Source: an uncultured Spirochaeta sp.
GTDB taxonomy: Bacteria > Spirochaetota > Spirochaetia > DSM-27196 > Alkalispirochaetaceae
Assembly: GCA_913030605.1 (NCBI GenBank)
Contig: CAJWEZ010000015.1
Span: 1 to 64,000, forward strand
Length of the DNA stretch: 64,000 nucleotides
Direction of reading: 5' to 3'
Shown here one piece after another: positions 1 through 64,000 of the stretch. Each line of letters starts with the position of its first letter. Position 1 is the stretch's first letter. Under the pieces are notes generated by a model. The model did no database searches. It was not told the DNA's origin and saw only the letters and a program-made list of their open reading frames with translations. The position numbers and the translations under genes were made by a program.

Positions 1-1073
1 GCCGCCGCGTCGGCGGCCGCCGCCGCTCGGACCCACTCAGCCGGCACTGACAGCGGTACCACGGGGTCGTCGGGGGCCCACAGGTACACCGCGGCGGCGC
101 CCCGTGCACCAAGCCATCCGTCCAGGTCGTGGTTCACCGCCAGCGCGACCAGCAACGACAGGCGCGGGGACCACCACCGCACCCCGGCGGCGGCAACCGG
201 GGGAACCTCGAGGAAAAAGGTGTCGATCCCCGGGCATTCCGCCTCGACCACGGTGCGAAACACCGCCTCCGCGCCGGAGGGCACGGGAATGACCGTCGGT
301 GCGGCGGGTTGACCGGATGCGCGACGGCGAATCAGGCGGAGTAATACCCGGGCCGCCCGCTCCGGTGCGACGTCGGCAAACAGGTGTGAAACCGGTACGG
401 CGACGACGGGAGGAGAATCGCCGGCGGTGGCGGGAGCGGCGGCGGGAACGGCGGCGGTGGCCGCGTTGGTCCCGGCCCCCTGTCCAACTCCGGTGCCGGC
501 GGCGGTCGGCGTCAGGAGGCGGGAGTGGTCGGCTGACCTCCGAACACCCGGCGAAGTCGGCAGAATCGTTGCGAGCTGCAGCGGGGCCCCGCGAAGGCGG
601 TATGCCCACGGGAGTTCCGCGTCATCCCCGCCGGCGCCCGGATCTCCGGTGTGGTGACCCGCATCGCCGGCCCCGGTGGCACCCGCAACGGGCGGCGCGT
701 CGCCGTTGTCGGCGGGCCGTTCTCCCGCGGCGATCCCGAACTCCGCTGCCTCCGCCGCCCGGGCACGGTTTCGCAGGAGCAGCGCGATCAGACGCGCCCG
801 CAACGCTTCCAGTCGCGCCTTGGTGTCGGCGTGATCGGGCTGGGCCTCGTGGAGAATGGCGTCACCGGCGGCGACCACGGCCATGCCGCGATTCACCACC
901 AGGTGGCGGATACGCAACAGCATGCGCAGTTGCGCGGCGTTCCAGACACGGTGGCCCGACTCGTTCCGTCGCGGCCGGATGAGCGGCAGGGACTGCTCCC
1001 AGTACCGGAGGACGTGCGGCTTCACGTCGAGCAGCCGCAGGACCTCCCGCGCTTCGTACGTGCGTCCGGACAT
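1..1073 (-). CDS. MerR-family transcriptional regulator with long C-terminal region (partial, cut by window edge)
   Basis: This reading frame is open from an ATG at 1073 to the left edge of the window, so at least 357 codons are present and the stop is missing. Residues about 4-75 form a MerR-type winged helix (RTYEAREVLRLLDVKPHVLRYW, then a PLIRPRRNESGHRVW wing), which should bind promoter DNA as a dimer. The middle (about 115-240) is low-complexity Ala/Gly/Pro/Thr linker. The last 110 residues visible contain hydrophobic stretches such as FRTVVEAECPGIDTFFLEV that I cannot assign to an effector domain. The start lies 9 bases after the der stop, so it is probably co-transcribed with ptsI and der. 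The effector is unknown. Confidence 0.75.
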   Translation of the reverse strand, partial: MSGRTYEAREVLRLLDVKPHVLRYWEQSLPLIRPRRNESGHRVWNAAQLRMLLRIRHLVVNRGMAVVAAGDAILHEAQPDHADTKARLEALRARLIALLLRNRARAAEAAEFGIAAGERPADNGDAPPVAGATGAGDAGHHTGDPGAGGDDAELPWAYRLRGAPLQLATILPTSPGVRRSADHSRLLTPTAAGTGVGQGAGTNAATAAVPAAAPATAGDSPPVVAVPVSHLFADVAPERAARVLLRLIRRRASGQPAAPTVIPVPSGAEAVFRTVVEAECPGIDTFFLEVPPVAAAGVRWWSPRLSLLVALAVNHDLDGWLGARGAAAVYLWAPDDPVVPLSVPAEWVRAAAAADAA

Positions 1074-1082
1074 CGCGGTGCC

Positions 1083-2486
1083 CTACTCCCTCAGATCCAC
1101 AAAGAACGGGACATGTGCGAAGCCCATCTCCTCACGAATCCGGTTGCGCAGGTATCGCAGGTAGAACTCCGGAAATCCCTTGCGTCGGTTGACGAAGACC
1201 ACAAACCGCACCGGGTTTGTGCTGACCTGGGTGATGTAGCGCACCTTGAACGGCCGTTTCCCCGACGGCGGCGGCGTTTCCTCCAGCCAGCGCTGCAGCG
1301 CCTGGTTCAGCGGGCCGGTGTCCACACGGCGGTGCAGTTCCGACCGCACGTGCAGCAGCCGTTTCACCATCGCATCGACCCCCTCTCCCGTCAGCGCGGA
1401 GACCGGCATGATCGGTACGTGCTGAAAGACCGGAAAGAGAAAGTGGATGCGGTCGGTGATCGCGTTGAGCTGGTTGCCGCGATCGTCCAGAAGGTCCCAC
1501 TTGTTGAGCGCCACCACGGCGCCGCGCCCCCGGTCGGTAAGGCGGGCAGCGATCTTCTTGTCCTGCTCGCTGAGACCCTTTGTCGCGTCGATCACCAGGA
1601 CCGCGAGTTCTGCGTCGTCGATCGCATCGAGGGCGCGCTGCACGGCGTAGTACTCCACGTTCTCGTGAACCCGCGACCGCCGGCGAATCCCGGCGGTATC
1701 GACCAGGATGAACTCGGTGCCGCGGAACGAAAACCGCGCCTCGACGACATCCCGGGTGGTGCCTGCCAGGTCCGACACGATCGCGCGGTCCTCTCCTGCG
1801 AGACGGTTCAGCAGGCTGGACTTTCCGGTGTTCGGCTGTCCGATGATCGCCAGCCGAACAGGCCGCGTCTTCCACGCGTCGTTGGCCTCCTCCGTCGACT
1901 GAAGATCGCCATCGCCTACCGACTCGTCGTCGCCAGCGTTTTCTTCTCCGTCTTCCGGTCGCTCGGCATCCGATGCCAGAGCAGCACCTTCCCCGTCGGC
2001 TCCGTCGAGCAGCGCGAGAATTCGATCCTCCAGATCATCCATCCCGAGGCCGTGGGCCGCGGACACCCCTACCACCTCCGGCACACCGTACTGCCAGAAC
2101 TCACTGACCATCTGGTCCCGCTCGGAGTTGTCGACCTTGTTGACCACCAGAATACTCGGCGTCCCGGAGCGACGGAGCAGATCGAGCAGTTCCTCGTCTT
2201 CACCGGTCACACCGCCGACTTCCACCAGCAGGAGCACCACGTCGGCGCGGGCCATCTCGCGGCGACTGCGGTCGTAGACCTGAGTGTCGAGTTCGGCTTC
2301 GCCTTCGCCGATCCCACCGGTGTCGACGAGGAGCACGGGCCGGCCGCCGATTTCGGCCTCCATGGCCACCGCGTCGCGCGTCACGCCGGGCATGCTGTCG
2401 GTGATCGCCACGCGGCGACCGTACAATCGATTGAAGAGCGTGGACTTCCCCACGTTGGGGCGCCCCGCGATGCAGATTCGTATCAT
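1083..2486 (-). CDS. der: Ribosome biogenesis GTPase Der (EngA)
   Basis: Tandem-domain GTPase needed for 50S subunit assembly. The first G domain begins at residue 1 with GRPNVGKS (G1), DTGG (G3) and NKVD (G4). The second begins near residue 210 with GQPNTGKSS, DTAG and NKWD. The C-terminal 110 residues form the KH-like RNA-binding domain. Its 467 residues are slightly above the usual 435-450 because of a longer acidic linker between the G domains (residues about 175-205). It lies 28 bases downstream of ptsI on the same strand and is followed at once by the MerR-type gene. Confidence 0.97.
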   Translation of the reverse strand: MIRICIAGRPNVGKSTLFNRLYGRRVAITDSMPGVTRDAVAMEAEIGGRPVLLVDTGGIGEGEAELDTQVYDRSRREMARADVVLLLVEVGGVTGEDEELLDLLRRSGTPSILVVNKVDNSERDQMVSEFWQYGVPEVVGVSAAHGLGMDDLEDRILALLDGADGEGAALASDAERPEDGEENAGDDESVGDGDLQSTEEANDAWKTRPVRLAIIGQPNTGKSSLLNRLAGEDRAIVSDLAGTTRDVVEARFSFRGTEFILVDTAGIRRRSRVHENVEYYAVQRALDAIDDAELAVLVIDATKGLSEQDKKIAARLTDRGRGAVVALNKWDLLDDRGNQLNAITDRIHFLFPVFQHVPIMPVSALTGEGVDAMVKRLLHVRSELHRRVDTGPLNQALQRWLEETPPPSGKRPFKVRYITQVSTNPVRFVVFVNRRKGFPEFYLRYLRNRIREEMGFAHVPFFVDLRE

Positions 2487-2514
2487 CTCTGTCCGTCCGT
2501 TCGTTGTGTAAGAA

Positions 2515-4257
2515 TTAGTATACCGCGAGGTCGAAACGCTGTTTCATGTGGTCGCGCACCGCCTGGTCGATTTCTGCGGCACTGCGCATTTCCATGACGT
2601 TCCCCGCGAGCTCCTCGGCCTCGGCGAGACTGACCGAGCGGATGATGCGCTTGACCTCCGGGATACCGGCGGCGCTCATGCTGAACTCGTCCAGGCCGAG
2701 TCCGAGCAGCACCTCCGACGCCAGGGGGTCGCCGGCCATCTCACCGCACATCGCCACGGACAGACCTTCGCTGTGGGCGTTGTCAATGACCATCTTGATG
2801 AGACGCAGCACGCCGGGATGAAACGGCTGATAGAGGTACGCCGTACGCTCGTTGCCCCGGTCCACGGCGATCGTGTACTGGATCAAGTCGTTGGTTCCGA
2901 TCGAGAAGAAGTCCACTTTCCGCGCCAGGGTATCGGAGATCAACGCCGCCGACGGAACCTCGATCATGATCCCCACGGGGATCTGCTCGTCGAACGGTTC
3001 GCCGCGGGCGCGCAGGTCCTCCCGGACCCCGTCCAGAATTTCCAGCGCCTGGTTCAGCTCCGGGACTCCGGAGATCATGGGGAACATGATGCGCATACGC
3101 CCGTGGACGCTCGCCCGCAGCATCGCCCGCAACTGCGTCCGGAAGAGTTCCGTCTCCGACAGACAGACGCGGATCGCCCGCCAGCCGAGAATGGGATTCT
3201 TCTCGTCGCCCGGGCTGATCGCCGCAGAGACCTTGTCACCGCCCACGTCCAGGGTACGGATCGTCACCGGCTTCTGGCCCATCGCCTCCAGAACGCGCCG
3301 ATACGCCCGGTACTGTTCGTCCTCCGACGGGAGACCGCTGGGACGCAGGAAGAGAAACTCCGAGCGAAACAGGCCGATCCCGTCGGCTCCGTGGCTGACG
3401 ACACCGTCGACCTCTTCGGAGATCTCGATATTGCCCTTGAGCCAGATGAGCTTGCCGTCCTTGGTCTCCGCCGGCAGGTCGTTGAGGCGCATCAGCTCGA
3501 CCTCGTGTTCCTGCCATTCGCCCTGCAGACGACTGTAGCGCGAAAGGGTGTCGTGGTCCGGGTCCACGATCACGACGCCCTGGTTGCCGTCAACGATGAT
3601 CTGCTCGCCGCCGGCCACTACGCGGCTGATTCGCGACAGACCGAGGACCGCCGGTATCTCGAAACTCCGCGCGATGATCGCCGTATGGGAGGTCTTTCCG
3701 CCGGCATCCATTGCGATGGCGCGGATCATCCGCTTGTTCATAGCAACCGCGTCCGACGGCATGAGATCGTGGGTGATCAGAACCACTTCATCCTCGAGAT
3801 CCGCCAGGCTCACCCGGTCGCGCTCGAGCAGGTGGTTCAGAACCCGCTTGGATACGTCGTGGAGGTCGCTTGTCCGTTCTTTCAGGTAGGTGTCGCTGGA
3901 CTGGCTCAGCTTGTCCATCAGATCCTGCACCGTCTGATACAGCACCCATTCGATGTTCAGGAGCTCCTGTTCCAGCCGCTGGTGAACCGACTCGAAAAAC
4001 GTCGGGTCCTTGAGCATCAGGAGGTGCGTGTCGAGCAGGCGCTTTTCGTCCTGCTCCAGCGTCTGCGAGGAGTTGTTCTTGATGTCCTCGATGTCGGAAC
4101 TCGCCCGGGCAACCGCCTGAGACAGGCGATCCTTCTCCTGTTCGAGATGCTTTTGCTCGATCGCATACTGCGGCACCTGCGGCGCGTCCTCGCGGTACAG
4201 GAGGACGGTACCGATCGCGATGCCGGGAGAGGCGGCGATTCCCCGCAGTTCTACCAT
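2515..4257 (-). CDS. ptsI: Phosphoenolpyruvate-protein phosphotransferase (PTS enzyme I)
   Basis: Enzyme I of the sugar phosphotransferase system takes phosphate from PEP and passes it to HPr in the cytoplasm. The N-terminal HPr-binding and swivelling domains carry the phospho-histidine motif GGKTSHTAIIARS (His about residue 191). The C-terminal TIM barrel carries IEVPSA, the SIGTNDLIQYT metal/PEP signature and the active-site cysteine in VAMCGEMAGDP. The 580-residue length is normal. I chose the ATG at 4257 (MVELRGIAASPGIAIG) because family members begin here; an in-frame TTG 12 codons earlier has no support. No HPr or enzyme II gene is nearby, so a regulatory or general role cannot be told apart from sugar uptake. 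Confidence 0.95.
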   Translation of the reverse strand: MVELRGIAASPGIAIGTVLLYREDAPQVPQYAIEQKHLEQEKDRLSQAVARASSDIEDIKNNSSQTLEQDEKRLLDTHLLMLKDPTFFESVHQRLEQELLNIEWVLYQTVQDLMDKLSQSSDTYLKERTSDLHDVSKRVLNHLLERDRVSLADLEDEVVLITHDLMPSDAVAMNKRMIRAIAMDAGGKTSHTAIIARSFEIPAVLGLSRISRVVAGGEQIIVDGNQGVVIVDPDHDTLSRYSRLQGEWQEHEVELMRLNDLPAETKDGKLIWLKGNIEISEEVDGVVSHGADGIGLFRSEFLFLRPSGLPSEDEQYRAYRRVLEAMGQKPVTIRTLDVGGDKVSAAISPGDEKNPILGWRAIRVCLSETELFRTQLRAMLRASVHGRMRIMFPMISGVPELNQALEILDGVREDLRARGEPFDEQIPVGIMIEVPSAALISDTLARKVDFFSIGTNDLIQYTIAVDRGNERTAYLYQPFHPGVLRLIKMVIDNAHSEGLSVAMCGEMAGDPLASEVLLGLGLDEFSMSAAGIPEVKRIIRSVSLAEAEELAGNVMEMRSAAEIDQAVRDHMKQRFDLAVY

Positions 4258-4325
4258 GGTGCAATCATAGATTGTAGTTTTCGCTACTGTCAAACAGAGT
4301 CGATGACGCGCCGATAATGATTGTC

Positions 4326-5159
4326 ATGGGCAAAAACAGCTCGCGCAAACGGACATCGTTTGGCGTCCTCTTCTGGATCGCCGCCATACTCCTCGTTGCC
4401 GTACTCCTCATGTTCAACCTTCCCACGATTCGAAGCGTCCTGGACCGTACCGATTTCGTGGATGTCGTTTTCGAAGAGCGTTCCGGTACCGGCGACGCCG
4501 ACACCCCGGGCCAGACAGACACGCAGGACCCGCAGCCGGGTGACTCCCCGGCGCCGGCAACTCCGGACACCGAGCCCGTTCCGACGATCGAGCCGGCTCC
4601 CGAGACCCCGACCTCCGACACGCCGACGCCGGAGAACGCGACCGACGAGGACGCTGCGCCGCGGGTGGATGGAGCCGGCGAGGAAATCGTCCTGGCTCCC
4701 CCGGAACGGACCGAGGAGACCGGCCCCGAGCGGTCGATGCAGGGCAATCTCTATTTTATCCGTGTCTCCGACGACGGTCGGATCCTGGCGGAACCGGTGC
4801 GCCGTACGATTCGTTACGACAGTGGCCCGCTGACCAAAACGATCGAAGCGTTGATCGCCGGCCCATCAGCGGACGACCTCAATCGCGGTCTCCTGAGCCT
4901 GGTACCGCAGGGTACCCAACTCCTCTCCGCTCGGGTCGCGTCCGGTGTGGCGTTTTTGAGTTTCAACGAAGCGTTCCGGTTCAACCCCATGGGGCTCGAA
5001 GGCCTGCTGGCGCAACTCCAGCAGGTGGTACTCACGGCGACCCAGTTTTCCACGGTGGATGCGGTCCAGATTCTGATCGAGGGGCGCACGGTCGACTACC
5101 TTGGCGGTGACGGTGTGTACGTCGGCGAACCCCTGACCCCGCAGGATCTCAGGAGCTGA
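4326..5159 (+). CDS. Membrane-anchored GerMN-domain protein
   Basis: A short basic N-terminus is followed by one transmembrane segment (about residues 12-32, VLFWIAAILLVAVLLMF), then roughly 80 residues of Pro/Thr/Glu/Asp-rich linker, and a C-terminal GerMN domain of about 140 residues (LYFIRVSDDGRILAEPVRR ... TIEALIAGPS ... LLSLVPQGTQLLSARV ... QFSTVDAVQILIEG). GerMN domains occur in GerM of spore formers and in lipoproteins of many non-sporulating bacteria, probably in envelope functions. The gene is divergent from ptsI with about 68 bases between starts, and its last 11 bases overlap the end of tlyA on the other strand. An ATG 9 bases earlier (4317) is possible. Confidence 0.8.
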   Translation: MGKNSSRKRTSFGVLFWIAAILLVAVLLMFNLPTIRSVLDRTDFVDVVFEERSGTGDADTPGQTDTQDPQPGDSPAPATPDTEPVPTIEPAPETPTSDTPTPENATDEDAAPRVDGAGEEIVLAPPERTEETGPERSMQGNLYFIRVSDDGRILAEPVRRTIRYDSGPLTKTIEALIAGPSADDLNRGLLSLVPQGTQLLSARVASGVAFLSFNEAFRFNPMGLEGLLAQLQQVVLTATQFSTVDAVQILIEGRTVDYLGGDGVYVGEPLTPQDLRS

Positions 5160-5967
5160 GCGCCGACAGCGTCTCGGCGCGTCCCACCAACAGCAGGACT
5201 TCCCGGTTCCCGCCCCGACCGGCGACCGGGCTCGTCATGCGCCGCAGAACCACTACGCCTTCGTCACGTTCGAGCTCGTCACACACCCGTTCGATCACCT
5301 CGTCCCGTTCACTGCCACGGGCGACCCCGCCGGCGGCATCGAGCACGTTCGGCGTCGCGCGACCACCCCAGCGGTGCTCCGCCGCCAGTTCGAACTGCGG
5401 TTTGAGGAGAGCGATACCCCACCCCAGTCGCGTGAGATCGAGGATTGACCGCAGTACGCCCCGCAGGCTGCGAAAGGACAGGTCGCAGACCGCCGCATCC
5501 GGGGGCGGATCGAGTTCGGTTTCGTGCAGGTCTCCGATGTTGGTACGCTCATGGACGACGACACGGGTGTCCCGGCGGAGCGAAAAGTCGAGCTGATTGT
5601 ATCCGACATCCACCGCGTGGACGGCGGTCGCCCCGCCCTGGAGCAGGCAGTCGGTGAACCCGCCGGTACTGGCGCCGGCATCCAGCCACACCCGCCCCGT
5701 TGGCGAGATTCCCCACGCCTCCAGTGCCGCGGCGAGCTTCTCCCCTCCCCGGGAGACGTAGCGCCGCCCGGTGATCTCAATGCGCGCGTCCGCCGGAACA
5801 GACCTCCGCGGGTCCGTTTCGGTCCCGCCGTCGACGCGAACATCGCCACACATGAGGAGCCGGTACAGCTCGTCGCGGGAGTAGTCCGGGAACCGCCGCG
5901 TCAGGAGATCAAGAAACTGCGGGCTGCGGGAGGATCGGTTTCTGGATGGTCGGGATCGCCGCGCCAT
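5149..5967 (-). CDS. tlyA: TlyA family 16S/23S rRNA (cytidine-2'-O)-methyltransferase
   Basis: 272 residues with an N-terminal S4 RNA-binding domain (about 18-80, FLDLLTRRFPDYSRDELYRL) joined to an FtsJ-like Rossmann methyltransferase (VWLDAGASTGGFTDCLL as the SAM-binding loop). The K-D-K-type catalytic positions are visible as SRGGEKLAAALE, AVCDLSFRSL and ALLKPQFE. Family members 2'-O-methylate C1409 of 16S and C1920 of 23S rRNA; the older name hemolysin A is misleading. It is the last gene of a minus-strand run rny-ymdB-tlyA, 14 bases behind ymdB. Confidence 0.93.
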   Translation of the reverse strand: MARRSRPSRNRSSRSPQFLDLLTRRFPDYSRDELYRLLMCGDVRVDGGTETDPRRSVPADARIEITGRRYVSRGGEKLAAALEAWGISPTGRVWLDAGASTGGFTDCLLQGGATAVHAVDVGYNQLDFSLRRDTRVVVHERTNIGDLHETELDPPPDAAVCDLSFRSLRGVLRSILDLTRLGWGIALLKPQFELAAEHRWGGRATPNVLDAAGGVARGSERDEVIERVCDELERDEGVVVLRRMTSPVAGRGGNREVLLLVGRAETLSALSS

Positions 5968-5981
5968 CGCCGGGCCCGGGC

Positions 5982-6764
5982 CTAAATCAGCGAACGGAAC
6001 TGGATGCGCTCAACCGACGCCGCCCGCGGAGCAGGTTCACCGGTGGTGACCACCAGTCCGTGGAGCGTGGCCGCGTTGGCTGCAACCTCATTCCGGAGCG
6101 GCAGCTGGGTGATCACGCGCCGCACGCTGATGGCGGGGTCAAAGCCGATCACGCTCTGATCCGGCCCGCAGGCACCGATGTCGGTGATCGCCGCCGTTCC
6201 GCCGGGCAGAATCCGTTCGTCGGCGGTCTGAACGTGGGTGTGAGTCCCGTATACCACCGTGACATCCCCGTCCAGGTAGTGGGCGAACGCCTCTTTCTCC
6301 TCTGTGGACTCCGCGTGAAAATCCACAACGACCGCGTCGGCCTGCCCCTTGATCCGTTTCAGAATGTCCCGGGCCCGCCGGAACGGGCAGTCGATCGCGG
6401 GCATGCGGTCACGGCCCTGAAGGTTGATCACCGCGACGCGGCCGCCTCGTCCCTCGTGGATGTACAGGCCACTTCCGGGCGCGCCGCCGGGATAGTTGTC
6501 CGGCCGCAACACCCGGGGGTTTCCGTTTAACAGGTCCCCGATATCGTCGTGGTGCCACACGTGGTTCCCGGTGGTGATCACGTCGGCACCGGCCTTGAAC
6601 AGCTGATCGGCGATTGCAGGGCTGATGCCGAATCCCTCGTCGGCGTTCTCGCCGTTGACGATCACCACGTCGGCACGATGGTCCCGGACCAGGCCTTTGA
6701 GTGCGCTCACGACCGCCCGGATACCGGGCTGGCCGATCACGTCTCCGAGAATCAGAATCCGCAT
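5982..6764 (-). CDS. ymdB: YmdB-type metallophosphoesterase (TIGR00282 family)
   Basis: 260-residue calcineurin-like phosphoesterase of the YmdB/DR1281 family. Metal ligands are visible in ILGDVIGQPG, VNGENADEGFGI, TTGNHVW, DFHAEST and YGTHTHVQTAD. The Bacillus subtilis homologue has 2',3'-cyclic-nucleotide phosphodiesterase activity and affects biofilm and motility decisions. It begins one base after the rny stop, a linkage with RNase Y seen in many bacteria, which suggests a shared role in RNA turnover or signalling. Confidence 0.93.
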   Translation of the reverse strand: MRILILGDVIGQPGIRAVVSALKGLVRDHRADVVIVNGENADEGFGISPAIADQLFKAGADVITTGNHVWHHDDIGDLLNGNPRVLRPDNYPGGAPGSGLYIHEGRGGRVAVINLQGRDRMPAIDCPFRRARDILKRIKGQADAVVVDFHAESTEEKEAFAHYLDGDVTVVYGTHTHVQTADERILPGGTAAITDIGACGPDQSVIGFDPAISVRRVITQLPLRNEVAANAATLHGLVVTTGEPAPRAASVERIQFRSLI

Positions 6765-6765
6765 A

Positions 6766-8295
6766 TCAGCGTGCGTACTCCACCACGCGGGTTTCCCGGA
6801 TCATCGTCACCTTGATCCGGCCCGGGTAGCGCAGCTGGTCCTCGATCTTTCGGGCAATCGACTTGGCGATTTCCCGCGCCTGCTGGTCGCTCACCTTTTC
6901 GTGGTTGACCATGATGCGCAGCTCGCGGCCCGCCTGGATCGCGTACGCCTTGTCGACCCCCTCGAACTCCTCGGCGATCGCCTCGAGGTTTTCCAGTCGC
7001 TTGATGTAGTTGTCCAGCGTCTCACGCCGGGCGCCGGGTCGCGACGCCGAAATGGCATCCGCCACCTGCACGATCACCGACTCGATACAGTTGTGCGGCA
7101 CGTCTCCGTGGTGGGCGGCGATACAGTTGATCACCCGCGGGTCCTCACCGATGCGCTTGGCGAGTTCGACACCCAGTTCGACGTGGTTGCTGTCACCGTC
7201 GGTTTCGATGCCCTTGCCTATGTCGTGAAGCACGCCGCCGCGACGGGCGATCTCAATGTCCGCGCCGACCTCCGCCGCCAGCGTCCCCGCCAGCACCGCG
7301 ACCTCCTTGCTGTGGGCAAGGACGTTCTGACCGTAGCTGGTACGGAACGCGAGGCGCCCGAGTCCGCGCACCCCTTCCGGCTTGATGTGGTGAATGTTGA
7401 GCTCGTAGAGGACCTTCTCGCCCTCTTCGTAGATCGTCTGGGTCATGTCGGTGGTGACCTTCTGCACCACCTCCTCGATCCGCGTCGGGTGAATCCGACC
7501 GTCCGACACCAGTCGCTCCAGGGATCGCTTGGCAATCTCCTTGCGGACCGGATCGAAGCACGAGACCACAACCGCCTCGGGTGTGTCGTCGATAATGATA
7601 TCGACCCCGGTAAGCGTCTCCAGGGTACGGATGTTCCGTCCCTCGCGGCCGATGATCCGTCCCTTCATCTCGTCGTTGGGCAAACTGACCGACGAGACGG
7701 TGACCTCAGCGTTCACTTCGCTGGCCATTCGCTGAACGGTGGACACGAGGATTTCCCGCGCCTGCCGTTCCGCGGTCATGACCGCTTCCTGCTCGATCTT
7801 GTTGATGAGACCCTGGGCCTCGTGGCGCGCGTCGTCTTCGAGCGAACTCGTGATCAGGCGTCGCGCCTCCTCCTGCGTAAGCCCGGAGATCCGTTCCAGC
7901 TCGTTGCGCCAGTGAATCTCAAGCTCATCGAGCTGCTTCTGTCGATCGTCTAGATTCCTCTCACGGGTCGAAAGCCCCTGGTTCTCCTGATCGAGAGCCT
8001 CGGCCTTCTCTTCTAGGTTTTCTTCTTTCTGCAAAAGGCGCCGCTCGAGACGTTGCAGTTCCTTCTGCCGGTCCCGAAGCTCGCGCTCCTGTTCATTTCG
8101 CTCGCGCTGCAGCGCGTCTCGTGTCTCTAGTATCAGTTCCTTCTGCCGAGCTTCCGCCTCTTTTGCGGCGTCTTTCTTCAGGCGTTCCGCCAACTGCTCG
8201 GTTGAAGAAAGCTGAAACCTGGCGTAAAACCAGCGTATCGTCCAACCTAGAACTGCACCAGCAAGAGGAAGGGCAATGTACAACACCAGCTGCAT
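6766..8295 (-). CDS. rny: Ribonuclease Y
   Basis: Membrane-anchored endoribonuclease that starts mRNA decay. The 509 residues show an N-terminal transmembrane helix (QLVLYIALPLAGAVLGW), a long charged coiled coil (about 30-190), a KH domain (KGRIIGREGRNIRTLE) and an HD domain with the metal motif GGVLHDIGKG and AAHHGD. I set the start at the ATG at 8295 because a strong Shine-Dalgarno (GGGGAGGAAGG) lies just upstream; a longer in-frame GTG start would sit inside that site. Palindromic DNA between this gene and the tetR-type gene probably contains its promoter. Confidence 0.96.
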   Translation of the reverse strand: MQLVLYIALPLAGAVLGWTIRWFYARFQLSSTEQLAERLKKDAAKEAEARQKELILETRDALQRERNEQERELRDRQKELQRLERRLLQKEENLEEKAEALDQENQGLSTRERNLDDRQKQLDELEIHWRNELERISGLTQEEARRLITSSLEDDARHEAQGLINKIEQEAVMTAERQAREILVSTVQRMASEVNAEVTVSSVSLPNDEMKGRIIGREGRNIRTLETLTGVDIIIDDTPEAVVVSCFDPVRKEIAKRSLERLVSDGRIHPTRIEEVVQKVTTDMTQTIYEEGEKVLYELNIHHIKPEGVRGLGRLAFRTSYGQNVLAHSKEVAVLAGTLAAEVGADIEIARRGGVLHDIGKGIETDGDSNHVELGVELAKRIGEDPRVINCIAAHHGDVPHNCIESVIVQVADAISASRPGARRETLDNYIKRLENLEAIAEEFEGVDKAYAIQAGRELRIMVNHEKVSDQQAREIAKSIARKIEDQLRYPGRIKVTMIRETRVVEYAR

Positions 8296-8312
8296 AACCT
8301 TCCTCCCCACCT

Positions 8313-8332
8313 AACGTAATACGTTAACGTAT
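8313..8332. promoter_or_regulatory. Overlapping palindromes in the rny promoter region
   Basis: The 56-base gap upstream of rny contains AACGTAATACGTT (13-base odd palindrome, 8313-8325) overlapping ATACGTTAACGTAT (14-base perfect palindrome, 8319-8332). Read on the minus strand the same bases supply candidate -10 hexamers (TATACG, TATTAC). There is no T-run, so a terminator for the upstream tetR-type gene is unlikely. An operator overlapping the rny promoter is the simplest reading. Confidence 0.4.
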
Positions 8333-8351
8333 AGTGGCTTAGGAAGCCTTG

Positions 8352-9002
8352 TCAAGTTTCGAGCCAGTCCAGGTCGTCGTCATCCTGAATGAGTCGCCGG
8401 TCCAGGCGCTCGGCGCGTCGCCGAAGGCGCAGGACGCGACGCAACCCGCGCTGGATGAGGCGCAGCATGTCCCGCGAGAGCTGCTCGACTTCCGGGTCAT
8501 CCAGATGGTTGATCACCGTGTCCAGGAGTGCCATGACCAGACCGTGGGCGTCCTCGTACAGCCCCGGTCGAAACACGCCGCGGCGGGAACCGTCGCGAAT
8601 GATCTCCGCCACCAGCTCTTCGATGTGCCGGCGCAGCGCGCCGACGGCGCCCTCGTTGAGATCGAATCCGGGATACAGGTACCGTTCGTCGCCACGCAGT
8701 ACCCCCCGAAGAATCGGATACCGCTTCATGCCCAGGACGATGAACTGGTAGACTGCCTTGAGCTTGTTGACGGGAGAGTGCAGTCGTTCCACAACCTGCT
8801 GAGCCTTGCGGATCCCTTCCCGCTCGATCAGGCTGAGGATCTGTTCGTAGAACGTTTCCTTGCTGCGGAAGTACTTGTAGAATGTGCCGACGCTGAGTCC
8901 CGCCTTGCGAACGATGTCCTCCACGGACACATCGCGGTATCCGTACCGGGAGAAGAGTTCCATTCCGGAACGGATCAACAGGCTGCGTCGGTTGGCCTTC
9001 AT
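8352..9002 (-). CDS. TetR-family transcriptional regulator
   Basis: 216 residues. The N-terminal 55 residues are a TetR helix-turn-helix (RSGMELFSRYGYRDVSVEDI, then KAGLSVGTFYKYFRSKETFY). The remaining 150 residues are helical and should form the ligand-binding and dimerisation core. The gene is transcribed away from the putative cysteate synthase operon (start to start about 220 bases), the usual arrangement for a TetR protein that represses itself and its divergent neighbours; it could equally influence rny downstream. The ligand is unknown; a fatty acyl compound is plausible given the neighbours but is inference. Confidence 0.88.
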   Translation of the reverse strand: MKANRRSLLIRSGMELFSRYGYRDVSVEDIVRKAGLSVGTFYKYFRSKETFYEQILSLIEREGIRKAQQVVERLHSPVNKLKAVYQFIVLGMKRYPILRGVLRGDERYLYPGFDLNEGAVGALRRHIEELVAEIIRDGSRRGVFRPGLYEDAHGLVMALLDTVINHLDDPEVEQLSRDMLRLIQRGLRRVLRLRRRAERLDRRLIQDDDDLDWLET

Positions 9003-9221
9003 GCCGCCGAGTATACTTCACCCACTCGGAAAACGAAAGACGAAGTGAAGATCCTGCTCGAATATTCACGTTACCAAAAAGCTATTTCTCTCTTGTTTTA
9101 GGCGACGAACGCGAGACGAAAGACCGGTCATGCAGCGAAACGATGAGAACTCGATGAGTCGGCCCAAACGCTGATTGACCGTAACACCGCCAGCGGGCTA
9201 CCACGGACAGGGAGGATGGCA
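9003..9221. promoter_or_regulatory. Divergent control region between tetR-type gene and sulfonolipid operon
   Basis: This 219-base gap is AT-richer than its surroundings. It holds TATACT close to the tetR-type start (minus strand -10 candidate), an inverted repeat CTTCAC (9016-9021) / GTGAAG (9045-9050), and the palindrome GAATATTC near 9060. These are candidate TetR operators. A Shine-Dalgarno GGAGG sits at 9211-9215. No convincing complete -35/-10 pair was found for the plus strand. Confidence 0.4.
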
Positions 9222-10574
9222 ATGAGCGAGATCGCAATCCAGCCGGACGTCCACGATATCATGGATCACTACGGGCTTCGCTGCCTGAAATCGGGAGCTG
9301 CCCTCAGGGATCTGCGGGACGTGCCGCGCCCCGAGTTTCCGATGGCGGCACCGGATGTGGACGGGGCCTTTCTCCGGACGACCTATCGGGCCCGTTCGCT
9401 GCGGGTCGGCCCCGCCGACGAGGGGCTCTTCCGCTTTTCCGACTGGCTGCCGGTGAACCTTCGACTTCCCGGCTCGGGCGCCCCCGTCACCTACCGCTCC
9501 ACCGGCCTCGCGTCCCATCTCGGGCTGCAGGATCTGTTCATCACGTTCAGTGGCTGGTGGCCCGAACGTGGCGCGCACATCCCGAGTGGCACGTTCAAGG
9601 AGAACGAGGCGTACGCGGTGTACGGCCGCATGGGCGCCGCCGCCTACCAGGAGACACTTGTCGTTGCCTCCGCCGGGAACACCGCCCGCGCGTTTCTGCG
9701 GGTGGCGTCGGAGAACAACCTCCCACTGGTCGTCGTCGTTCCCGAGGCGAACATTCCCGAACTCTGGACCGTTGGACCCCGCTCGCCGTCCACGGTGGTT
9801 GTGGCCGCCGGCGACGGGTCGGACTACAGCGACGCGATCCGCCTCGCCGGCATGCTGTGTTCGCAGCCCGGTTTTCTGGCGGAAGGGGGCGCCAGGAACG
9901 TCGCGCGTCGCGACGGAATGGGAACCACCTATCTCTCAGCGGCGACAACGATCGGGCGAACGCCGGATCACTACTTTCAGGCGGTCGGGAGCGGCACCGG
10001 CGCGATCGCCGCGTGGGAGGCAAACCTCCGCATGCTCGAAGACGGCGCCTGGGGCACCGCACGGACCCGCCTTCACCTGGCGCAGAACGCGCCGTTCCAG
10101 ATACTGGTCGACTCATGGACCGCCCGGAGCCGGACGCTGCTCCTTCCGGACGCAGATACCGCGCGGCGCCAGATCGAGGAGATCTCGGCCAAGGTACTCG
10201 CCAACCGACAGCCTCCATGGAGCCCGGTCGGTGGGCTGTATGACGCGCTCGAAGACACCGACGGCGAAATGTACGCCGTGGGGAACGACGCCGCCGCAGC
10301 CGCCGGAGACCTTTTTCAGCGACTCGAGGGGGTCGATCTAAGCCCGGCGGCACGCGTCGCGGCGGCGGCTCTGATCGAGTCGGTCGAGACACAGCGCGTT
10401 GGGCGCAACGACGTCATCAACCTGAATATCACCGGGGGCGGGTATGCCCGCGCCCGGGCGGACCTGGATACCCGCCCGCTGACAGCGGACATTATCGCCG
10501 GCGCCGACCTGTTCGGGCCGGAGGCGATCGCCGAAGCGGTGGGGACTATCCGGGAGTCCCGCACCCATACGTAG
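9222..10574 (+). CDS. Cysteate synthase-like PLP enzyme (threonine synthase superfamily)
   Basis: 450-residue fold-type II PLP enzyme. The PLP lysine is in PSGTFKENEAY (about K126), the phosphate/substrate loop is SAGNTARAF, and a glycine-rich stretch VGSGTGAIAAWEANLRML follows. The opening GLRCLKSG, the GWWPERGA stretch and the SGTFKE motif resemble archaeal cysteate synthase (O-phosphoserine plus sulfite to L-cysteate, coenzyme M pathway) more than true threonine synthase. The next gene encodes an alpha-oxoamine synthase, the expected partner if cysteate is being made for sulfonolipids. I chose the ATG at 9222, six bases after GGAGG; the ATG at 9216 is too close to it. A threonine synthase role remains the main alternative. 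Confidence 0.75.
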   Translation: MSEIAIQPDVHDIMDHYGLRCLKSGAALRDLRDVPRPEFPMAAPDVDGAFLRTTYRARSLRVGPADEGLFRFSDWLPVNLRLPGSGAPVTYRSTGLASHLGLQDLFITFSGWWPERGAHIPSGTFKENEAYAVYGRMGAAAYQETLVVASAGNTARAFLRVASENNLPLVVVVPEANIPELWTVGPRSPSTVVVAAGDGSDYSDAIRLAGMLCSQPGFLAEGGARNVARRDGMGTTYLSAATTIGRTPDHYFQAVGSGTGAIAAWEANLRMLEDGAWGTARTRLHLAQNAPFQILVDSWTARSRTLLLPDADTARRQIEEISAKVLANRQPPWSPVGGLYDALEDTDGEMYAVGNDAAAAAGDLFQRLEGVDLSPAARVAAAALIESVETQRVGRNDVINLNITGGGYARARADLDTRPLTADIIAGADLFGPEAIAEAVGTIRESRTHT

Positions 10575-10622
10575 GAAACCATCCCCGCCAACGGCGGGAA
10601 CAATCGAGGAGAACAGAGACAG

Positions 10623-11951
10623 ATGCTATTGGATCAGCAGGCAGAACAGGAAAGCGCCGCGAAGGCGGAGGGACATACGGATCTGTTTGCCAAGTGCCAT
10701 ACGGATGGCGGCTACTTCGGCAAGATGCGGGTGATCGGGGACGACGAGTACACGCGCCCCGTGCTTCCCCCGAATCCGTCACGCCACATGGAGTTCAAGG
10801 GCAAGGAACACATCATGTGGTCGATCAACAACTACCTCGGTCTGGCCAACCATCCCGATGTACTCGAGGTTGCGCACAAGACGATCGATGAGTTCGGTGT
10901 CAGCTCCCCCATGGGCAGCCGCATGATGAGCGGCAACACCGAGTACCACCTCGCGTTTGAGCGGGAGCTCGCGGCCCACGCGGAAAAGGAAGCCTCGTTC
11001 CTCTTTAACTACGGCTATATGGGCGTCCAGGGTACAATTCAGTCGCTGGTCGGCAAGGACGACATCATCGTCATGGACAAGCTCGACCACGCGTGCATCG
11101 TCGACGGTGCGTTCCTGGGACAGTCGATGAACGGTGCGCAGCTTCGCGTGTTCAAACACAACAACATGGACAACCTCGAGCAGGTTCTCAAGCGGGTTAA
11201 CCGCGACCGCAAGGGCGGCGTCCTGGTTCTCACCGAGGGCGTCTACGGCATGACCGGCGATCTGGCGCCGCTCAAGGAAATCACCGCGCTCAAGGACAAG
11301 TACGACGCCCGGCTCTACATCGACGACGCCCACGGGTGGGGCACCATGGGGCCCCAGGGCAAGGGCACCGCGGCACACTTCGGCGTCCAGGACAAGGTGG
11401 ACATCTACTTCGGCACCTTCGCCAAGAGTTTTGCCTCCATCGGTGGATTCTCGGCATCCACTAAGGAAGTTGTCGACTGGATCGCCTACAACGCCCGGAC
11501 GCAGGTGTTCGCCAAGAGCCTTCCGATGCTCTACGTCCAGACGCTGCGCAAGACGTTCGATCTGGTGAAATCCGGCGAAGACCGGCGCCAGAAGATGTGG
11601 AAACGCAGCAACGAGCTCAAGGCCGGACTTCGTGAGCTTGGATTCTACGTCGGCCCCGGCGAGTCGCCGATCTGCTCGGTCTTCATCCCCACGGGAGAGG
11701 AAGCGCTCGAGACGATCGGGGCGGCAACCTCCGGCTTTCTGCGAAAGAACGGCGTCTTCGTGACCGCGATCACCTATCCGGTCATTCCGCTGGGTCTTCT
11801 GATGTTCCGCATGATTCCGACGGCGATGCACGAAGAGGAGGATGTGGCGAACACACTGGCGGTGTTCAAACACATGCGAGACAACCTCGGACTGCGTCTG
11901 ACGATGAACGAGGACGAAGACAAGAAGATTCGCAAGGTGTACGGAATCTGA
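10623..11951 (+). CDS. Alpha-oxoamine synthase, probable cysteate C-fatty acyltransferase
   Basis: 442-residue fold-type I PLP enzyme of the serine palmitoyltransferase / KBL / BioF family, which condenses an amino acid with an acyl-CoA or acyl-ACP with loss of CO2. The PLP lysine is in GTFAKSFASIGGF (K268); the ring-stacking His is in DKLDHACI (H156), and YIDDAHGWG holds the Asp and His that contact the cofactor. The 60-residue N-terminal extension (GGYFGKMRVI, TRPVLPPNP) is typical of the SPT-like branch rather than KBL. It lies 48 bases after the cysteate synthase-like gene in the same operon, so L-cysteate is the likely amino acid and 3-ketocapnine the likely product (inference). Serine or glycine as substrate are alternatives. 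Confidence 0.8.
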   Translation: MLLDQQAEQESAAKAEGHTDLFAKCHTDGGYFGKMRVIGDDEYTRPVLPPNPSRHMEFKGKEHIMWSINNYLGLANHPDVLEVAHKTIDEFGVSSPMGSRMMSGNTEYHLAFERELAAHAEKEASFLFNYGYMGVQGTIQSLVGKDDIIVMDKLDHACIVDGAFLGQSMNGAQLRVFKHNNMDNLEQVLKRVNRDRKGGVLVLTEGVYGMTGDLAPLKEITALKDKYDARLYIDDAHGWGTMGPQGKGTAAHFGVQDKVDIYFGTFAKSFASIGGFSASTKEVVDWIAYNARTQVFAKSLPMLYVQTLRKTFDLVKSGEDRRQKMWKRSNELKAGLRELGFYVGPGESPICSVFIPTGEEALETIGAATSGFLRKNGVFVTAITYPVIPLGLLMFRMIPTAMHEEEDVANTLAVFKHMRDNLGLRLTMNEDEDKKIRKVYGI

Positions 11952-12071
11952 TCAGACCCCGCGGCAGCGGTGGTGGCCCCGGCCGCCGCCGGCCGCGGTG
12001 GGCGCTGCACCGGGGCCGGTGAATGCACCGGCTGCGGCGGCCCGGCCCCGGCGCGTCAGTCCCTGACGCGC
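11952..12071. terminator. GC-rich hairpins between convergent genes
   Basis: Between the end of the oxoamine synthase gene and the convergent VOC gene lie several inverted repeats: GGCCCCGG (11975-11982) with CCGGGGCC (12010-12017), and a 9-bp stem GCGCGTCAG/CTGACGCGC with a 3-base loop at 12051-12071 that covers the VOC stop codon. No U-tract follows, so this is at most a weak bidirectional terminator. Confidence 0.35.
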
Positions 12072-13117
12072 CCCATACCCATCGCCCGGATCATCCATCC
12101 GGGAAGCGGTTTTTCCATCCCCCGCTTCCGGAGATCGAGATACCAGTTGATCTTTTTCAGGACCGGCAGCTTGTGGGTCTCCACGAACTCGATCAGCGTT
12201 CCGTCGGGGTCCTCGATATACGAGAAGCGCCCGCCGGCCTCACCCATATCGAAACTCGATCCCGAATCAACCGTAAACGGGTGGCCCGCGGCGTCGCACC
12301 GCGTCTTCAGCACGTCCATCCCCACGATGTCGAAACACAGGTGAATGAATCCGAGATCACCCCAGAAACGGTCCTGGAACACCCGCATCCCATGGTGATC
12401 CGGAACCTCCACAAGCTCGAGGCGAGTCTCCCCGAAGAGCCGGCTGAATGCGCCGGCGGCGGGGGCCGAACGTTTGAGGAGGACGCGACGCAGCCGGGTG
12501 TCGCCGCCGGGGATCGCGGCAAGATCCGGGAATTCGCCGGTCTCGTCGTAGATTTTGGTGTCGTAGCCCAGAACGGTGGCGTAGAAATCGAGCGACGCGG
12601 CCATGTCCGATACACCGATCAGCGCGCCTTCCACGCCGCCGGTCTGGTGACGCGGCTTCGAGAACCAACTCTCGCTTTCCACAACCTGGAAGTGATTCCC
12701 GTACGGGTCGCGGACCGCGAATCGGGCGTGACCCTCGGGGTCCTCGCTGATTCCACCGAGCACCTCCACGCCCTGCTCCAGCATGCGCTGGTATGCCTGA
12801 TGCACGCCCTGCGCGCGAATACGTCCGGCGAGGATTCCGTAGTCGCCGATACCCACCGGCCGCGACGGAGGCTCCGGTGTCCGGCTGGTATACTGCCAGA
12901 TCTCGAATCCGCCGCCTCCGGCGAGGTTGATCGCGAGCATCGCGTCACGGGACTGCACCGTGCCGCCGGTATACGGCGTCATGAACGGCGCCTCCGCCGC
13001 CTCCCGAAAAACCGGGAGATCGGTGCCGAAGGTACGCCGAAACCAGTCGAACGCCGTATCGGTGTTGGGGATGCCCACGCCAAGCTGCTGAATTCCGCTG
13101 AAGATCACGCTGTCCAT
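12056..13117 (-). CDS. Two-domain VOC (glyoxalase/dioxygenase fold) protein
   Basis: 353 residues with two vicinal-oxygen-chelate modules: residues about 5-135 (IQQLGVGIPNTDTAFDWF ... AVRDPYGNHFQVVE) and about 150-320 (LIGVSDMAASLDFYATVLGY ... IHLCFDI ... YIEDPDGTLIEFVETH). The second module keeps a His and a Glu at the places that usually bind a metal. The family includes glyoxalase I, ring-cleaving dioxygenases and antibiotic-resistance proteins, so no reaction can be named. I started at MDSVIFSGIQQLGV because the longer in-frame extension has no family similarity. It converges on the sulfonolipid-type operon; a functional link is not shown. Confidence 0.75.
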   Translation of the reverse strand: MDSVIFSGIQQLGVGIPNTDTAFDWFRRTFGTDLPVFREAAEAPFMTPYTGGTVQSRDAMLAINLAGGGGFEIWQYTSRTPEPPSRPVGIGDYGILAGRIRAQGVHQAYQRMLEQGVEVLGGISEDPEGHARFAVRDPYGNHFQVVESESWFSKPRHQTGGVEGALIGVSDMAASLDFYATVLGYDTKIYDETGEFPDLAAIPGGDTRLRRVLLKRSAPAAGAFSRLFGETRLELVEVPDHHGMRVFQDRFWGDLGFIHLCFDIVGMDVLKTRCDAAGHPFTVDSGSSFDMGEAGGRFSYIEDPDGTLIEFVETHKLPVLKKINWYLDLRKRGMEKPLPGWMIRAMGMGRVRD

Positions 13118-13149
13118 ACCCGGCAGTATACCCGTTCCACCGGGACTCG

Positions 13150-13785
13150 TCACCGGAAAACGGGGATGAGCGCAACCCACTGAGCCACCACCACGAGGCC
13201 GACCGCTGCACGCCCCGCGCCACTCGATCGCGTCGCGGTCCGTTTGCGGCCCGCTGTGTGGGCGACCGTCTCATCCATCTCCGCGAGTTCGCCGTACACG
13301 TCCGTCAGCAGCGCATCGGCGCTGCGGAACGGCCGACGGACACTCATCCCGTCACGGTGCTCCATGATCCGCTCGAAGGACCAGAAGATCTTTCCGGCCA
13401 GCGACCCCAGCGTACCTGGCAGTCGCAGGTCGGCCCGTACGGAAACGAGCGAAATGAACACCATCCCGACGATTGTAAGCGCCTTGAACACCCCGGTCCG
13501 CAGCGCGCCGAGGGTGATACGGAATCCACCGATCTCTGCGAGCACCGCCCCCGACGGGACGATGACGTGGAATACGGTGATCGTCACCATGATCGAGAGA
13601 AAGTACACCCACTGCAGGCGCTTTCCTGCCACCCGGGCCAGCGCGCCGAACAGAACGACCTGTGCGAGCCTGATCGCGAGGTCGCCCTGCAAGAGGTACG
13701 CCGGCAACGCCATCAGACCGCCCCAGAACAGCAGGGACGCCGAGACGTTTCCAAGCATCCAGGGGTGCTGACGCCGCAGGCTCAT
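13150..13785 (-). CDS. Small membrane protein, possible ECF transporter T-like component
   Basis: 211 residues with about four to five hydrophobic segments (ASLLFWGGLMALPAYLL, VYFLSIMVTITVFHVIV, TIVGMVFISLVSV, VGLVVVAQWVALIPVF). A cytoplasmic stretch between the last segments is basic and ends in FERIMEHRDGM. Its ATG overlaps the TGA of the upstream gene (ATGA), so translation is probably coupled. The partner is a Gx-transporter/HepT-I-like S-component candidate, and the topology is compatible with a CbiQ/EcfT-like subunit. No ATPase gene is nearby, and the assignment is tentative. Confidence 0.5.
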   Translation of the reverse strand: MSLRRQHPWMLGNVSASLLFWGGLMALPAYLLQGDLAIRLAQVVLFGALARVAGKRLQWVYFLSIMVTITVFHVIVPSGAVLAEIGGFRITLGALRTGVFKALTIVGMVFISLVSVRADLRLPGTLGSLAGKIFWSFERIMEHRDGMSVRRPFRSADALLTDVYGELAEMDETVAHTAGRKRTATRSSGAGRAAVGLVVVAQWVALIPVFR

Positions 13786-14345
13786 GACACCGGCTCCAGC
13801 TGATGATAGTCGCTCCGCAGCCGCTGCAGCCACGTCGAATACGACGAAAAGTGCTCCGCCACCGCCCCCACGAGCACGCCGGCGATCGTCCCCAGTATCA
13901 GAAACGGCGGCGCGATCACCCACGAACTCGGGCCGAAGATGAACAGCACAGACAGCGTCACCTGGACGATGTTGCTTGCAACCGCACCGGCGGTGCTCAC
14001 CCCGATGAGGCTGACGCGGCGATCGCCGAGGGCGGCGACAAGGAGCATGATGCAGGCACTGGCCAGCGAACCGAAGAGCGAAAACAGAAACACGTAACTC
14101 GCCAGCGTTCCGTTGATCAGTCCCTGCCCCACAACCTTCAGAAGCGTGAGCGCGAACACGTGCCGCGGTCTGAAGAAACGAATCACCACCAGGATCGGAA
14201 GATTCGCAAGCCCCACGCGAAAGAACGGCACCGGCTTGGGAATGAGATACTCGAGGGTTGAGAAGAACATCGCCACCGCCGCGAGCATGGCAAGCATGTT
14301 GGCAAGAGACGCGCCACCGTCGGGCGCGTGGTCGGACCGGTCCAT
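13782..14345 (-). CDS. Gx transporter / heptaprenyl diphosphate synthase component I family membrane protein
   Basis: 187 residues with five to six membrane segments. The motif region TLEYLIPKPVPFFRVGLANLPILV matches the Hpre_diP_synt_I (PF07456) family, now usually regarded as a small-molecule transporter related to ECF substrate-binding subunits. The later part AALGDRRVSLIGVSTAGAV fits the same family. The start at 14345 places the first hydrophobic segment about 17 residues in. It is divergent from the sensor-like gene at 14406 and overlaps the next gene by 4 bases. Confidence 0.75.
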   Translation of the reverse strand: MDRSDHAPDGGASLANMLAMLAAVAMFFSTLEYLIPKPVPFFRVGLANLPILVVIRFFRPRHVFALTLLKVVGQGLINGTLASYVFLFSLFGSLASACIMLLVAALGDRRVSLIGVSTAGAVASNIVQVTLSVLFIFGPSSWVIAPPFLILGTIAGVLVGAVAEHFSSYSTWLQRLRSDYHQLEPVS

Positions 14346-14405
14346 GGCGCGACAATAGCACACCGCTGTGGGCCGGGGAATAGCGCTGTGCTACACTGGG
14401 AGGTC

Positions 14406-15215
14406 ATGAGGGACCACGCGCCGCTCAAAATCGCCCTCGTGTACGCCGCCGTGGGTTTCCTCTGGATTACGGTGTCCGATCGGATCGTGGAATGGATCGC
14501 GGCCTCGCCACAGCAGCTGGTGAGACTGCAGACCTACAAGGGATGGGCGTACATCGTCATTACCACCGCCCTGGTGTACGGCCTCATGCGCCTGTACGCC
14601 GCCAACCGCGCCGCCGCGCACCGCCAGACGCTGCGCGCCAACAAGGTGATCGAGGCATCTCTGCGCCAGAAGGAGCTTCTGGTTCGTGAGCTACGCCATC
14701 GCGTCCACAACAATCTCCAGGCGATCATCGCGCTCATGAACATTTCCGACGAATCGCAGACCACGGAAGAAGCCAAGCAGCGCGTGTTCGCCCTTTCCGC
14801 GAGCCACGAGCTCGCTCTGTCCTACGGTGACATTTCCCGCATCGACTCTCGGGATTTCCTGGACCGATTCACGCAGCGCTTCCTCGGTCGCTACACCGAC
14901 GGCCGTACGATCCGGTTCGAGTCGACCGTTCCTCCGGGGATGGGAATCACCTTCACGATCAACCACGCGGTCCCCGTGGGAATGTATCTGGCCGAAATCT
15001 GTCGCCACGAGTGCGGGATCGGTACGGAGGTAACGGTCGTGCTGTCGGCGGATGAAACGTCGTGGTGGATCGAAACACCGGTCGGACCGACCGGTGTTTC
15101 TGCGTCACTGTGCGAGGCCTGGGCCGCGCAGGTTGGCGGGACGGTCAGGCGGGGAGACCGGACGGCGGCACTGGTGGTGCCCCGCGCCAGCCAGCCGACG
15201 CCTTCGCTTGGTTGA
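14406..15215 (+). CDS. HisKA_2-type sensor histidine kinase-like protein with degenerate ATPase domain
   Basis: 269 residues. Two transmembrane helices (about 7-24 and 42-58) are followed by a phospho-acceptor box VRELRHRVHNNLQAIIALM, which matches HisKA_2/HWE kinases. The C-terminal ATPase region keeps the scaffold HAVPVGMYLAEI, but the N-box that normally reads ELVTNALKH is EICRHECGI, with no Asn, and the glycine-rich boxes are hard to recognise. It therefore may be unable to bind ATP and act as a scaffold or phosphatase (inference). The ATG at 14406 follows GGGAGG. The TGA at 15213-15215 overlaps the 3' end of the opposite tRNA gene. No response regulator is adjacent. Confidence 0.75.
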   Translation: MRDHAPLKIALVYAAVGFLWITVSDRIVEWIAASPQQLVRLQTYKGWAYIVITTALVYGLMRLYAANRAAAHRQTLRANKVIEASLRQKELLVRELRHRVHNNLQAIIALMNISDESQTTEEAKQRVFALSASHELALSYGDISRIDSRDFLDRFTQRFLGRYTDGRTIRFESTVPPGMGITFTINHAVPVGMYLAEICRHECGIGTEVTVVLSADETSWWIETPVGPTGVSASLCEAWAAQVGGTVRRGDRTAALVVPRASQPTPSLG

Positions 15216-15286
15216 TCACGGCGGGATTCGAACCCACGACCTTCGGCTCCGGAGGCCGACGCTCTATCCAGCTGAGCTACGTGACC
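15213..15286 (-). tRNA. tRNA-Arg (anticodon CCG)
   Basis: A 74-nt cloverleaf reads on the minus strand: acceptor GGTCACG pairs with CGTGATC (one G-U), D-arm GCTCAGCTGGATAGAGC, anticodon stem TCGGC/GCCGA around loop CTCCGGA (anticodon CCG), and T-arm GGGTTCGAATCCC. The discriminator is A73 and the CCA end is not encoded. A good sigma-70 promoter lies just upstream. Confidence 0.96.
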
Positions 15287-15298
15287 GGATGAGCCGCG

Positions 15299-15327
15299 AT
15301 TATGTCGCGGCGCGAACAAAAAGTCAA
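15299..15327 (-). promoter_or_regulatory. Sigma-70 promoter of tRNA-Arg
   Basis: On the minus strand TTGACT (15327-15322) and CATAAT (15304-15299) are separated by exactly 17 bases, ending 12 bases before the tRNA 5' end. This is close to the sigma-70 consensus. Confidence 0.8.
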
Positions 15328-15409
15328 CGGCCGCCGCGGTGTCGACGATCGCGGCCCCTGCCCGACTGCGGCACTTGAGGCACTCACGGCACCGTGCTAC
15401 CGTCGCGCC

Positions 15410-16033
15410 ATGAACGTTCCCGGCACGCGAATCACCCTGGCCAGCGCGAGTCCCCGTCGCAAGGACCTGCTCGCGCAGATCGGAATCGATGCCATCGTCG
15501 CACCGTCACACGCCGACGAGGAGTCGATCACGCTGGAAACCCTTCGCGCCGACGGCGTTCCGGAGGCGGAGCGGGCGGCGCAGCTCGCACTCCAACGCGC
15601 CCGCCTCAAGGCCCAGTCGGCGCAGGCGCGACCGGGAACGATCGGTCTTCTCGCGGCAGATACGGTCGTCACGGTGGAGGGCCAGTCGCTCGAAAAACCG
15701 GAGGACGCCGACGACGCGGCGCGGATGCTGCGCCTTCTCTCCGGACGACGGCACGCGGTCCATACCGGTGTCGTTTTTGTGGCGAACTCCGGTGAGCAGG
15801 AAGAGGCGCTGGTGGATACCAACGTCGATTTCCTCCCGCTTTCGGAGTGGGAAATCGCGTCGTATGTGGATTCCGGCGAGTGGCAGGGGGTCGCCGGCGC
15901 CTATCGCATCCAGGGACGGGCCGGAGCCTTTGTCCAGCGCATCGACGGCAGCTTCACGGCCGTCGTGGGCTTGCCAATCGGTACCGTATATTCTATCATC
16001 AGGCGATTTTCGGACGTCCTCCGGGGATCATAA
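15410..16033 (+). CDS. maf: Maf family nucleoside triphosphate pyrophosphatase
   Basis: 207 residues that begin with the Maf signature ITLASASPRRKDLL, followed by the substrate-discriminating SHADEE stretch and LAADTVVTVEGQSLEKP (catalytic Asp). These house-cleaning enzymes hydrolyse dTTP/UTP or modified nucleotides to monophosphates. The start is set at MNVPGTRITLAS, the family start. It is followed after 83 bases by rpsB. Confidence 0.93.
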   Translation: MNVPGTRITLASASPRRKDLLAQIGIDAIVAPSHADEESITLETLRADGVPEAERAAQLALQRARLKAQSAQARPGTIGLLAADTVVTVEGQSLEKPEDADDAARMLRLLSGRRHAVHTGVVFVANSGEQEEALVDTNVDFLPLSEWEIASYVDSGEWQGVAGAYRIQGRAGAFVQRIDGSFTAVVGLPIGTVYSIIRRFSDVLRGS

Positions 16034-16042
16034 TCTTCCGCA

Positions 16043-16110
16043 CCGGTCCGGGCAGGGACCGGCGACGAGAAAAAGCGAAGGGGTGAGCGCAAGAGACGCT
16101 CACAAGGAGG
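16043..16110 (+). promoter_or_regulatory. rpsB 5' leader with two strong hairpins
   Basis: The leader between maf and rpsB can form CCGGTCC/GGACCGG (16043-16062) and GTGAGCG/CGCTCAC (16083-16103). The second stem ends right against the Shine-Dalgarno AAGGAGG (16104-16110), seven bases before the GTG start. Such an arrangement fits autogenous control by ribosomal protein S2, but no known rpsB-leader consensus was checked. Confidence 0.45.
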
Positions 16111-16116
16111 AGAATC

Positions 16117-17103
16117 GTGGCAGTAGTAACCATGAAGAACCTGCTTGAGTCAGGTGTGCACTTTGGCCATCAGACCAAGCGGTGGGATCCGCGGATGAAG
16201 AAATTTATCTTCGCGGAACGCAACGGCATCCACATTATCGACCTGCAGAAGACGATCGTGGCGATCAAGGACGCCTACGAGATGATTCGGCAGACCGTCC
16301 TTCAGGGCAAGTCGATCCTGTTTGTCGGAACGAAGAAGCAGGCCCAGCAGGCGATCGAGAAAGAAGCGTCTTCCTGCGGCATGCACTACGTGAACAACCG
16401 CTGGCTCGGCGGCATGCTCACCAACTTTTCAACGATCAAGAAGTCCCTGCTCCGTCTCAAGAAGCTCGAGAAGATGGAGGTCGACGGGACCTTTGAAAGC
16501 CTTACCAAGAAAGAGGTCTCCAAACTGCTGAAGGAAAAGCAGCGCCTGGAGAAAAACCTCGGCGGCATCAAGGAAATGAAGGAGCTCCCGGGAGCGATCT
16601 TCATCATCGACACCCGCAAGGAAGCGATCGCCGTCGCCGAGGCGCGCCGCATGGGAATTCCTATCGTTGCCGTCGTCGACACCAACTGCGATCCCACGGG
16701 CATCGACTACCCGATTCCGGGCAACGACGACGCGATCCGCGCGATCACCCTCTTCACGTCCATCATCTCCAAGGCCGTTATTGAGGCCGACAACGAGATC
16801 GGCCTCGAGGTGATCGAGAACCTCCAGGACGACGAGGAAGACGGTGACTACAGCGCCGCTTCCGAGGGTCGCGAGAACGAGGACGGCGAAGAACGGGACG
16901 GCGAGAGTTCGGAAGAGGTGGAGACGGTCAAACTTTCCGCCGCCGTGGGCGCCGACGAAGAGGAAGACGACAGCTACACGGCCGAGGACTACTCGGACTA
17001 CGAGCCCGGTCAGGACAACGAGCTGCCGAAGGACGAGACCACCCCGGAAGAGGCGGTGGCCAAGGAAGCGGGTCTCGACGAAGAGACCCTCTACCAGGAC
17101 TGA
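16117..17103 (+). CDS. rpsB: 30S ribosomal protein S2 with long acidic C-terminal tail
   Basis: The first ~235 residues are a normal S2 ([21 protein letters not shown]..., [58 protein letters not shown]). The last ~92 residues (from about 237) are extra and highly acidic ([30 protein letters not shown]). S2 is usually 230-260 residues; this one has 328. The GTG start is fixed by AAGGAGG seven bases upstream. It heads the operon with tsf, frr, uppS, cdsA and rseP. Confidence 0.97.
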
Positions 17104-17110
17104 CATTCCC

Positions 17111-17167
17111 GGTGGCGACCACGCCACCGTTTCGAACCGCCCTACCCCGGGGGAAGTCTCCCGGGGA
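17111..17167 (+). promoter_or_regulatory. Intergenic hairpins before tsf
   Basis: Two stems lie in the 87 bases between rpsB and tsf: GGTGGCG/CGCCACC (17111-17128) and CCCCGGG/CCCGGGG (17145-17166). Neither has a U-tract, so they may stabilise or separate the rpsB and tsf messages rather than end transcription. The tsf Shine-Dalgarno AGGAGG follows. Confidence 0.35.
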
Positions 17168-17190
17168 CACTACGTTCAGGAGGAAAAAAC

Positions 17191-18036
17191 ATGGCGATTA
17201 CAGCCGCAGACGTGAAGAAGCTGCGCGATAAAACCGGTGCCGGAATGATGGACTGCAAGAAGGCACTGCAGGAGGCCGACGGCGATTTCGAGAAGGCCGA
17301 GCGGATCCTGAAGGAACTCGGCAAGGCCGCCGCCGCCAAGCGCAGCGGTCGCGCCACCAACGAGGGTCGTATTTTCGTCCGAATCGACGGCAATCGGGCC
17401 GTGATTCTGGAAATGGCGTGCGAAACGGACTTCGTTGCCCGGAACGACACGTTCGTGGCCCTCGGCGACGAGCTCACCCAGGACATTCTGGCCCGCGGCA
17501 TCAGCGAGGCTGACGACGCCCTCAACGGCAAGGTCCAGGAGGCGATCTCCACAATCAAGGAGAACATGAGTCTGCGTCGCTTCCAGGTGATCGAAAAGTC
17601 CGACGCACAGGTGTTTTCGTCCTACATTCACGGAGATTCCGGCAACATCGGCGGCGTTGTGACCGTCGGCGTCGACAAGGCCGAGCTTGCCGACTCTCAG
17701 CAGGTCAAGGATTTTGCCTTCGACGTCGCGCTCCATGTCGTCGCGTTCCGCCCCATGTACCTCACACCGGAGAACGTCGACGCCGCCTACCGCAAGGAGC
17801 AGGAAGAGATCTTCCTTACGCAGGCCAAGAACATGGACAAGCCGGAGAAAGTCATTCAAGGTATTGTCCAGGGCAAGCTCCGCAAGCATTTCAGCGAGAT
17901 CTGCCTGGTTGAGCAGGGCTTTGTGAAGGACGACAAGAAGGCCGTCAAGGATGTCGCCAAGGAAGTCGGGAACGCCGCGGGCGGGACCGTCACCGTGGAC
18001 GACTACGTGGTCTACGCCGTCGGCGAGGACCTCTAG
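17191..18036 (+). CDS. tsf: Translation elongation factor Ts
   Basis: 281-residue guanine-nucleotide exchange factor for EF-Tu. The N-terminal UBA-like module reads ITAADVKKLRDKTGAGMMDCKKAL, with the EF-Tu-contacting ETDFVARND motif near residue 78. Length and layout are normal for the family. It follows rpsB, as in nearly all bacteria, and carries a good Shine-Dalgarno (AGGAGG). Confidence 0.97.
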   Translation: MAITAADVKKLRDKTGAGMMDCKKALQEADGDFEKAERILKELGKAAAAKRSGRATNEGRIFVRIDGNRAVILEMACETDFVARNDTFVALGDELTQDILARGISEADDALNGKVQEAISTIKENMSLRRFQVIEKSDAQVFSSYIHGDSGNIGGVVTVGVDKAELADSQQVKDFAFDVALHVVAFRPMYLTPENVDAAYRKEQEEIFLTQAKNMDKPEKVIQGIVQGKLRKHFSEICLVEQGFVKDDKKAVKDVAKEVGNAAGGTVTVDDYVVYAVGEDL

Positions 18037-18104
18037 GCCGCACCAGCATGAACGCGCCCGGCGGCGGACACCCGCCGGGCCCATTTCGAGATCGGGAGGT
18101 ACCG

Positions 18105-18659
18105 ATGGACGCTACGATCAAAAACGCCGAAGGACGGATGACCAAGAGTCTCGCCTCACTGCAGGAGGAGCTTGCCGGCCTGCGTACCGGCCGCGCATCC
18201 GCCGCCATGTTCGACAAGATTCGTGTCGAATACTACGGCAACCCGACTCCACTCAACCAGGTCGCCAGCATCAGTGTCCCGGAGTCACGCCTGGTTGTCA
18301 TTCAGCCGTGGGACAAGGCGCTCCTTGGTGAGATCGAGAAGGCGATCCAGTCGTCGGAGTTGTCGCTCAATCCGAGCAGCGACGGCAAAGTGATCCGTCT
18401 GAACATCCCGCCCCTGACCGAGGAACGGCGCAAGGAAATCGTGAAACTCGCCAAGAACACCGCCGAGCAGGCGCGGGTGGCGATCCGGAATATCCGCCGT
18501 GATGCCAACGACGAGCTGAAAAAGCAGGAGAAGAACGGCGATATCAGCGAAGACGATCTCAAGCGCGGCGAGGAAAAGATCCAGTCCCTGACCGATTCGT
18601 ACATCGAGCAGATCAACGCTGCGCTGGACGCCAAGGAGACCGAGATCCTGGAGATCTGA
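18105..18659 (+). CDS. frr: Ribosome recycling factor
   Basis: 184 residues with the RRF hallmarks LRTGRASAAMFDKIRVEYYG, PLNQVASISVPESRLVVIQPWD and the C-terminal helix ending in the Lys/Glu-rich segment. It splits post-termination ribosomes together with EF-G. The start at 18105 follows GGGAGG; an upstream in-frame ATG (18048) adds residues not seen in the family. Its TGA overlaps the uppS ATG by one base. Confidence 0.96.
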   Translation: MDATIKNAEGRMTKSLASLQEELAGLRTGRASAAMFDKIRVEYYGNPTPLNQVASISVPESRLVVIQPWDKALLGEIEKAIQSSELSLNPSSDGKVIRLNIPPLTEERRKEIVKLAKNTAEQARVAIRNIRRDANDELKKQEKNGDISEDDLKRGEEKIQSLTDSYIEQINAALDAKETEILEI

Positions 18660-19372
18660 TGTCCGACCCGAGCGTGTCCATTACACCACGACATATCGGA
18701 ATCATCATGGACGGAAACGGCCGCTGGGCGACGATGCGGAAAATGCGCCGTACCCGCGGTCACCGCGAGGGCATCGAGGCCGCGAAACGCGTCGTTCTGG
18801 AGGGAATCCGGCAGGGCGTCGAGTTTCTTTCCCTGTACGCATTTTCAACGGAGAACTGGCGGCGGGCGGAGGAAGAGGTTTCCTTTATCATGGGCCTGGT
18901 GGCCCGCAACCTCCGCGATCAGTACGATTTCTACCGCGACAACAACGTCCGGGTGACCCACAGCGGGAATCTCGACGGTCTTCCCGACGAGGTGCGGCAG
19001 GAGATCACAACGGTTACGCGTGAAACCGCCGACAACGACGCCATCACGGTCAATCTGGCGGTCAACTACGGAGGTCGCGACGAGATCGTCCGGGCGGTGA
19101 ATCGCTGGATCGAGGGTCGGACCGCCGACCACCTGCCACAGATCCGCGAGGCCGACCTTCACGCGCACCTCGACCTTCCGCAGATGCCCGACCCCGATCT
19201 GGTCATCCGCACGGGTGGCGAAAAGCGTATCAGCAACTTCCTCCTCTGGGAGTGCGCCTATGCCGAGCTCTATTTCAGTCCGCGTCTGTGGCCCGAGTGG
19301 ACCGGCGACGACCTGCGTGAGGCGATCACCGATTTCAGCCACCGCAAACGCAACTTTGGAGGCATGCGATGA
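18659..19372 (+). CDS. uppS: Isoprenyl transferase (undecaprenyl diphosphate synthase)
   Basis: 237 residues of the cis-prenyltransferase family. HIGIIMDGNGRWA carries the catalytic Asp, FSTENWRRAEEEV follows, and DLVIRTGGEKRISNFLLWE with the following ELYFSPRLWPEW forms the homodimer and substrate site. The product, undecaprenyl diphosphate, is the lipid carrier for peptidoglycan and other envelope polymers. The gene is translationally coupled to frr (TGATG) and to cdsA (ATGA). Confidence 0.95.
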   Translation: MSDPSVSITPRHIGIIMDGNGRWATMRKMRRTRGHREGIEAAKRVVLEGIRQGVEFLSLYAFSTENWRRAEEEVSFIMGLVARNLRDQYDFYRDNNVRVTHSGNLDGLPDEVRQEITTVTRETADNDAITVNLAVNYGGRDEIVRAVNRWIEGRTADHLPQIREADLHAHLDLPQMPDPDLVIRTGGEKRISNFLLWECAYAELYFSPRLWPEWTGDDLREAITDFSHRKRNFGGMR

Positions 19373-20265
19373 GTCGCAACACCCTGTTTCGCCTGCTCGT
19401 ATTCTTCCTTGGAATTCCGCTCCTGGCCGTGAGCGCCTTTGCCGGGCGCACCCAGGGACTTCCGGCCTTCGGCTTTCTGGTCGTGGCCGCGTCTGCTCTG
19501 GCCGCCCGCGAGGCGGCGTTTTTTTTTCCGGCCTCGGCGCGTGACTACCCCGGACACTCGGTCCTGGTGCCCATCGTCGGTGCCGCAATTCCCACGATCG
19601 GTTACGTGTCGGCCCTCCTCGACGGGCGCCCGTTCATGGCCGGACTGGGCGCCTCCGCGATCGTGGTACCGACGCTGACGATCGGCGCCGCGTTGATCAT
19701 GGCGGTGCAGGTCCTCAAACGCCGGGACTCCGAGATCAGCCAGATCGTTCCGGTGGTGAGCGCTCATCTCTTTCTGCTGGTGTACCCCGGCATGTTTGCC
19801 TGGCACGCCGCACGATTGGTGAGTTTCCGGTTCAACTCGGAACTGATTCTGATCTTCTTTCTGTCGGTGTACCTCAACGACAGCCTGGCCTGGTTTTTCG
19901 GACGGATATTCGGTCCCCACACCACGCCGAAGGGCGCGCCGCCGGTCGTGGCGGTGAGTCCGAACAAGTCGCTGGTGGGGTTTGTCGCCGGATTCCTGTC
20001 AAGCGTTGCCGTCATCGTGATCGCCGGTTCGCTGCGCCCCGATATCATCCCGGGTCCACGGGGGTTGCACGTGCTGTTCGGGGCGCTGGTTGGTGCAAGC
20101 GCGATCGTCGGCGACCTCGTGGAATCCGGCTTCAAGCGATCCGCGTCGGTCAAGGATTCCGGGCAGGTGATCCCCGGTCGTGGCGGTCTCCTCGATTCGA
20201 TTGACTCTGCCCTGTTCGCGGCGCCATTCTTTTTCTACAGCTGCGTGATACTGTATGGCGTTTAG
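19369..20265 (+). CDS. cdsA: Phosphatidate cytidylyltransferase
   Basis: 298-residue integral membrane enzyme with seven to eight hydrophobic segments. The C-terminal CdsA signature is ESGFKRSASVKDSGQVIPGR, continued by GGLLDSIDSAL, with the conserved K-D and D-D residues. It makes CDP-diacylglycerol from phosphatidic acid and CTP, the entry point to phospholipids. It overlaps uppS by four bases. In Treponema dxr follows cdsA; here rseP follows directly after 12 bases. Confidence 0.94.
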   Translation: MSRNTLFRLLVFFLGIPLLAVSAFAGRTQGLPAFGFLVVAASALAAREAAFFFPASARDYPGHSVLVPIVGAAIPTIGYVSALLDGRPFMAGLGASAIVVPTLTIGAALIMAVQVLKRRDSEISQIVPVVSAHLFLLVYPGMFAWHAARLVSFRFNSELILIFFLSVYLNDSLAWFFGRIFGPHTTPKGAPPVVAVSPNKSLVGFVAGFLSSVAVIVIAGSLRPDIIPGPRGLHVLFGALVGASAIVGDLVESGFKRSASVKDSGQVIPGRGGLLDSIDSALFAAPFFFYSCVILYGV

Positions 20266-20277
20266 GAGTTTCTGCAT

Positions 20278-21630
20278 ATGCTCAACGTCCTGATCGGCCT
20301 TCTGGGCCTTGGTCTGGTCATTTTTCTTCACGAGATGGGTCACCTCGTCGCCGCAAAGGCCAACGGCGTCACCGTCGAGGCGTTTAGCGTCGGATGGGGA
20401 CGGAAGATCTGGTCCTTCACTCGCGGCGGTACCGAGTACCGCATCAGCTGGCTGCCGATCGGCGGCTACTGCAAGATGAAGGGTGAACACGCCCTGCTGC
20501 GGGCGTGGCAAAACCGAAGCTCCCGGATCGAGGTGGAAGAGGGAGACTTCTACGGCGCCCGGCCCTGGCGCCGAATCATCATCCTGCTTGCCGGCCCCGT
20601 GGTCAACTTTCTGTTCGCGGTAGTGGTGCTGGCGGCGATCGCGATCATCGGATACACGATTCACACCTTTCCGAACCGCGTGGTTCTGGCGAGCGATTTT
20701 GGATCGGCTCCGTCGGCGGCAACGGAAGCGGGGCTGGAGACGGGCGACCGGATCGTGGCGATCGACGGTTCCGAGGTCTCCACCTTCCGTGACCTGCAGA
20801 CGATCATCGGCCAGTCGGCGCAGCAGGATCTCGAACTCACGGTGGCGCGTGACGGTCGCGAGTTTGCCCTCAGCCTGACGCCGGAGCTGGATACCCAGAC
20901 CGGCGCCGGCCGTATCGGCGTGTATCCCTGGGTCGATCCGGTCGTCGCCCATGTCAGCGCCGACGCCGCCGCGGGAATCGCCGGCATCGAACCCGGAGAC
21001 CGTATCGTGGCCGTCGACGGCACCGCAACGCCCCACTCCATCGCCGTTGAACAGGCGCTTCGTAACGCCCAGGGGACCTCGGTGGACATAACCGTCGAAC
21101 GCGACGGCGACCGCCGGAGCGTGACGGTGGTGCCGGATACCGACGACGCCGGCAACCCCTCTCTCGGCATCGCGTATGAGACCCTGCAGGTTCATACGCC
21201 CGCGTACGGGCTTCTCGGCGGCGTTATCGAGGGTGCCCGTCAGGCCGTGGAGACGCTGGTCCTCACCGTCCGCGGAATCGGTCTGCTGTTCGCAGGGGTG
21301 GATTTGAACCAGGCGCTCATGGGTCCGGTACGGATCACCTACATGGTGGGAGAGATCGCCACGGCGAGCGCTCAGGCCGGTGTCGGCCGCGCACTGCTGT
21401 CGTTTTTCAACTTTCTCAGCCTGATCAGTGTCACGCTGTTTTTCATGAACCTGCTTCCGATCCCCGTTCTCGACGGGGGACAGATCGTCCTGACCGCGGC
21501 GGAGCTCATCCTGCGCCGGCCGCTTCATCCCCGGGTGGTGTACCACTACCAGATGGTTGGCAACGTCATCATCCTGGGACTCATGTTCTTCGCGCTGTTC
21601 AACGATATCCTGTTTTTTGCCCGGGGGTAG
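20278..21630 (+). CDS. rseP: Site-2 intramembrane zinc metalloprotease RseP, two PDZ domains
   Basis: 450 residues. The first membrane helix has the zinc motif FLHEMGH, and the distal ligand helix has NLLPIPVLDGGQIVL. Two PDZ-like domains lie between (about 130-205 with GLETGDRIVAIDG, and 215-290 with GIEPGDRIVAVDG). Family members cut membrane-bound anti-sigma factors and leftover signal peptides. Membrane segments also occur at about 98-122 and near the C-terminus. It is in the envelope/translation operon after cdsA. Confidence 0.94.
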   Translation: MLNVLIGLLGLGLVIFLHEMGHLVAAKANGVTVEAFSVGWGRKIWSFTRGGTEYRISWLPIGGYCKMKGEHALLRAWQNRSSRIEVEEGDFYGARPWRRIIILLAGPVVNFLFAVVVLAAIAIIGYTIHTFPNRVVLASDFGSAPSAATEAGLETGDRIVAIDGSEVSTFRDLQTIIGQSAQQDLELTVARDGREFALSLTPELDTQTGAGRIGVYPWVDPVVAHVSADAAAGIAGIEPGDRIVAVDGTATPHSIAVEQALRNAQGTSVDITVERDGDRRSVTVVPDTDDAGNPSLGIAYETLQVHTPAYGLLGGVIEGARQAVETLVLTVRGIGLLFAGVDLNQALMGPVRITYMVGEIATASAQAGVGRALLSFFNFLSLISVTLFFMNLLPIPVLDGGQIVLTAAELILRRPLHPRVVYHYQMVGNVIILGLMFFALFNDILFFARG

Positions 21631-21635
21631 CCACA

Positions 21636-23843
21636 ATGCGACGTATTTCCGTTCTGATCACGATGCTTCTGGCGTTCCCGCTGACCGCGGCCCTCGCCAT
21701 GCCACCGATTACCGTCCGGTCGGGTCACGAGGACGCCGTCACTGCCCTGAGCTACAGCCCCGACGGAGGACGCCTCTTCTCCGCCGGTGCCGACGGCAAA
21801 CTCATGGTGTGGGATGTGGACTCCGGACGCCTGCTGCAGAGCATCCGCGCCGACCAGTTGCCCATTCACGCCATGACCGTCTACCCCGACGGCCAGAAGG
21901 TTGCGCTGTACTCCACCGACGGCCAGCGCAACCGTATCACCGTGTGGGACTGGGCCAACGGAGAGCGCATCTTTCTCCACACACCCGACGACGAGGTTCT
22001 TACCATGACCGTCTCGTCCCGGGGGTCCTATCTCATGTACGCGACGCCGTCGCTGCAGAGCATCCGCGTGCTCGACGGCGACTCCGGCCGACCGCTCCCG
22101 TTCCTGCGACGGGACACCGGCATCGTTGGCTGGATGGTCATCGCCGACAGCGAGGAACGCGTCATGACCTACACCTCCGCCAACGGCATGATCACCTACC
22201 GGTCCATCGTCACCGGGCGTTCGGTCGCGGAGTTCCAGGGACCGCGGGGACTCTCGCTCCCCGCGCTCTTGCAGACCCGCCGTTTCGCCGCCGCCCGCGG
22301 CCAGGACGGGACCCTCGTGGTGATCGATCTGCTCAGTGGAGATCGCGTTGACAGTGTCGCCGCCGGTGAGATCGACGATATTTCCATCGATCCGTCTACC
22401 GGTGATATCGTCGTCCTTTCCACGTCCTTCGGTGGTCGCCGGTCGGTCCGGCGCTACCGATTCGCGGACGGCGAGCTCCAGCAGCGCTACGCCACTCGTC
22501 GGGAATTTCCGGACAACGCCAACCCCGTCGAGGTCGCCGGCCGCGGCTTTTTCGCGGGAACGCCGACCGGTGATATCCTCCGGTGGCTCCCCTTCGAATC
22601 GCGCCCCGTGGCGTTCGCAAGCCCCGCCCTCGAGGAGATTACCGACCTGCACCTCACGGGTGAACACCTCCACATGCTCACCGCCAACCGCGTCATATCG
22701 ATCGCCAGCGACTTCTTCGGCGCCCAGACCGGGTCCGTCACGGACACGAGTTTCGTGAGGCAGAACATGGTCGAAATCCCCGTGGGAGCCGGGGCGCGGT
22801 TTGTCCCGACCGACGACGATGACGTGGTGCTCTGGACGCCGGAAAACCGCAACGGCAGAATCCAGAACTACCGCATCGGCGACGAGTCTCTGAGAATGCT
22901 CGGTTTCGACGTTGCAACGGGCCTCATTGCCGTCGACGTCTATCGCGACGAGCTGCTGACCCTGTCCCGCTCCGGCGTCCTGGACCTCCGGGACCGCCGC
23001 ACCGGTGAAGCGATTCTCGAATACCGCGGCCGGGGACTGCAAACGGCGATCCGCACCTCCCGCGGTGTGTTTATCGGCAAAGCCGCCCAGGGACTGCTGG
23101 ATTCCGCGGTTCTCCGGGTAAACGCCCGGACCCGAGAGACGGTGCCGCTCGAAAGCGAGAGTGACCTCGTCTTCTTCCTCGATTTTGACGAGCGCCGCGG
23201 CCGGCTGTTCGCCATCGGGGTTCGTTCCGACAACGCCGGCGAGATCAGTACCGTGATCGAGGTGTTCGAGGGCGTCAACCTCGACCGCCGGCGGACGATT
23301 CTCGAAATCCCCGGTGAGTACCTCGACGCCGAGCTGATCCACGATCCCGTTACCGGAACCGCGTACACCACTCTCGACGACCGTGGCGGTGTACTCCGTT
23401 GGGACGGCTCCCGGATCACGGAGATGCTCCGCAACCAGGCCCACATCCCGCGTCGGATCTATCAGCAAGGCGAGTTTCTCTACAGTCTCAACCGCGACGG
23501 AACGGTATCTGTGGTCGATCGCGAAGACGGGCAGCCGGTCCTGGACTTCTACGTCGTCGCCGGGACAAACGGTTCATGGGTGGCCCTGCGCCCGGACGGA
23601 CGATTCTACGCCTCCAGCGATCGCCTGGCGACGGAACAGTACCTCAGCCTCAATCTCGAGAATACGGATCTGGCGTCTCAGCGAATCGCTATCAGTGGCG
23701 CCGGGATCGGTCCCCAGGGACCTGAGCCGGCGGCGGAGGATGGGGCGCCCATGCACCGTTTCGACAGCGCAGAGGATCCCACGATCGACGAACGCACCGA
23801 CTCGTTTGATCCCACAAGCGGAGAGCCGGCACCGTCGTCATAA
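21636..23843 (+). CDS. Secreted WD40-like beta-propeller protein
   Basis: 735 residues with a clear signal peptide (MRRISVLITMLLAFPLTAALA). The N-terminus has a canonical WD40 blade (GHEDAVTALSYSPDGGRLFSAGADG, then KLMVWDVDSGRLLQSI), followed by weaker blades (VYPDGQKVALYSTDGQRNRI, TVWDWANGERI) through the protein, consistent with one or two propellers. The last ~40 residues are acidic and disordered-looking. It begins five bases after rseP, so it is in the same operon and probably sits in the periplasm. No catalytic motif is visible; a scaffold role is likely but unproven. Confidence 0.8.
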   Translation: MRRISVLITMLLAFPLTAALAMPPITVRSGHEDAVTALSYSPDGGRLFSAGADGKLMVWDVDSGRLLQSIRADQLPIHAMTVYPDGQKVALYSTDGQRNRITVWDWANGERIFLHTPDDEVLTMTVSSRGSYLMYATPSLQSIRVLDGDSGRPLPFLRRDTGIVGWMVIADSEERVMTYTSANGMITYRSIVTGRSVAEFQGPRGLSLPALLQTRRFAAARGQDGTLVVIDLLSGDRVDSVAAGEIDDISIDPSTGDIVVLSTSFGGRRSVRRYRFADGELQQRYATRREFPDNANPVEVAGRGFFAGTPTGDILRWLPFESRPVAFASPALEEITDLHLTGEHLHMLTANRVISIASDFFGAQTGSVTDTSFVRQNMVEIPVGAGARFVPTDDDDVVLWTPENRNGRIQNYRIGDESLRMLGFDVATGLIAVDVYRDELLTLSRSGVLDLRDRRTGEAILEYRGRGLQTAIRTSRGVFIGKAAQGLLDSAVLRVNARTRETVPLESESDLVFFLDFDERRGRLFAIGVRSDNAGEISTVIEVFEGVNLDRRRTILEIPGEYLDAELIHDPVTGTAYTTLDDRGGVLRWDGSRITEMLRNQAHIPRRIYQQGEFLYSLNRDGTVSVVDREDGQPVLDFYVVAGTNGSWVALRPDGRFYASSDRLATEQYLSLNLENTDLASQRIAISGAGIGPQGPEPAAEDGAPMHRFDSAEDPTIDERTDSFDPTSGEPAPSS

Positions 23844-23882
23844 CGTCGCCGGAAGCGCTGTCGGCGACGGCCGTGGTTTTTT
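23844..23882 (+). terminator. Candidate rho-independent terminator after the WD40 gene
   Basis: The stem CGTCGCCG/CGGCGACG (23844-23851 and 23862-23869) is followed after seven bases by a T-run at 23877-23882. It would end the rpsB-to-WD40 operon just before the convergent comFB-type gene, whose stop codon it touches. The spacer before the T-run is longer than ideal. Confidence 0.5.
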
Positions 23883-24168
23883 AGCGGGCGTAGTCCGAGG
23901 AGATCTTGTCGATAGCCTGGGTGACGGCACGACGAATCTCCTCGCCGTACTCTTCCATCAGGGTGTCGGCGTACAGTCGCCCCAACAGATTCACTCGGTA
24001 CATCGGCCGAACCTTGTTGAGCGCGTAGGCGGCCATGTCAAGGACGCAGTCGTCCGACTGGCACGCGCGCTCGCCGCGCTCTTCAAGCTGGCGACCAAGC
24101 TCTTCAATGACCAGCCGCTCGGCTTCGTTGGTCAGGTCCTCAAAATCGTACATCGTTGTCAGGTCCAT
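23881..24168 (-). CDS. ComFB-family protein
   Basis: 95 residues with the ComFB (PF10719) pattern NEAERLVIEELGRQL ... CQSDDCVLDMAAYALNKVRPMY ..., i.e. a short helix, a C-x4-C pair with acidic residues and ALN-x2-P-like turn. ComFB proteins occur in competence operons and, in cyanobacteria, as second-messenger-binding proteins. The ATG at 24168 lies four bases after the dnaB stop, with GGAGG about nine bases upstream, so it is the last gene of the rpsF-dnaB operon. Function here is unknown. Confidence 0.75.
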   Translation of the reverse strand: MDLTTMYDFEDLTNEAERLVIEELGRQLEERGERACQSDDCVLDMAAYALNKVRPMYRVNLLGRLYADTLMEEYGEEIRRAVTQAIDKISSDYAR

Positions 24169-24172
24169 CGGT

Positions 24173-25507
24173 TCATCCTCCCTCTTCCATATCATCGGCC
24201 AGATTCTCAAATTTCGTATAGCGCGGGACGAAGGCGATCTGGATCGTGCCGACCGGACCGTTTCGCTGCTTGGCAACGATGAGTTCGGTCTCGATGACGT
24301 TCAGCGTTTCCGTGGACTCCTTTTCGAGGTTCCGTTCGCGATGCAGGAACAGCACAACGTCTGCGTCCTGCTCAATACTGCCCGATTCACGGATGTTCGA
24401 CAACAACGGCCGTTTTCCCTCCGTGTCCCTCGACACCTGCGACAGTGCAATCACCGGAACCTCGAGCTCTCGGGCGAGCGCCTTCAGGGACCGGGAAATC
24501 TCCGCGATCTGTTCGTGACGCGCGAGTTCGGCGTTTTCGTTGGTAATCAGCGTCAGGTAGTCAACGATCAGAATGCGAACGCCGTGCTGGCCCACCATAC
24601 GTCGCGCCTGCGCGCGGAGATCGAGAAGCCGCATTCCCGGTGTATCCGAGATCCACAGGGGCGAATCGTATATGCGGCTGGCCGCGTTCGTCAGGTTGGC
24701 AAAATCCGAGGTGCGGAGCATACCGGTCCGGATCACCTGACTGGGAATGCGCGCTTCACTGGCGATCAGACGCTGCATGAGCGCCATATCGCTCATCTCA
24801 AGGGTGAATATTCCGACCGGGATCTTTCGACCGATGGCGATATTGGCCGCCATCGACAGGGCGAAGGCGGTCTTTCCCACCGAGGGGCGGGCACCGATGA
24901 TAATGAACTCGCTGTTCTGAAACCCGCTGGTCATGTTGTCAAGCGCGTGAAACCCGGTCGGAACGCCGGTGAAATCGTCCTGGTTGTGGTACAGCTTTTC
25001 GATCGCATCGACGGTGCGCTTGACGACCTCCTTTGCCGGTTGAAAGCCCTGCGTCTGGTTGGTCTCCGCAAGTTCGAAGATTCGGCGCTCGGCCTCCTCG
25101 ATCACCTGACGGGTGGGAATCGTGTCGTCGAAACAGCTTTCAGTGATCTCAGCCGCCAGCGTGATCAGGCGCCGCCGCAGACTCGTCTGCTGGACGATCT
25201 GGGCGTAGTACTCCACGTTAGCGCTCGTCGGCACCGCCGTGGTCAGCGAGGAAATGTACGCGGCACCGCCGACGCGGTCCAACTGTCCGTTGGCCTGCAG
25301 CTCCGCCGTGAGGGTGATCAGGTCGATACTTTCGCCGCGGTCCCACAGGTGCAGGATCGCTTCGAAAATTCTGCCGTGCGCCTGGCGATAGAAATCGTCG
25401 GGCCGAACGTAGTCGACCACACGGGTGATCGCCGGCGCATCGAGCAGAACTGCGCCGAGGGTGGCTACCTCGGCGTCAAGATTGTGCGGGGGAAGCCGCC
25501 CTTCCAT
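24173..25507 (-). CDS. dnaB: Replicative DNA helicase DnaB
   Basis: 444 residues: N-terminal DnaB domain (PPHNLDAEVATLGAVLLD, FYRQAHGRIFEAIL) and RecA-like C-terminal domain with Walker A GARPSVGKTAFALSMA, Walker B ILIVDYLTLI, and DIFFERENT-subunit arginine-finger region QISRSLKALARELEVPVIALSQVSR. There is no intein. It is nine bases downstream of rplI, in the rpsF-ssb-rpsR-rplI-dnaB order typical of spirochaetes and Firmicutes. Confidence 0.97.
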   Translation of the reverse strand: MEGRLPPHNLDAEVATLGAVLLDAPAITRVVDYVRPDDFYRQAHGRIFEAILHLWDRGESIDLITLTAELQANGQLDRVGGAAYISSLTTAVPTSANVEYYAQIVQQTSLRRRLITLAAEITESCFDDTIPTRQVIEEAERRIFELAETNQTQGFQPAKEVVKRTVDAIEKLYHNQDDFTGVPTGFHALDNMTSGFQNSEFIIIGARPSVGKTAFALSMAANIAIGRKIPVGIFTLEMSDMALMQRLIASEARIPSQVIRTGMLRTSDFANLTNAASRIYDSPLWISDTPGMRLLDLRAQARRMVGQHGVRILIVDYLTLITNENAELARHEQIAEISRSLKALARELEVPVIALSQVSRDTEGKRPLLSNIRESGSIEQDADVVLFLHRERNLEKESTETLNVIETELIVAKQRNGPVGTIQIAFVPRYTKFENLADDMEEGG

Positions 25508-25516
25508 GGGGACGGC

Positions 25517-26164
25517 TTACTCTTCGTCTTCGGTCGCCTCGGCGTCCTCGGCGGCAGCCTGCATCGCCATCACTTCGGGATCGAGCGCTTCATCGCCCTC
25601 ACCCTCGGCCTCGGCGGTGTCTGCCGTTTCGGCGTCGGCACTGGCCTCAGCGGGCTCCTCGGTCTCGGCAGGCTCTGCCGTCTCGGCCTTCGCCTTCTCA
25701 GCCTCGATCTCCCGGGCGTTGCTCGCTTCCACGGCGACCGCGAGGGTTGCCTCTTCATCACCGTACAGGCGGATACGCACCTTGAAGTTACCGATCGTCT
25801 TGATCGTGTTCTCGGGAACCTCGATCTTCTTGCGCTCAACCTCGATGCCGCGCGCAGCCAGCTGTTCCACGATCGTCGCGGCACTCACCGATCCGAACAG
25901 CTTCCCGTTGGTACCGGCGGTCATGCGGATCGCCAGCGGCTCCGACTCGATCTGCTCCTTGATCGACGCCGCCTGGCGACGCTTCTCGTTCTTTCGCGCC
26001 TCGATCTCGGCGCGTCGTTCCTCGATCGCCGCCCGGTTGCGGGCGTTGTCCTCGAGAACCAGTCCCTGCGGGAGCAGGTAGTTGCGCGCATATCCCGGCG
26101 CGACGGTGCAGATATCTCCCTCTTCACCGAGGTTGGCCACGTCAGTGTTCAGAATGACCTTCAT
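25517..26164 (-). CDS. rplI: 50S ribosomal protein L9 with acidic Ala/Glu-rich C-terminal tail
   Basis: The N-terminal 50 residues are typical L9 (MKVILNTDVANLGEEGDICTV, then YARNYLLPQGL), followed by the connecting helix and C-terminal domain to about residue 150. The final ~60 residues are an acidic, Ala/Glu/Thr/Asp-rich tail absent from ordinary L9 (about 148 residues). Its start overlaps the end of the upstream membrane-protein gene by 23 bases and has the Shine-Dalgarno GGGGAG. Confidence 0.95.
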   Translation of the reverse strand: MKVILNTDVANLGEEGDICTVAPGYARNYLLPQGLVLEDNARNRAAIEERRAEIEARKNEKRRQAASIKEQIESEPLAIRMTAGTNGKLFGSVSAATIVEQLAARGIEVERKKIEVPENTIKTIGNFKVRIRLYGDEEATLAVAVEASNAREIEAEKAKAETAEPAETEEPAEASADAETADTAEAEGEGDEALDPEVMAMQAAAEDAEATEDEE

Positions 26165-27080
26165 ACTCGTCTCCCCTTTTGTAGTCTACCCAAACTTCAC
26201 TCATACCGAGCAGCGGTACGCCAATCAGCGCCACCACGTTGACGCCGGGAATCAGCAACAGGATCAGAACTCCCGTCGCAACCCAGCGTTCGCCCTGCGG
26301 AGCCATGCCCCGGCGGCGCAAAAGGTGTTGAATCAGTCCCACACCCTGCACGCCGAAGAAAAACGCCCCGATCAACAGTGCGTTCCACCCGACCGGTGCC
26401 ACCAGCGGCACATCTCCGATCCAGGTCGCGAGCACCACCGCCAGACCGACGATGACGACCCACACCATACGTTCGGGCACCCGTGCGGGACGCAGGCTCT
26501 GGCTCAGACCGTAGCGTCGCAAAACGATGCTTCGTCCGATCCAGCTATTGGCTGCGATCGCTCCGACGATGCCGACGCCGATCGTGTTCAGAGCCACTGT
26601 CCGAACCATCCGGATAAAGGCGTCGGGGCGTTCAGTCATCCCCAGGGCCTCCACCATCGCCGTCAGCTGATCACTGAGCGGACCGGTTCCCTCACCAGCC
26701 TGGGCGAGAATCCGGAGACTCGGTACAGCACCGAGAACCCCCACGACCGATCCTGCGATCAGCCGGCCCCACCACGGGTGGCGATGATCAAGATTGAACA
26801 CCGCCAGACCGATGAGCAGGCCCACCGGCATGAGCGAATCCAGAAACAGCAGACGGAGCGTCTCGGACGGAACCGAATCGATGCGCATCACCTGCGAAAG
26901 GTGAAACACCACGATCGCAACCGCCGTCGCTCCCGCCGCCGCTATGCCTTTCCGCGGACCGTCCTTGGTGAAGATAACCTGCACCGGAACGGCAAACAGA
27001 ACGGCAAACACACCGGAGTAGAAGAGCAGCACGCCCGCCACCGCGGCAAGCAGTAACGGAACCGCCTCCCGCACAGACAT
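26142..27080 (-). CDS. DUF2232 (YybS-like) integral membrane protein
   Basis: About 312 residues with eight hydrophobic segments, among them VPLLLAAVAGVLLFYSGVFA, AAAGATAVAIVVFHLS, FNLDHRHPWWGRLIAGSVV and WVVIVGLAVVLATWIG. Its place between rpsR and rplI, and its topology, match the DUF2232/YybS family found in the same operon in Firmicutes and spirochaetes; the function is unknown, although the fold is reminiscent of ECF S-components. An ATG at 27095 and a TTG at 27110 are other possible starts. Confidence 0.7.
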   Translation of the reverse strand: MSVREAVPLLLAAVAGVLLFYSGVFAVLFAVPVQVIFTKDGPRKGIAAAGATAVAIVVFHLSQVMRIDSVPSETLRLLFLDSLMPVGLLIGLAVFNLDHRHPWWGRLIAGSVVGVLGAVPSLRILAQAGEGTGPLSDQLTAMVEALGMTERPDAFIRMVRTVALNTIGVGIVGAIAANSWIGRSIVLRRYGLSQSLRPARVPERMVWVVIVGLAVVLATWIGDVPLVAPVGWNALLIGAFFFGVQGVGLIQHLLRRRGMAPQGERWVATGVLILLLIPGVNVVALIGVPLLGMSEVWVDYKRGDEYEGHSEH

Positions 27081-27106
27081 CGACGAACCGCCCATTCCGC
27101 CCCGGC

Positions 27107-27412
27107 TCAACCCATCGGAAGCAGCCCCAGGTACCGGGCCCGCTTGATCTCGCGGACCAGCTTGCGCTGGTTCTTCGCGGATGTACCGGTGATGCGTCGC
27201 GGCAGGATCTTGCCGCTCTCGGTGAGAAACCGGCGCAGTACTTCCGGTCGCTTGTAGTCCACAACGAGGTTGTGGACCTTGATCTTGTCTACCTTGCGGC
27301 GGAAATGCCCCCGACCGCGGGGACGAAAGCCGCGACCTCCGTCGCGTCCGCCGTCGCGGTCGTCCCGACCGCGTCCATCATCCTGACCTCTGCCTCTGTT
27401 CTCGTCAGACAC
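27107..27412 (-). CDS. rpsR: 30S ribosomal protein S18 with Arg/Gly-rich N-terminal extension
   Basis: 101 residues. From about residue 40 the sequence is standard S18 ([57 protein letters not shown]). The first ~38 residues are an extra RGG/DDG-rich stretch ([20 protein letters not shown]) that should be disordered and RNA-friendly. The start is GTG, fixed by AGGAGG eight bases upstream. Confidence 0.95.
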
Positions 27413-27456
27413 CTTTATCCTCCTGGATATGGTTCTCTTCTCGTGTTTTTTCTGTG

Positions 27457-27933
27457 CTAAAACGGAATGTCGTCGGGGAAGTCATCCCCGCCACCGTACC
27501 CACCGGCGTTTCCGGCGTTTCCGCCGCTCTGCCCGCCCTGGGGCCCGGAGGGTCCGGCACTGCGTCCGCCTCCGCCCTGGGATCCACCACCGGAACCGCC
27601 TCCGTCGCGTCCGCCAAGGAGCATCACGTTGTTGGCGACGATACCGACCTTGCTGCGATTCTGGCCTTCCTGGTTCTGCCAGCGGTCCTGTCGGAGCTGT
27701 CCTTCAATTCCGACCTGTTTCCCCTGGACCAGGTAGCGCTGAATCGCTTCACCCTGGCGTCCGAAGACGGTTACATCGAAGAAATGGGCCTCGTCGACCC
27801 ATTCGTCACCCTGCTTGCGGCGGTTGTTGATCGCCACCGAGAACTCGCAGATCGCAAGTCCACCATTGGTGTATTTCAGTTGAGCGTCCCGGACGAGGCG
27901 ACCAACAAGCGTGACGTGGTTGATGTCAGCCAT
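27457..27933 (-). CDS. ssb: Single-stranded DNA-binding protein
   Basis: 158 residues: OB-fold ([40 protein letters not shown]) in the first ~105, then a Gly-rich linker and the acidic interaction tip DDFPDDIPF. It coats ssDNA and recruits replication and repair partners through this tip. It is between rpsF and rpsR and has GGAGG before its ATG. Confidence 0.97.
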
Positions 27934-27951
27934 TTCGGACCTCCTGTGGGA

Positions 27952-28233
27952 CTAGTCGTCCTGGCGCACCATCAGGAACCGGAGCAGCTCGTTCTTGAGA
28001 CGCAGCGCCTGCTCGGTCTGATGGGCCTTCTCCGGGTCCATCTTGCACACGTAGTAGTAGTAGTGTGCCTGAAGTTCCTTTTTGATGGGGAAAGAAAGGG
28101 TCCGGACGCCCATGTCCTCTTCTTTGTCGATGGTGGCGCCCAGTTTCTGGAGCTCCGCCCGGACCGTTTCGACGCCTGCATTGAACGTCTCCTGATCCGC
28201 GCGAAACACGCACATAGCTTCGTAAGTTCGCAC
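27952..28233 (-). CDS. rpsF: 30S ribosomal protein S6
   Basis: 93 residues matching S6 (RTYEAMCVFRADQETFNAGV, KEEDMGVRTLSFPIKKELQA). The start is GTG, with AAGGAGG upstream. It is the first gene of the rpsF-ssb-rpsR-DUF2232-rplI-dnaB-comFB operon; the promoter should lie in the 117 bases shared with the divergent gene at 28351. S6 pairs with S18 on the 30S platform. Confidence 0.95.
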   Translation of the reverse strand: MRTYEAMCVFRADQETFNAGVETVRAELQKLGATIDKEEDMGVRTLSFPIKKELQAHYYYYVCKMDPEKAHQTEQALRLKNELLRFLMVRQDD

Positions 28234-28350
28234 TGTAGTTCCTCCTTATGGACTTGCGACTACCGATTTGATACCATCTGTGGTAGCAAGAAGGTCGCGC
28301 GAAGATACCACGCCAGGGTACGTGTGTCAATCATTCCGAGGGGGGGAGCT

Positions 28351-28842
28351 ATGGCGTCAAAGGTGCATTACGAGGACAATCTGTTCTTCCTGCACTCGAT
28401 CCTGCGCACCGTGGAGTCCGGCCTGCGGCTGGATGTCGACGCCGAGTACTTCCGCGACAAAGTCCTGGAGGACGTATTCTTCATCGATGCGACCCTCATG
28501 CGAATGTTCTCCTCCCTGAAGGAAAACCCCTACCTCATCAACCGCGCGTCCTATCTCCGATCGCTCCGCCGTACAGTCGTGGCGTTTTCGGATTTTCTCG
28601 AGCAGTTCGCCCGCGGCGACCTGGGATTTTCCGATGCCGTGTCTGCGTACTCCGAGCGATTGACGACGGCGCAGCACGCCCACCACCAGGTCCGCAAAGA
28701 GATCGATCTGATCCTGGACCAGGAGGACCCGGACGAGGAAACCGCGAGCGTCGTCTCGTCCCAGGAGTACGGGTTTCTGCTCGCGTCCGACGAAGAAAAT
28801 GAGGACGAGGACGACACCACCGACAACGCCGCCGGTTCGTGA
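28351..28842 (+). CDS. Conserved-looking hypothetical protein, helical
   Basis: 163 residues, soluble, predicted mostly helical (FFLHSILRTVESGLRLDVDA, LMRMFSSLKENPYLINR, LRSLRRTVVAFSDFLEQFAR), ending in a strongly acidic tail (LASDEENEDEDDTTDNAAGS). There is no recognised domain. It is divergent from rpsF and precedes pyk; the start follows a strong purine-rich site (GGGGGGAGCT). A gene of unknown function is often found beside rpsF in spirochaetes, which supports it as real. Confidence 0.7.
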   Translation: MASKVHYEDNLFFLHSILRTVESGLRLDVDAEYFRDKVLEDVFFIDATLMRMFSSLKENPYLINRASYLRSLRRTVVAFSDFLEQFARGDLGFSDAVSAYSERLTTAQHAHHQVRKEIDLILDQEDPDEETASVVSSQEYGFLLASDEENEDEDDTTDNAAGS

Positions 28843-28916
28843 CGCCGCCGACCCCGACGCCGCCCCCGCACGGGGTCTGGAAACGACGCCGCTTTTTCAC
28901 TACTGTTGAGGCGTCT

Positions 28917-30683
28917 ATGCTCAGAAAAACCAAGATAGTAGCCACCATGGGCCCCGCGGTCGACAACCTCGACATGATGAAGGAGTTGCTGCGCGCCGGC
29001 ATGAACATCGCGCGGTTCAACTTCAGCCACGGCACTCACGAGGAGCAGCAGGGGCGAATGGAGATGCTGCGGCAGGCGAGCCGCGAAACCGGCATTCCCG
29101 TGGCACTGCTCCTGGATACCAAAGGACCGGAGATCCGCACCGGCCTGGTCAAGGACGGCGGCACGATCACCCTCAATCGCGACGATACGATCATCCTGAC
29201 GACGGAAGAGGTGGAGGGAACCGCGGACCTGCTGAGCATTTCGTACGCCAACCTCCCCGAGGAGGTTCACCCCGGCGGGCATATCTTCATCGCCGACGGT
29301 CTGGTTGACCTCGAGGTGGAGGAGGTTCACGAGGAACGGATCCACTGCGTCGTCCGCAACGGGGGCATTCTCGGCAGTCGCAAGAACGTCAACGTCCCCG
29401 GCGTCAAAACGCAGCTTCCGGCGGTGACGGAAAAGGACATCGCCGATATCGAATTCGGTGCCAAGATGGGCGTGGATTTCATCGCCGCGTCGTTTATCCG
29501 CAAGCCGAAGGATGTCCAGACGATCCAGCAGATCGTGGACAAGGCAAAGGCGCCGATTCGCATCATATCGAAGATCGAAGATGAGGAGGGCCTCGAGAAC
29601 ATCAACGAGATCGCCCGCCTCTCTTCCGGTGTCATGGTGGCCCGCGGCGATCTCGGGGTTCAGCTGGAAACGGCGCAGATCCCGCTGGCCCAGAAGCGGA
29701 TCATCGCGCAGTGCAACCTGCAGAACAAACCGGTCATTACCGCCACGCAGATGCTGGATTCGATGATCAACAATCCGAAGCCGACGCGCGCGGAACTGAC
29801 CGACGTCGCCAACGCGATCTTCGACGGAACCGACGCCGTGATGCTCTCCGGCGAAACCGCCGGCGGGAAGTACCCCGTGGAGTCCGTACGGACCCTCCAC
29901 CGTATCGCGCTGGAAGTGGAACAGTCCGACGAGTATATCCAGCGAAGCAAGGAGTACTTCTTTTTCCACAAGTCCAGCAACGACATCGCCGACGCGATCA
30001 CCAAGGCAGCGTACGTGGTTGCCACCGACGTGGACGCCGCCGCGATCGTTGCGCCGTCCCTGCGCGGCAACAGTCCCCGGTTGCTGTCCAAATACCGGCC
30101 CAAGCAACCGGTGATCGCGGTCACCACCTCGGAGGTGGTCTACCGGCAGCTGCTGCTTCACTGGGGCATCTATCCCCTGCTGACGGAGCACGTGAACGAT
30201 TCCGATCTCATGATCCAGAATGCGCTGCGTCTCGCGCTGAAAAAGGGCTACGTCCATCGCAACGAGAAGGTGGTAACCGCCGCCGGAATCCCGCTAAACA
30301 GCCCGATCATGATGAACACGATCAAGGTTCACTTCATGGGGAACATCCTTAACCGTGGACAGCGGGGATTCGGCGAGATCTGCAGCGGAAACATCGTGAA
30401 GGCGAAAAACTACGAGCAGGCGAAGCAGCGCCTGCGCCTGAACGGGCAGGAGATCCTTCTCGTGCCGAACCTGAACGCCGATTATGAGCCGCTGTTGCGA
30501 CATATCAAGGGGCTGATCGTGGAAAGCAAGCCGGAGATGAGTATGGACGACATCCGCGCGATGAACCCCGACCTGGTGATGGTCTCCGATGTCCGCGATG
30601 CATACCGGCAGTTTGAGCACAATCAGAGCATTAGCCTCGACGGCGACGAAAAGATCATCTACGAGGGGTATCTGGACACGTAG
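28917..30683 (+). CDS. pyk: Pyruvate kinase with C-terminal PEP-mobile-like extension
   Basis: 588 residues. The catalytic part has RKTKIVATMGPAVDNLDMM, MNIARFNFSHGTHEEQ, LLDTKGPEIRTG, ISKIEDEEGLENINEI, MVARGDLGVQL and TATQMLDSM. It converts PEP and ADP to pyruvate and ATP, the last step of glycolysis. Beyond the usual ~475 residues is a further ~100-residue domain (GEICSGNIVKAKNYEQAKQR ...) like the PEP-utiliser mobile domain of Bacillus pyruvate kinase; the phospho-His motif (TSHAA) is not present. The start MLRKTKIVATMGP has TTGAGG upstream. Confidence 0.95.
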   Translation: MLRKTKIVATMGPAVDNLDMMKELLRAGMNIARFNFSHGTHEEQQGRMEMLRQASRETGIPVALLLDTKGPEIRTGLVKDGGTITLNRDDTIILTTEEVEGTADLLSISYANLPEEVHPGGHIFIADGLVDLEVEEVHEERIHCVVRNGGILGSRKNVNVPGVKTQLPAVTEKDIADIEFGAKMGVDFIAASFIRKPKDVQTIQQIVDKAKAPIRIISKIEDEEGLENINEIARLSSGVMVARGDLGVQLETAQIPLAQKRIIAQCNLQNKPVITATQMLDSMINNPKPTRAELTDVANAIFDGTDAVMLSGETAGGKYPVESVRTLHRIALEVEQSDEYIQRSKEYFFFHKSSNDIADAITKAAYVVATDVDAAAIVAPSLRGNSPRLLSKYRPKQPVIAVTTSEVVYRQLLLHWGIYPLLTEHVNDSDLMIQNALRLALKKGYVHRNEKVVTAAGIPLNSPIMMNTIKVHFMGNILNRGQRGFGEICSGNIVKAKNYEQAKQRLRLNGQEILLVPNLNADYEPLLRHIKGLIVESKPEMSMDDIRAMNPDLVMVSDVRDAYRQFEHNQSISLDGDEKIIYEGYLDT

Positions 30684-30751
30684 TATCCCGCCCCGCCGGC
30701 ACCTCCGACCAATCCTACGTCGATGTATGAACTCCGCATAAGAACCTCTCT

Positions 30752-30767
30752 TGTGTGTTTTCATACA
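30752..30767. promoter_or_regulatory. NifA-type upstream activator site candidate (TGT-N10-ACA)
   Basis: TGT and ACA separated by exactly 10 bases (TGTGTGTTTTCATACA) lie 30 bases before the NifA-like gene. This equals the classical NifA UAS, and could mediate autoregulation. It is much closer to the start codon than UAS elements usually are, and the motif is short, so chance occurrence is possible. Confidence 0.35.
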
Positions 30768-30796
30768 ATGATGTAGTTTTTGCGTCGGAGATATCG

Positions 30797-32359
30797 ATGA
30801 GTTCGACCTACCAAGACAACCAGTATCGCGGCAAGCTTGAAGAACTGTCGCTCCTGTTCGAGATCAGTCAGATCCTCGACCAGAGCCTCGACCTCAAACA
30901 GGTGATTCAGCCGGTCCTGACGGCGGTTACCGACCATCTGGGCATGCTGCGGGGTACGATCACGCTGCTGAACAGAAACACACGGGAGATCCTCATCGAG
31001 GCTGCCTACGGGCTGTCGCCGTCCGAACGGCAGCGTGGACGGTACAAACTCGGCGAGGGAATCACCGGGAAGGTCGTTCAGAGCGGCCAACCCAAGATCA
31101 TCCCCCGCATCAGCGAAGAACCCGAGTTTCTCAACAAGACCGGCGCGCGCCGGGCGCGGCAGTATCAGGACATCTCGTTCATCTGCGTCCCCGTGAAGAT
31201 CGGCAACGAAACCGTCGGCGCCCTGAGCGTCGACCGCGAGTTCGTCGGCGAGAGCAAACTGCAGGAGGATGTCCGCATCCTCAGCGTTGTAGCCTCCATG
31301 ATCGCCCAGGCGGTCAAGATCCGTCAGAGCGTCATGGAGGAGCGGCAGCAACTGCTGGAAGAGAACGATCGCCTGCACCGCGAGCTGGAGGAACGGTTTC
31401 AGCCGTCCAACATCATCGGCAAGAGCAAGGCGATGCAGCACGTATACGACATGGTGGCGCAGGTGTCGAAGAGCGATGCCACCGTGCTGATTCGGGGTGA
31501 GAGCGGAACGGGCAAGGAACTGGTGGCGCAGGCGATCCACTACAACAGCCCCCGTGCCGGAAAATCCCTCATCAAGGTCAACTGCGCCGCCCTTCCCGAG
31601 ACCGTCATCGAGAGCGAGCTGTTCGGGCACGAGAAGGGGGCGTTCACCGGGGCGATCAGCACCCGCAAGGGGCGTTTCGAAGCCGCCAACGGCGGAACGA
31701 TCTTCCTGGACGAAATCGGCGACCTCTCTCCGATGACACAGGTGAAGCTCCTGAGGGTTCTGCAGGAGAAAGAGTTCGAACGTGTCGGCGGGAACGAGAC
31801 GATTCGCACCAATGTGCGGGTGATCGCCGCCACCAACCGGAATCTCGAACACCTCATGGAGGAGACCGCGTTCCGCGAGGACCTCTACTACCGGCTGAAC
31901 GTGTTTCCGATCCATATTCCGCCGCTGCGGGAGCGACGCGACGATATTCTGCTCCTGGCGGACCACTTTATCGGCAAGTACGGGGAGAGTAATCACAAGA
32001 CGATCCAGCGCATCTCCACCCCCGCGATCGACCTGCTCACCAACTACCACTGGCCGGGAAACGTGCGGGAACTGGAGAACTGCATTGAACGCGCCGTTCT
32101 GCTGTCGGTGGATGGCGTCATCCATTCCCATCACCTTCCGCCGAGCCTGCAGTCGGCGGAGAGCACCAATACCCAGATTCACGGCTCGCTGCAGGAGACC
32201 CTCGACAACCTCGAGCGCGAACTGCTCATGGATGCCCTGAAATCCACCAAGGGTAACATGGCGCGTGCCGCCCGTATGCTCGACATCACGGAACGGATCA
32301 TGGGCCTGCGCATAAAGAAACACGGGATCGACCCCAAGAATTTCCGTACACGTTCGTAG
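30797..32359 (+). CDS. NifA-like sigma-54-dependent activator (GAF-AAA+-HTH)
   Basis: 520 residues. An N-terminal GAF domain (about 15-180) is followed by the AAA+ sigma-54 activator module with Walker [17 protein letters not shown], the sigma-54 contact loop [10 protein letters not shown], Walker [15 protein letters not shown] and the arginine-finger region [20 protein letters not shown]. The C-terminal Fis-type HTH reads [20 protein letters not shown]. The order GAF-AAA-HTH matches NifA/NtrC-like nitrogen activators, and the next genes are amtB-glnK, so it probably controls nitrogen uptake at a sigma-54 promoter. No nif structural genes are in view. The ATG at 30797 follows GGAG. Confidence 0.88.
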
Positions 32360-32369
32360 GAACATAAAC

Positions 32370-32507
32370 GTATCAATACTTTTATGTAGTCTTTTCCGAA
32401 ACATATAACGTCTCCGTACCGAAACACCGCCAATCATCACGTTGGCGGTGTTTTTGTATATCCTTTCCGGGGATGAAGTTACGTTTTTGTATCAATAATT
32501 TTTACAT
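32370..32507 (+). promoter_or_regulatory. Direct repeats upstream of amtB
   Basis: GTATCAATACTTTTATGTA (32370-32388) recurs as GTATCAATAATTTTTACAT (32489-32507), 119 bases apart, in an AT-rich gap. TGT-N13-ACA pairs lie at 32385-32403 and 32488-32506. They are possible binding sites for the activator encoded just upstream, ahead of the sigma-54-like promoter. Confidence 0.35.
32424..32455 (+). terminator. Rho-independent terminator after the NifA-like gene
   Basis: A perfect 10-bp stem ACACCGCCAA/TTGGCGGTGT (32424-32433, 32442-32451) with an 8-base loop ends in TTTTT. It separates the activator transcript from the amtB-glnK unit. Confidence 0.85.
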
Positions 32508-32520
32508 TCCACCGTATGGT

Positions 32521-32536
32521 TGGCACGGTGATTACT
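32521..32536 (+). promoter_or_regulatory. Sigma-54 (-24/-12) promoter candidate of amtB-glnK
   Basis: TGGCAC-GGTGA-TTAC matches TGGCAC-N5-TTGC with correct 10-base spacing between the -24 GG (32522-32523) and the -12 pair; the -12 dinucleotide is AC instead of GC. It lies 44 bases before the amtB start and downstream of a sigma-54 activator gene. Confidence 0.6.
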
Positions 32537-32579
32537 TACTACGCTACCGAACTACGTATTGTTTTTCGAGGAGGTTTCC

Positions 32580-33887
32580 ATGAAGCGACGACTGATCATT
32601 GGACTGGTCCTGTTCGCTGTCATCGCCGTCGGTCAGGTTGTTGCGCAGGAGGTACTACCGGAAGTAGTTGCCGCCTTCGACATGATCTGGCTGACCGTTG
32701 CCGCCGCCCTGGTGTTCTTCATGCAGGCGGGATTCGCCATGGTCGAGACCGGCCTGACGCGCGCCAAGAACGCGGGCAACATCATCATGAAGAACCTGAT
32801 GGACTTTTCGGTGGGTGCACTCGCCTACTTCGCCATTGGGTGGGGGCTCATGTACGGTGCGACCGTCGGTGGGTTCATCGGATCGGATCAGTTCTTCCTG
32901 GCGGGGGCGACAAGCGCCACCTTCCGTGACTGGTTCTTCCAGGTGGTGTTCGCCGCCACCGCCGCGACGATCGTCTCCGGCGCCATGGCTGAACGCACCA
33001 AGTACTCGGGGTACCTGCTGTACTCCGTGTTCATCAGCGGCCTGATCTATCCCATCAGCGGCCACTGGATCTGGAACGGCGGTTGGCTCGCCAACATGGG
33101 CTTCCACGACTTCGCGGGGTCGACGGTCGTACACTCCGTCGGTGCCTGGGCAGCCCTGGTCGGGGCGATCATGCTCGGTGCCCGTCGCGGCAAGTACGTG
33201 AAGGTCGGCGATCAGGTCACCGTGAAGGCGATCCAGGGCCACAACATGCCCCTGGCGGCGCTCGGCGTCTTTATCCTGTGGTTCGGCTGGTACGGGTTTA
33301 ACGCCGGTTCCACCCTCGCCGGTATGGATACCGATATCGCGTACGTGGCGACCACGACGACGCTCGCGGCATCCGCGGGAGCGATCGCGGCGATGTTCAC
33401 CAGCTGGGTGTGGTTCGGTAAGCCCGATCCGTCGATGTCGCTCAACGGCGCCCTTGCGGGTCTCGTGGCGATCACCGCCGGAACCTGGGTTCTGAGTCCG
33501 GGGGCTGCGATCCTGACCGGTTTTATCGGCGGTGTGGTCGTGGTGATGTCCGTTGAGTTCATCGACAAGGTGCTCCACATCGACGATCCGGTCGGTGCAA
33601 TCTCCGTCCACGGTGTGGTCGGCGCCTGGGGTACCCTCGCAGTCGGCCTCTTCGGGGATCTGGAAAAGATCGGCAGCGGCCTGACCCGCGGCGGCCAGAT
33701 CGGTGTCCAGCTGCTGGGTATCGTGGCGGTCTTCGCCTGGGTGCTGGTCACGGCGTTCGTGCTGTTCGGCATCCTGAAGGCCGCCAAGCTGCTGCGCGTC
33801 AGTGAGGAAGACGAGATGCTCGGTCTGGACATCTCCGAGCACGGTGCGGAGTCCTACAGCGGCTTCCAGATCTTCTCCAACATGTGA
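32580..33887 (+). CDS. amtB: Ammonium transporter
   Basis: 435 residues with a signal-like N-terminus ([20 protein letters not shown]) and eleven membrane helices. Family motifs include [51 protein letters not shown] and [15 protein letters not shown], which hold the pore histidines. It conducts ammonium across the inner membrane. The ATG is preceded by GAGGAGG. glnK follows after 22 bases, the standard amtB-glnK pairing in which PII gates the channel. Confidence 0.96.
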
Positions 33888-33909
33888 TCGGAAGGAAGGA
33901 GTTGAGGGC

Positions 33910-34251
33910 ATGAAACTGATAACGGCATACATCCAGCCGCACAAGCTGAACGATGTGAAGGAAGAGCTGTACAAGGCTCAGGTATTCAAGATGTCGGTGA
34001 CCAACGCCATGGGAGCCGGCCAGCAGAAGGGGTACCACGAAACGTACCGCGGCGTTGATATCGAGGTGAACCTGCTCAAGAAGGTCCGCCTGGAGATCGC
34101 GGTCAACTCCGAGTTCGTGCAGCCGACGATCGACGCGATCGTCAAGGGGGCGCGCACCGGAAAGATCGGTGACGGCAAGATCTTTGTCGTACCCCTGGAC
34201 GATGTGATTCGAATCCGCACGGGTGAGACGGGAACCGAGGCTATCGGCTGA
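33910..34251 (+). CDS. glnK: PII-family nitrogen regulatory protein (GlnK-like) without T-loop Tyr51
   Basis: 113-residue PII protein ([54 protein letters not shown]). It should bind ATP/ADP and 2-oxoglutarate and block AmtB when nitrogen is plentiful. In the T-loop the usual YRGAEYxVDFLPKV reads [14 protein letters not shown], so the uridylylated Tyr51 is replaced by Ile. GlnD-type control is therefore unlikely, and signalling would rest on metabolite binding alone. It is co-transcribed with amtB and followed by a strong terminator. Confidence 0.93.
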
Positions 34252-34276
34252 CCTCCGTGTGCGAGAACGTGTGCGT

Positions 34277-34310
34277 GCGGGGTCCCCGGGTGGGGGCCCC
34301 GCTTTTTTTT
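34277..34310 (+). terminator. Rho-independent terminator after glnK
   Basis: A strong GC stem GCGGGGTCCCC/GGGGCCCCGC with a short loop is followed by eight T residues at 34303-34310. It ends the amtB-glnK transcript before the convergent FGGY kinase gene. Confidence 0.9.
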
Positions 34311-34341
34311 GGTGAGGGCGGCCGGGACGGCGGCGGGCGCG

Positions 34342-35724
34342 CTACTCGCAGGCCTCCAGCGCCTCGCGGAATCGCCGGTACCGTTCGCGGTAGCGGTGGT
34401 ACTGTTCGGTGAAAAAGGCGCTGCGGTCCGGGTCGGGCTCGAACGTGTGAACCATGTGGACCACGCTGTGGGCGGCTTCCTGAATCGAGCTCGCCTCCCC
34501 CAGCCCGACCATGCCGGCACACAGGTCCCCGGTGAGCTCGGCATCCGGGACCGCCGGCACCTGAATGGGCACGCCGGTCATGTTGGCCTTCATCTGCGTC
34601 CACAGCCCGTTCCGCGCCTGTCCACCGCAGGCGTTGAGATGCGCCACGTCGCAGGACGCGTCCCGCAGAATATCGACCGCCTCGCGGACCGCAAAACCGA
34701 TCGACAGCACGACCGCGCGCCCCATCGCGGCGCTGTCGTGTTCGGGCCCCAGACCGATGAACATGCCGCGCTGGAACTCCCAGGCCGCACCGCGATGCAC
34801 CGACGGAAAGAACCACGGGATCGTGGCACTGTCGGGAATCTCGAGGATGTCGAGCATCATGTCGCCGTAGTCGCGGCTCTTCTGCCCGCTGATCTCGCGG
34901 AACCATTCAAAAAGCAGCCCCGTTGAGGAGAGGATTCCGGCAACGTTGTACAGACCCGGAATGACATGCGGAAGCGTCCTCAACCCCGGTCGATCGATCC
35001 GGGTCGCCGAACAGTGGTTGATCCCCTCGGAGGTACCGGCACGGTCGCAGGTTTCTCCCGGCCTGAGGGTGTTGGTTCCAACCAGGCTCATGAGGAAATC
35101 CGAACCCGCCGCAACCACCGGCGTGCCCGCCGGTATCCCCAGGGCCTCCGCCCGCTCCCGCCGAACGTGGCCGGCCACCGTTCCAACCGTCACAAACGGC
35201 GGCAGCCGGGACGCGTCGATGTCAGCCCGGCGGCGGTCCCCATCGCTCCAGATAAACGGAGAGAACTCGTCCCCCGGGGTGGTCGCGACCGCCTCGCCGG
35301 TAAGCCAGTGGATCAGGTACTCGGGAAACGGCAGGTACCACCTGACGCGATCCACAGCGGCTGCGTGCCGCTCGAACCAGGCGATCTTCCCCAGATAGAA
35401 CGATGTATTTCCCGGGATCGACTCGCTCCGACCGTCGAGCCACAACAGCGGATCGCCGACCGGCTCGCCCGCGTCGTCCACGGCCACGACGGTCGGACCG
35501 TTGCCGCTCAGTACCACCGCGTCGATGTGATACCCGCGCGACAGCCGCGGCACCGCGCGCCGCAGGGCGTCGGTCCATCGCGAGCTGCGAAAATCGGCCG
35601 TCTTCTCCGACGGCCCCATGATGCGCTGGCGGATGCTGGAAAGCTGCTCCCCGTGGGAGGTCATGACCGCGCCCTTCAGCGAGGATGTACCGATGTCCAG
35701 GACCAGATAGGTTCGTTGCGCCAC
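34342..35724 (-). CDS. FGGY-family carbohydrate kinase
   Basis: About 460 residues of the hexokinase/actin-fold FGGY family. The N-terminal phosphate loop is VLDIGTSSLKGAV; DPLLWLDGRS and GSDFLMSLVGTNTLRPGE follow, and the C-terminal ATP site has NACGGQARNGLWTQMKANM. The family phosphorylates pentoses, polyols and related sugars; the substrate is not predictable. It is divergent from a BMP-type importer, so the imported compound may be its substrate or source (inference). The start is uncertain: GTG at 35724 fits the family best, and a TTG 13 codons earlier is possible. Confidence 0.85.
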   Translation of the reverse strand: MAQRTYLVLDIGTSSLKGAVMTSHGEQLSSIRQRIMGPSEKTADFRSSRWTDALRRAVPRLSRGYHIDAVVLSGNGPTVVAVDDAGEPVGDPLLWLDGRSESIPGNTSFYLGKIAWFERHAAAVDRVRWYLPFPEYLIHWLTGEAVATTPGDEFSPFIWSDGDRRRADIDASRLPPFVTVGTVAGHVRRERAEALGIPAGTPVVAAGSDFLMSLVGTNTLRPGETCDRAGTSEGINHCSATRIDRPGLRTLPHVIPGLYNVAGILSSTGLLFEWFREISGQKSRDYGDMMLDILEIPDSATIPWFFPSVHRGAAWEFQRGMFIGLGPEHDSAAMGRAVVLSIGFAVREAVDILRDASCDVAHLNACGGQARNGLWTQMKANMTGVPIQVPAVPDAELTGDLCAGMVGLGEASSIQEAAHSVVHMVHTFEPDPDRSAFFTEQYHRYRERYRRFREALEACE

Positions 35725-35791
35725 AGTGAAGGTGAAGCTATCACCCCCGCGGTTGGTGGTCAACGGACCGACGAATCAGTATGATGGCCCC

Positions 35792-36835
35792 ATGAACCGT
35801 AATGTATGGAGAACACTTCCCGTCCTGCTGTTCGTTGCCCTCACAACCTGGGCAACCGGCACCAGCGAGACAGCAACGGGCTCCCAATACCGGATCGGCG
35901 TGTTCGTTCCCGGCGTAGTCGACGGCAGCCCGACCTACGAGATGATGGTCAGTGGCGTTCAGCAGGCGGCTGACGAGGCCGGCTCCACGGACGTGGCGAT
36001 CGTCGAGGGCGGGTTCAACCAGGCAACGTGGGAGGAAGGCGTCATGTCCATGGCGGCGTCCGGCGAGTACGACCTGATCGTCACCTCCAATCCCAGCATG
36101 CCGGAGATCACCGCATCCGTCGCCGAAGCGGTGCCGGAGGTTCGGTTCCTGGTCCTCGACGGCTACCTCGAGGGGCACGACCGAATCCACACGATCCTCT
36201 TCAACCAGCAGGAACAGGCGTTTCTGTCCGGCTACTTCGCGGGACTGGTCACAAGCAGCTCGATGGAACGGGCCAACGCCGCCGGGCGTGTCGGTCTCCT
36301 GGCGGGGCAGGAATACCCGATCATGAACGACGTCATCCTGCCCGGCTTCCGCCTGGGTCTGCAGTCGGTGGTCGCCGACGGCCAGGTTGATTTCCGCGTC
36401 CTTGGGAACTGGTACGACGCCGGCAAGGCCCAGGAGATCGCCTCCGACATGATCACCCAGGGGAGCGATGTGATTCTGACGATTGCCGGCGGTGGCAATC
36501 AGGGAACGATCGCCGCGGCGCGCGAACGCAACGCCTACGTCCTGTGGTACGACGACAGCGGCTACGATCAGGCCCCCGGCATCGTGGTCGGATCATCCTT
36601 TGTCCGGCAGGACCGCGCCGCGTACCAGGCAACGCTGGCCGCGATCCAGGGCACCCTGGCGTTCGGTGACGCCGAAATTCTCGGTGTGAGCGATGGCGCG
36701 GTGAGTTTCGATACCGAGCATCCGGCGTTCGTGGACAACGTCCCGGCAGGTATCGTCTCGGAGATGAAGGACCTTCTCGATCGCATGCGCTCCGGCGAGC
36801 TCACCCTCGAAATGCCCGTCCCCGGCGGGCGGTGA
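35792..36835 (+). CDS. BMP/PnrA-type ABC transporter substrate-binding protein
   Basis: 347 residues. A signal peptide (NVWRTLPVLLFVALTTWA) ends in ATGTSE, a processed N-terminus often seen in spirochaetal binding proteins; there is no lipobox cysteine. The body fits the BMP family (RIGVFVPGVVDGSPTYEMMV, SNPSMPEITASVAEAVPEVR, QEQAFLSGYFAGLV, GSDVILTIAGGGNQGT), whose members bind purine nucleosides, riboflavin or related ligands. It is the first gene of a four-gene importer and overlaps the ATPase start by four bases. Confidence 0.9.
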   Translation: MNRNVWRTLPVLLFVALTTWATGTSETATGSQYRIGVFVPGVVDGSPTYEMMVSGVQQAADEAGSTDVAIVEGGFNQATWEEGVMSMAASGEYDLIVTSNPSMPEITASVAEAVPEVRFLVLDGYLEGHDRIHTILFNQQEQAFLSGYFAGLVTSSSMERANAAGRVGLLAGQEYPIMNDVILPGFRLGLQSVVADGQVDFRVLGNWYDAGKAQEIASDMITQGSDVILTIAGGGNQGTIAAARERNAYVLWYDDSGYDQAPGIVVGSSFVRQDRAAYQATLAAIQGTLAFGDAEILGVSDGAVSFDTEHPAFVDNVPAGIVSEMKDLLDRMRSGELTLEMPVPGGR

Positions 36836-38379
36836 GCGACCGGACCGTGGACCGCGACTCGACGCCGTACCTGTCGGTACGCGGCGTCGCCCGCACCTAC
36901 GGCGGTGTCCAGGCGCTCCGTCGCGCCGACCTCACCGTCTCGGGAGGAGAAATCCACGGCCTCGTGGGCGAGAACGGCGCCGGTAAATCGACGCTGGTCC
37001 GCATCATGGCGGGGATCGAAGCGCCCGACGCCGGCTCGGTGCAGCGCGGCACACGCACCGACGGCACCCCCGTGCGACTGGCGATCGTGCCGCAGTACCC
37101 GCGCATGGCGCAGGAGCTGTCGGTCTGGCAGAATCTGCTCGTGGGCGACGAGCCGCGACGGGGGCCGTTTCTCGCCGCACACGTCGGGCGTCGGCGCATC
37201 GAGGAGATCGCCGACCGTTTCGATATCGCCCTTGATCTCACGAAGCCCGCCGGCGACCTCGGCGGCACCGAGATCCGACTGGCGGCGCTCCTGGCGGCGC
37301 TGGTCCACCGGCCCGACGTTCTGATCCTCGACGAACCGACCGTCGGCCTGGCCGCCACAGACCAGACGGCGATTCTGAACACGTTGCGCCGGTTCCGCGA
37401 CGCCCGCCACGCGGTGGTGTATATCTCCCACGACCTCACCGAGGTGTGCACGATCTCGGACCGTGTCACGCCCCTCCGCAACGGCACCACCGAGGGAACG
37501 CTCAATGCGCCGGTGTCGCCCCACGACCTGGCCTCGCGACTTTTCGGCCAGGCAGACGACCGCCCGTCACCGCCGGGGGATCCCCTCCCCGGCGGTGACG
37601 CTATCGTAACCTTCGACGGCGCCGTGATCCGCAATCACCGCAGCGCGCGACAACTCGGACCGCTGGATCTCGAGATCGCCGCCGGCTGCATCACCGCCAT
37701 CACCGGCGTTCGTGAGTCGGGACTGGACCTCATTGAACAGTACCTCGCCGGTGAGGCGGTCCTCGACGCCGGGGCGATCCGCCTGGACGGTCGTCGCCTG
37801 AACGCACGGGTCGATCCGGCGCGGCTGCGACGACGCGACATGGCCTTCGTGCCCTCCGACCGCTTCGATCGCGCCGCGGCCCTTTCCGGCAGCGTTGAGG
37901 AAAACGCCATTCTGCAGGAGCGCGCTGCGGTTCACCCCGGAGGGTTCCGAACCACCCGCCGCGCCCGCGGAATCACCCACCGACTGCTGGAAACGTTCGG
38001 CCTTACCGTCTCGCGGCTGCAACCACTCTCAGCGCTCTCCGGGGGAACGATCCAGAAACTGATCCTGGCGCGGGAACTCGACCGCCGGCCCCGGGTCTGC
38101 GTGATCGCCGAGCCCACCGCCGGGCTTGATCTGCGCAGCCAGTCGGCCCTCGCCGGGCTGCTCCACGACCTTGCCGCCGCCGGCAGCGCCGTCGTCGTAC
38201 TGAGTTCCAGCATGCAGGCGGCGCAGCGCATGGCCCACCGGGTCCACGTGCTCCACGGCGGCCGCCTGGCGGGGACCTTCGCCCCCGATCAGGATGAGGC
38301 GATCGCCCGCGCCTTCGCCGGGATCGGCGGGAGCGACACCTCCGCGGCGACACAGCCACAGGGGGAGGGATGCCCGTGA
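36832..38379 (+). CDS. Double-domain ABC transporter ATPase with complementary degenerate sites
   Basis: 515 residues of two fused nucleotide-binding domains, as in RbsA/MglA and nucleoside importers. Domain 1 has an intact Walker A GENGAGKSTL and Walker B VLILDEPTVGL, but its signature reads DLGGTEIR instead of LSGGQ. Domain 2 has a normal signature ALSGGTIQK but a degenerate Walker A (GVRESGLDL, no Lys) and Walker B VCVIAEPTAGL. So one composite ATP site should be competent and the other not. The GTG start overlaps the TGA of the upstream gene. Confidence 0.92.
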   Translation: MSDRTVDRDSTPYLSVRGVARTYGGVQALRRADLTVSGGEIHGLVGENGAGKSTLVRIMAGIEAPDAGSVQRGTRTDGTPVRLAIVPQYPRMAQELSVWQNLLVGDEPRRGPFLAAHVGRRRIEEIADRFDIALDLTKPAGDLGGTEIRLAALLAALVHRPDVLILDEPTVGLAATDQTAILNTLRRFRDARHAVVYISHDLTEVCTISDRVTPLRNGTTEGTLNAPVSPHDLASRLFGQADDRPSPPGDPLPGGDAIVTFDGAVIRNHRSARQLGPLDLEIAAGCITAITGVRESGLDLIEQYLAGEAVLDAGAIRLDGRRLNARVDPARLRRRDMAFVPSDRFDRAAALSGSVEENAILQERAAVHPGGFRTTRRARGITHRLLETFGLTVSRLQPLSALSGGTIQKLILARELDRRPRVCVIAEPTAGLDLRSQSALAGLLHDLAAAGSAVVVLSSSMQAAQRMAHRVHVLHGGRLAGTFAPDQDEAIARAFAGIGGSDTSAATQPQGEGCP

Positions 38380-39401
38380 GTCAGCCACGAACGCGCTCCG
38401 GCAGCGCCATCCTCGCCGCCGTGGCGGCTCTGGCGACGGTCCTGCTTGTGATTCTCGTGACCGCGGACGATCCGGCCCGCACACTGCGCACGTTTCTGCT
38501 CGGCCCGTGGTCCAACCGCTACGCCCTGGGGAACCTTCTGTCCCGGGCGGGAATGCTGGCCCTCACCGGAGCGGGGGTGGTCATCGCCTTCCGGGCGGGG
38601 GTGTTCAACCTCGGAGGCGAGGGCCAGGTCTACCTGGCGGCGGTGGTCAGTACGGTGGTGCTGCTCGCCGGCGGAGTTCCCACGTCCCTCGGCGTCCTCG
38701 CCGGTGCCTCCGCCGCGGCGCTCCTCGGCGGGGTGTCGGGATGGCTGCGCCACCGCACCGGTGCCGACGAGCTGATCACCAGCTTCCTGCTCTCAGCGGC
38801 GATCACTCCGGTCCTCGACTATCTGCTGGTGGGCCCGCTCCGGGACCAGAGCGGGAGTCTGCTGGCCACGCCCGAGATCCCGGCATCCACCCGCCTGGCG
38901 ATGCTCCTGCCGCCCTCGTCACTCAGCAGCGGGGCGCTCTGGGCGGTGGTGGTGCTGGCAGTTCTGTGGGTCGTGCTTCACCGCACGCTGTTCGGCTACG
39001 AGCTGCGGATCGTGGGCTATAACCGTCGCCTGGCGCGGTACGCCGGGATGTCGGTGGGTCTGTACACGATTGTGCCGATGGCCCTCTCGGGATTTCTCCA
39101 CGGCCTTGCCGGGGCGGTCCTGGTGGTGGGCGTCCACCACCGGAGCATTGTCCAGTTTTCCGGCGGCCTGGGCTGGAACGGTATCGCGGTGGCGCTGATC
39201 GCGCGCAATCGGCCGGAGCTGATCCTGCCGGCTGCGATCTTCTTCGCGTTTCTGGAGGCCGGTGCCCGGGCTGCCGTACTGCAGAACCAGACCACCTGGG
39301 AACTCGGCTCGATCGTGCAGGCGGTGGTATTTCTCTTCGTCACCGCCGACGTCCTCGCCCGCCGCAGGAAGAAGGTCGTATCGGCGGAGGCCGCGTCATG
39401 A
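38370..39401 (+). CDS. ABC transporter permease (BPD_transp_2 family), first subunit
   Basis: 343 residues with eight to nine membrane segments and the family motif GVFNLGGEGQVYLAAV in the cytoplasmic loop that contacts the ATPase. The sequence around LRIVGYNRRLARYAGM matches permeases of nucleoside-type importers. Its start overlaps the ATPase gene by 10 bases and its stop overlaps the second permease by four. Confidence 0.9.
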   Translation: MPVSQPRTRSGSAILAAVAALATVLLVILVTADDPARTLRTFLLGPWSNRYALGNLLSRAGMLALTGAGVVIAFRAGVFNLGGEGQVYLAAVVSTVVLLAGGVPTSLGVLAGASAAALLGGVSGWLRHRTGADELITSFLLSAAITPVLDYLLVGPLRDQSGSLLATPEIPASTRLAMLLPPSSLSSGALWAVVVLAVLWVVLHRTLFGYELRIVGYNRRLARYAGMSVGLYTIVPMALSGFLHGLAGAVLVVGVHHRSIVQFSGGLGWNGIAVALIARNRPELILPAAIFFAFLEAGARAAVLQNQTTWELGSIVQAVVFLFVTADVLARRRKKVVSAEAAS

Positions 39402-40210
39402 TGCCCCAGATCCTGCAGAGCTGGGCACTGTTGCTCATCGTCGCCCTCGGAGGGCTGCTCTCCGAACGCGGAGGCATCCTCAACATCGGCCTCGAAGGAA
39501 TGATCACGATGGGGGCGTTCGTCGCGGTGGCGGCGGCGCAGGCCGGTGCCGTGGTTCCCGTCGCGGCACTGCTGGGCGCAATCGCCGCGATGCTCCTCGC
39601 ACTGGTGTTCGCCCAGTTTTCACTTCGGTGGCAGGCCAACCCCTTCATCGTGGGGCTGGCGATCAACGTCCTGGCCGCGGGAACGGTTCCCCTGTTGTCG
39701 GAGATCGTTTTCGGAACCCGGGGGTCGGTACGGATCGCCGACGGCGGTATCCCCGTCTGGACCGTTGTCGCCACCGCCGCGACGGTGCTCGTTCTTGTCC
39801 ATGCGGTGGTATACGCAACACCCCTGGGTTTGCGCCTGCGTATCGCCGGTGAGGAACCGGAATGGCTCCGGGCGCAGGGGATCGGCGTGACCCGGTACCG
39901 CCTGGCGGGGCTCGTCGGCAGCGGACTGCTGGCGGGACTCTCCGGGGCGCTTCTGGCGCTTCGGATCGGCGTGTACCTGCCCAATATCAGCGCCGGTCGC
40001 GGGTGGATCGCGCTGGTGATCGTGTACCTGGGGTACCGGACTCCGGCGGGACTGGCCGTGGCGGCGCTGTTCTTCGGGATTATGGAAGCGGTGGCGGTGC
40101 GGGCGCAGTCTGTTCTCGGGGTTCCGCCGACGGTTCTCCTGGCGCTGCCCTACGTCCTGACGGTGGTGGCGTTTGTCAGCTACGCCGCCCTGCGCAACCG
40201 GGAACGGTAG
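39398..40210 (+). CDS. ABC transporter permease (BPD_transp_2 family), second subunit
   Basis: 270 residues with about eight membrane segments; the coupling motif is SERGGILNIGLEGMITMGAF. The pairing of a ~340- and a ~300-residue permease with a BMP protein and a double ATPase is typical of nucleoside importers (YufNOPQ/NupNOPQ-like). It closes the operon; no terminator is evident in the following 50 bases. Confidence 0.9.
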   Translation: MMPQILQSWALLLIVALGGLLSERGGILNIGLEGMITMGAFVAVAAAQAGAVVPVAALLGAIAAMLLALVFAQFSLRWQANPFIVGLAINVLAAGTVPLLSEIVFGTRGSVRIADGGIPVWTVVATAATVLVLVHAVVYATPLGLRLRIAGEEPEWLRAQGIGVTRYRLAGLVGSGLLAGLSGALLALRIGVYLPNISAGRGWIALVIVYLGYRTPAGLAVAALFFGIMEAVAVRAQSVLGVPPTVLLALPYVLTVVAFVSYAALRNRER

Positions 40211-40262
40211 CTACACGAATCGCGAACTGAATAAACCAACCGGGCTGAACGACGGTGTCGGG

Positions 40263-40406
40263 GGTTGTATACAGAAGAATGTTGCACATGCCACGGTAAC
40301 TCGCCGTCCAGCAATCACATAGCTCTGCGAACCACGGGTCTCCACCGCAACTCTTTTGCAGACACGAACATCGCGCGGAATCTGCAACAATTTCCTGTAT
40401 ACAGCC
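40263..40406. repeat. 144-bp inverted-repeat element, copy 1
   Basis: This element begins GGTTGTATACA-N6-TGTTGCA (40263-40286) and ends with the inverse TGCAACA-N6-TGTATACAGCC (40383-40406), giving 24-base terminal inverted repeats around a 96-base core. A second element of exactly the same length lies at 44686-44829 in the opposite orientation. It occupies most of the 219-base gap between the permease gene and the end of argH; the remaining gap shows nothing else. It contains no ORF of note. It may be a MITE-like remnant, a structured RNA or a pair of operators. Confidence 0.6.
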
Positions 40407-40429
40407 GGCGTCCGGCCGGCCCGCTTCCG

Positions 40430-41806
40430 CTACTCCGATTGCGGCCGGAGGGTAACCCCTTCGCCGAGCAGCGCCGCCACCGCCGCGTCGTGGCGATTGG
40501 CGATCGCCTGCGACCGGGTACCAACTGCTGCAAGACGATCCCGGGCGGCCTCCAGGTTGAGTGTTCCGGGCGTGCCGGTGGAGCGTCGGCGGTCCAGTGC
40601 CTCGTCCGGGTCAGGCATCGCCTGGTCCCGGTACTCAGCAGCCGCCCGACGGTACGCCTCCCGGAACGGCACCCCCTCCTCGACCAGCCGGTAGGCGTAG
40701 TCCGTAGCAAACACCTCGCTGTTGAGCGCCCCCCGCATGCGATCGCGATCCGGCGTCAACCGCGACACGAGCGTCTCCGACACGATCAGCGATTCCTCAA
40801 CCGCCGCCAGGGCGCGCATGAGTGGTTCCTTGGTGTCCTGCAGGTCGCGGTTGTACCCCGACGGAAGACTCCGCACCACATTACGGCACTGCGTCGCGTA
40901 GCCATCCACCGTACCCGCCCGGGCCCGCAGGAGCTCGAGAATGTCTGGATTCCGTTTCTGGGGCATGATGCTCGACCCGGAACAGAGATCCTCCGGCAAC
41001 CGAACGTAGCCGATTTCCGGAAGCGAAAAGATGATCAGGTCCTGCGCCATGCGTCCCAGGGTGGTCGACACACCCGCCAGCGCCTCGGCGATGCGTCCAT
41101 CGAGAACCCCGCGGGAGTGCTGGACGGCAAGGACGTTGTTCTGGATGCCGCGAAAGCCAAGAAGATCCGCCACGAACTCGCGGTCCAGCGGCAGCGGCGT
41201 GCCGTAGCTCGCCGCCGAGCCGAGAGGACTTCGATCGTTGAGGTCGGCAACCGCCGCCAGGAGTTCCAGGTCGTCCAGGAGCTGCTCCGCCCACGACGCG
41301 AGCCACAGCCCGAACGTCGAGAGCATGGCGATCTGCAGGTGGGTCCGGCCGGGCATCACGGTCCGCGCCTCCTCCTGCGCCCGGCGCAGCAGCAGCTCAA
41401 CGAGGCGTCGCCCGGCGTTGGAGATATCCAGAAGCGCCGCCCGGGTGTAGAGGCGCGTCGCAGCGGTGACCTGATCGTTCCGGCTGCGTCCGGTGTGGAC
41501 TTTCTTGCCGGCGTCGCCGAGCCGCTCGATCAGTCGCGCCTCGATCACGGTGTGCCCGTCTTCATCGGCACGTTCGATCGCAATCTCCCGGCGAAGCGCG
41601 TCCGCCGCGATCGTTCGAAGTTCGCGCTCGATCGCCGCAGCTTCCCCGTCCGGGATGATCCCGACCCGGGCGAGCATGCGCGCGTGGGCGATGCTCGCCA
41701 TGGCGTCGGCGGGGATCAGCTCGCGGTCGAGGATGTGATCACGGCCGACGGTGAAACGCTCCACCACGGCATCCAGCTCATAGCCCTTGTCCCAGAGTTT
41801 TGCCAT
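40430..41806 (-). CDS. argH: Argininosuccinate lyase
   Basis: 458 residues of the fumarase/aspartase superfamily. The signature loop is GSSIMPQKRNPDILELL; other conserved parts are HTGRSRNDQVTAATRLY and PGRTHLQIAMLSTFGLWLAS. It splits argininosuccinate to arginine and fumarate. The start MAKLWDKGYELDAV is the family start, although no clear Shine-Dalgarno precedes it. argG is not beside it. The 178 bases between it and clpB are GC-rich, with no evident gene. Confidence 0.93.
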   Translation of the reverse strand: MAKLWDKGYELDAVVERFTVGRDHILDRELIPADAMASIAHARMLARVGIIPDGEAAAIERELRTIAADALRREIAIERADEDGHTVIEARLIERLGDAGKKVHTGRSRNDQVTAATRLYTRAALLDISNAGRRLVELLLRRAQEEARTVMPGRTHLQIAMLSTFGLWLASWAEQLLDDLELLAAVADLNDRSPLGSAASYGTPLPLDREFVADLLGFRGIQNNVLAVQHSRGVLDGRIAEALAGVSTTLGRMAQDLIIFSLPEIGYVRLPEDLCSGSSIMPQKRNPDILELLRARAGTVDGYATQCRNVVRSLPSGYNRDLQDTKEPLMRALAAVEESLIVSETLVSRLTPDRDRMRGALNSEVFATDYAYRLVEEGVPFREAYRRAAAEYRDQAMPDPDEALDRRRSTGTPGTLNLEAARDRLAAVGTRSQAIANRHDAAVAALLGEGVTLRPQSE

Positions 41807-41984
41807 AGCCGGGAGCGTACCCGGCGCGGCAGGGACTGTCCACTCCCGACGCGCGATCGCGGCGCCGGGAGGCGGCTGCGGGCGGCGGCGCCGGAAGGCG
41901 ACAGCGGAAGGCGTTCCGGCTGCGCGCAGAGCGCTACCCGTTCCGGCGGCTGTGTTGCGTCCCCTGCCGCGCGCCGGCGCGGCG

Positions 41985-44603
41985 CTACTCGCCGGCGTCG
42001 GCGGCCACAAACTCGCCGATCGTCTCGAACGTGAACTCGCCCTCGCCGTCCCCGCTCCGCGGTGCGATGCGAACCTGCGCGCCGTCGGGAATCGCGCCGG
42101 ACAGCAGCTCCTTCGCCAGCGGGTTCTGCAGGTAGGTCTGCACGGCCCGCTTCAGCGGTCGCGCCCCAAAGGCGGGGTCGTACCCGAGGTCCGCGAGGTG
42201 ATTGCGCGCGGTGTCCGTGAGTTCGATCCCGATCTGACGCTCCGCAAGGCGCTGCTGCAGCCGCCGAACCTCGAGGTCCACGATCCGCAGGATCTGGTCA
42301 CGACCGAGGCGGTTGAACGTGATCACCTCGTCCAGGCGGTTGAGGAATTCGGGCTTGAACGCCTGGTGCAGCCGGTCACGAATCTGCGACGCGATGCCGT
42401 CGAGGTCATCGGCGCCGAGGATCAGGTCGCTCCCGATATTGCTGGTCATGATGATGATCGTATTGCGGAAGTCGACCAGCCGCCCCTGACCGTCGGTGAG
42501 GCGCCCTTCGTCCAGCAGTTGCAGAAACACACTGTACACGTCGGGGTGCGCCTTTTCGATCTCGTCGAAGAGAACGACGGAGTACGGACGCCGTCGCACC
42601 ACCTCCGTGAGCTGCCCGCCCTGATCGTAACCGACGTAGCCGGGAGGCGCACCGATCAGGCGGCTCACGGCGTGGCGCTCCATGTATTCGCTCATGTCGA
42701 TTCGGGTCAGGGCGCGCTCGTCGTCGAAAAGGAAACTCGCGATCGTCTTCGCCAGTTCGGTCTTGCCGACGCCGGTGGGACCGAGAAACAGAAACGTACC
42801 GGTGGGGCGGTTCTCGTCGCCGATACCGGACTTGTTGCGACGGATCGCGTCGGAAACCGCCTGAATCGCCCGCGGCTGGCCGACCACACGTTCCTCGAGG
42901 ATCGTTTCCAGTTCGAGCAGTTTCTGCATCTCCGAGGACATCATCTTGGAGACCGGGATGCCGGTCCAGGTGGACACCACGCGGGCGATATCCTCGCCGC
43001 CGACCTCCTCCCGAAGGAGTGAGTTCTCGCCCTGCAGTTCCTGGAGGCGGTCGCTGAGTTCGGACAGCTCGCGTTCTTTGGTCGGAATCGTGCCGTGCTT
43101 GATCTCCGCCGCCCGGGCCAGGTCGCCGGCGCGTTCGTGCTGCTTCTCCTCGATCGCCAACTGCTCCAGCTCCTGCTTGAGTCCACGGATCCGGTCGATC
43201 ACGCCTTTTTCGTTCTTCCAGCGCAGCTGCATCTCGTCCCGGTCGGCGCGGAGATTGGCGAGCTCCTCCTCGAGCTTCGCGAGGCGTTCCCTGCCCGCCT
43301 TTCCCGTTTCGCTCACCAGCGCCTGCCGTTCAATGTCCAGCTGCAGGATGCGCCGCTCCAGCTGGTCGAGTTCGGTTGGCTGACTCTCGATCTCCATCTT
43401 CATGCGGCTGGCGGCCTCGTCCACCAGGTCGATCGCCTTGTCCGGGAGGAACCGGTTGGTGATGTAGCGGTCGCTCAGTGTCGCCGCCGCCAGGATCGCA
43501 TCGTCGCGAATCCGCACTCCGTGGTGCACCTCGTAGCGCTCCTTGAGGCCCCGGAGGATCGCAACCGTACTCTCGACACTGGGTTCGTTGGTGTAGACGG
43601 TCTGAAACCGCCGCTCGAAGGCCGCGTCCTTCTCGATGTGTTTCCGATACTCGTCAAGCGTTGTGGCCCCGATCGCCCGCAGCTCGCCCCGCGCAAGTGC
43701 CGGCTTCAGCAGGTTGCTGGCGTCCATGGCGCCCTCGGCGCTTCCGGCGCCCATGAGCGTGTGGAGCTCGTCGATGAACAGAATGATCCCACCGCGGGAC
43801 TTTGCGATCTCCTCGATTACGCCCTTGAGGCGCTCCTCGAACTCGCCGCGGAACTTGGTCCCCGCCAGGAGGGCGCCCAGGTCCAGGGCAAGCAGTCGTT
43901 TGTTGCGCAGCGACTCCGGTACGTCGCCACTGACGATCCGTCGCGCCAAACCTTCGGCGATCGCGGTCTTGCCGACGCCGGGCTCACCGATCAGAACCGG
44001 GTTGTTCTTGGTCCGCCGCGAGAGGACCTGCATGACACGGCGGATCTCTTCGTCCCGCCCGATCACCGGGTCGAGCTTTTCCTGCCGCGCCAGCGCCGTG
44101 AGGTCCCGGGTGTACTTCTCCAGGACCTTCATCTTCCCTTCCGGGTCCTGGCTGTCTACCGTTTCTCCGCCGCGTACTTCGGTCAAAATCTCCCGGACGC
44201 CTTCGGCGGTCACGCCGTGACTCTTGAACACCTCACCGGCACGGTCCGGCGATTCGAGGATTGCGATGAGGAGGTGCTCCGTGGAGACATAACTGTCTCC
44301 CATCTGATCGGGCATCGCCTCGGCCTTGGCGAGGATGCGTGCCAGGTTGGGGGACGGGTGCAGTTGCGCTCCGTCTCCCGTGACGCGCGGGAGGCGCCCG
44401 ATCGCACGGGTGAGTTCGTCCCGAATGAGCGCCGGCTGCGCCTCGAGCCGTTCGAGGATGCTTGTGACCATGCCCTGCTCCTGCTCCATGAGGGCGCGGG
44501 CGAGGTGCACCGCTTCGAGGGTGCTGTTGTCGTTCTGGTTTGCGTAGTTGGCGGCATCCTGGACCGCCTGCGACGCCTTTGTCGTGAATTTTTCCAGGTT
44601 CAT
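41985..44603 (-). CDS. clpB: ATP-dependent disaggregase ClpB
   Basis: 872 residues. The N-terminal Clp domain ([20 protein letters not shown]) is followed by NBD1 with [15 protein letters not shown], the ClpB-specific coiled-coil middle domain (about 400-530), and NBD2 with [15 protein letters not shown] and the pore motif [13 protein letters not shown]. It works with DnaK to rescue aggregated proteins. The ATG at 44603 has AGGAG upstream. Its promoter region contains the second 144-bp element; no CIRCE sequence is visible. Confidence 0.96.
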
Positions 44604-44685
44604 ATGGTTCTGCTCCTGTGGCGGATACACTCGTGTCGGGGAACACCAAGAAAATACTCAGCGATGCCGCCTCCGGCAACCTCCG

Positions 44686-44829
44686 GGCTGTATATAGAAG
44701 CGTGTTGCAGATCCGGTTCCATGGTCCGGTACCGCCGTGAGTTCGAGTCACGAGGGGCGCTCGACAGACGCAAGTCCCGTCTGGAGCGTGAGTTCGTGCC
44801 CGTTTTGCAACACGTTTCTGGATACTGCC
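44686..44829. repeat. 144-bp inverted-repeat element, copy 2
   Basis: The ends are GGCTGTATATA-N6-TGTTGCA (44686-44709) and TGCAACA-N6-TGGATACTGCC (44806-44829). Reversed, its 96-base core aligns to copy 1 without gaps at about half the positions, including AACTC blocks at the same two places (core positions 12-16 and 63-67) and TCCAG and TCTG blocks. It fills the middle of the 325-base gap between the divergent clpB and SDR starts; outside it the gap shows no feature beyond the two ribosome-binding regions. Confidence 0.6.
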
Positions 44830-44928
44830 CCTGGGTTCAGCGCCGGCGTCACTCAGAAAGCCGCCGCGCCCGGGGGAGGTACCGGCCGTCAACTTGCCGG
44901 CGAGCCGTCCGAGCGGTACCGTTGTGGT

Positions 44929-45741
44929 ATGCGCATTCTGGTAACCGGATCGAGTGATGGTATCGGACTGGCCACGGCGCGGGAGCTCCTGCGGCGCGAA
45001 CACGCAGTCGTCCTCCACGGACGGCCCGGCGAAAAGCTGGACTCCGCCGCGCGTCGCCTGGCATCGGAGTCGGCGCCGGACCGGGTGGACACCGTCGCGG
45101 CTGACCTGGCCTCACTCCGCGACGTGGCGCGCATGGCAGATGAGGTCACCCGACGGTTCCCTGACCTGCAGGTTCTGATCCTCAACGCCGGCGTCATGAA
45201 ACGCCGTCGGCTCGAGTCCCGCGATGGCTACGAACTCACGTTCGCCGTCAATCATCTCGCGCCGATGCTCCTGGCGCAGCGTCTGGTTCCCGTGCTCCGC
45301 AGAAACGCGCCGGCGCGGATCGTCGTCGTAAGCTCCATGGTCCACGGAAGCGGCCGCATCGATTTCGACGATCTGCAACGTCGCACGGGGTACGACGGAA
45401 TGGCCGCCTACAGCGCAAGCAAGCTCGCCAACGTCTATATGACGCGGATTCTGGCGAAGGAACTCGATCCGGAGGATGTCACGGTCAACGCGCTCCATCC
45501 CGGGGTCATCAACACCAAGCTGCTCCACGAGTACTTCGGTGGTGGGGCCCCGGCTGATCAGGGAGCGGCCACCTCGGTGTTTCTGGCAACGTCACCGGAG
45601 GCTGCCTCGATGACCGGAGCGTATGTCGCCAACGGCCGCCGAAGTCGATCCGCCGCCGCCGACTCCCCGGACCACGAGCCCATCGCCCGTCGCCTCTGGG
45701 AGGAGTCGCAGGCGTTGATCGACGCGGCCCTCGGCGTGTAG
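44929..45741 (+). CDS. Short-chain dehydrogenase/reductase
   Basis: 270-residue SDR. The Rossmann cofactor motif is TGSSDGIGLATA, NAGVM follows at the usual place, and the catalytic serine and YxxxK are in VVVSSMVHGSG and AYSASKLANV. The overall pattern (ELTFAVNHLAPMLLAQ, LHPGVINTKL) resembles retinol-dehydrogenase/WWOX-like SDRs of unknown substrate. The ATG at 44929 is weakly supported by a ribosome-binding site. Its stop lies inside the first unit of a tandem repeat. A role in capnine reduction would be speculative. Confidence 0.85.
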   Translation: MRILVTGSSDGIGLATARELLRREHAVVLHGRPGEKLDSAARRLASESAPDRVDTVAADLASLRDVARMADEVTRRFPDLQVLILNAGVMKRRRLESRDGYELTFAVNHLAPMLLAQRLVPVLRRNAPARIVVVSSMVHGSGRIDFDDLQRRTGYDGMAAYSASKLANVYMTRILAKELDPEDVTVNALHPGVINTKLLHEYFGGGAPADQGAATSVFLATSPEAASMTGAYVANGRRSRSAAADSPDHEPIARRLWEESQALIDAALGV

Positions 45742-45791
45742 GCGACCGGCGTGTAGGCGACCGGCGTGTAGGCGACCGGCGTGTAGGCGAC
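45732..45791. repeat. Four perfect tandem copies of a 15-bp unit
   Basis: The unit CGGCGTGTAGGCGAC is repeated four times without change, starting within the last codons of the SDR gene. Because the unit contains an in-frame TAG, each copy carries the stop context, so the SDR C-terminus is unaffected by copy number. Replication slippage is the likely origin. Confidence 0.9.
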
Positions 45792-45798
45792 CGGAGGA

Positions 45799-46608
45799 TC
45801 ACACCGCGACCACCTCCCGGATCATGATCGCGGCCCCGGCGATCAGAACAAACCATCCGAACGCCGGTTTGAGACGAGCGGCGGATACGCGACGGGATGC
45901 CGCCATGCCGATGAGGATGCCGACTGCGGTCATGGCGGCGAACGCGAGCAGAAAACGCCAGTCAACCGCGGCGCTCGATTCGACGTCACCAAGGAAACCG
46001 ATGAGCGACTTTCCGGCGATGATTACCAGCGACGTCCCAACCGCCGTTTTCATCGGCAGGCGGGCGAGTACGACGAGCGCAGGAACGATCAGGAATCCAC
46101 CACCGGCGCCCACCAGTCCCGTGAGTACCCCCACAACGACACCTTCGGCGACCACCGCAAGGAGGAACGTCCCCGTAGAACGCGGGGCGTGTACGTGCTG
46201 TCCCGGAGGGTCACGTCGGATCATGGAGACCGAGGCCAGGACCATCAGAAGTGCGAAGAGCACCATGATGCCCGTATCCCGCGTCACGGTGATGTCGCCG
46301 ACCCGGAACAGTGTGGCGGGAAGCGCCGGCACCAGATACAGTCGCGTAAGAAAGACGGAGATGACCGCCGGCACACCAAATCCGACGGCCACATCCACCC
46401 GTACGTCGCCCCGGCGGAGGTACCCCCCGGCGCCGATCAGGGCCGACAGTCCCACGACAAACAGCGAGTACGCGGTCGCCGTAAGCGGCGGAACCCCGAC
46501 GACGTATACGAGGACCGGTACGGTAAGGATCGAACCGCCACCACCAATCAGCCCGAGGGTCGCCCCGATCACGACCGCAAGAAGATATCCCGCAATGTTG
46601 AGTAGCAT
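45799..46608 (-). CDS. TauE/SafE (TSUP) family probable anion/sulfite exporter
   Basis: 269 residues, eight or so membrane helices in two repeats. The paired motifs GLIGGGGSILTVPVLVYV and GLVGAGGGFLIVPALVVLA are diagnostic for the TSUP family, which exports sulfite, sulfoacetate and similar anions. Upstream on the minus strand is an AT-rich TACTATACTATAG sequence that can serve as promoter and possibly operator. It is convergent with the SDR gene. A link to sulfite supply for cysteate synthesis is conceivable but the genes are 34 kb apart. Confidence 0.85.
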   Translation of the reverse strand: MLLNIAGYLLAVVIGATLGLIGGGGSILTVPVLVYVVGVPPLTATAYSLFVVGLSALIGAGGYLRRGDVRVDVAVGFGVPAVISVFLTRLYLVPALPATLFRVGDITVTRDTGIMVLFALLMVLASVSMIRRDPPGQHVHAPRSTGTFLLAVVAEGVVVGVLTGLVGAGGGFLIVPALVVLARLPMKTAVGTSLVIIAGKSLIGFLGDVESSAAVDWRFLLAFAAMTAVGILIGMAASRRVSAARLKPAFGWFVLIAGAAIMIREVVAV

Positions 46609-46852
46609 ACGCTATAGTATAGTATTTTTGTAATATACCGTCATCCCTATTTACGGCCCATCGCGCCATAGATGCGGTTGCCGGCCGCACCCCTCCACCC
46701 TGTCGTCGCCGTGCTACCGGCCCACCCCACGTCGCCGGCCACGCCCCACGCCCCACGTCACCGCCAACGCCCGCCGTCGCCACGCGCTCTCGTCGTCGCC
46801 GGCCACGCCCCCCGCTGTTGAGAGCTGCCGCGATGCGATACACTTGTCAGCC
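46609..46852. other. Intergenic region with cytosine-rich low-complexity DNA
   Basis: After an AT-rich promoter-like stretch (46612-46650), about 160 bases are extremely C-rich on the plus strand and contain a 17-bp direct repeat GTCGCCGGCCACGCCCC (46731-46747 and 46795-46811). No gene is seen. A C-rich, G-poor leader could serve as a Rho-binding region for the following transcript. Confidence 0.4.
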
Positions 46853-49800
46853 ATGAAGCCAGGACAGCGTTTCCGCAGATCGATTTCGATGATTCTCATC
46901 CTTGCCGTCGCACCGGCGATCTGGAGCCAGACGTACGCTCCCGTGCCGGGAGGCGAGCTCCTGGACCGTTTTCGCTCGCCCCTGTTTCTGGCGGGCACCG
47001 AAAACACAGCCTCCACCGAATCGGTGAGCGGCGATGTGGTAAATCCGGCGGCGTCCGCGCTCAAGCAACGCGTTCATCTCGACGTGAGCTACGCCGCGAT
47101 CATCGGCGACGGCGCCTGGGACGGACATACCGCCAACCTCGGAACCTCTATCCCGACCCCGGTGGGTGTCTTCTCCGGCTCCGTCAATTTCGCGCAGGCG
47201 CGGTACGAGGCCCTCGATCTGGGGCAACGCGGCAGCCTCAACCTGAGCTTTGCCAAGGACCTGTATCCCTCACTGCTGTTCGGTGCCGGTCTTCGCGGCC
47301 ACCTCGGTTCCGGAGGCGGGACCACCGACGTCGCCGGCGGACTCGACCTTGGCCTGATCCATATCCTGGGACCGCTGGGCCCTGTCCCCGAGCTGCGCTG
47401 GGGCGTCGCACTCACCCAGCTCGGCGTGGGACTCAACCCGCGCTCGGGAACCACCGGCAGTCCGGCGCCGTTCACGCTGGGCGCCGATCTGCAGGCGACG
47501 CTCGTGGACACCGCTGCGATCAACTGGACCGCTCACACGGGGTTCAGTCTGCCGTCGTTCCAGAATCTCCGGTTTCGTGCCGGCAGCACCCTCACCGCGT
47601 TCGATCGCATCGGTCTCACCGTCGGCTGGGACGTGGACCTCCGCGAACGCTCCGACGGAGATCGAACGGACGGCTCTCTCCTGCCGTCGGTGGGTCTCAC
47701 CGTGCGCATGCAAACCGGTCGCGGCGCGTCCGCAGGCGACGGAAACACCTCCGGGGGCTCCGCCGCCGGTGAGGATGCTCGTCCCTGGAGTCGCAGTGAC
47801 GTGGCGATCCACAGCGCGTGGGCGCCACTCTATCCGAACGTCTGGGCCGCCGGAGCCGGCGCAAACATCGCCCTGGGCGTCATCGACCGGAACGCCCCGG
47901 CGATGGAGGTCTCCTATCCGGAGACCGAGTACGTGTCGCCGAACAACGACGGCGCCGCCGACGAGTTCCTCCTCCCGGTTTCCATTTCCGACGAACGCTA
48001 CGTCACCAGCTGGAGCCTCGAGATCTCCGATAGCGAGGGCACCGTCGTCCGACGCATCGAAAACAAGGAACAGCGTCCGGAAAACGCCGGATTCCGAAAC
48101 ATCATCGACCGCCTTCTCTACGTCGAAAAGGGCGTGCAGATCCCGGAAGAGATCCGCTGGGACGGTCGCACCGACGAGGGCGGCGTCGCCCCCGACGGCT
48201 CCTACACCTTTGTTGTTCGCGCGGTGGATGACAACGGGAACGCCCGCGTGAGCGATCCCCGGGAGCTGGTGGTCGACGCAACCCCGCCGCAGCCCTCGAT
48301 CGTTGAGCCCGAACAGTCCGACGCCCTGATCTTCTCGCCCAACGACGATGGAAACAAGGATGTTCTGACGATCGAACAGGACAGCACCCCGGAGGACGTG
48401 TGGACGCTGCAGATCCTCGATTCCGCCGACACCGTGGTGTACGAGGAAACGGTGGAGGATACCGCTCTCTCCTCCTTCACGTGGGACGGAACGGACAACC
48501 AGGGGACCCTGGTCCCCGACGGTGTGTACTCGTACCGGGTGGCATCGCAGGACCGCGCCCTGAACGAGGGCACCGCGCGGCTCAACAACATCATCGTGGA
48601 CACGGAGCCCACCCCGATCGGTCTGGCGACGGATCTGGGTGCGTTCTCGCCGAACGGTGACGGCCGTCAGGATTCCGTGCTCCTGACCCCCGACGTGCCG
48701 GTCACCGAGGGCATCCGCGAGTACAGCTATCGCGTCACCGATGCCGCCGGAAGCGTGGTCCGCACCCGCACCGGTGGGGAGAGTGCTCCCGCGGCGTGGC
48801 GTTTCGACGGCCGCGGCGACGACGGCTCCGTGCTGCCGGAGGGCTCCTACACGGTGACCCTCGAGCTCGTCTACCGCAACGGAAACCGCCCGCAGGCGGT
48901 GTCGCCGCCGCTCCAACTCGACGTGACGCCGCCACGTCTGGCGGTCAATGCGAGCACGCCGGTTTTTTCGCCCAACGGAGACGGCCGTCTGGATACCGTG
49001 TCCTTCGTTCAAGAGACCGAACGCGTGCCGTCGTGGCAGGCTGAGATCCTCGGCCCCGACGACAGCACCATTCGATCCTTCTCCTGGTCGGGTCGGCCCG
49101 ACCCGGAACTGGTGTGGGATGGTCGCACCGCAGCCGGTGAACGCGCCCCCGACGGTGATTATCGCTACGTGCTCACCGGACGGGACCGCGCAGGAAATCG
49201 CCGGGTCGGCGATGCCGTCACCGTGACCCTCGACACTCGTGAGACACCGGTGTTCGTGTCATCCTCCCGTCCCGCATTCTCCCCCGACGGCGACGGCTCC
49301 GCCGATACGATCGACCTTATTCCCCAGCTCCAGGATTCCCGCGGCGTTGAACGCTTCGACATGGAGCTGGTCGACGACAGCGGCGCTGTGGTCGCGCGCA
49401 TCTCCGACAGTGGACTGCCCCGGGCTACCTACGCCTGGGACGGCCGCGGTGCCACCGGACAGGTGGTTCCCGACGGTGACTACGCGGTCCGGCTGACGGT
49501 GCAGTATCGCCACGGAAACCGGCCGCAGGCGACAAGCGCCCCGTTCACCGTTGACACCCGGGATCCGTCGGCAACCGTCACCGCCGCCGACACGATATTT
49601 TCTCCCGACGGCGATGGTGACAAGGACACGATCACGATCGACCAGGCCTCCAGTGCCGAGACGCGCTGGACTGCGTCCGTGGTTCCCGCCGACGGCGGTA
49701 CCGCGGTCCGCAGTTGGCAGTTCTCCGGCGAACTCGCACCGCTCACCTGGGACGGAACGGACAACGATGGACAGATCGTCGCCGACGGTCGGTACCTCTA

Positions 49801-52180
49801 CCGTGTTGGGACGACCGACGAAGCGGGGAACAGTGTCTCGGCAACGACGCGACCGTTCCGGATCGACACGCGGGCGGTGGACGTCCAGCTGCGTCTGGGC
49901 GCGGCGGCGTTCAGCCCCAACGGCGACGGAATCCAGGATAGCGTCCCCGTGCTGCCGGCGGTGAACATCGATACACCGATACAGTCGTGGACGGTGACGA
50001 TGGAACGTGCCGATTCCGGCGAACCGGTATGGAGTCACCGACAGGACGGCGACCTCCAGGATCTGATCTGGGATGGTCGTAGCGACTCCGGAAATCGCGC
50101 CGGTGACGACACCTATCGGGCGCGGCTGAACGTGACCTTCGCGCGGGGGGACACCGTCACGGTTTCCAGTGCCCGCACCGTCACGCTGGATACGCACCCT
50201 CCGCGGGCCGATGTGACGTTCTCCAGCGATATCATCTCGCCGAACGGTGACGGAAACCTCGACGAACTCCGCATGACGCAGCGCACGAGCGAGGAGCCGC
50301 GCTGGACCGCCCGCGTCCTGAACGCCGCCGACCGCGAAGTCGGACGCTGGGAATGGGTGGGCCAGGCGCCGGAACAGGTCTCGTTTGCCGGCCTGGACAC
50401 CGCCCGCCGGCGGGTTCCCGACGGTGTATACCGCTACGAACTCCACGCTACCGACGAGGCCGGCAACAGCACCACAGTGGGACCGCGGCAGTTTGAAATC
50501 TACACGGCGGAGACACCGGTCGAAATGTACGCCTCCGATCCCGCCTTCAGTCCCAACGGCGACGGCACCCTCGATACCGTGGAGTTCCCGGTCATCGTGG
50601 GACCTGCGGAGGGACTGCAGCGCTACACGTTCACCATTCGCGACGCCGCCGGAACCGTGGTTCGCACGGAAACCGGAACCAGCCTGCCGGACCGCATCCC
50701 CTGGACCGGTTCTGACGACACCGGAGCCCGTGTGGCGGAGGGGAGCTACCGCGCAACCCTGCAGCTCGAATACCGACACGGGAACCGGCCCACCGCCGAG
50801 TCCGGGCCGGTTGAGCTGGACGTGACCCCGCCGGATCTCGCGGTGAACCCGTCCCACACGGTGTTCTCGCCGGACGGCGACGGACGCCGGGACGCGGTCA
50901 CGATTCAGCAGACAAGCGACGAGGCGCCGCAGTGGAACGCCCGCATTACCGGCGTCGACGGCGGCGAGGTCATTCGTGAGTTCAGCTGGACGGGTCGCGC
51001 CGAAACCCTCACCTGGGATGGAACCGACGCCGCCGGAAACGTCGTCCCCGACGGGTCCTACCGCTACGCGATCTCCGGCGCCGACGCCGCCGGAAACACG
51101 GCCTCGGCGACGGTTTCCGCGCTCCGGGTCGATACCCGACCGACCAGACTGTTCGTGACCCTGGACCGACGCACCGTCTCCCCGAACGGCGACGGCGTCG
51201 ACGACAGCCTGACGATCCGGACGATCGCGCGTCGACAGGACGGAGCCGAGTACGGCCTCGTTGAGATCCTCGATTCCGCCGGGGTTGTGGTGCGGCAGTT
51301 CCGCTCCGAGGCAGTGCGGGAGCAGAACACGGTCGTCTGGAACGGCGCCGGCACCGACGGATCGCTGCCGGACGGTGAGTACTTCGTTCGCTACCGCGTG
51401 GCGTACGACAACGGCGCTCTCGGCGAGACGGTATCGCCGGCGGTGACGCTGGACACCTCCGGGCCGCGGATGGACGTCGAACTGCGCGGACTCCCGTTCT
51501 CGCCGGACAACGACGGCCAGAACGACGAGCTCGACATCGCCCTGACCGTGGAAGACCGCAGCAGTATTGCATCGTGGACCTTCGAGATTCTCGACCGCAA
51601 CCGTCGTCCGTTCCAGGAGTTCACCGGGACGGGCCAGCCGCGCAACGAAATCCGCTGGGACGGCCGCAGCAGCACCGGGGAACTGGTCATTAGTGCAGAG
51701 GATTACCCGTACCGCTTCACCGCCGTGGACAGCACCGGCAACCGAAGCACCGTTGAGGGCGAGATTCCGATCGACATCCTCGTCGTTCGAGACGGAGACC
51801 TGCTCAAGGTGCAGATCTCGAACATCAATTTCGCGCCCAACAGCCCCGCTCTGGAGCTGGATCCTGACACCGAGGAGGGGCGCAAGAATCTCGCGGTACT
51901 CGATCGACTGGTCGAGGTCTTCGACAAGTACCGCAGCTACTCTATCCGTGTCGAGGGCCACGCGGTGAATATCAGCGGCACGGAACGCGAGCAGCGGGAA
52001 GAGCTGCTTCCGCTGTCCACCTCCCGCGCCGAAACGGTGCGGCAGGCGCTCATCGACCGGGGCATGGACCCGGACCGGATCAGTATCGTCGGCCGTGGCG
52101 GCAGCGATCCGATCGTGCCGCATACGGACCTCGAGAACCGCTGGAAAAACCGGAGGGTGGAGTTCATCCTGATCAGATAG
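46853..52180 (+). CDS. Giant outer-membrane protein: N-terminal beta region, 12 FlgD-type Ig repeats, OmpA C-terminus
   Basis: 1775 residues with a signal peptide (SISMILILAVAPAIWSQ). Residues about 25-350 are glycine- and beta-rich like a small outer-membrane barrel (SLNLSFAKDLYPSLLFGAGL). Then about twelve ~100-residue repeats follow, each opened by SPNGDGxxD or a variant and closed by WDGrdxxGxxvpDGxY and DxAGN. These match FlgD-like Ig domains, and the SPNGDGxxD loops look like calcium sites. The last ~120 residues are an OmpA peptidoglycan-binding domain (IRVEGHAVNISG, RISIVGRGGSDPIV). It should bridge outer membrane and cell wall. The ATG at 46853 is preferred over an in-frame TTG nine bases earlier. 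Confidence 0.88.
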   Translation: MKPGQRFRRSISMILILAVAPAIWSQTYAPVPGGELLDRFRSPLFLAGTENTASTESVSGDVVNPAASALKQRVHLDVSYAAIIGDGAWDGHTANLGTSIPTPVGVFSGSVNFAQARYEALDLGQRGSLNLSFAKDLYPSLLFGAGLRGHLGSGGGTTDVAGGLDLGLIHILGPLGPVPELRWGVALTQLGVGLNPRSGTTGSPAPFTLGADLQATLVDTAAINWTAHTGFSLPSFQNLRFRAGSTLTAFDRIGLTVGWDVDLRERSDGDRTDGSLLPSVGLTVRMQTGRGASAGDGNTSGGSAAGEDARPWSRSDVAIHSAWAPLYPNVWAAGAGANIALGVIDRNAPAMEVSYPETEYVSPNNDGAADEFLLPVSISDERYVTSWSLEISDSEGTVVRRIENKEQRPENAGFRNIIDRLLYVEKGVQIPEEIRWDGRTDEGGVAPDGSYTFVVRAVDDNGNARVSDPRELVVDATPPQPSIVEPEQSDALIFSPNDDGNKDVLTIEQDSTPEDVWTLQILDSADTVVYEETVEDTALSSFTWDGTDNQGTLVPDGVYSYRVASQDRALNEGTARLNNIIVDTEPTPIGLATDLGAFSPNGDGRQDSVLLTPDVPVTEGIREYSYRVTDAAGSVVRTRTGGESAPAAWRFDGRGDDGSVLPEGSYTVTLELVYRNGNRPQAVSPPLQLDVTPPRLAVNASTPVFSPNGDGRLDTVSFVQETERVPSWQAEILGPDDSTIRSFSWSGRPDPELVWDGRTAAGERAPDGDYRYVLTGRDRAGNRRVGDAVTVTLDTRETPVFVSSSRPAFSPDGDGSADTIDLIPQLQDSRGVERFDMELVDDSGAVVARISDSGLPRATYAWDGRGATGQVVPDGDYAVRLTVQYRHGNRPQATSAPFTVDTRDPSATVTAADTIFSPDGDGDKDTITIDQASSAETRWTASVVPADGGTAVRSWQFSGELAPLTWDGTDNDGQIVADGRYLYRVGTTDEAGNSVSATTRPFRIDTRAVDVQLRLGAAAFSPNGDGIQDSVPVLPAVNIDTPIQSWTVTMERADSGEPVWSHRQDGDLQDLIWDGRSDSGNRAGDDTYRARLNVTFARGDTVTVSSARTVTLDTHPPRADVTFSSDIISPNGDGNLDELRMTQRTSEEPRWTARVLNAADREVGRWEWVGQAPEQVSFAGLDTARRRVPDGVYRYELHATDEAGNSTTVGPRQFEIYTAETPVEMYASDPAFSPNGDGTLDTVEFPVIVGPAEGLQRYTFTIRDAAGTVVRTETGTSLPDRIPWTGSDDTGARVAEGSYRATLQLEYRHGNRPTAESGPVELDVTPPDLAVNPSHTVFSPDGDGRRDAVTIQQTSDEAPQWNARITGVDGGEVIREFSWTGRAETLTWDGTDAAGNVVPDGSYRYAISGADAAGNTASATVSALRVDTRPTRLFVTLDRRTVSPNGDGVDDSLTIRTIARRQDGAEYGLVEILDSAGVVVRQFRSEAVREQNTVVWNGAGTDGSLPDGEYFVRYRVAYDNGALGETVSPAVTLDTSGPRMDVELRGLPFSPDNDGQNDELDIALTVEDRSSIASWTFEILDRNRRPFQEFTGTGQPRNEIRWDGRSSTGELVISAEDYPYRFTAVDSTGNRSTVEGEIPIDILVVRDGDLLKVQISNINFAPNSPALELDPDTEEGRKNLAVLDRLVEVFDKYRSYSIRVEGHAVNISGTEREQREELLPLSTSRAETVRQALIDRGMDPDRISIVGRGGSDPIVPHTDLENRWKNRRVEFILIR

Positions 52181-52199
52181 TGTGCTATGATCGCGCCAT

Positions 52200-53486
52200 A
52201 TGGTGCGAACGCCCCCTTCCTGTCGCCGCGCTGCGCTATCGGTAGCGTATCGCGGCCTCATTCCCGTACTCCTCATGCTGGGTGCCCCCGCCGTTCTCAC
52301 GGCGGCGGAGGCGCTCACGGGACGTGTCATCTCCGCGATCACCCTCGAAGGCCTGCGAAAAACACGGGAAGAGGTTGTGTACAACCTGATCGACGCGCGC
52401 CCCGGAGACGTAGTCACCGCCGATCTGGTGGACGATATCGAGGCGTCACTGGTTGACAGTGACCTCTTTGCTGAAGTAACAGTCACCGGCCGACCGGTGG
52501 GCGAGGATACCGCCGAGATCGTCGTGGATATCGACGAAAAGTGGACGCTGGTTCCGATCCCGTTTTTCTCGACCGATGGGAGCGGGTTCAACGGCGGGCT
52601 GATCCTCATTGAAAGCAACCTCTTCGGACGCAACAAGCAACTCGTCAGCGCTGCCTTTGGCGGGACCGGAGGAGCCCGCGGATTCTTCGCCTACGCAGAC
52701 CCGGCGGTGTTCGAAAGTCGGTGGACGACCAGCCTCAGCGCGGCCACCGGCCGCTCCGAGGAGGACCGGGAGCTTCCGGACGGCACAGCGGTGCGAACCT
52801 ACGAGACCGAGTCCCGTGCGGCCCGCGCCGGGTTGGGCTACCGCTTCACCCGGAGTCTGGAGGCTTCGGCGGGTATCCGGGTGCGGGACGAGAGGATCAC
52901 CTCGCAGTCCATCGGCGCCGCGGCGGGAGACGCCACCGAGATCGATGATCCCGGGACGTTCCTCGAGCCGGACGTGTCGGTGAGCTACGATGGAACCCGG
53001 GCGGTGGATGTTCTGCGCGTCGGTCCGCGCCTGTCGCTCGACGGCCGCACGGTCACCGGAGGCGGCTGGGAGGTTCAGGCGACGGCGGGGTGGAGCGCGG
53101 CGGTGTTCGGCACGCACCGCCTCCGTCTGCTGGCGTCCGGAGGGTTCGGCGAAATGCCCGAGATCGCCGAGACGGTGATCAGTGGCCGCGACGGGTATCG
53201 GACGCTGCCGTACCAGGCGGTGAGCGCCGACAGCTGGGGCAGCGGGACGGTCATCTACGATCTACCGGTCCTGTCCGACGACTGGGGAGCGCTGGTGCTC
53301 TCCCACTACTGGGAGGCCGGAGCCTACGACACGGCGATCATCGACCCGCAGCCCTTTTTCGGTCCCGGCGGCGGATTCAGGGTGTACATCCGCCAGGTGG
53401 CGATCCCGGCGCTGGGACTGGACGTGGCGTACAATCTCCGCGACGGCGGATTCGTTTTCAGTTTTTCGCTCGGCGCACAGATGTGA
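52200..53486 (+). CDS. POTRA/BamA-like outer-membrane beta-barrel protein
   Basis: 428 residues. After a signal peptide (GLIPVLLMLGAPAVLTAAEA) comes one POTRA domain (about 40-115, AITLEGLRKTREEVVYNLID, DIEASLVDSDLFAEVTV), then a beta-barrel (LIESNLFGRNKQLVSAAFGG ... NLRDGGFVFSFSLGAQM) with the short C-terminal aromatic end. A single POTRA makes it shorter than true BamA (five) or TamA (three); it is likelier a surface-antigen D15-like or FhaC/TPS-like relative. It follows the OmpA-like gene by 20 bases and may help insert or secrete a product. Confidence 0.75.
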   Translation: MVRTPPSCRRAALSVAYRGLIPVLLMLGAPAVLTAAEALTGRVISAITLEGLRKTREEVVYNLIDARPGDVVTADLVDDIEASLVDSDLFAEVTVTGRPVGEDTAEIVVDIDEKWTLVPIPFFSTDGSGFNGGLILIESNLFGRNKQLVSAAFGGTGGARGFFAYADPAVFESRWTTSLSAATGRSEEDRELPDGTAVRTYETESRAARAGLGYRFTRSLEASAGIRVRDERITSQSIGAAAGDATEIDDPGTFLEPDVSVSYDGTRAVDVLRVGPRLSLDGRTVTGGGWEVQATAGWSAAVFGTHRLRLLASGGFGEMPEIAETVISGRDGYRTLPYQAVSADSWGSGTVIYDLPVLSDDWGALVLSHYWEAGAYDTAIIDPQPFFGPGGGFRVYIRQVAIPALGLDVAYNLRDGGFVFSFSLGAQM

Positions 53487-53507
53487 TTCGAAACATGTGA
53501 GGCTGCA

Positions 53508-54173
53508 TTGGCACAAGGAGACTATCCGGTGATACTCATCGAGGGACAGATCGGGGTCGGCAAGACGACTATCGGCGAAATCGTTCAGGAACGGGCGGGT
53601 ATTCCCCTGTACCGGGAGCTCGGCAATCCGGACACGCTGGACCTTCTGGACCGGTTTTACGCGGACAAGCGCCGCTGGGCGTTCACCCTGCAGATCCATT
53701 TCCTCAACGAACGCTTCCGCATGATCAAGCAGATATTTCGCGACGGCGGTGGGATTCTCGACCGTTCGATCTTCGGCGATCGGATCTTTGCAGAAATGCT
53801 GAACGCCGACGGCGACATGACCGATGAGGAGTTCCGCACCTACTCCACTCTGCTGGACAACATGCTCGAACATACGCAACGGCCGCACCTGCTCATTTAC
53901 CTCGACGCCGGCGTGGAGACCGCCCTGGAGCGGATCAAACGGCGAAACCGGGGCCTCGAGTCCGGCATCCCCCGCGACTATCTGGAAGGGCTGAACCGTC
54001 GCTATCTGTCGTGGTACGACGCCTACGACCTGTCGCCGAAGATCTTCGTGAACACCGAGGAGTTTCACGTGGACATTCCGGAGCAGCTCGAGCCGGTGAT
54101 TCAGCGCATTCTGGATGCGATCGGAACCGACTACCGCGAGAAACAACCGGGGCCGCTCCTCGGTCATCGTTGA
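53508..54173 (+). CDS. Deoxynucleoside kinase (dNK/dGK family)
   Basis: 221 residues. The P-loop IEGQIGVGKTTIGEIV and the DRS motif in GGGILDRSIFGDRIFAEML are typical of dCK/dGK/dAK enzymes, with the LID region ERIKRRNRGLESGIP and a catalytic Glu before it. It should salvage deoxynucleosides to monophosphates. The start is TTG at 53508 with a weak GAGG site; no ATG in the right place gives a full P-loop. It lies 21 bases after the beta-barrel gene. Confidence 0.88.
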   Translation: MAQGDYPVILIEGQIGVGKTTIGEIVQERAGIPLYRELGNPDTLDLLDRFYADKRRWAFTLQIHFLNERFRMIKQIFRDGGGILDRSIFGDRIFAEMLNADGDMTDEEFRTYSTLLDNMLEHTQRPHLLIYLDAGVETALERIKRRNRGLESGIPRDYLEGLNRRYLSWYDAYDLSPKIFVNTEEFHVDIPEQLEPVIQRILDAIGTDYREKQPGPLLGHR

Positions 54174-54213
54174 CAGGGCGCGCACACAGGCCCTACGCTA
54201 CAATTACAGGACT

Positions 54214-54428
54214 GATTCCGAGAGAGAGCGGACCGCGATAACGCGGCCCCGCCGCCGAAGGTGCAAGGGTGCGATCCGGCCAGGCGACACCCGAAACTCT
54301 CAGGCACAAGGATCGGAATCGGGCGTGCACGCTCTGGAGAGCCGGCGACCGCAATCAGCGGGCGGTCACCGCACCGACGGGGAACACCGCCACCGTGGCG
54401 GCTAATCTCTCAGGTTTCCGGACAGGGC
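54214..54428 (+). promoter_or_regulatory. Tandem glycine riboswitch
   Basis: Two glycine aptamers in a row. Aptamer 1 is closed by P1 GATTCCGA/TCGGAATC (54214-54221 and 54313-54320) and contains GAGAGAG, GCCGAAGGTGCAA and AACTCTCAGGCACAAGGA. Aptamer 2 is closed by GCTCTG/CAGGGC (54331-54336 and 54423-54428) and contains GGAGAGCC, CACCGACGGGGAACA and AATCTCTCAGG with GGACAGGG. The ribosome-binding site GAGGAG and start codon of the glycine-cleavage gene follow within 23 bases, so it should act as a glycine-activated switch at translation. Confidence 0.93.
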
Positions 54429-54450
54429 AACCAGGCCACGAGGAGCCCAT

Positions 54451-57400
54451 ATGCACGCCAGGAAAACCCGTCTGTACCAGTGGCACGCCGATCACGGCGC
54501 GCGATTTACCGAGTTCGCCGGCTGGGACATGCCGGTCCAGTACCCCTCCGGCACGATCGCCGAACACCACGGAACGCGCAACTCCGCAGGCCTCTTTGAT
54601 ATCTCCCATATGGGACAGGTCCGTGTCAGCGGAACCGGTGCCGCCGGCTGGCTGGCGGGACTGGTATCGGCGGACATCACCACCCTCGCCGAGGGCCTGT
54701 CGACCTACGCGCTCCTCTGCCTCCCCGACGGCGGAGTCATCGACGATCTGTTCGTGTATCGCACGGGACCGGAGGCGTTCCTCGTGGTCGTGAACGCCGC
54801 ACGGCGAGAGCGCGACGTGGCGTGGATGCGGGAGCACCTTCCCGGGTCGAGGGTTGAGCTTACCGATGAGAGTGACGACACCGCCATGCTCGCCATTCAG
54901 GGACCGCGGGCTGTGGAAATCGCCGCCGAGGCGTTCGACCCGACCCTGACCGATCTTCCGCGGTTCGGTATCGTCACCGTTGCCCACGGTTCGGTGACGG
55001 TGGAAGCCGCCCGCACCGGATACACCGGCGAAGACGGCCTGGAACTGTTCGTGCCGCAGGAGGATGCGCCGGCGGTGTGGACGGCGATGTTCGCCGCAGC
55101 CGATGCCCTGGGGATCCAGGCGGTGCCCGCCGGTCTCGGTGCCCGCGACAGCCTTCGGCTGGAGGCCGGGTTCGCCCTCTACGGGCACGAACTCTCCGAG
55201 ACCCTCACGCCGGTGGAAGCGCGCCTCACCTGGGCCTGCGATCTGGAGCACGAGTTCATCGGGCGTGACGCGATCCTCGCCCGGAAGGAAGAGAAACCCG
55301 CCCGTACGCTGCGGCGACTGGTCATGCTGGAATCGGGCGTCCCTCGGGAGGGATACCCCGTTGCCGATGCCGACGGCACCATCGTTGGCGAGGTGGTGTC
55401 GGGGGGACGAGCACCGTCGGTGGAGGCGTTTATCGCCAACGCATACGTCGACCGGACCGTGGGGCGCGATGCAGATCTCTGTGTGAAGATCCGCTCCCGC
55501 ACGGCCCGGGCGAGGCAGCACCGCGGGCCGGTGTACAAGCCGGCCTACCGCCGCACCGACTCCGCCGCCGCGATCCTGGACCGCAGCGGTGAGTACGTCG
55601 CCCGCCACATCGGTCCCCGCGGAACGGACGTCGACGGGATGCTGCAGACGATCGGCGTGGACTCCCTGGACACACTCATCGACACCGCGCTCCCCGGGGG
55701 AATCCGGCGCGGGCACCCCCTCTCGATTCCCGCGGCCCGTACGGAGGACGAGGTCCTCACGCGCCTGCGGTCGATCGCGGCGCACAACACGCCCATGCGC
55801 AGTCTCATCGGGCTCGGCTACGCCGACACGATCACGCCACCGGTAATCCGTCGGACGATTCTCGAGAACCCCGGCTGGTACACGCAGTACACCCCGTACC
55901 AGGCGGAAATCTCACAGGGCCGCCTCGAGGCGCTCGTGAACTATCAGACGATGATCACCGATCTCACCGGCATGGAGATATCGAACGCGTCGATGCTCGA
56001 CGAGGCAACCGCCACCGGCGAGGCGATGACGATGGCCGTACGTGCCTCGCGTTCACGAGCGGAACAGACGCGCGTCTGGGTCGACGAGGGCGTGCACCCG
56101 CAGATCGTGGCCCATCTTCTGACACGAGCGGCGCCGCTGGAGGTGGACATCGTGGTGGCCCCTGCGCAGGACTGGACGCTCCGCGACGGAGACGTGGCCG
56201 GCATCCTGCAGTACCCCGATACCCACGGCCGGATCCGCGACGACCGGGACGTTGTCGAACGCCTCCACGGCGCCGGCGCCGTGGCGATCGTGGCGACCGA
56301 TCTCCTGGCACTCACGCTCCTCACGCCTCCCGGCGAATGGGGCGCCGACATCGTCGTCGGCAACTCCCAGCGGTTCGGGGTGCCCATGGGCTACGGAGGA
56401 CCCCACGCGGCGTTTCTCGCCACCACCGCGTCGCTGAAGCGCCTCATGCCGGGACGCCTGGTGGGTATCAGCAAGGACCGCCGCGGACGCCCGGCGATGC
56501 GCCTGGCGCTGCAGACACGGGAGCAGCACATTCGCCGGGACAAGGCGACCAGCAATATCTGCACCGCCCAGGTCCTGCTGGCGATCATGGCGTCCATGTA
56601 CGCGGTCTACCACGGCCCGGAGGGACTTCGCCGGATCGCCGAGCGGGTAACGATGCTCGCACACGGGCTGCGGGACCTCCTTCGGGGGGCGGGGCTGCCG
56701 GTCCGGGAGGGTGATCTCTTTGACACAGTGACCCTATCCACCGACCGTGTTGCCCAGCAACGCCTGCTGGCGGCGGCAGAAACCGCCGGTTTCAACCTGC
56801 GGGCGCACGACGACGGCGGTATCGGGATTACGCTCGACGAACGCAGCACCGCCGGCGAAATTGCGGCACTCCTCGCCGCGTTCGGCATCCCGACCGACGA
56901 AACGCAGGTTGAACGCGCCGTGGCGTCGACGCGGTATCGTCCGGTGGTGACGCTCGAGCGCCGCAGCGATTACCTCACCGACGGTGTCTTTCATCGTTAC
57001 CGCAGCGAAACCGCGCTTCTGCGCTACATAACCGCCCTGCAGAACCGCGATCTTTCCCTGGCGCAGTCGATGATCCCCCTGGGCAGCTGCACGATGAAAC
57101 TCAACCCCGCCGCGGCGATGGAGCCGATCACCTGGCCGGAGTTTGCGTCGCTGCACCCCTACGCGCCGGCGTGGCAGGCGGGGGGCTACCGCATGCTCGC
57201 CGACGAGCTATCGGCGTGGCTGTGTGATATCACCGGCCTCGACGGGTGTACGCTGCAACCCAACAGCGGCGCCCAGGGGGAGTATACCGGCCTCATGGTC
57301 ATCCGGGCGTGGCACCGCAGTCGCGGCGATCACGACCGGCGCGTATGCCTCGTTCCCGACTCCGCCCACGGCACCAACCCGGCATCGGCCACCATGGCGG

Positions 57401-58464
57401 GGATGCAGGTGGTGGTGGTGAACAGCGCGGAAAACGGGGACATCGATCTCGACGATCTGCGGTCCAAGGCAGTAAGGCATCACGACACGCTCGCGGCGCT
57501 GATGGTGACCTACCCGTCCACCCACGGCGTGTTCGAACAGGGAATCCGAGAGGCGATCGCGATCGTCCACGAGCACGGCGGCCAGGTTTACATGGACGGT
57601 GCAAACATGAACGCCCAGGTGGGCATCACCAGCCCCGGCGATATCGGCGCAGACGTATGCCACCTCAATCTCCACAAAACGTTCGCCATTCCCCACGGCG
57701 GCGGCGGGCCCGGCGTGGGACCGGTGCTGACCGCTCCCCACCTGACGCCGTTCCTGCCGGGGACAGTCGCGGAGCCCGGGCCGACCGGCGTGGTGGTTGC
57801 CGCGCCCCTCGGCAGCGCCGGAGTTCTTCCGATCTCCTACGCCTACATCGCGATGATGGGACCGGCCGGCCTGCGCCGGGCCACGGAGATCGCGATTCTC
57901 AACGCCAACTACATCGCCGCCCGCCTCCGACCGGTCATCCCGATCGCCTACACGGGGCCCGGCGGCGTCGTTGCCCACGAGTGCATCCTGGATTTCCGGC
58001 GAATCGAGAAAGAGACCGGGGTCACCGTGGAGGACGTCGCCAAACGACTGGCGGACTACGGATTTCACGCCCCGACAATGTCCTGGCCCGTCCACAGTTC
58101 GCTCATGGTGGAGCCCACCGAGAGCGAGGACCGCGGAGAACTGGACCGTTTCTGCGACGCCATGATCGCGATCATGGACGAGATCGACGATGTCCGTGCC
58201 GGCAGGATCGCCCTCGCGGACAGCCCGCTCACTCACGCACCCCACACGCTGGAGGACATAACCGGCGACTGGGACCGGGCGTACACGCGGGACCAGGCGG
58301 CGTACCCCATGCCGTGGAACCGGCAGTTCAAGTTCTGGCCGGCGGTCGGACGGGTGGACAACGTTCACGGCGATCGGCACCTCGTGTGCAGTTGCGCGCC
58401 CCTCGAGAGCTATCGCGAATCGATCGGGGTCGGTACAATCGATGCCGGCACCGATCATGGATGA
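54451..58464 (+). CDS. gcvT-gcvP: Fused glycine cleavage T-protein (GcvT) and P-protein (GcvP)
   Basis: 1337 residues in one frame. Residues 1-~365 are GcvT ([57 protein letters not shown]), the tetrahydrofolate aminomethyltransferase. A ~10-residue bridge follows, and from about 371 the full homodimeric-type GcvP ([50 protein letters not shown] with PLP lysine K1076). The two normally are separate proteins that both dock on lipoyl GcvH. No gcvH is present in the window. The ATG follows GAGGAG, directly downstream of the glycine riboswitch. Its stop overlaps the methyltransferase start. Confidence 0.94.
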
Positions 58465-59341
58465 CGTAGCGGCGTACTACAACCGAAACACCACACCGTT
58501 CCTGCGCTTTGGACGTGGAAGCCGCGGGAGTGGGGCGATCCACCGGGCGGTGTGGGGGCCCGGCGTCACAACGCAGCGCGGGGCGATGGACTACGTTCAC
58601 CACCGGATCATCGCCGCGCTGCAGACGGCGCCGGAGGTCGATGGGAGGCCCCAGGCGACGCCCTCCTCCCGGCGCTACGCCGACCTCGGCTGCGGCGTCG
58701 GCGGTTCGATGATCCGAGTTCACCAGGAGACCGGAGCGCCGGTGGTGGGCGTCACCCTCAGCGAGGTACAGCACCGGGAAGCGGAGCGGCGCATCGACGC
58801 CGCCGGGTTCGGAGGAGAACTATCGGTGGTGTGCGGGGACTTTTCCGACTCCGCGACACTGGATACCGCCACCGCTGGCGCCCTCCTCGACGGCGCATGG
58901 ATGGTGGAGTCGTACAACCACGGCGCCGCCGCGGACCGACTCCTCTCCGAGCTTGCGGCCAGGATCCGGTCCGGCGGCACCCTGGCGATCTGTGACGACT
59001 TCCCCGACCCGCGCCTGGTCCACGGGGAGCTGACACCACGGGAACGTCGCTGGCGCAGCGAGTTTCTCCGCGGCTGGCACGTCCACACATTCCTCACCAC
59101 CGACGCCCTCGCCTCTCTCGCCGACGACGCCGGTTTCGATTGTGTGGGCTTCGAGGACTACAGTGACTATGTGGCCGTGGACCGGCCGCGGGATCTTCTG
59201 GTGCGCGTTGTGGCGGGACCGGCGGCGGCGTTCGACCTCCGGAGCGGTCAGTGGGACAACATCCGCGGAGGGAATGCGCTGCAGCAGTTGGGTAAACGTC
59301 GCCTCATTCGCTACGGGATGTGCGTGTTCCGGCGCCGATAA
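58457..59341 (+). CDS. SAM-dependent methyltransferase (class I)
   Basis: 294 residues. The SAM site is [14 protein letters not shown] with the acidic motif II region [14 protein letters not shown], and [16 protein letters not shown] follows as motif IV/post-IV. The N-terminal [20 protein letters not shown] resembles small-molecule C- or O-methyltransferases of the sterol/tocopherol type, but the substrate is unknown. It overlaps the GcvTP stop by eight bases, so it may be read through from the glycine riboswitch. Its last 38 bases overlap the convergent glycosyltransferase gene. Confidence 0.8.
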
Positions 59342-60482
59342 TCGATTCGAGAAAGCGAACGGCCCCGGCCATGCTTCGTTCCCAGGTATGGAACCCCGCC
59401 GCCCGTTCCCGTGCCGCCGTACCCAGGTCCGCCAGGGAGCTTCGGTCCGTCGCGAGTCTCTCCAGCGTCTGCCTGACCGCCCGAACCGAACCGGGGGGCA
59501 CCAGAAATCCGTCGCGTCCGTGGCGGACGATGTCCCGGGCACCGCCGGCGCGGGACGCGATAACCGGGACCCCGCGCGACATCGCCTCGAGGTACACGAT
59601 TCCGAACCCCTCGTAGCGTGATGGCACCGCGAACAGGTGCGCTGCCCTGAACTCCGCCTCCAGCATGTCGCTGGGCACCCGACCGCGAAGGGCCACACGA
59701 TCGGCCATACGATGGCGTTCGATCAAACGCGCGAGCGACTCCGCGTACCGCGGCGCCACACGGCGGTCACCGACGATCGACAGTTCGACCGCCGGAACCG
59801 CTGCGGCCGCACGGAGGAGCACATGGAGATTCTTTCGAGGAATGAGAGACCCCACCGCCAGCACCCGCAACGGGGCGGGACGCCCCGGCGCGGTTGTCGC
59901 CTTCACCGGGTGCACCGCGGGCACATCGCCGGTGCCGTGGCCGTAGCCCGAGGCGTCGCCACCGGGAAACGCCACCGCCGAAGATCTGCGAACACCTGAC
60001 ACGCGCTGAACACGTCGCATGGTGACCGTGCTGTTGCAGAGCCAGGCATCGCACCCGCGAAGAAACCGCCGTTCGCGGCGCCGACTGAGGCGATGGACAC
60101 CGCCTTCGTCGCTGCGCAGGTGGTGTACAAGCCCCACCACGGGCACGTCGGGGATCACCCGACGCACGTCTCGCAGCCACGGAGCAACGGCGGCGTGATT
60201 CAGCTCGTCGACCACCACCAGATCCGGCCGGGACTGAACCAGCCGCGACAGCGTCCCCAGGTCGGGATGGGCGTGGCGCGCGTCACCGCGTCGACGCCGG
60301 GTGATCGCGCGGCGCGTATCGCGGCCGAGGCGGACCTGGTTCCGGTAGGAGAGGCCCGTCGGCTGCGAGACCACCGACACCTCGTGCCCGGCGCCGCGCA
60401 GCGCCCGGGCGAGGTGTTGATCGTAGAGGTATCCCCCCGACGGCTGGTCGAGGTCACCGAACACGATCATCGAGACCCGCAT
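59304..60482 (-). CDS. Family 4 (GT-B) glycosyltransferase
   Basis: About 392 residues. The N-terminal donor/acceptor half begins VSMIVFGDLDQPSGGYLYDQ, and the C-terminal half has the GT4 pattern VGSLIPRKNLHVLLRAAA, then VPSRYEGFGIVYLEAMSRGV and SRAGGARDIV (E-x7-E type). It would transfer a sugar from a nucleotide donor. As last gene of the ribA cluster (8 bases after the PTPS-like gene) it suggests that the cluster's product is glycosylated. The start at 60482 is the family start; a longer frame exists but overlaps the upstream gene. Confidence 0.85.
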   Translation of the reverse strand: MRVSMIVFGDLDQPSGGYLYDQHLARALRGAGHEVSVVSQPTGLSYRNQVRLGRDTRRAITRRRRGDARHAHPDLGTLSRLVQSRPDLVVVDELNHAAVAPWLRDVRRVIPDVPVVGLVHHLRSDEGGVHRLSRRRERRFLRGCDAWLCNSTVTMRRVQRVSGVRRSSAVAFPGGDASGYGHGTGDVPAVHPVKATTAPGRPAPLRVLAVGSLIPRKNLHVLLRAAAAVPAVELSIVGDRRVAPRYAESLARLIERHRMADRVALRGRVPSDMLEAEFRAAHLFAVPSRYEGFGIVYLEAMSRGVPVIASRAGGARDIVRHGRDGFLVPPGSVRAVRQTLERLATDRSSLADLGTAARERAAGFHTWERSMAGAVRFLESIIGAGTRTSRSE

Positions 60483-60490
60483 CGCTTCGG

Positions 60491-60883
60491 CTACGCCACC
60501 GGCGCGGAGAACGACGCTTTCGCCGTGGCGTGTTCCCACATCGTCACGGCGGCGTGATCGACCGTGTCCGCCGAAAGGCGTGGCACGATCTCGTCCCACG
60601 CCACCCGGGCGAAGCGTTCTATGCTGGGATTCGTTCCGGCGAACGCCGGCGTGTCGTTCAGGGTGGCGTCGCGGTAGCGTGCCACAAACTCATCGAGCCG
60701 CGCCTCGATCTCAACGATATCGACCATGTAGTTGTGGCGGTCCAGGCTGCGCCCGGAGAGCGTCAGTTCCAGCGTAAAATGGTGCGAATGGCGCTCGTTT
60801 TCCGGGCCCCAGTCACCCCCGATGAGGTAGTGCTGCGCGATAAAATCACGGATCACCGTGACGCTGTACACACCGTCTGCCAT
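60491..60883 (-). CDS. 6-pyruvoyl-tetrahydropterin synthase/QueD-like protein lacking cysteine
   Basis: 130 residues of the tunnelling (T-fold) PTPS family. Zinc ligands are visible as FIAQHYLIGG and ERHSHHFTLEL, and YMVDIVEIEARL is the conserved D-x3-L helix. The catalytic Cys of QueD and PTPS-II is absent; indeed the protein has no cysteine at all, and Glu residues (PENER) precede the H-x-H. PTPS-III enzymes use Glu this way to make 6-hydroxymethyl-dihydropterin, so a variant pterin reaction is likely (inference). It sits between an MDR dehydrogenase and a glycosyltransferase. Confidence 0.82.
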   Translation of the reverse strand: MADGVYSVTVIRDFIAQHYLIGGDWGPENERHSHHFTLELTLSGRSLDRHNYMVDIVEIEARLDEFVARYRDATLNDTPAFAGTNPSIERFARVAWDEIVPRLSADTVDHAAVTMWEHATAKASFSAPVA

Positions 60884-60936
60884 GCTCTCCCCCTTCGTGC
60901 CGTGTTCGCGGCGTCGACATCCGCGACGTCTGCGAC

Positions 60937-61995
60937 TCAGTAGCGAACCGCGATCCAGGGTTCCGGCCGCACTCCCGACGCCAGCTCGGCGAACAGTGCC
61001 GGCAGGTCCCCAAAGGGCACCTCACGCCGCGGCAGGTCGTTTGCGTCGAGACGTTCCAGCAGCGTCCACGCAATCCGCGTGCGGCGGTCGCGGTCCACGC
61101 GCCCGGCGACCGGCGGCGGCAGCGTACTGACCTGACTCGACACGATGCGTACCCGACTGCGGTGAAACCGTCCCCCCAGGTGCAGATCGCTCGTCCCCTC
61201 ACCATACCACGAGCCAACGACCACACGTCCACCGAACGCAAGGCGCTCCAGCACGCCGTCAAGAACGGACGGTACCCCGGTGACTTCGAACGCCACATCG
61301 AACCCCTCGTAGGTCCCCCGGTACGCACCGGGAGCCGCGGCGACAACCTCCGCCGCCTCGTCCAGCGAACCAACCAGCTCGACGACCGTCCCCGGCGATC
61401 GATGGCCGCCGGCCCGGAGAAACGCGGACGCCCACGCGCGACGGTCGGCGTCCGGTTCGACAGCCACCACAAGCCCCGCGCCGCTCCCCGCCGCCAGGGC
61501 CGTCACCAGCGTGCCGACGATGCCGAGCCCGGTGACCAGGACCGCCTCACCGACCAGGATGGATGCATCCCAGTGCAGGGTCAGCGCGGTTTCCACGTTC
61601 GCGTACAGGGGCGCGTGCATCGGATCGATCCCGTCCGGTATCGGCAACAGGGAGTCGGGAGACACAACCGCGTGGGTCGCGTGGGGATGAAACGTAAACA
61701 CGCGGCGTCCCAGCCACACATCGGAATCGACGCCGGGCCCGCAAAACGACACGCGTCCGGTGAGGATGTATCCATACCGCAAGGGGTAGCGTACACCGCC
61801 GTCCAGCGCCGCCAGACTGTCGTCGAGGCGCATGGATCGCGGCACCCGGCCGCGGTACACGAGCAGCTCGCTCCCGGGGCTCACCGCGCCCCACTCGGCC
61901 TCCACGAGCACCGCCCCGGCCTCCGGAAGCGTCACCGACTCCTCAACGATCCGCCCCCGTTCCGGGGCGGCGAGCTCCCACGCCCGTCGCTGCAC
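60937..61995 (-). CDS. MDR-family (zinc-type alcohol dehydrogenase-like) oxidoreductase
   Basis: 352 residues. The GroES-like part reads AEWGAVSPGSELLVYRGRVP and YGYILTGRVSFCGPGV. The Rossmann part has VLVTGLGIVGTLVTALAAGS. The usual zinc cysteines are absent, as in the threonine-dehydrogenase/BchC-like branch. The GTG at 61995 is favoured because GGGGGAGGAG lies about seven bases upstream; an ATG at 62025 would overlap the RibD-like gene. It is the third gene in the ribA cluster; the substrate is unknown. Confidence 0.8.
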   Translation of the reverse strand: MQRRAWELAAPERGRIVEESVTLPEAGAVLVEAEWGAVSPGSELLVYRGRVPRSMRLDDSLAALDGGVRYPLRYGYILTGRVSFCGPGVDSDVWLGRRVFTFHPHATHAVVSPDSLLPIPDGIDPMHAPLYANVETALTLHWDASILVGEAVLVTGLGIVGTLVTALAAGSGAGLVVAVEPDADRRAWASAFLRAGGHRSPGTVVELVGSLDEAAEVVAAAPGAYRGTYEGFDVAFEVTGVPSVLDGVLERLAFGGRVVVGSWYGEGTSDLHLGGRFHRSRVRIVSSQVSTLPPPVAGRVDRDRRTRIAWTLLERLDANDLPRREVPFGDLPALFAELASGVRPEPWIAVRY

Positions 61996-61999
61996 TACG

Positions 62000-62791
62000 C
62001 TACTCCTCCCCCGTAAAACCGGCATCGCCCGGCGGGTGATCGCTCGATGCGTCATCGCCGGCAACGAGAATGCCGTCCGCCCCGACGCCGAACCAGCGAG
62101 CGTTGGGAAACGCCCGCTCCACCCCGCCGGCGGTGATCCGGTATCCATGGAGCAACACCGGCGCCACCGTCACCACCATGAGATCGGCACGTCCGGCCCG
62201 CAGGAACGCCGCCAGCACCGCACCGCCCCCCTCAACCATGACGGAGGCGATGCCCTCTTCCGAGAGGAGCCTGAGTACGGCCGGCAGCTGCAGGTAGCCC
62301 CGGGCGTCGGTCGGAACGGTCCGCACCGTCGCCGTTGCGCTCAGCTCCGGCGACGGTCGCGCCCCGGGGCCAACGCACACGATCGGCGGAGGACGGTGCG
62401 GCGAGCCCTCCCGGTTTGCGACGCCTTCCACCTCACGGGAACGCAGACAGCGCGCGTCCGCCGGGCACCGTCCCCGCGTGTCGAGGACCACCACGCGGGG
62501 GCTGGGTCCACGAACCAGGCGCGTGGTCAGGACCGGGTCATCGGCCAGCACCGTGCCGGATCCCACCAGGATCGCGTCGTGCCGCGCCCGGAGACCGTGA
62601 GTCAGTCGCAACGACTCCGGTCCCGACAGCGGAGTCGGGGCCCCCCGCCGTGCGGCGATCGAGCCGTCCAGAGCCTGGGCCCAGGTAAGCGTTACCACGG
62701 GAGAGTCCGCGTCGCGTTTCCGCGCAACGGCGGCGTCGAGAAGTGTCTGGAAATGGGAGAGCGGAGCGTCAGTGGCTCGCGGCGCGTCCAA
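62000..62791 (-). CDS. RibD-type (RibD_C) reductase domain protein
   Basis: 263 residues with only the reductase half of RibD (PVVTLTWAQALDGSIAARRG, HDAILVGSGTVLADDPVLTT, VMVEGGGAVLAAFLRAGRAD), a dihydrofolate-reductase-like fold that reduces the ribosyl side chain of the GTP-derived pyrimidine with NADPH. The zinc deaminase domain is missing. The TTG at 62791 has AGGAGG eight bases upstream and starts inside the end of ribA (23-base overlap). In combination with ribA it can act on the GTP cyclohydrolase II product. Confidence 0.82.
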   Translation of the reverse strand: MDAPRATDAPLSHFQTLLDAAVARKRDADSPVVTLTWAQALDGSIAARRGAPTPLSGPESLRLTHGLRARHDAILVGSGTVLADDPVLTTRLVRGPSPRVVVLDTRGRCPADARCLRSREVEGVANREGSPHRPPPIVCVGPGARPSPELSATATVRTVPTDARGYLQLPAVLRLLSEEGIASVMVEGGGAVLAAFLRAGRADLMVVTVAPVLLHGYRITAGGVERAFPNARWFGVGADGILVAGDDASSDHPPGDAGFTGEE

Positions 62792-63419
62792 GGGAACCAC
62801 CTCCTGCCAGCGGTTCACCGATATCCATCAAATGGTTCATCCGGTGGACCTTGGTCAGGAGATACTTTCGATTGCTCTGGTTCACCAGACGGGGCTCAAT
62901 GGCGACGCGGCTGCGCACCGTGATACCCAGACGCGTCAGGTCGTCTATCTTGGCGGGATTGTTCGTCATAAGACGGATGGACCGAATACCGAGGTCCTGC
63001 AGAATGAGCGCTGCGACGGTATAATCCCGGGCGTCCGCCTGGTGTCCCAGGAGCAGGTTTGCCTCCACCGTGTCGTGTCCCTGGTCCTGAAGCACGTAGG
63101 CGCGCAGCTTGTCGGCGAGACCGATCCCGCGGCCCTCCTGACGCATGTACACAACCACGCCGAGGCCCGCCTCGCCGATCATTTCCATCGACCGATCGAG
63201 CTGCTCGCCGCAGTCGCAGCGCTGCAACCCCAGTACGTCGCCGGTAAAACACTCGCTGTGTACGCGAACGAGTACGTCGTCACGGCCGGCAACATCACCC
63301 ATCACGAAGGCCAGATGTTCCTTGTCGTCGAGGGAGTTGCTGAACAGACAAAGCTGAAACTCGCCGTAGCGGTTGGGAACGCGTGCACACGACGTCCGGT
63401 CGACCGAGGGTTGTGCCAT
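62769..63419 (-). CDS. ribA: GTP cyclohydrolase II
   Basis: 216 residues, a stand-alone enzyme without a DHBP synthase half. The zinc site is HSECFTGDVLGLQRCDCGEQ, the catalytic region is MRQEGRGIGLADKLRAY, and TNNPAKIDDLTRLGI follows. It opens GTP to 2,5-diamino-6-ribosylamino-pyrimidinone phosphate plus formate and pyrophosphate, the first step to riboflavin and to some pterin- and deazapurine-like products. No ribB, ribH or ribE is nearby. It heads the five-gene minus-strand cluster, 49 bases after the STAS gene. Confidence 0.93.
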   Translation of the reverse strand: MAQPSVDRTSCARVPNRYGEFQLCLFSNSLDDKEHLAFVMGDVAGRDDVLVRVHSECFTGDVLGLQRCDCGEQLDRSMEMIGEAGLGVVVYMRQEGRGIGLADKLRAYVLQDQGHDTVEANLLLGHQADARDYTVAALILQDLGIRSIRLMTNNPAKIDDLTRLGITVRSRVAIEPRLVNQSNRKYLLTKVHRMNHLMDIGEPLAGGGSLGRAASH

Positions 63420-63468
63420 AGCGTTAAGGTACCCCCTGACCCAATTATCGTCAAATCCTCACGGGGTA

Positions 63469-63972
63469 CTAACCGTTCGGCTCCTGCTGTTCTCGCAGCA
63501 CCTTCATCAGACCCTCGAACTTCGGCGCCAGCTCAGGACGGACGCGACAGATGTCGTTATGGGCGTCCAGGACGAAGGAGCTCTCCACGTCGCGCCCATC
63601 GTGGCGCGGCATGCGCTCCAGGTAATCGTGCTCGATCGAATGGAGCGCGTCGTTTTCGATGATCCGAAAGTAGCGGGTCAGCTTCGTTTTCTCGATGATG
63701 TCGGCAACCGCCGGCGACAGATTGCAGAGGCAGAATCCGCCCCCCGCGGCGCGCTGCTGTTTGTGCAGGCGGATCAGGGTACCGATCGTGGTACTGTCGA
63801 TGTAGTTGGTCTGATCCAGGTCGACGAACACCGACCCGTGGGGGTGCTCCTCGAGCCACCCTTCCACATGCCGATACATCGAGTACGCCTCTGTTGCGGT
63901 CACCCGTCCGGTCACGAAGAGCACCAGCTCGTCACCGGCCCGCCAGAAATACATACCAGCGTCTGATGGCAT
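63469..63972 (-). CDS. STAS-domain protein (anti-sigma factor antagonist-like)
   Basis: 167 residues. The N-terminal ~110 residues match a STAS domain (ELVLFVTGRVTATEAYSMYR, VFVDLDQTNYIDSTTIGTLI), with the phospho-acceptor serine region in IDSTT and IRLHKQQRAAGGGFCLCNLS. The last ~55 residues are an extra acidic/helical tail. SpoIIAA-type STAS proteins switch anti-sigma factors by phosphorylation, but no kinase is in view. The ATG at 63972 follows GGAGA. Confidence 0.8.
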   Translation of the reverse strand: MPSDAGMYFWRAGDELVLFVTGRVTATEAYSMYRHVEGWLEEHPHGSVFVDLDQTNYIDSTTIGTLIRLHKQQRAAGGGFCLCNLSPAVADIIEKTKLTRYFRIIENDALHSIEHDYLERMPRHDGRDVESSFVLDAHNDICRVRPELAPKFEGLMKVLREQQEPNG

Positions 63973-64000
63973 ATCGTCTCCTGCCCTCAAGCATAGCAGT

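Follow-up and report, generated by a model that had tools for sequence, protein, structure and literature searches.

Bacterial sulfonolipid synthesis appears to be limited to Bacteroidota (2023 review PMC10191378). Its enzymes and pathway are known from that phylum, and cysteate synthase (CysS) is known from methanogens as well; in Methanosarcinales it serves coenzyme M synthesis. Alistipes finegoldii combines an archaeal-type cysteate synthase with the acyltransferase SulA. Capnocytophaga and Ornithobacterium employ the CapA-CapB-CapC pathway, in which CapA is a distant relative of the archaeal cysteate synthase (PMC10191378). Homologues of Cys and cfat have also been reported in 13 phyla, at an E-value of 1e-20 (PMC11211663). 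Since ordinary paralogues pass this threshold, reaching 1e-45 to 1e-72 against the second protein of the locus described here, we do not take that statement as prior evidence for spirochaetes.

Here we analysed 64,000 nucleotides of DNA ("the window") from an uncultured Spirochaeta sp., located on contig C15 of a 4.07 Mb genome that is 94% complete. The window encodes a pair of enzymes belonging to the same two families as the Alistipes finegoldii pair. Its cysteate synthase is of the archaeal type (TIGR03844), unlike CapA, and falls into the same equivalog family as the Methanosarcinales enzyme; unlike the latter, it is partnered by a fatty acyltransferase. This CapB-type acyltransferase is what the window has in common with the Capnocytophaga and Ornithobacterium pathway. 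Compared with Alistipes finegoldii, the phylum is a different one, and the spirochaete genes are adjacent, accompanied by a TetR gene and, in a sister family, part of one operon with cysD, cysN and cysH. We consider it likely (probability about 0.8) that the pair encodes the enzymes for the first two steps in the synthesis of capnine-type sulfonolipids; the enzyme activities, the later steps, the lipid and where it resides are inferred.

Identity of the two enzymes

An initial annotation had proposed a two-gene operon at 9222-11951, with a cysteate synthase-like fold-type II PLP enzyme followed by an SPT-like alpha-oxoamine synthase. Both open reading frames are intact at this place: gene 1 (9222..10574, + strand) encodes 450 amino acids, with a second in-frame ATG at 9216, and is separated by 48 bp from gene 2 (10623..11951, + strand), which encodes 442 amino acids. 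The motifs named in that annotation were confirmed as well, namely GWWPERGA at residues 111-118 and SGTFKE with the PLP lysine K126 in gene 1, and the PLP lysine K268 within GTFAKSF in gene 2.

Against TIGR03844, the NCBIfam equivalog model for cysteate synthase, gene 1 scored 454.3 bits (E 3.2e-136) and passed the curated cut-off of 324.9, versus 21-49 bits with threonine synthase models that require 167-303. The only control genome above the TIGR03844 cut-off was Methanosarcina acetivorans. Among solved structures the best match was the cysteate synthase 9k3c (E 3e-117, 50% identity over 374 positions), with threonine synthases next at 1e-6 to 1e-9. Gene 1 and 9k3c have in common K126, in an aligned SxTFKE block, and the blocks SAGNTARA, GSGTGAIAAWEA and NITGGG. 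In a maximum-likelihood tree, gene 1 grouped with 9k3c and other cysteate synthases against three threonine synthases (100/100). Curated cut-offs and tree thus led us to reject an identity as threonine synthase. Gene 1 is a cysteate synthase by family, clade and residues; that it makes cysteate is inferred from sequence alone.

The best solved matches of gene 2 were 28eh, a cysteate-C-fatty acyltransferase (CFAT; 2e-109), and SulA of Alistipes finegoldii (7u7h; 2.9e-103, 45% identity), followed by serine palmitoyltransferase (SPT) at 3.4e-71. The protein remained under every NCBIfam cut-off (bioF 305 of 426 bits, KBL 252 of 493, SPT 289 of 640), and no CFAT model was among its NCBIfam matches. 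We computed a tree of 31 alpha-oxoamine synthases, including the KBL of the window's own genome (L035). Gene 2 shared a clade of 17 members (100/100, stem length 0.99) with 28eh, 7u7h and two plasmid proteins of Bacteroidota; SPT and KBL, L035 included, branched separately. As references we used PDB chains and plasmid records, without direct sampling of Bacteroidota or archaeal genomes; a scan of genome contigs with one protein as query returned just two close relatives. All PLP and catalytic residues of SulA (N53, H140, D217, H220, K251 and R376) are kept in gene 2. In addition, K281 of SulA has been proposed as a mark of cysteate-using enzymes, with alanine in SPT (PMC9304779), and SulA loses activity when this lysine is changed to alanine. 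The equivalent in gene 2 is K298; all spirochaete CFATs that we examined have lysine at this position, whereas paralogues have N, A, C or T. The bacterial SPT 3a2b shares fold and PLP chemistry with gene 2 at 32% identity, but has alanine at the K281 position and falls into a separate clade. A KBL or SPT identity was therefore rejected by cut-offs and tree. By clade and residues, gene 2 is an acyltransferase of the CFAT/SulA/CapB type, which is predicted to use cysteate and an acyl thioester. The earlier proposals were supported for both genes. Clustering with threonine synthases or within KBL/SPT clades had been named as refuting them, and both checks came out in their favour.

Two observations concern related acyltransferases. 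Genomes of families f24/f42 (L028-L031) encode, besides CFAT, an SPT-like paralogue that has alanine in place of K281 and groups with 3a2b (94/92). Sphingolipid and sulfonolipid synthesis have been suggested to be mutually exclusive in Bacteroidota (PMC10191378), and this exclusion may fail in f24/f42. Moreover, a Legionella lytica plasmid (NZ_CP071528.1, L084:8989-13860) encodes a CFAT-like protein with 43% identity to gene 2 that keeps the K281-equivalent lysine. The gene is followed by genes annotated as phosphosulfolactate synthase and 2-phosphosulfolactate phosphatase. From sequence alone, this suggests that a gammaproteobacterium makes something like sulfonolipids, reaching cysteate or another sulfonate by a different route.

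Genomic site, regulator and VOC neighbour

The contig belongs to a spirochaete. Genes upstream of the pair (RNase Y, YmdB-like, TlyA and PtsI) are syntenic with the congener G293 and partly with G335, RNase Y is 86% identical to the congener's protein, and those relatives sharing this locus that carry a name are Spirochaeta MAGs. This synteny and the shared locus led us to reject contamination of the MAG contig. RNase Y (6766..8310, − strand; PF12072, E 9.1e-47) forms the conserved left border of the site by synteny and lies outside the pathway. In the window, in L012 and in G246, the cassette is located between RNase Y and a membrane-protein gene; in L013 the RNase Y side is visible before the contig ends. 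RNase Y directly adjoins the same membrane-protein gene in the congener G335, which lacks the pathway. The window's genes were therefore either gained at this defined site or differentially lost from it among relatives.

As claimed at the outset, a TetR-family gene is divergently oriented to the pair (8352..9002, − strand; PF00440, E 3.8e-15). It is retained beside the cassette at 12 loci in two families (f1 and f60; neighbourhood cluster 9), and its product would probably control the CysS-CFAT pair. A search for a palindromic TetR operator revealed no palindrome common to the 12 loci. A short element, CTC(A/G)AATATTCA, lies in the TetR-CysS intergenic region (9057..9070, + strand), with GAATATTC at 9060-9067. 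It occurs in 5 of the 12 loci (the window, L013, L153, L155 and L157) and might be a regulatory site, although only its sequence speaks for this.

Downstream, a two-domain VOC (glyoxalase-fold) protein is encoded convergently (12056..13117, − strand; PF00903, E 1.1e-16) and is a candidate accessory. Its AlphaFold model (pLDDT 93.7) resembles dichlorohydroquinone dioxygenase, GLOD4 and plant glyoxalase I; no solved relative was found by sequence, and a plasmid search gave no match. Q10, E72, H258 and E310 occupy conserved positions, which we read as a putative glyoxalase I-like metal site. Close homologues (>50% identity) were present in 22 of the 46 genomes of the window's order, 21 of them with CFAT, and the protein occupies the same site in another family (G246). 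However, genus g174, which lacks the pathway, carries a 30%-identical version at the same RNase Y site, and in other families the VOC gene adjoins KBL and, once, a threonine dehydrogenase-like gene. We therefore do not accept the protein as a proven member of the pathway; membership is possible but less likely than not.

Distribution and sulfite supply

Among 393 evenly drawn Spirochaetota genomes, cysteate synthase was found in 10, and CFAT in the same 10; the pair was present in all eight genomes of the f24/f42 order. Because relatives are not independent, we take these ten positives to stand for roughly three lineages (f1, f15 and the order of f24/f42), not for ten events. Retention of the cassette spans seven or more families from at least two orders. 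From the order to which the window belongs we analysed 46 genomes, including Salinispira pacifica. Cysteate synthase was detected in 26 of them (25 matched, plus G431, where the gene is cut at a contig end). With G431 and a partial CFAT at the edge of a G428 contig included, the pair was present in 20 genomes; 6 had only cysteate synthase, 1 had only CFAT and 19 had neither gene (Fisher P = 7e-7, the genomes being related). Salinispira pacifica (G203, one contig of 3,782,798 bases) has neither gene.

The two genes do not always travel together. In genus g175, cysteate synthase was over or near the cut-off in four genomes (G420-G423, L173-L176), and no CFAT or VOC match was found in any of them, so cysteate probably has another use there. 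The g175 gene adjoins an ArsR-type regulator and an ArsP-type permease (PF03773). G397 retains CFAT (L168) and no cysteate synthase was found in it. In G396 (L166, L167), the RNase Y site lacks cysteate synthase; a copy resembling that of f63 lies on another contig, beside cysH. In these two genomes the genes came apart, and replacement is possible.

In the sister family f63, cysD, cysN, cysteate synthase, CFAT and cysH follow one another on the same strand, spaced or overlapping by only a few bases (L159 4794-10990), and this order was also observed in L160, L161, L164 and L165. By hmmscan, CysD (339 bits, cut-off 195) and the (P)APS reductase (283 bits, cut-off 154) were confirmed, CysN scored just under its cut-off (327 versus 336 bits), and the middle genes were identified as cysteate synthase and a CFAT-type protein. 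This arrangement fits the proposed chemistry, with sulfate-to-sulfite genes flanking a sulfite-using enzyme. In the window's genome, cysH, cysQ, cysD and cysNC lie together on contig C3, each over its curated cut-off. Across the order, CysH was commoner with cysteate synthase (14 of 26 positive versus 1 of 20 negative genomes). The other 12 of the 26 positives had no CysH match, and for these one has to suppose that sulfite comes from elsewhere or that contigs are missing. None of the order's 46 genomes showed PF01077, the siroheme domain of sulfite/nitrite reductases, which was detected in 11 of 14 control genomes. The classical way of reducing it to sulfide is thus not available for sulfite made by CysH, and the obvious use for it is the synthesis of cysteate.

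Proposed pathway and rival readings

In the proposed pathway, sulfate would be converted to sulfite through CysDN(C) and CysH, and without a sulfite reductase having been found, this sulfite would be free for cysteate synthesis. Cysteate synthase, as the archaeal and Alistipes type, would form cysteate from phosphoserine and sulfite. CFAT would then condense cysteate with a fatty acyl thioester, probably acyl-ACP or else acyl-CoA, yielding 3-ketocapnine and CO2. Enzymes encoded elsewhere would reduce 3-ketocapnine to capnine and N-acylate it to an envelope sulfonolipid. The first two steps are predicted from family membership and residues; reduction, N-acylation and the lipid itself are inferred by analogy with Bacteroidota (PMC9304779, PMC11211663, PMC10191378). 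Family identity, active-site residues, co-occurrence, the operon context in relatives, the sulfite-supply genes and the lack of a sulfite reductase are shown. The initial claim that the organism makes capnine-type sulfonolipids is supported by the co-occurrence, the f63 operon and sulfite genes without sulfite reductase. It nevertheless remains an inference, as there are no lipid data and neither the ketoreductase nor the N-acyltransferase has been identified. No late-step genes were seen at the cassette site; the published 3-ketocapnine reductases (CapC/KCR) are scattered SDRs of low identity that do not adjoin the first two genes either (PMC11211663). In six f24/f42 genomes (L046, L047, L049, L050, L052 and L053), CFAT is divergent from a ketopantoate reductase-like (ApbA/PanE) gene. 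Its product could be a non-SDR 3-ketocapnine reductase, a suggestion that rests on sequence only.

Several points speak against the main reading, namely cysteate synthase without CFAT in g175, CFAT without cysteate synthase in G397, the gaps in CysH occurrence, and counts that are not independent among related genomes. One rival reading is that a capnine-like base is exported, or acts as a signal or secondary metabolite, rather than being a structural envelope lipid. A dedicated TetR regulator, the patchy presence inside a genus and the lack of late-step genes at the site would fit. However, retention over at least seven families suggests a housekeeping lipid, and the Bacteroidota products are reported as envelope lipids (PMC9304779); we regard this reading as unlikely.

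About as unlikely is that the cysteate goes into a different sulfonate pathway (coenzyme M-like, taurine or another osmolyte) and that gene 2 encodes an SPT that makes an ordinary sphingoid base from serine. The g175 genomes, which keep cysteate synthase beside the permease and ArsR regulator without CFAT, and a Streptomyces plasmid encoding a relative of cysteate synthase favour it; against it stand the position of gene 2 in the CFAT clade with K298, outside the SPT clade, and the fact that the two genes co-occur and are linked in operons. An ordinary threonine synthase-like enzyme beside a KBL/SPT-like enzyme of amino acid metabolism is all but excluded. Both proteins are remote kin of these families, and in f60 and f63 a genuine KBL gene lies beside the cassette. 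But the scores fall far short (thrC 21 bits versus 167, KBL 252 versus 493), both trees exclude it, and the window's genome has a separate KBL (L035). The preferred reading thus remains the sulfonolipid pathway. A bolder version holds that sulfate reduction stops at sulfite (CysDN and CysH, no sulfite reductase) and is dedicated to membrane sulfonolipids via cysteate synthase and CFAT, outside Bacteroidota and in one operon in f63, possibly with the glyoxalase-fold protein as an undescribed extra enzyme. We consider this version as likely to fail as to hold.

What appears to be new is the occurrence in this phylum, the sharing of one operon with genes for sulfate activation and the lack of a sulfite reductase; the literature searched excluded most subscription journals, and an earlier report is possible. 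With the first two enzymes present in several Spirochaetota families, capnine-type sulfonolipids may be an unsafe marker of Bacteroidota in lipidomes, and part of the environmental sulfonolipid signal may derive from spirochaetes. In addition, where no sulfite reductase can be recognised, reducing sulfate to sulfite gains an anabolic purpose that can be tested.
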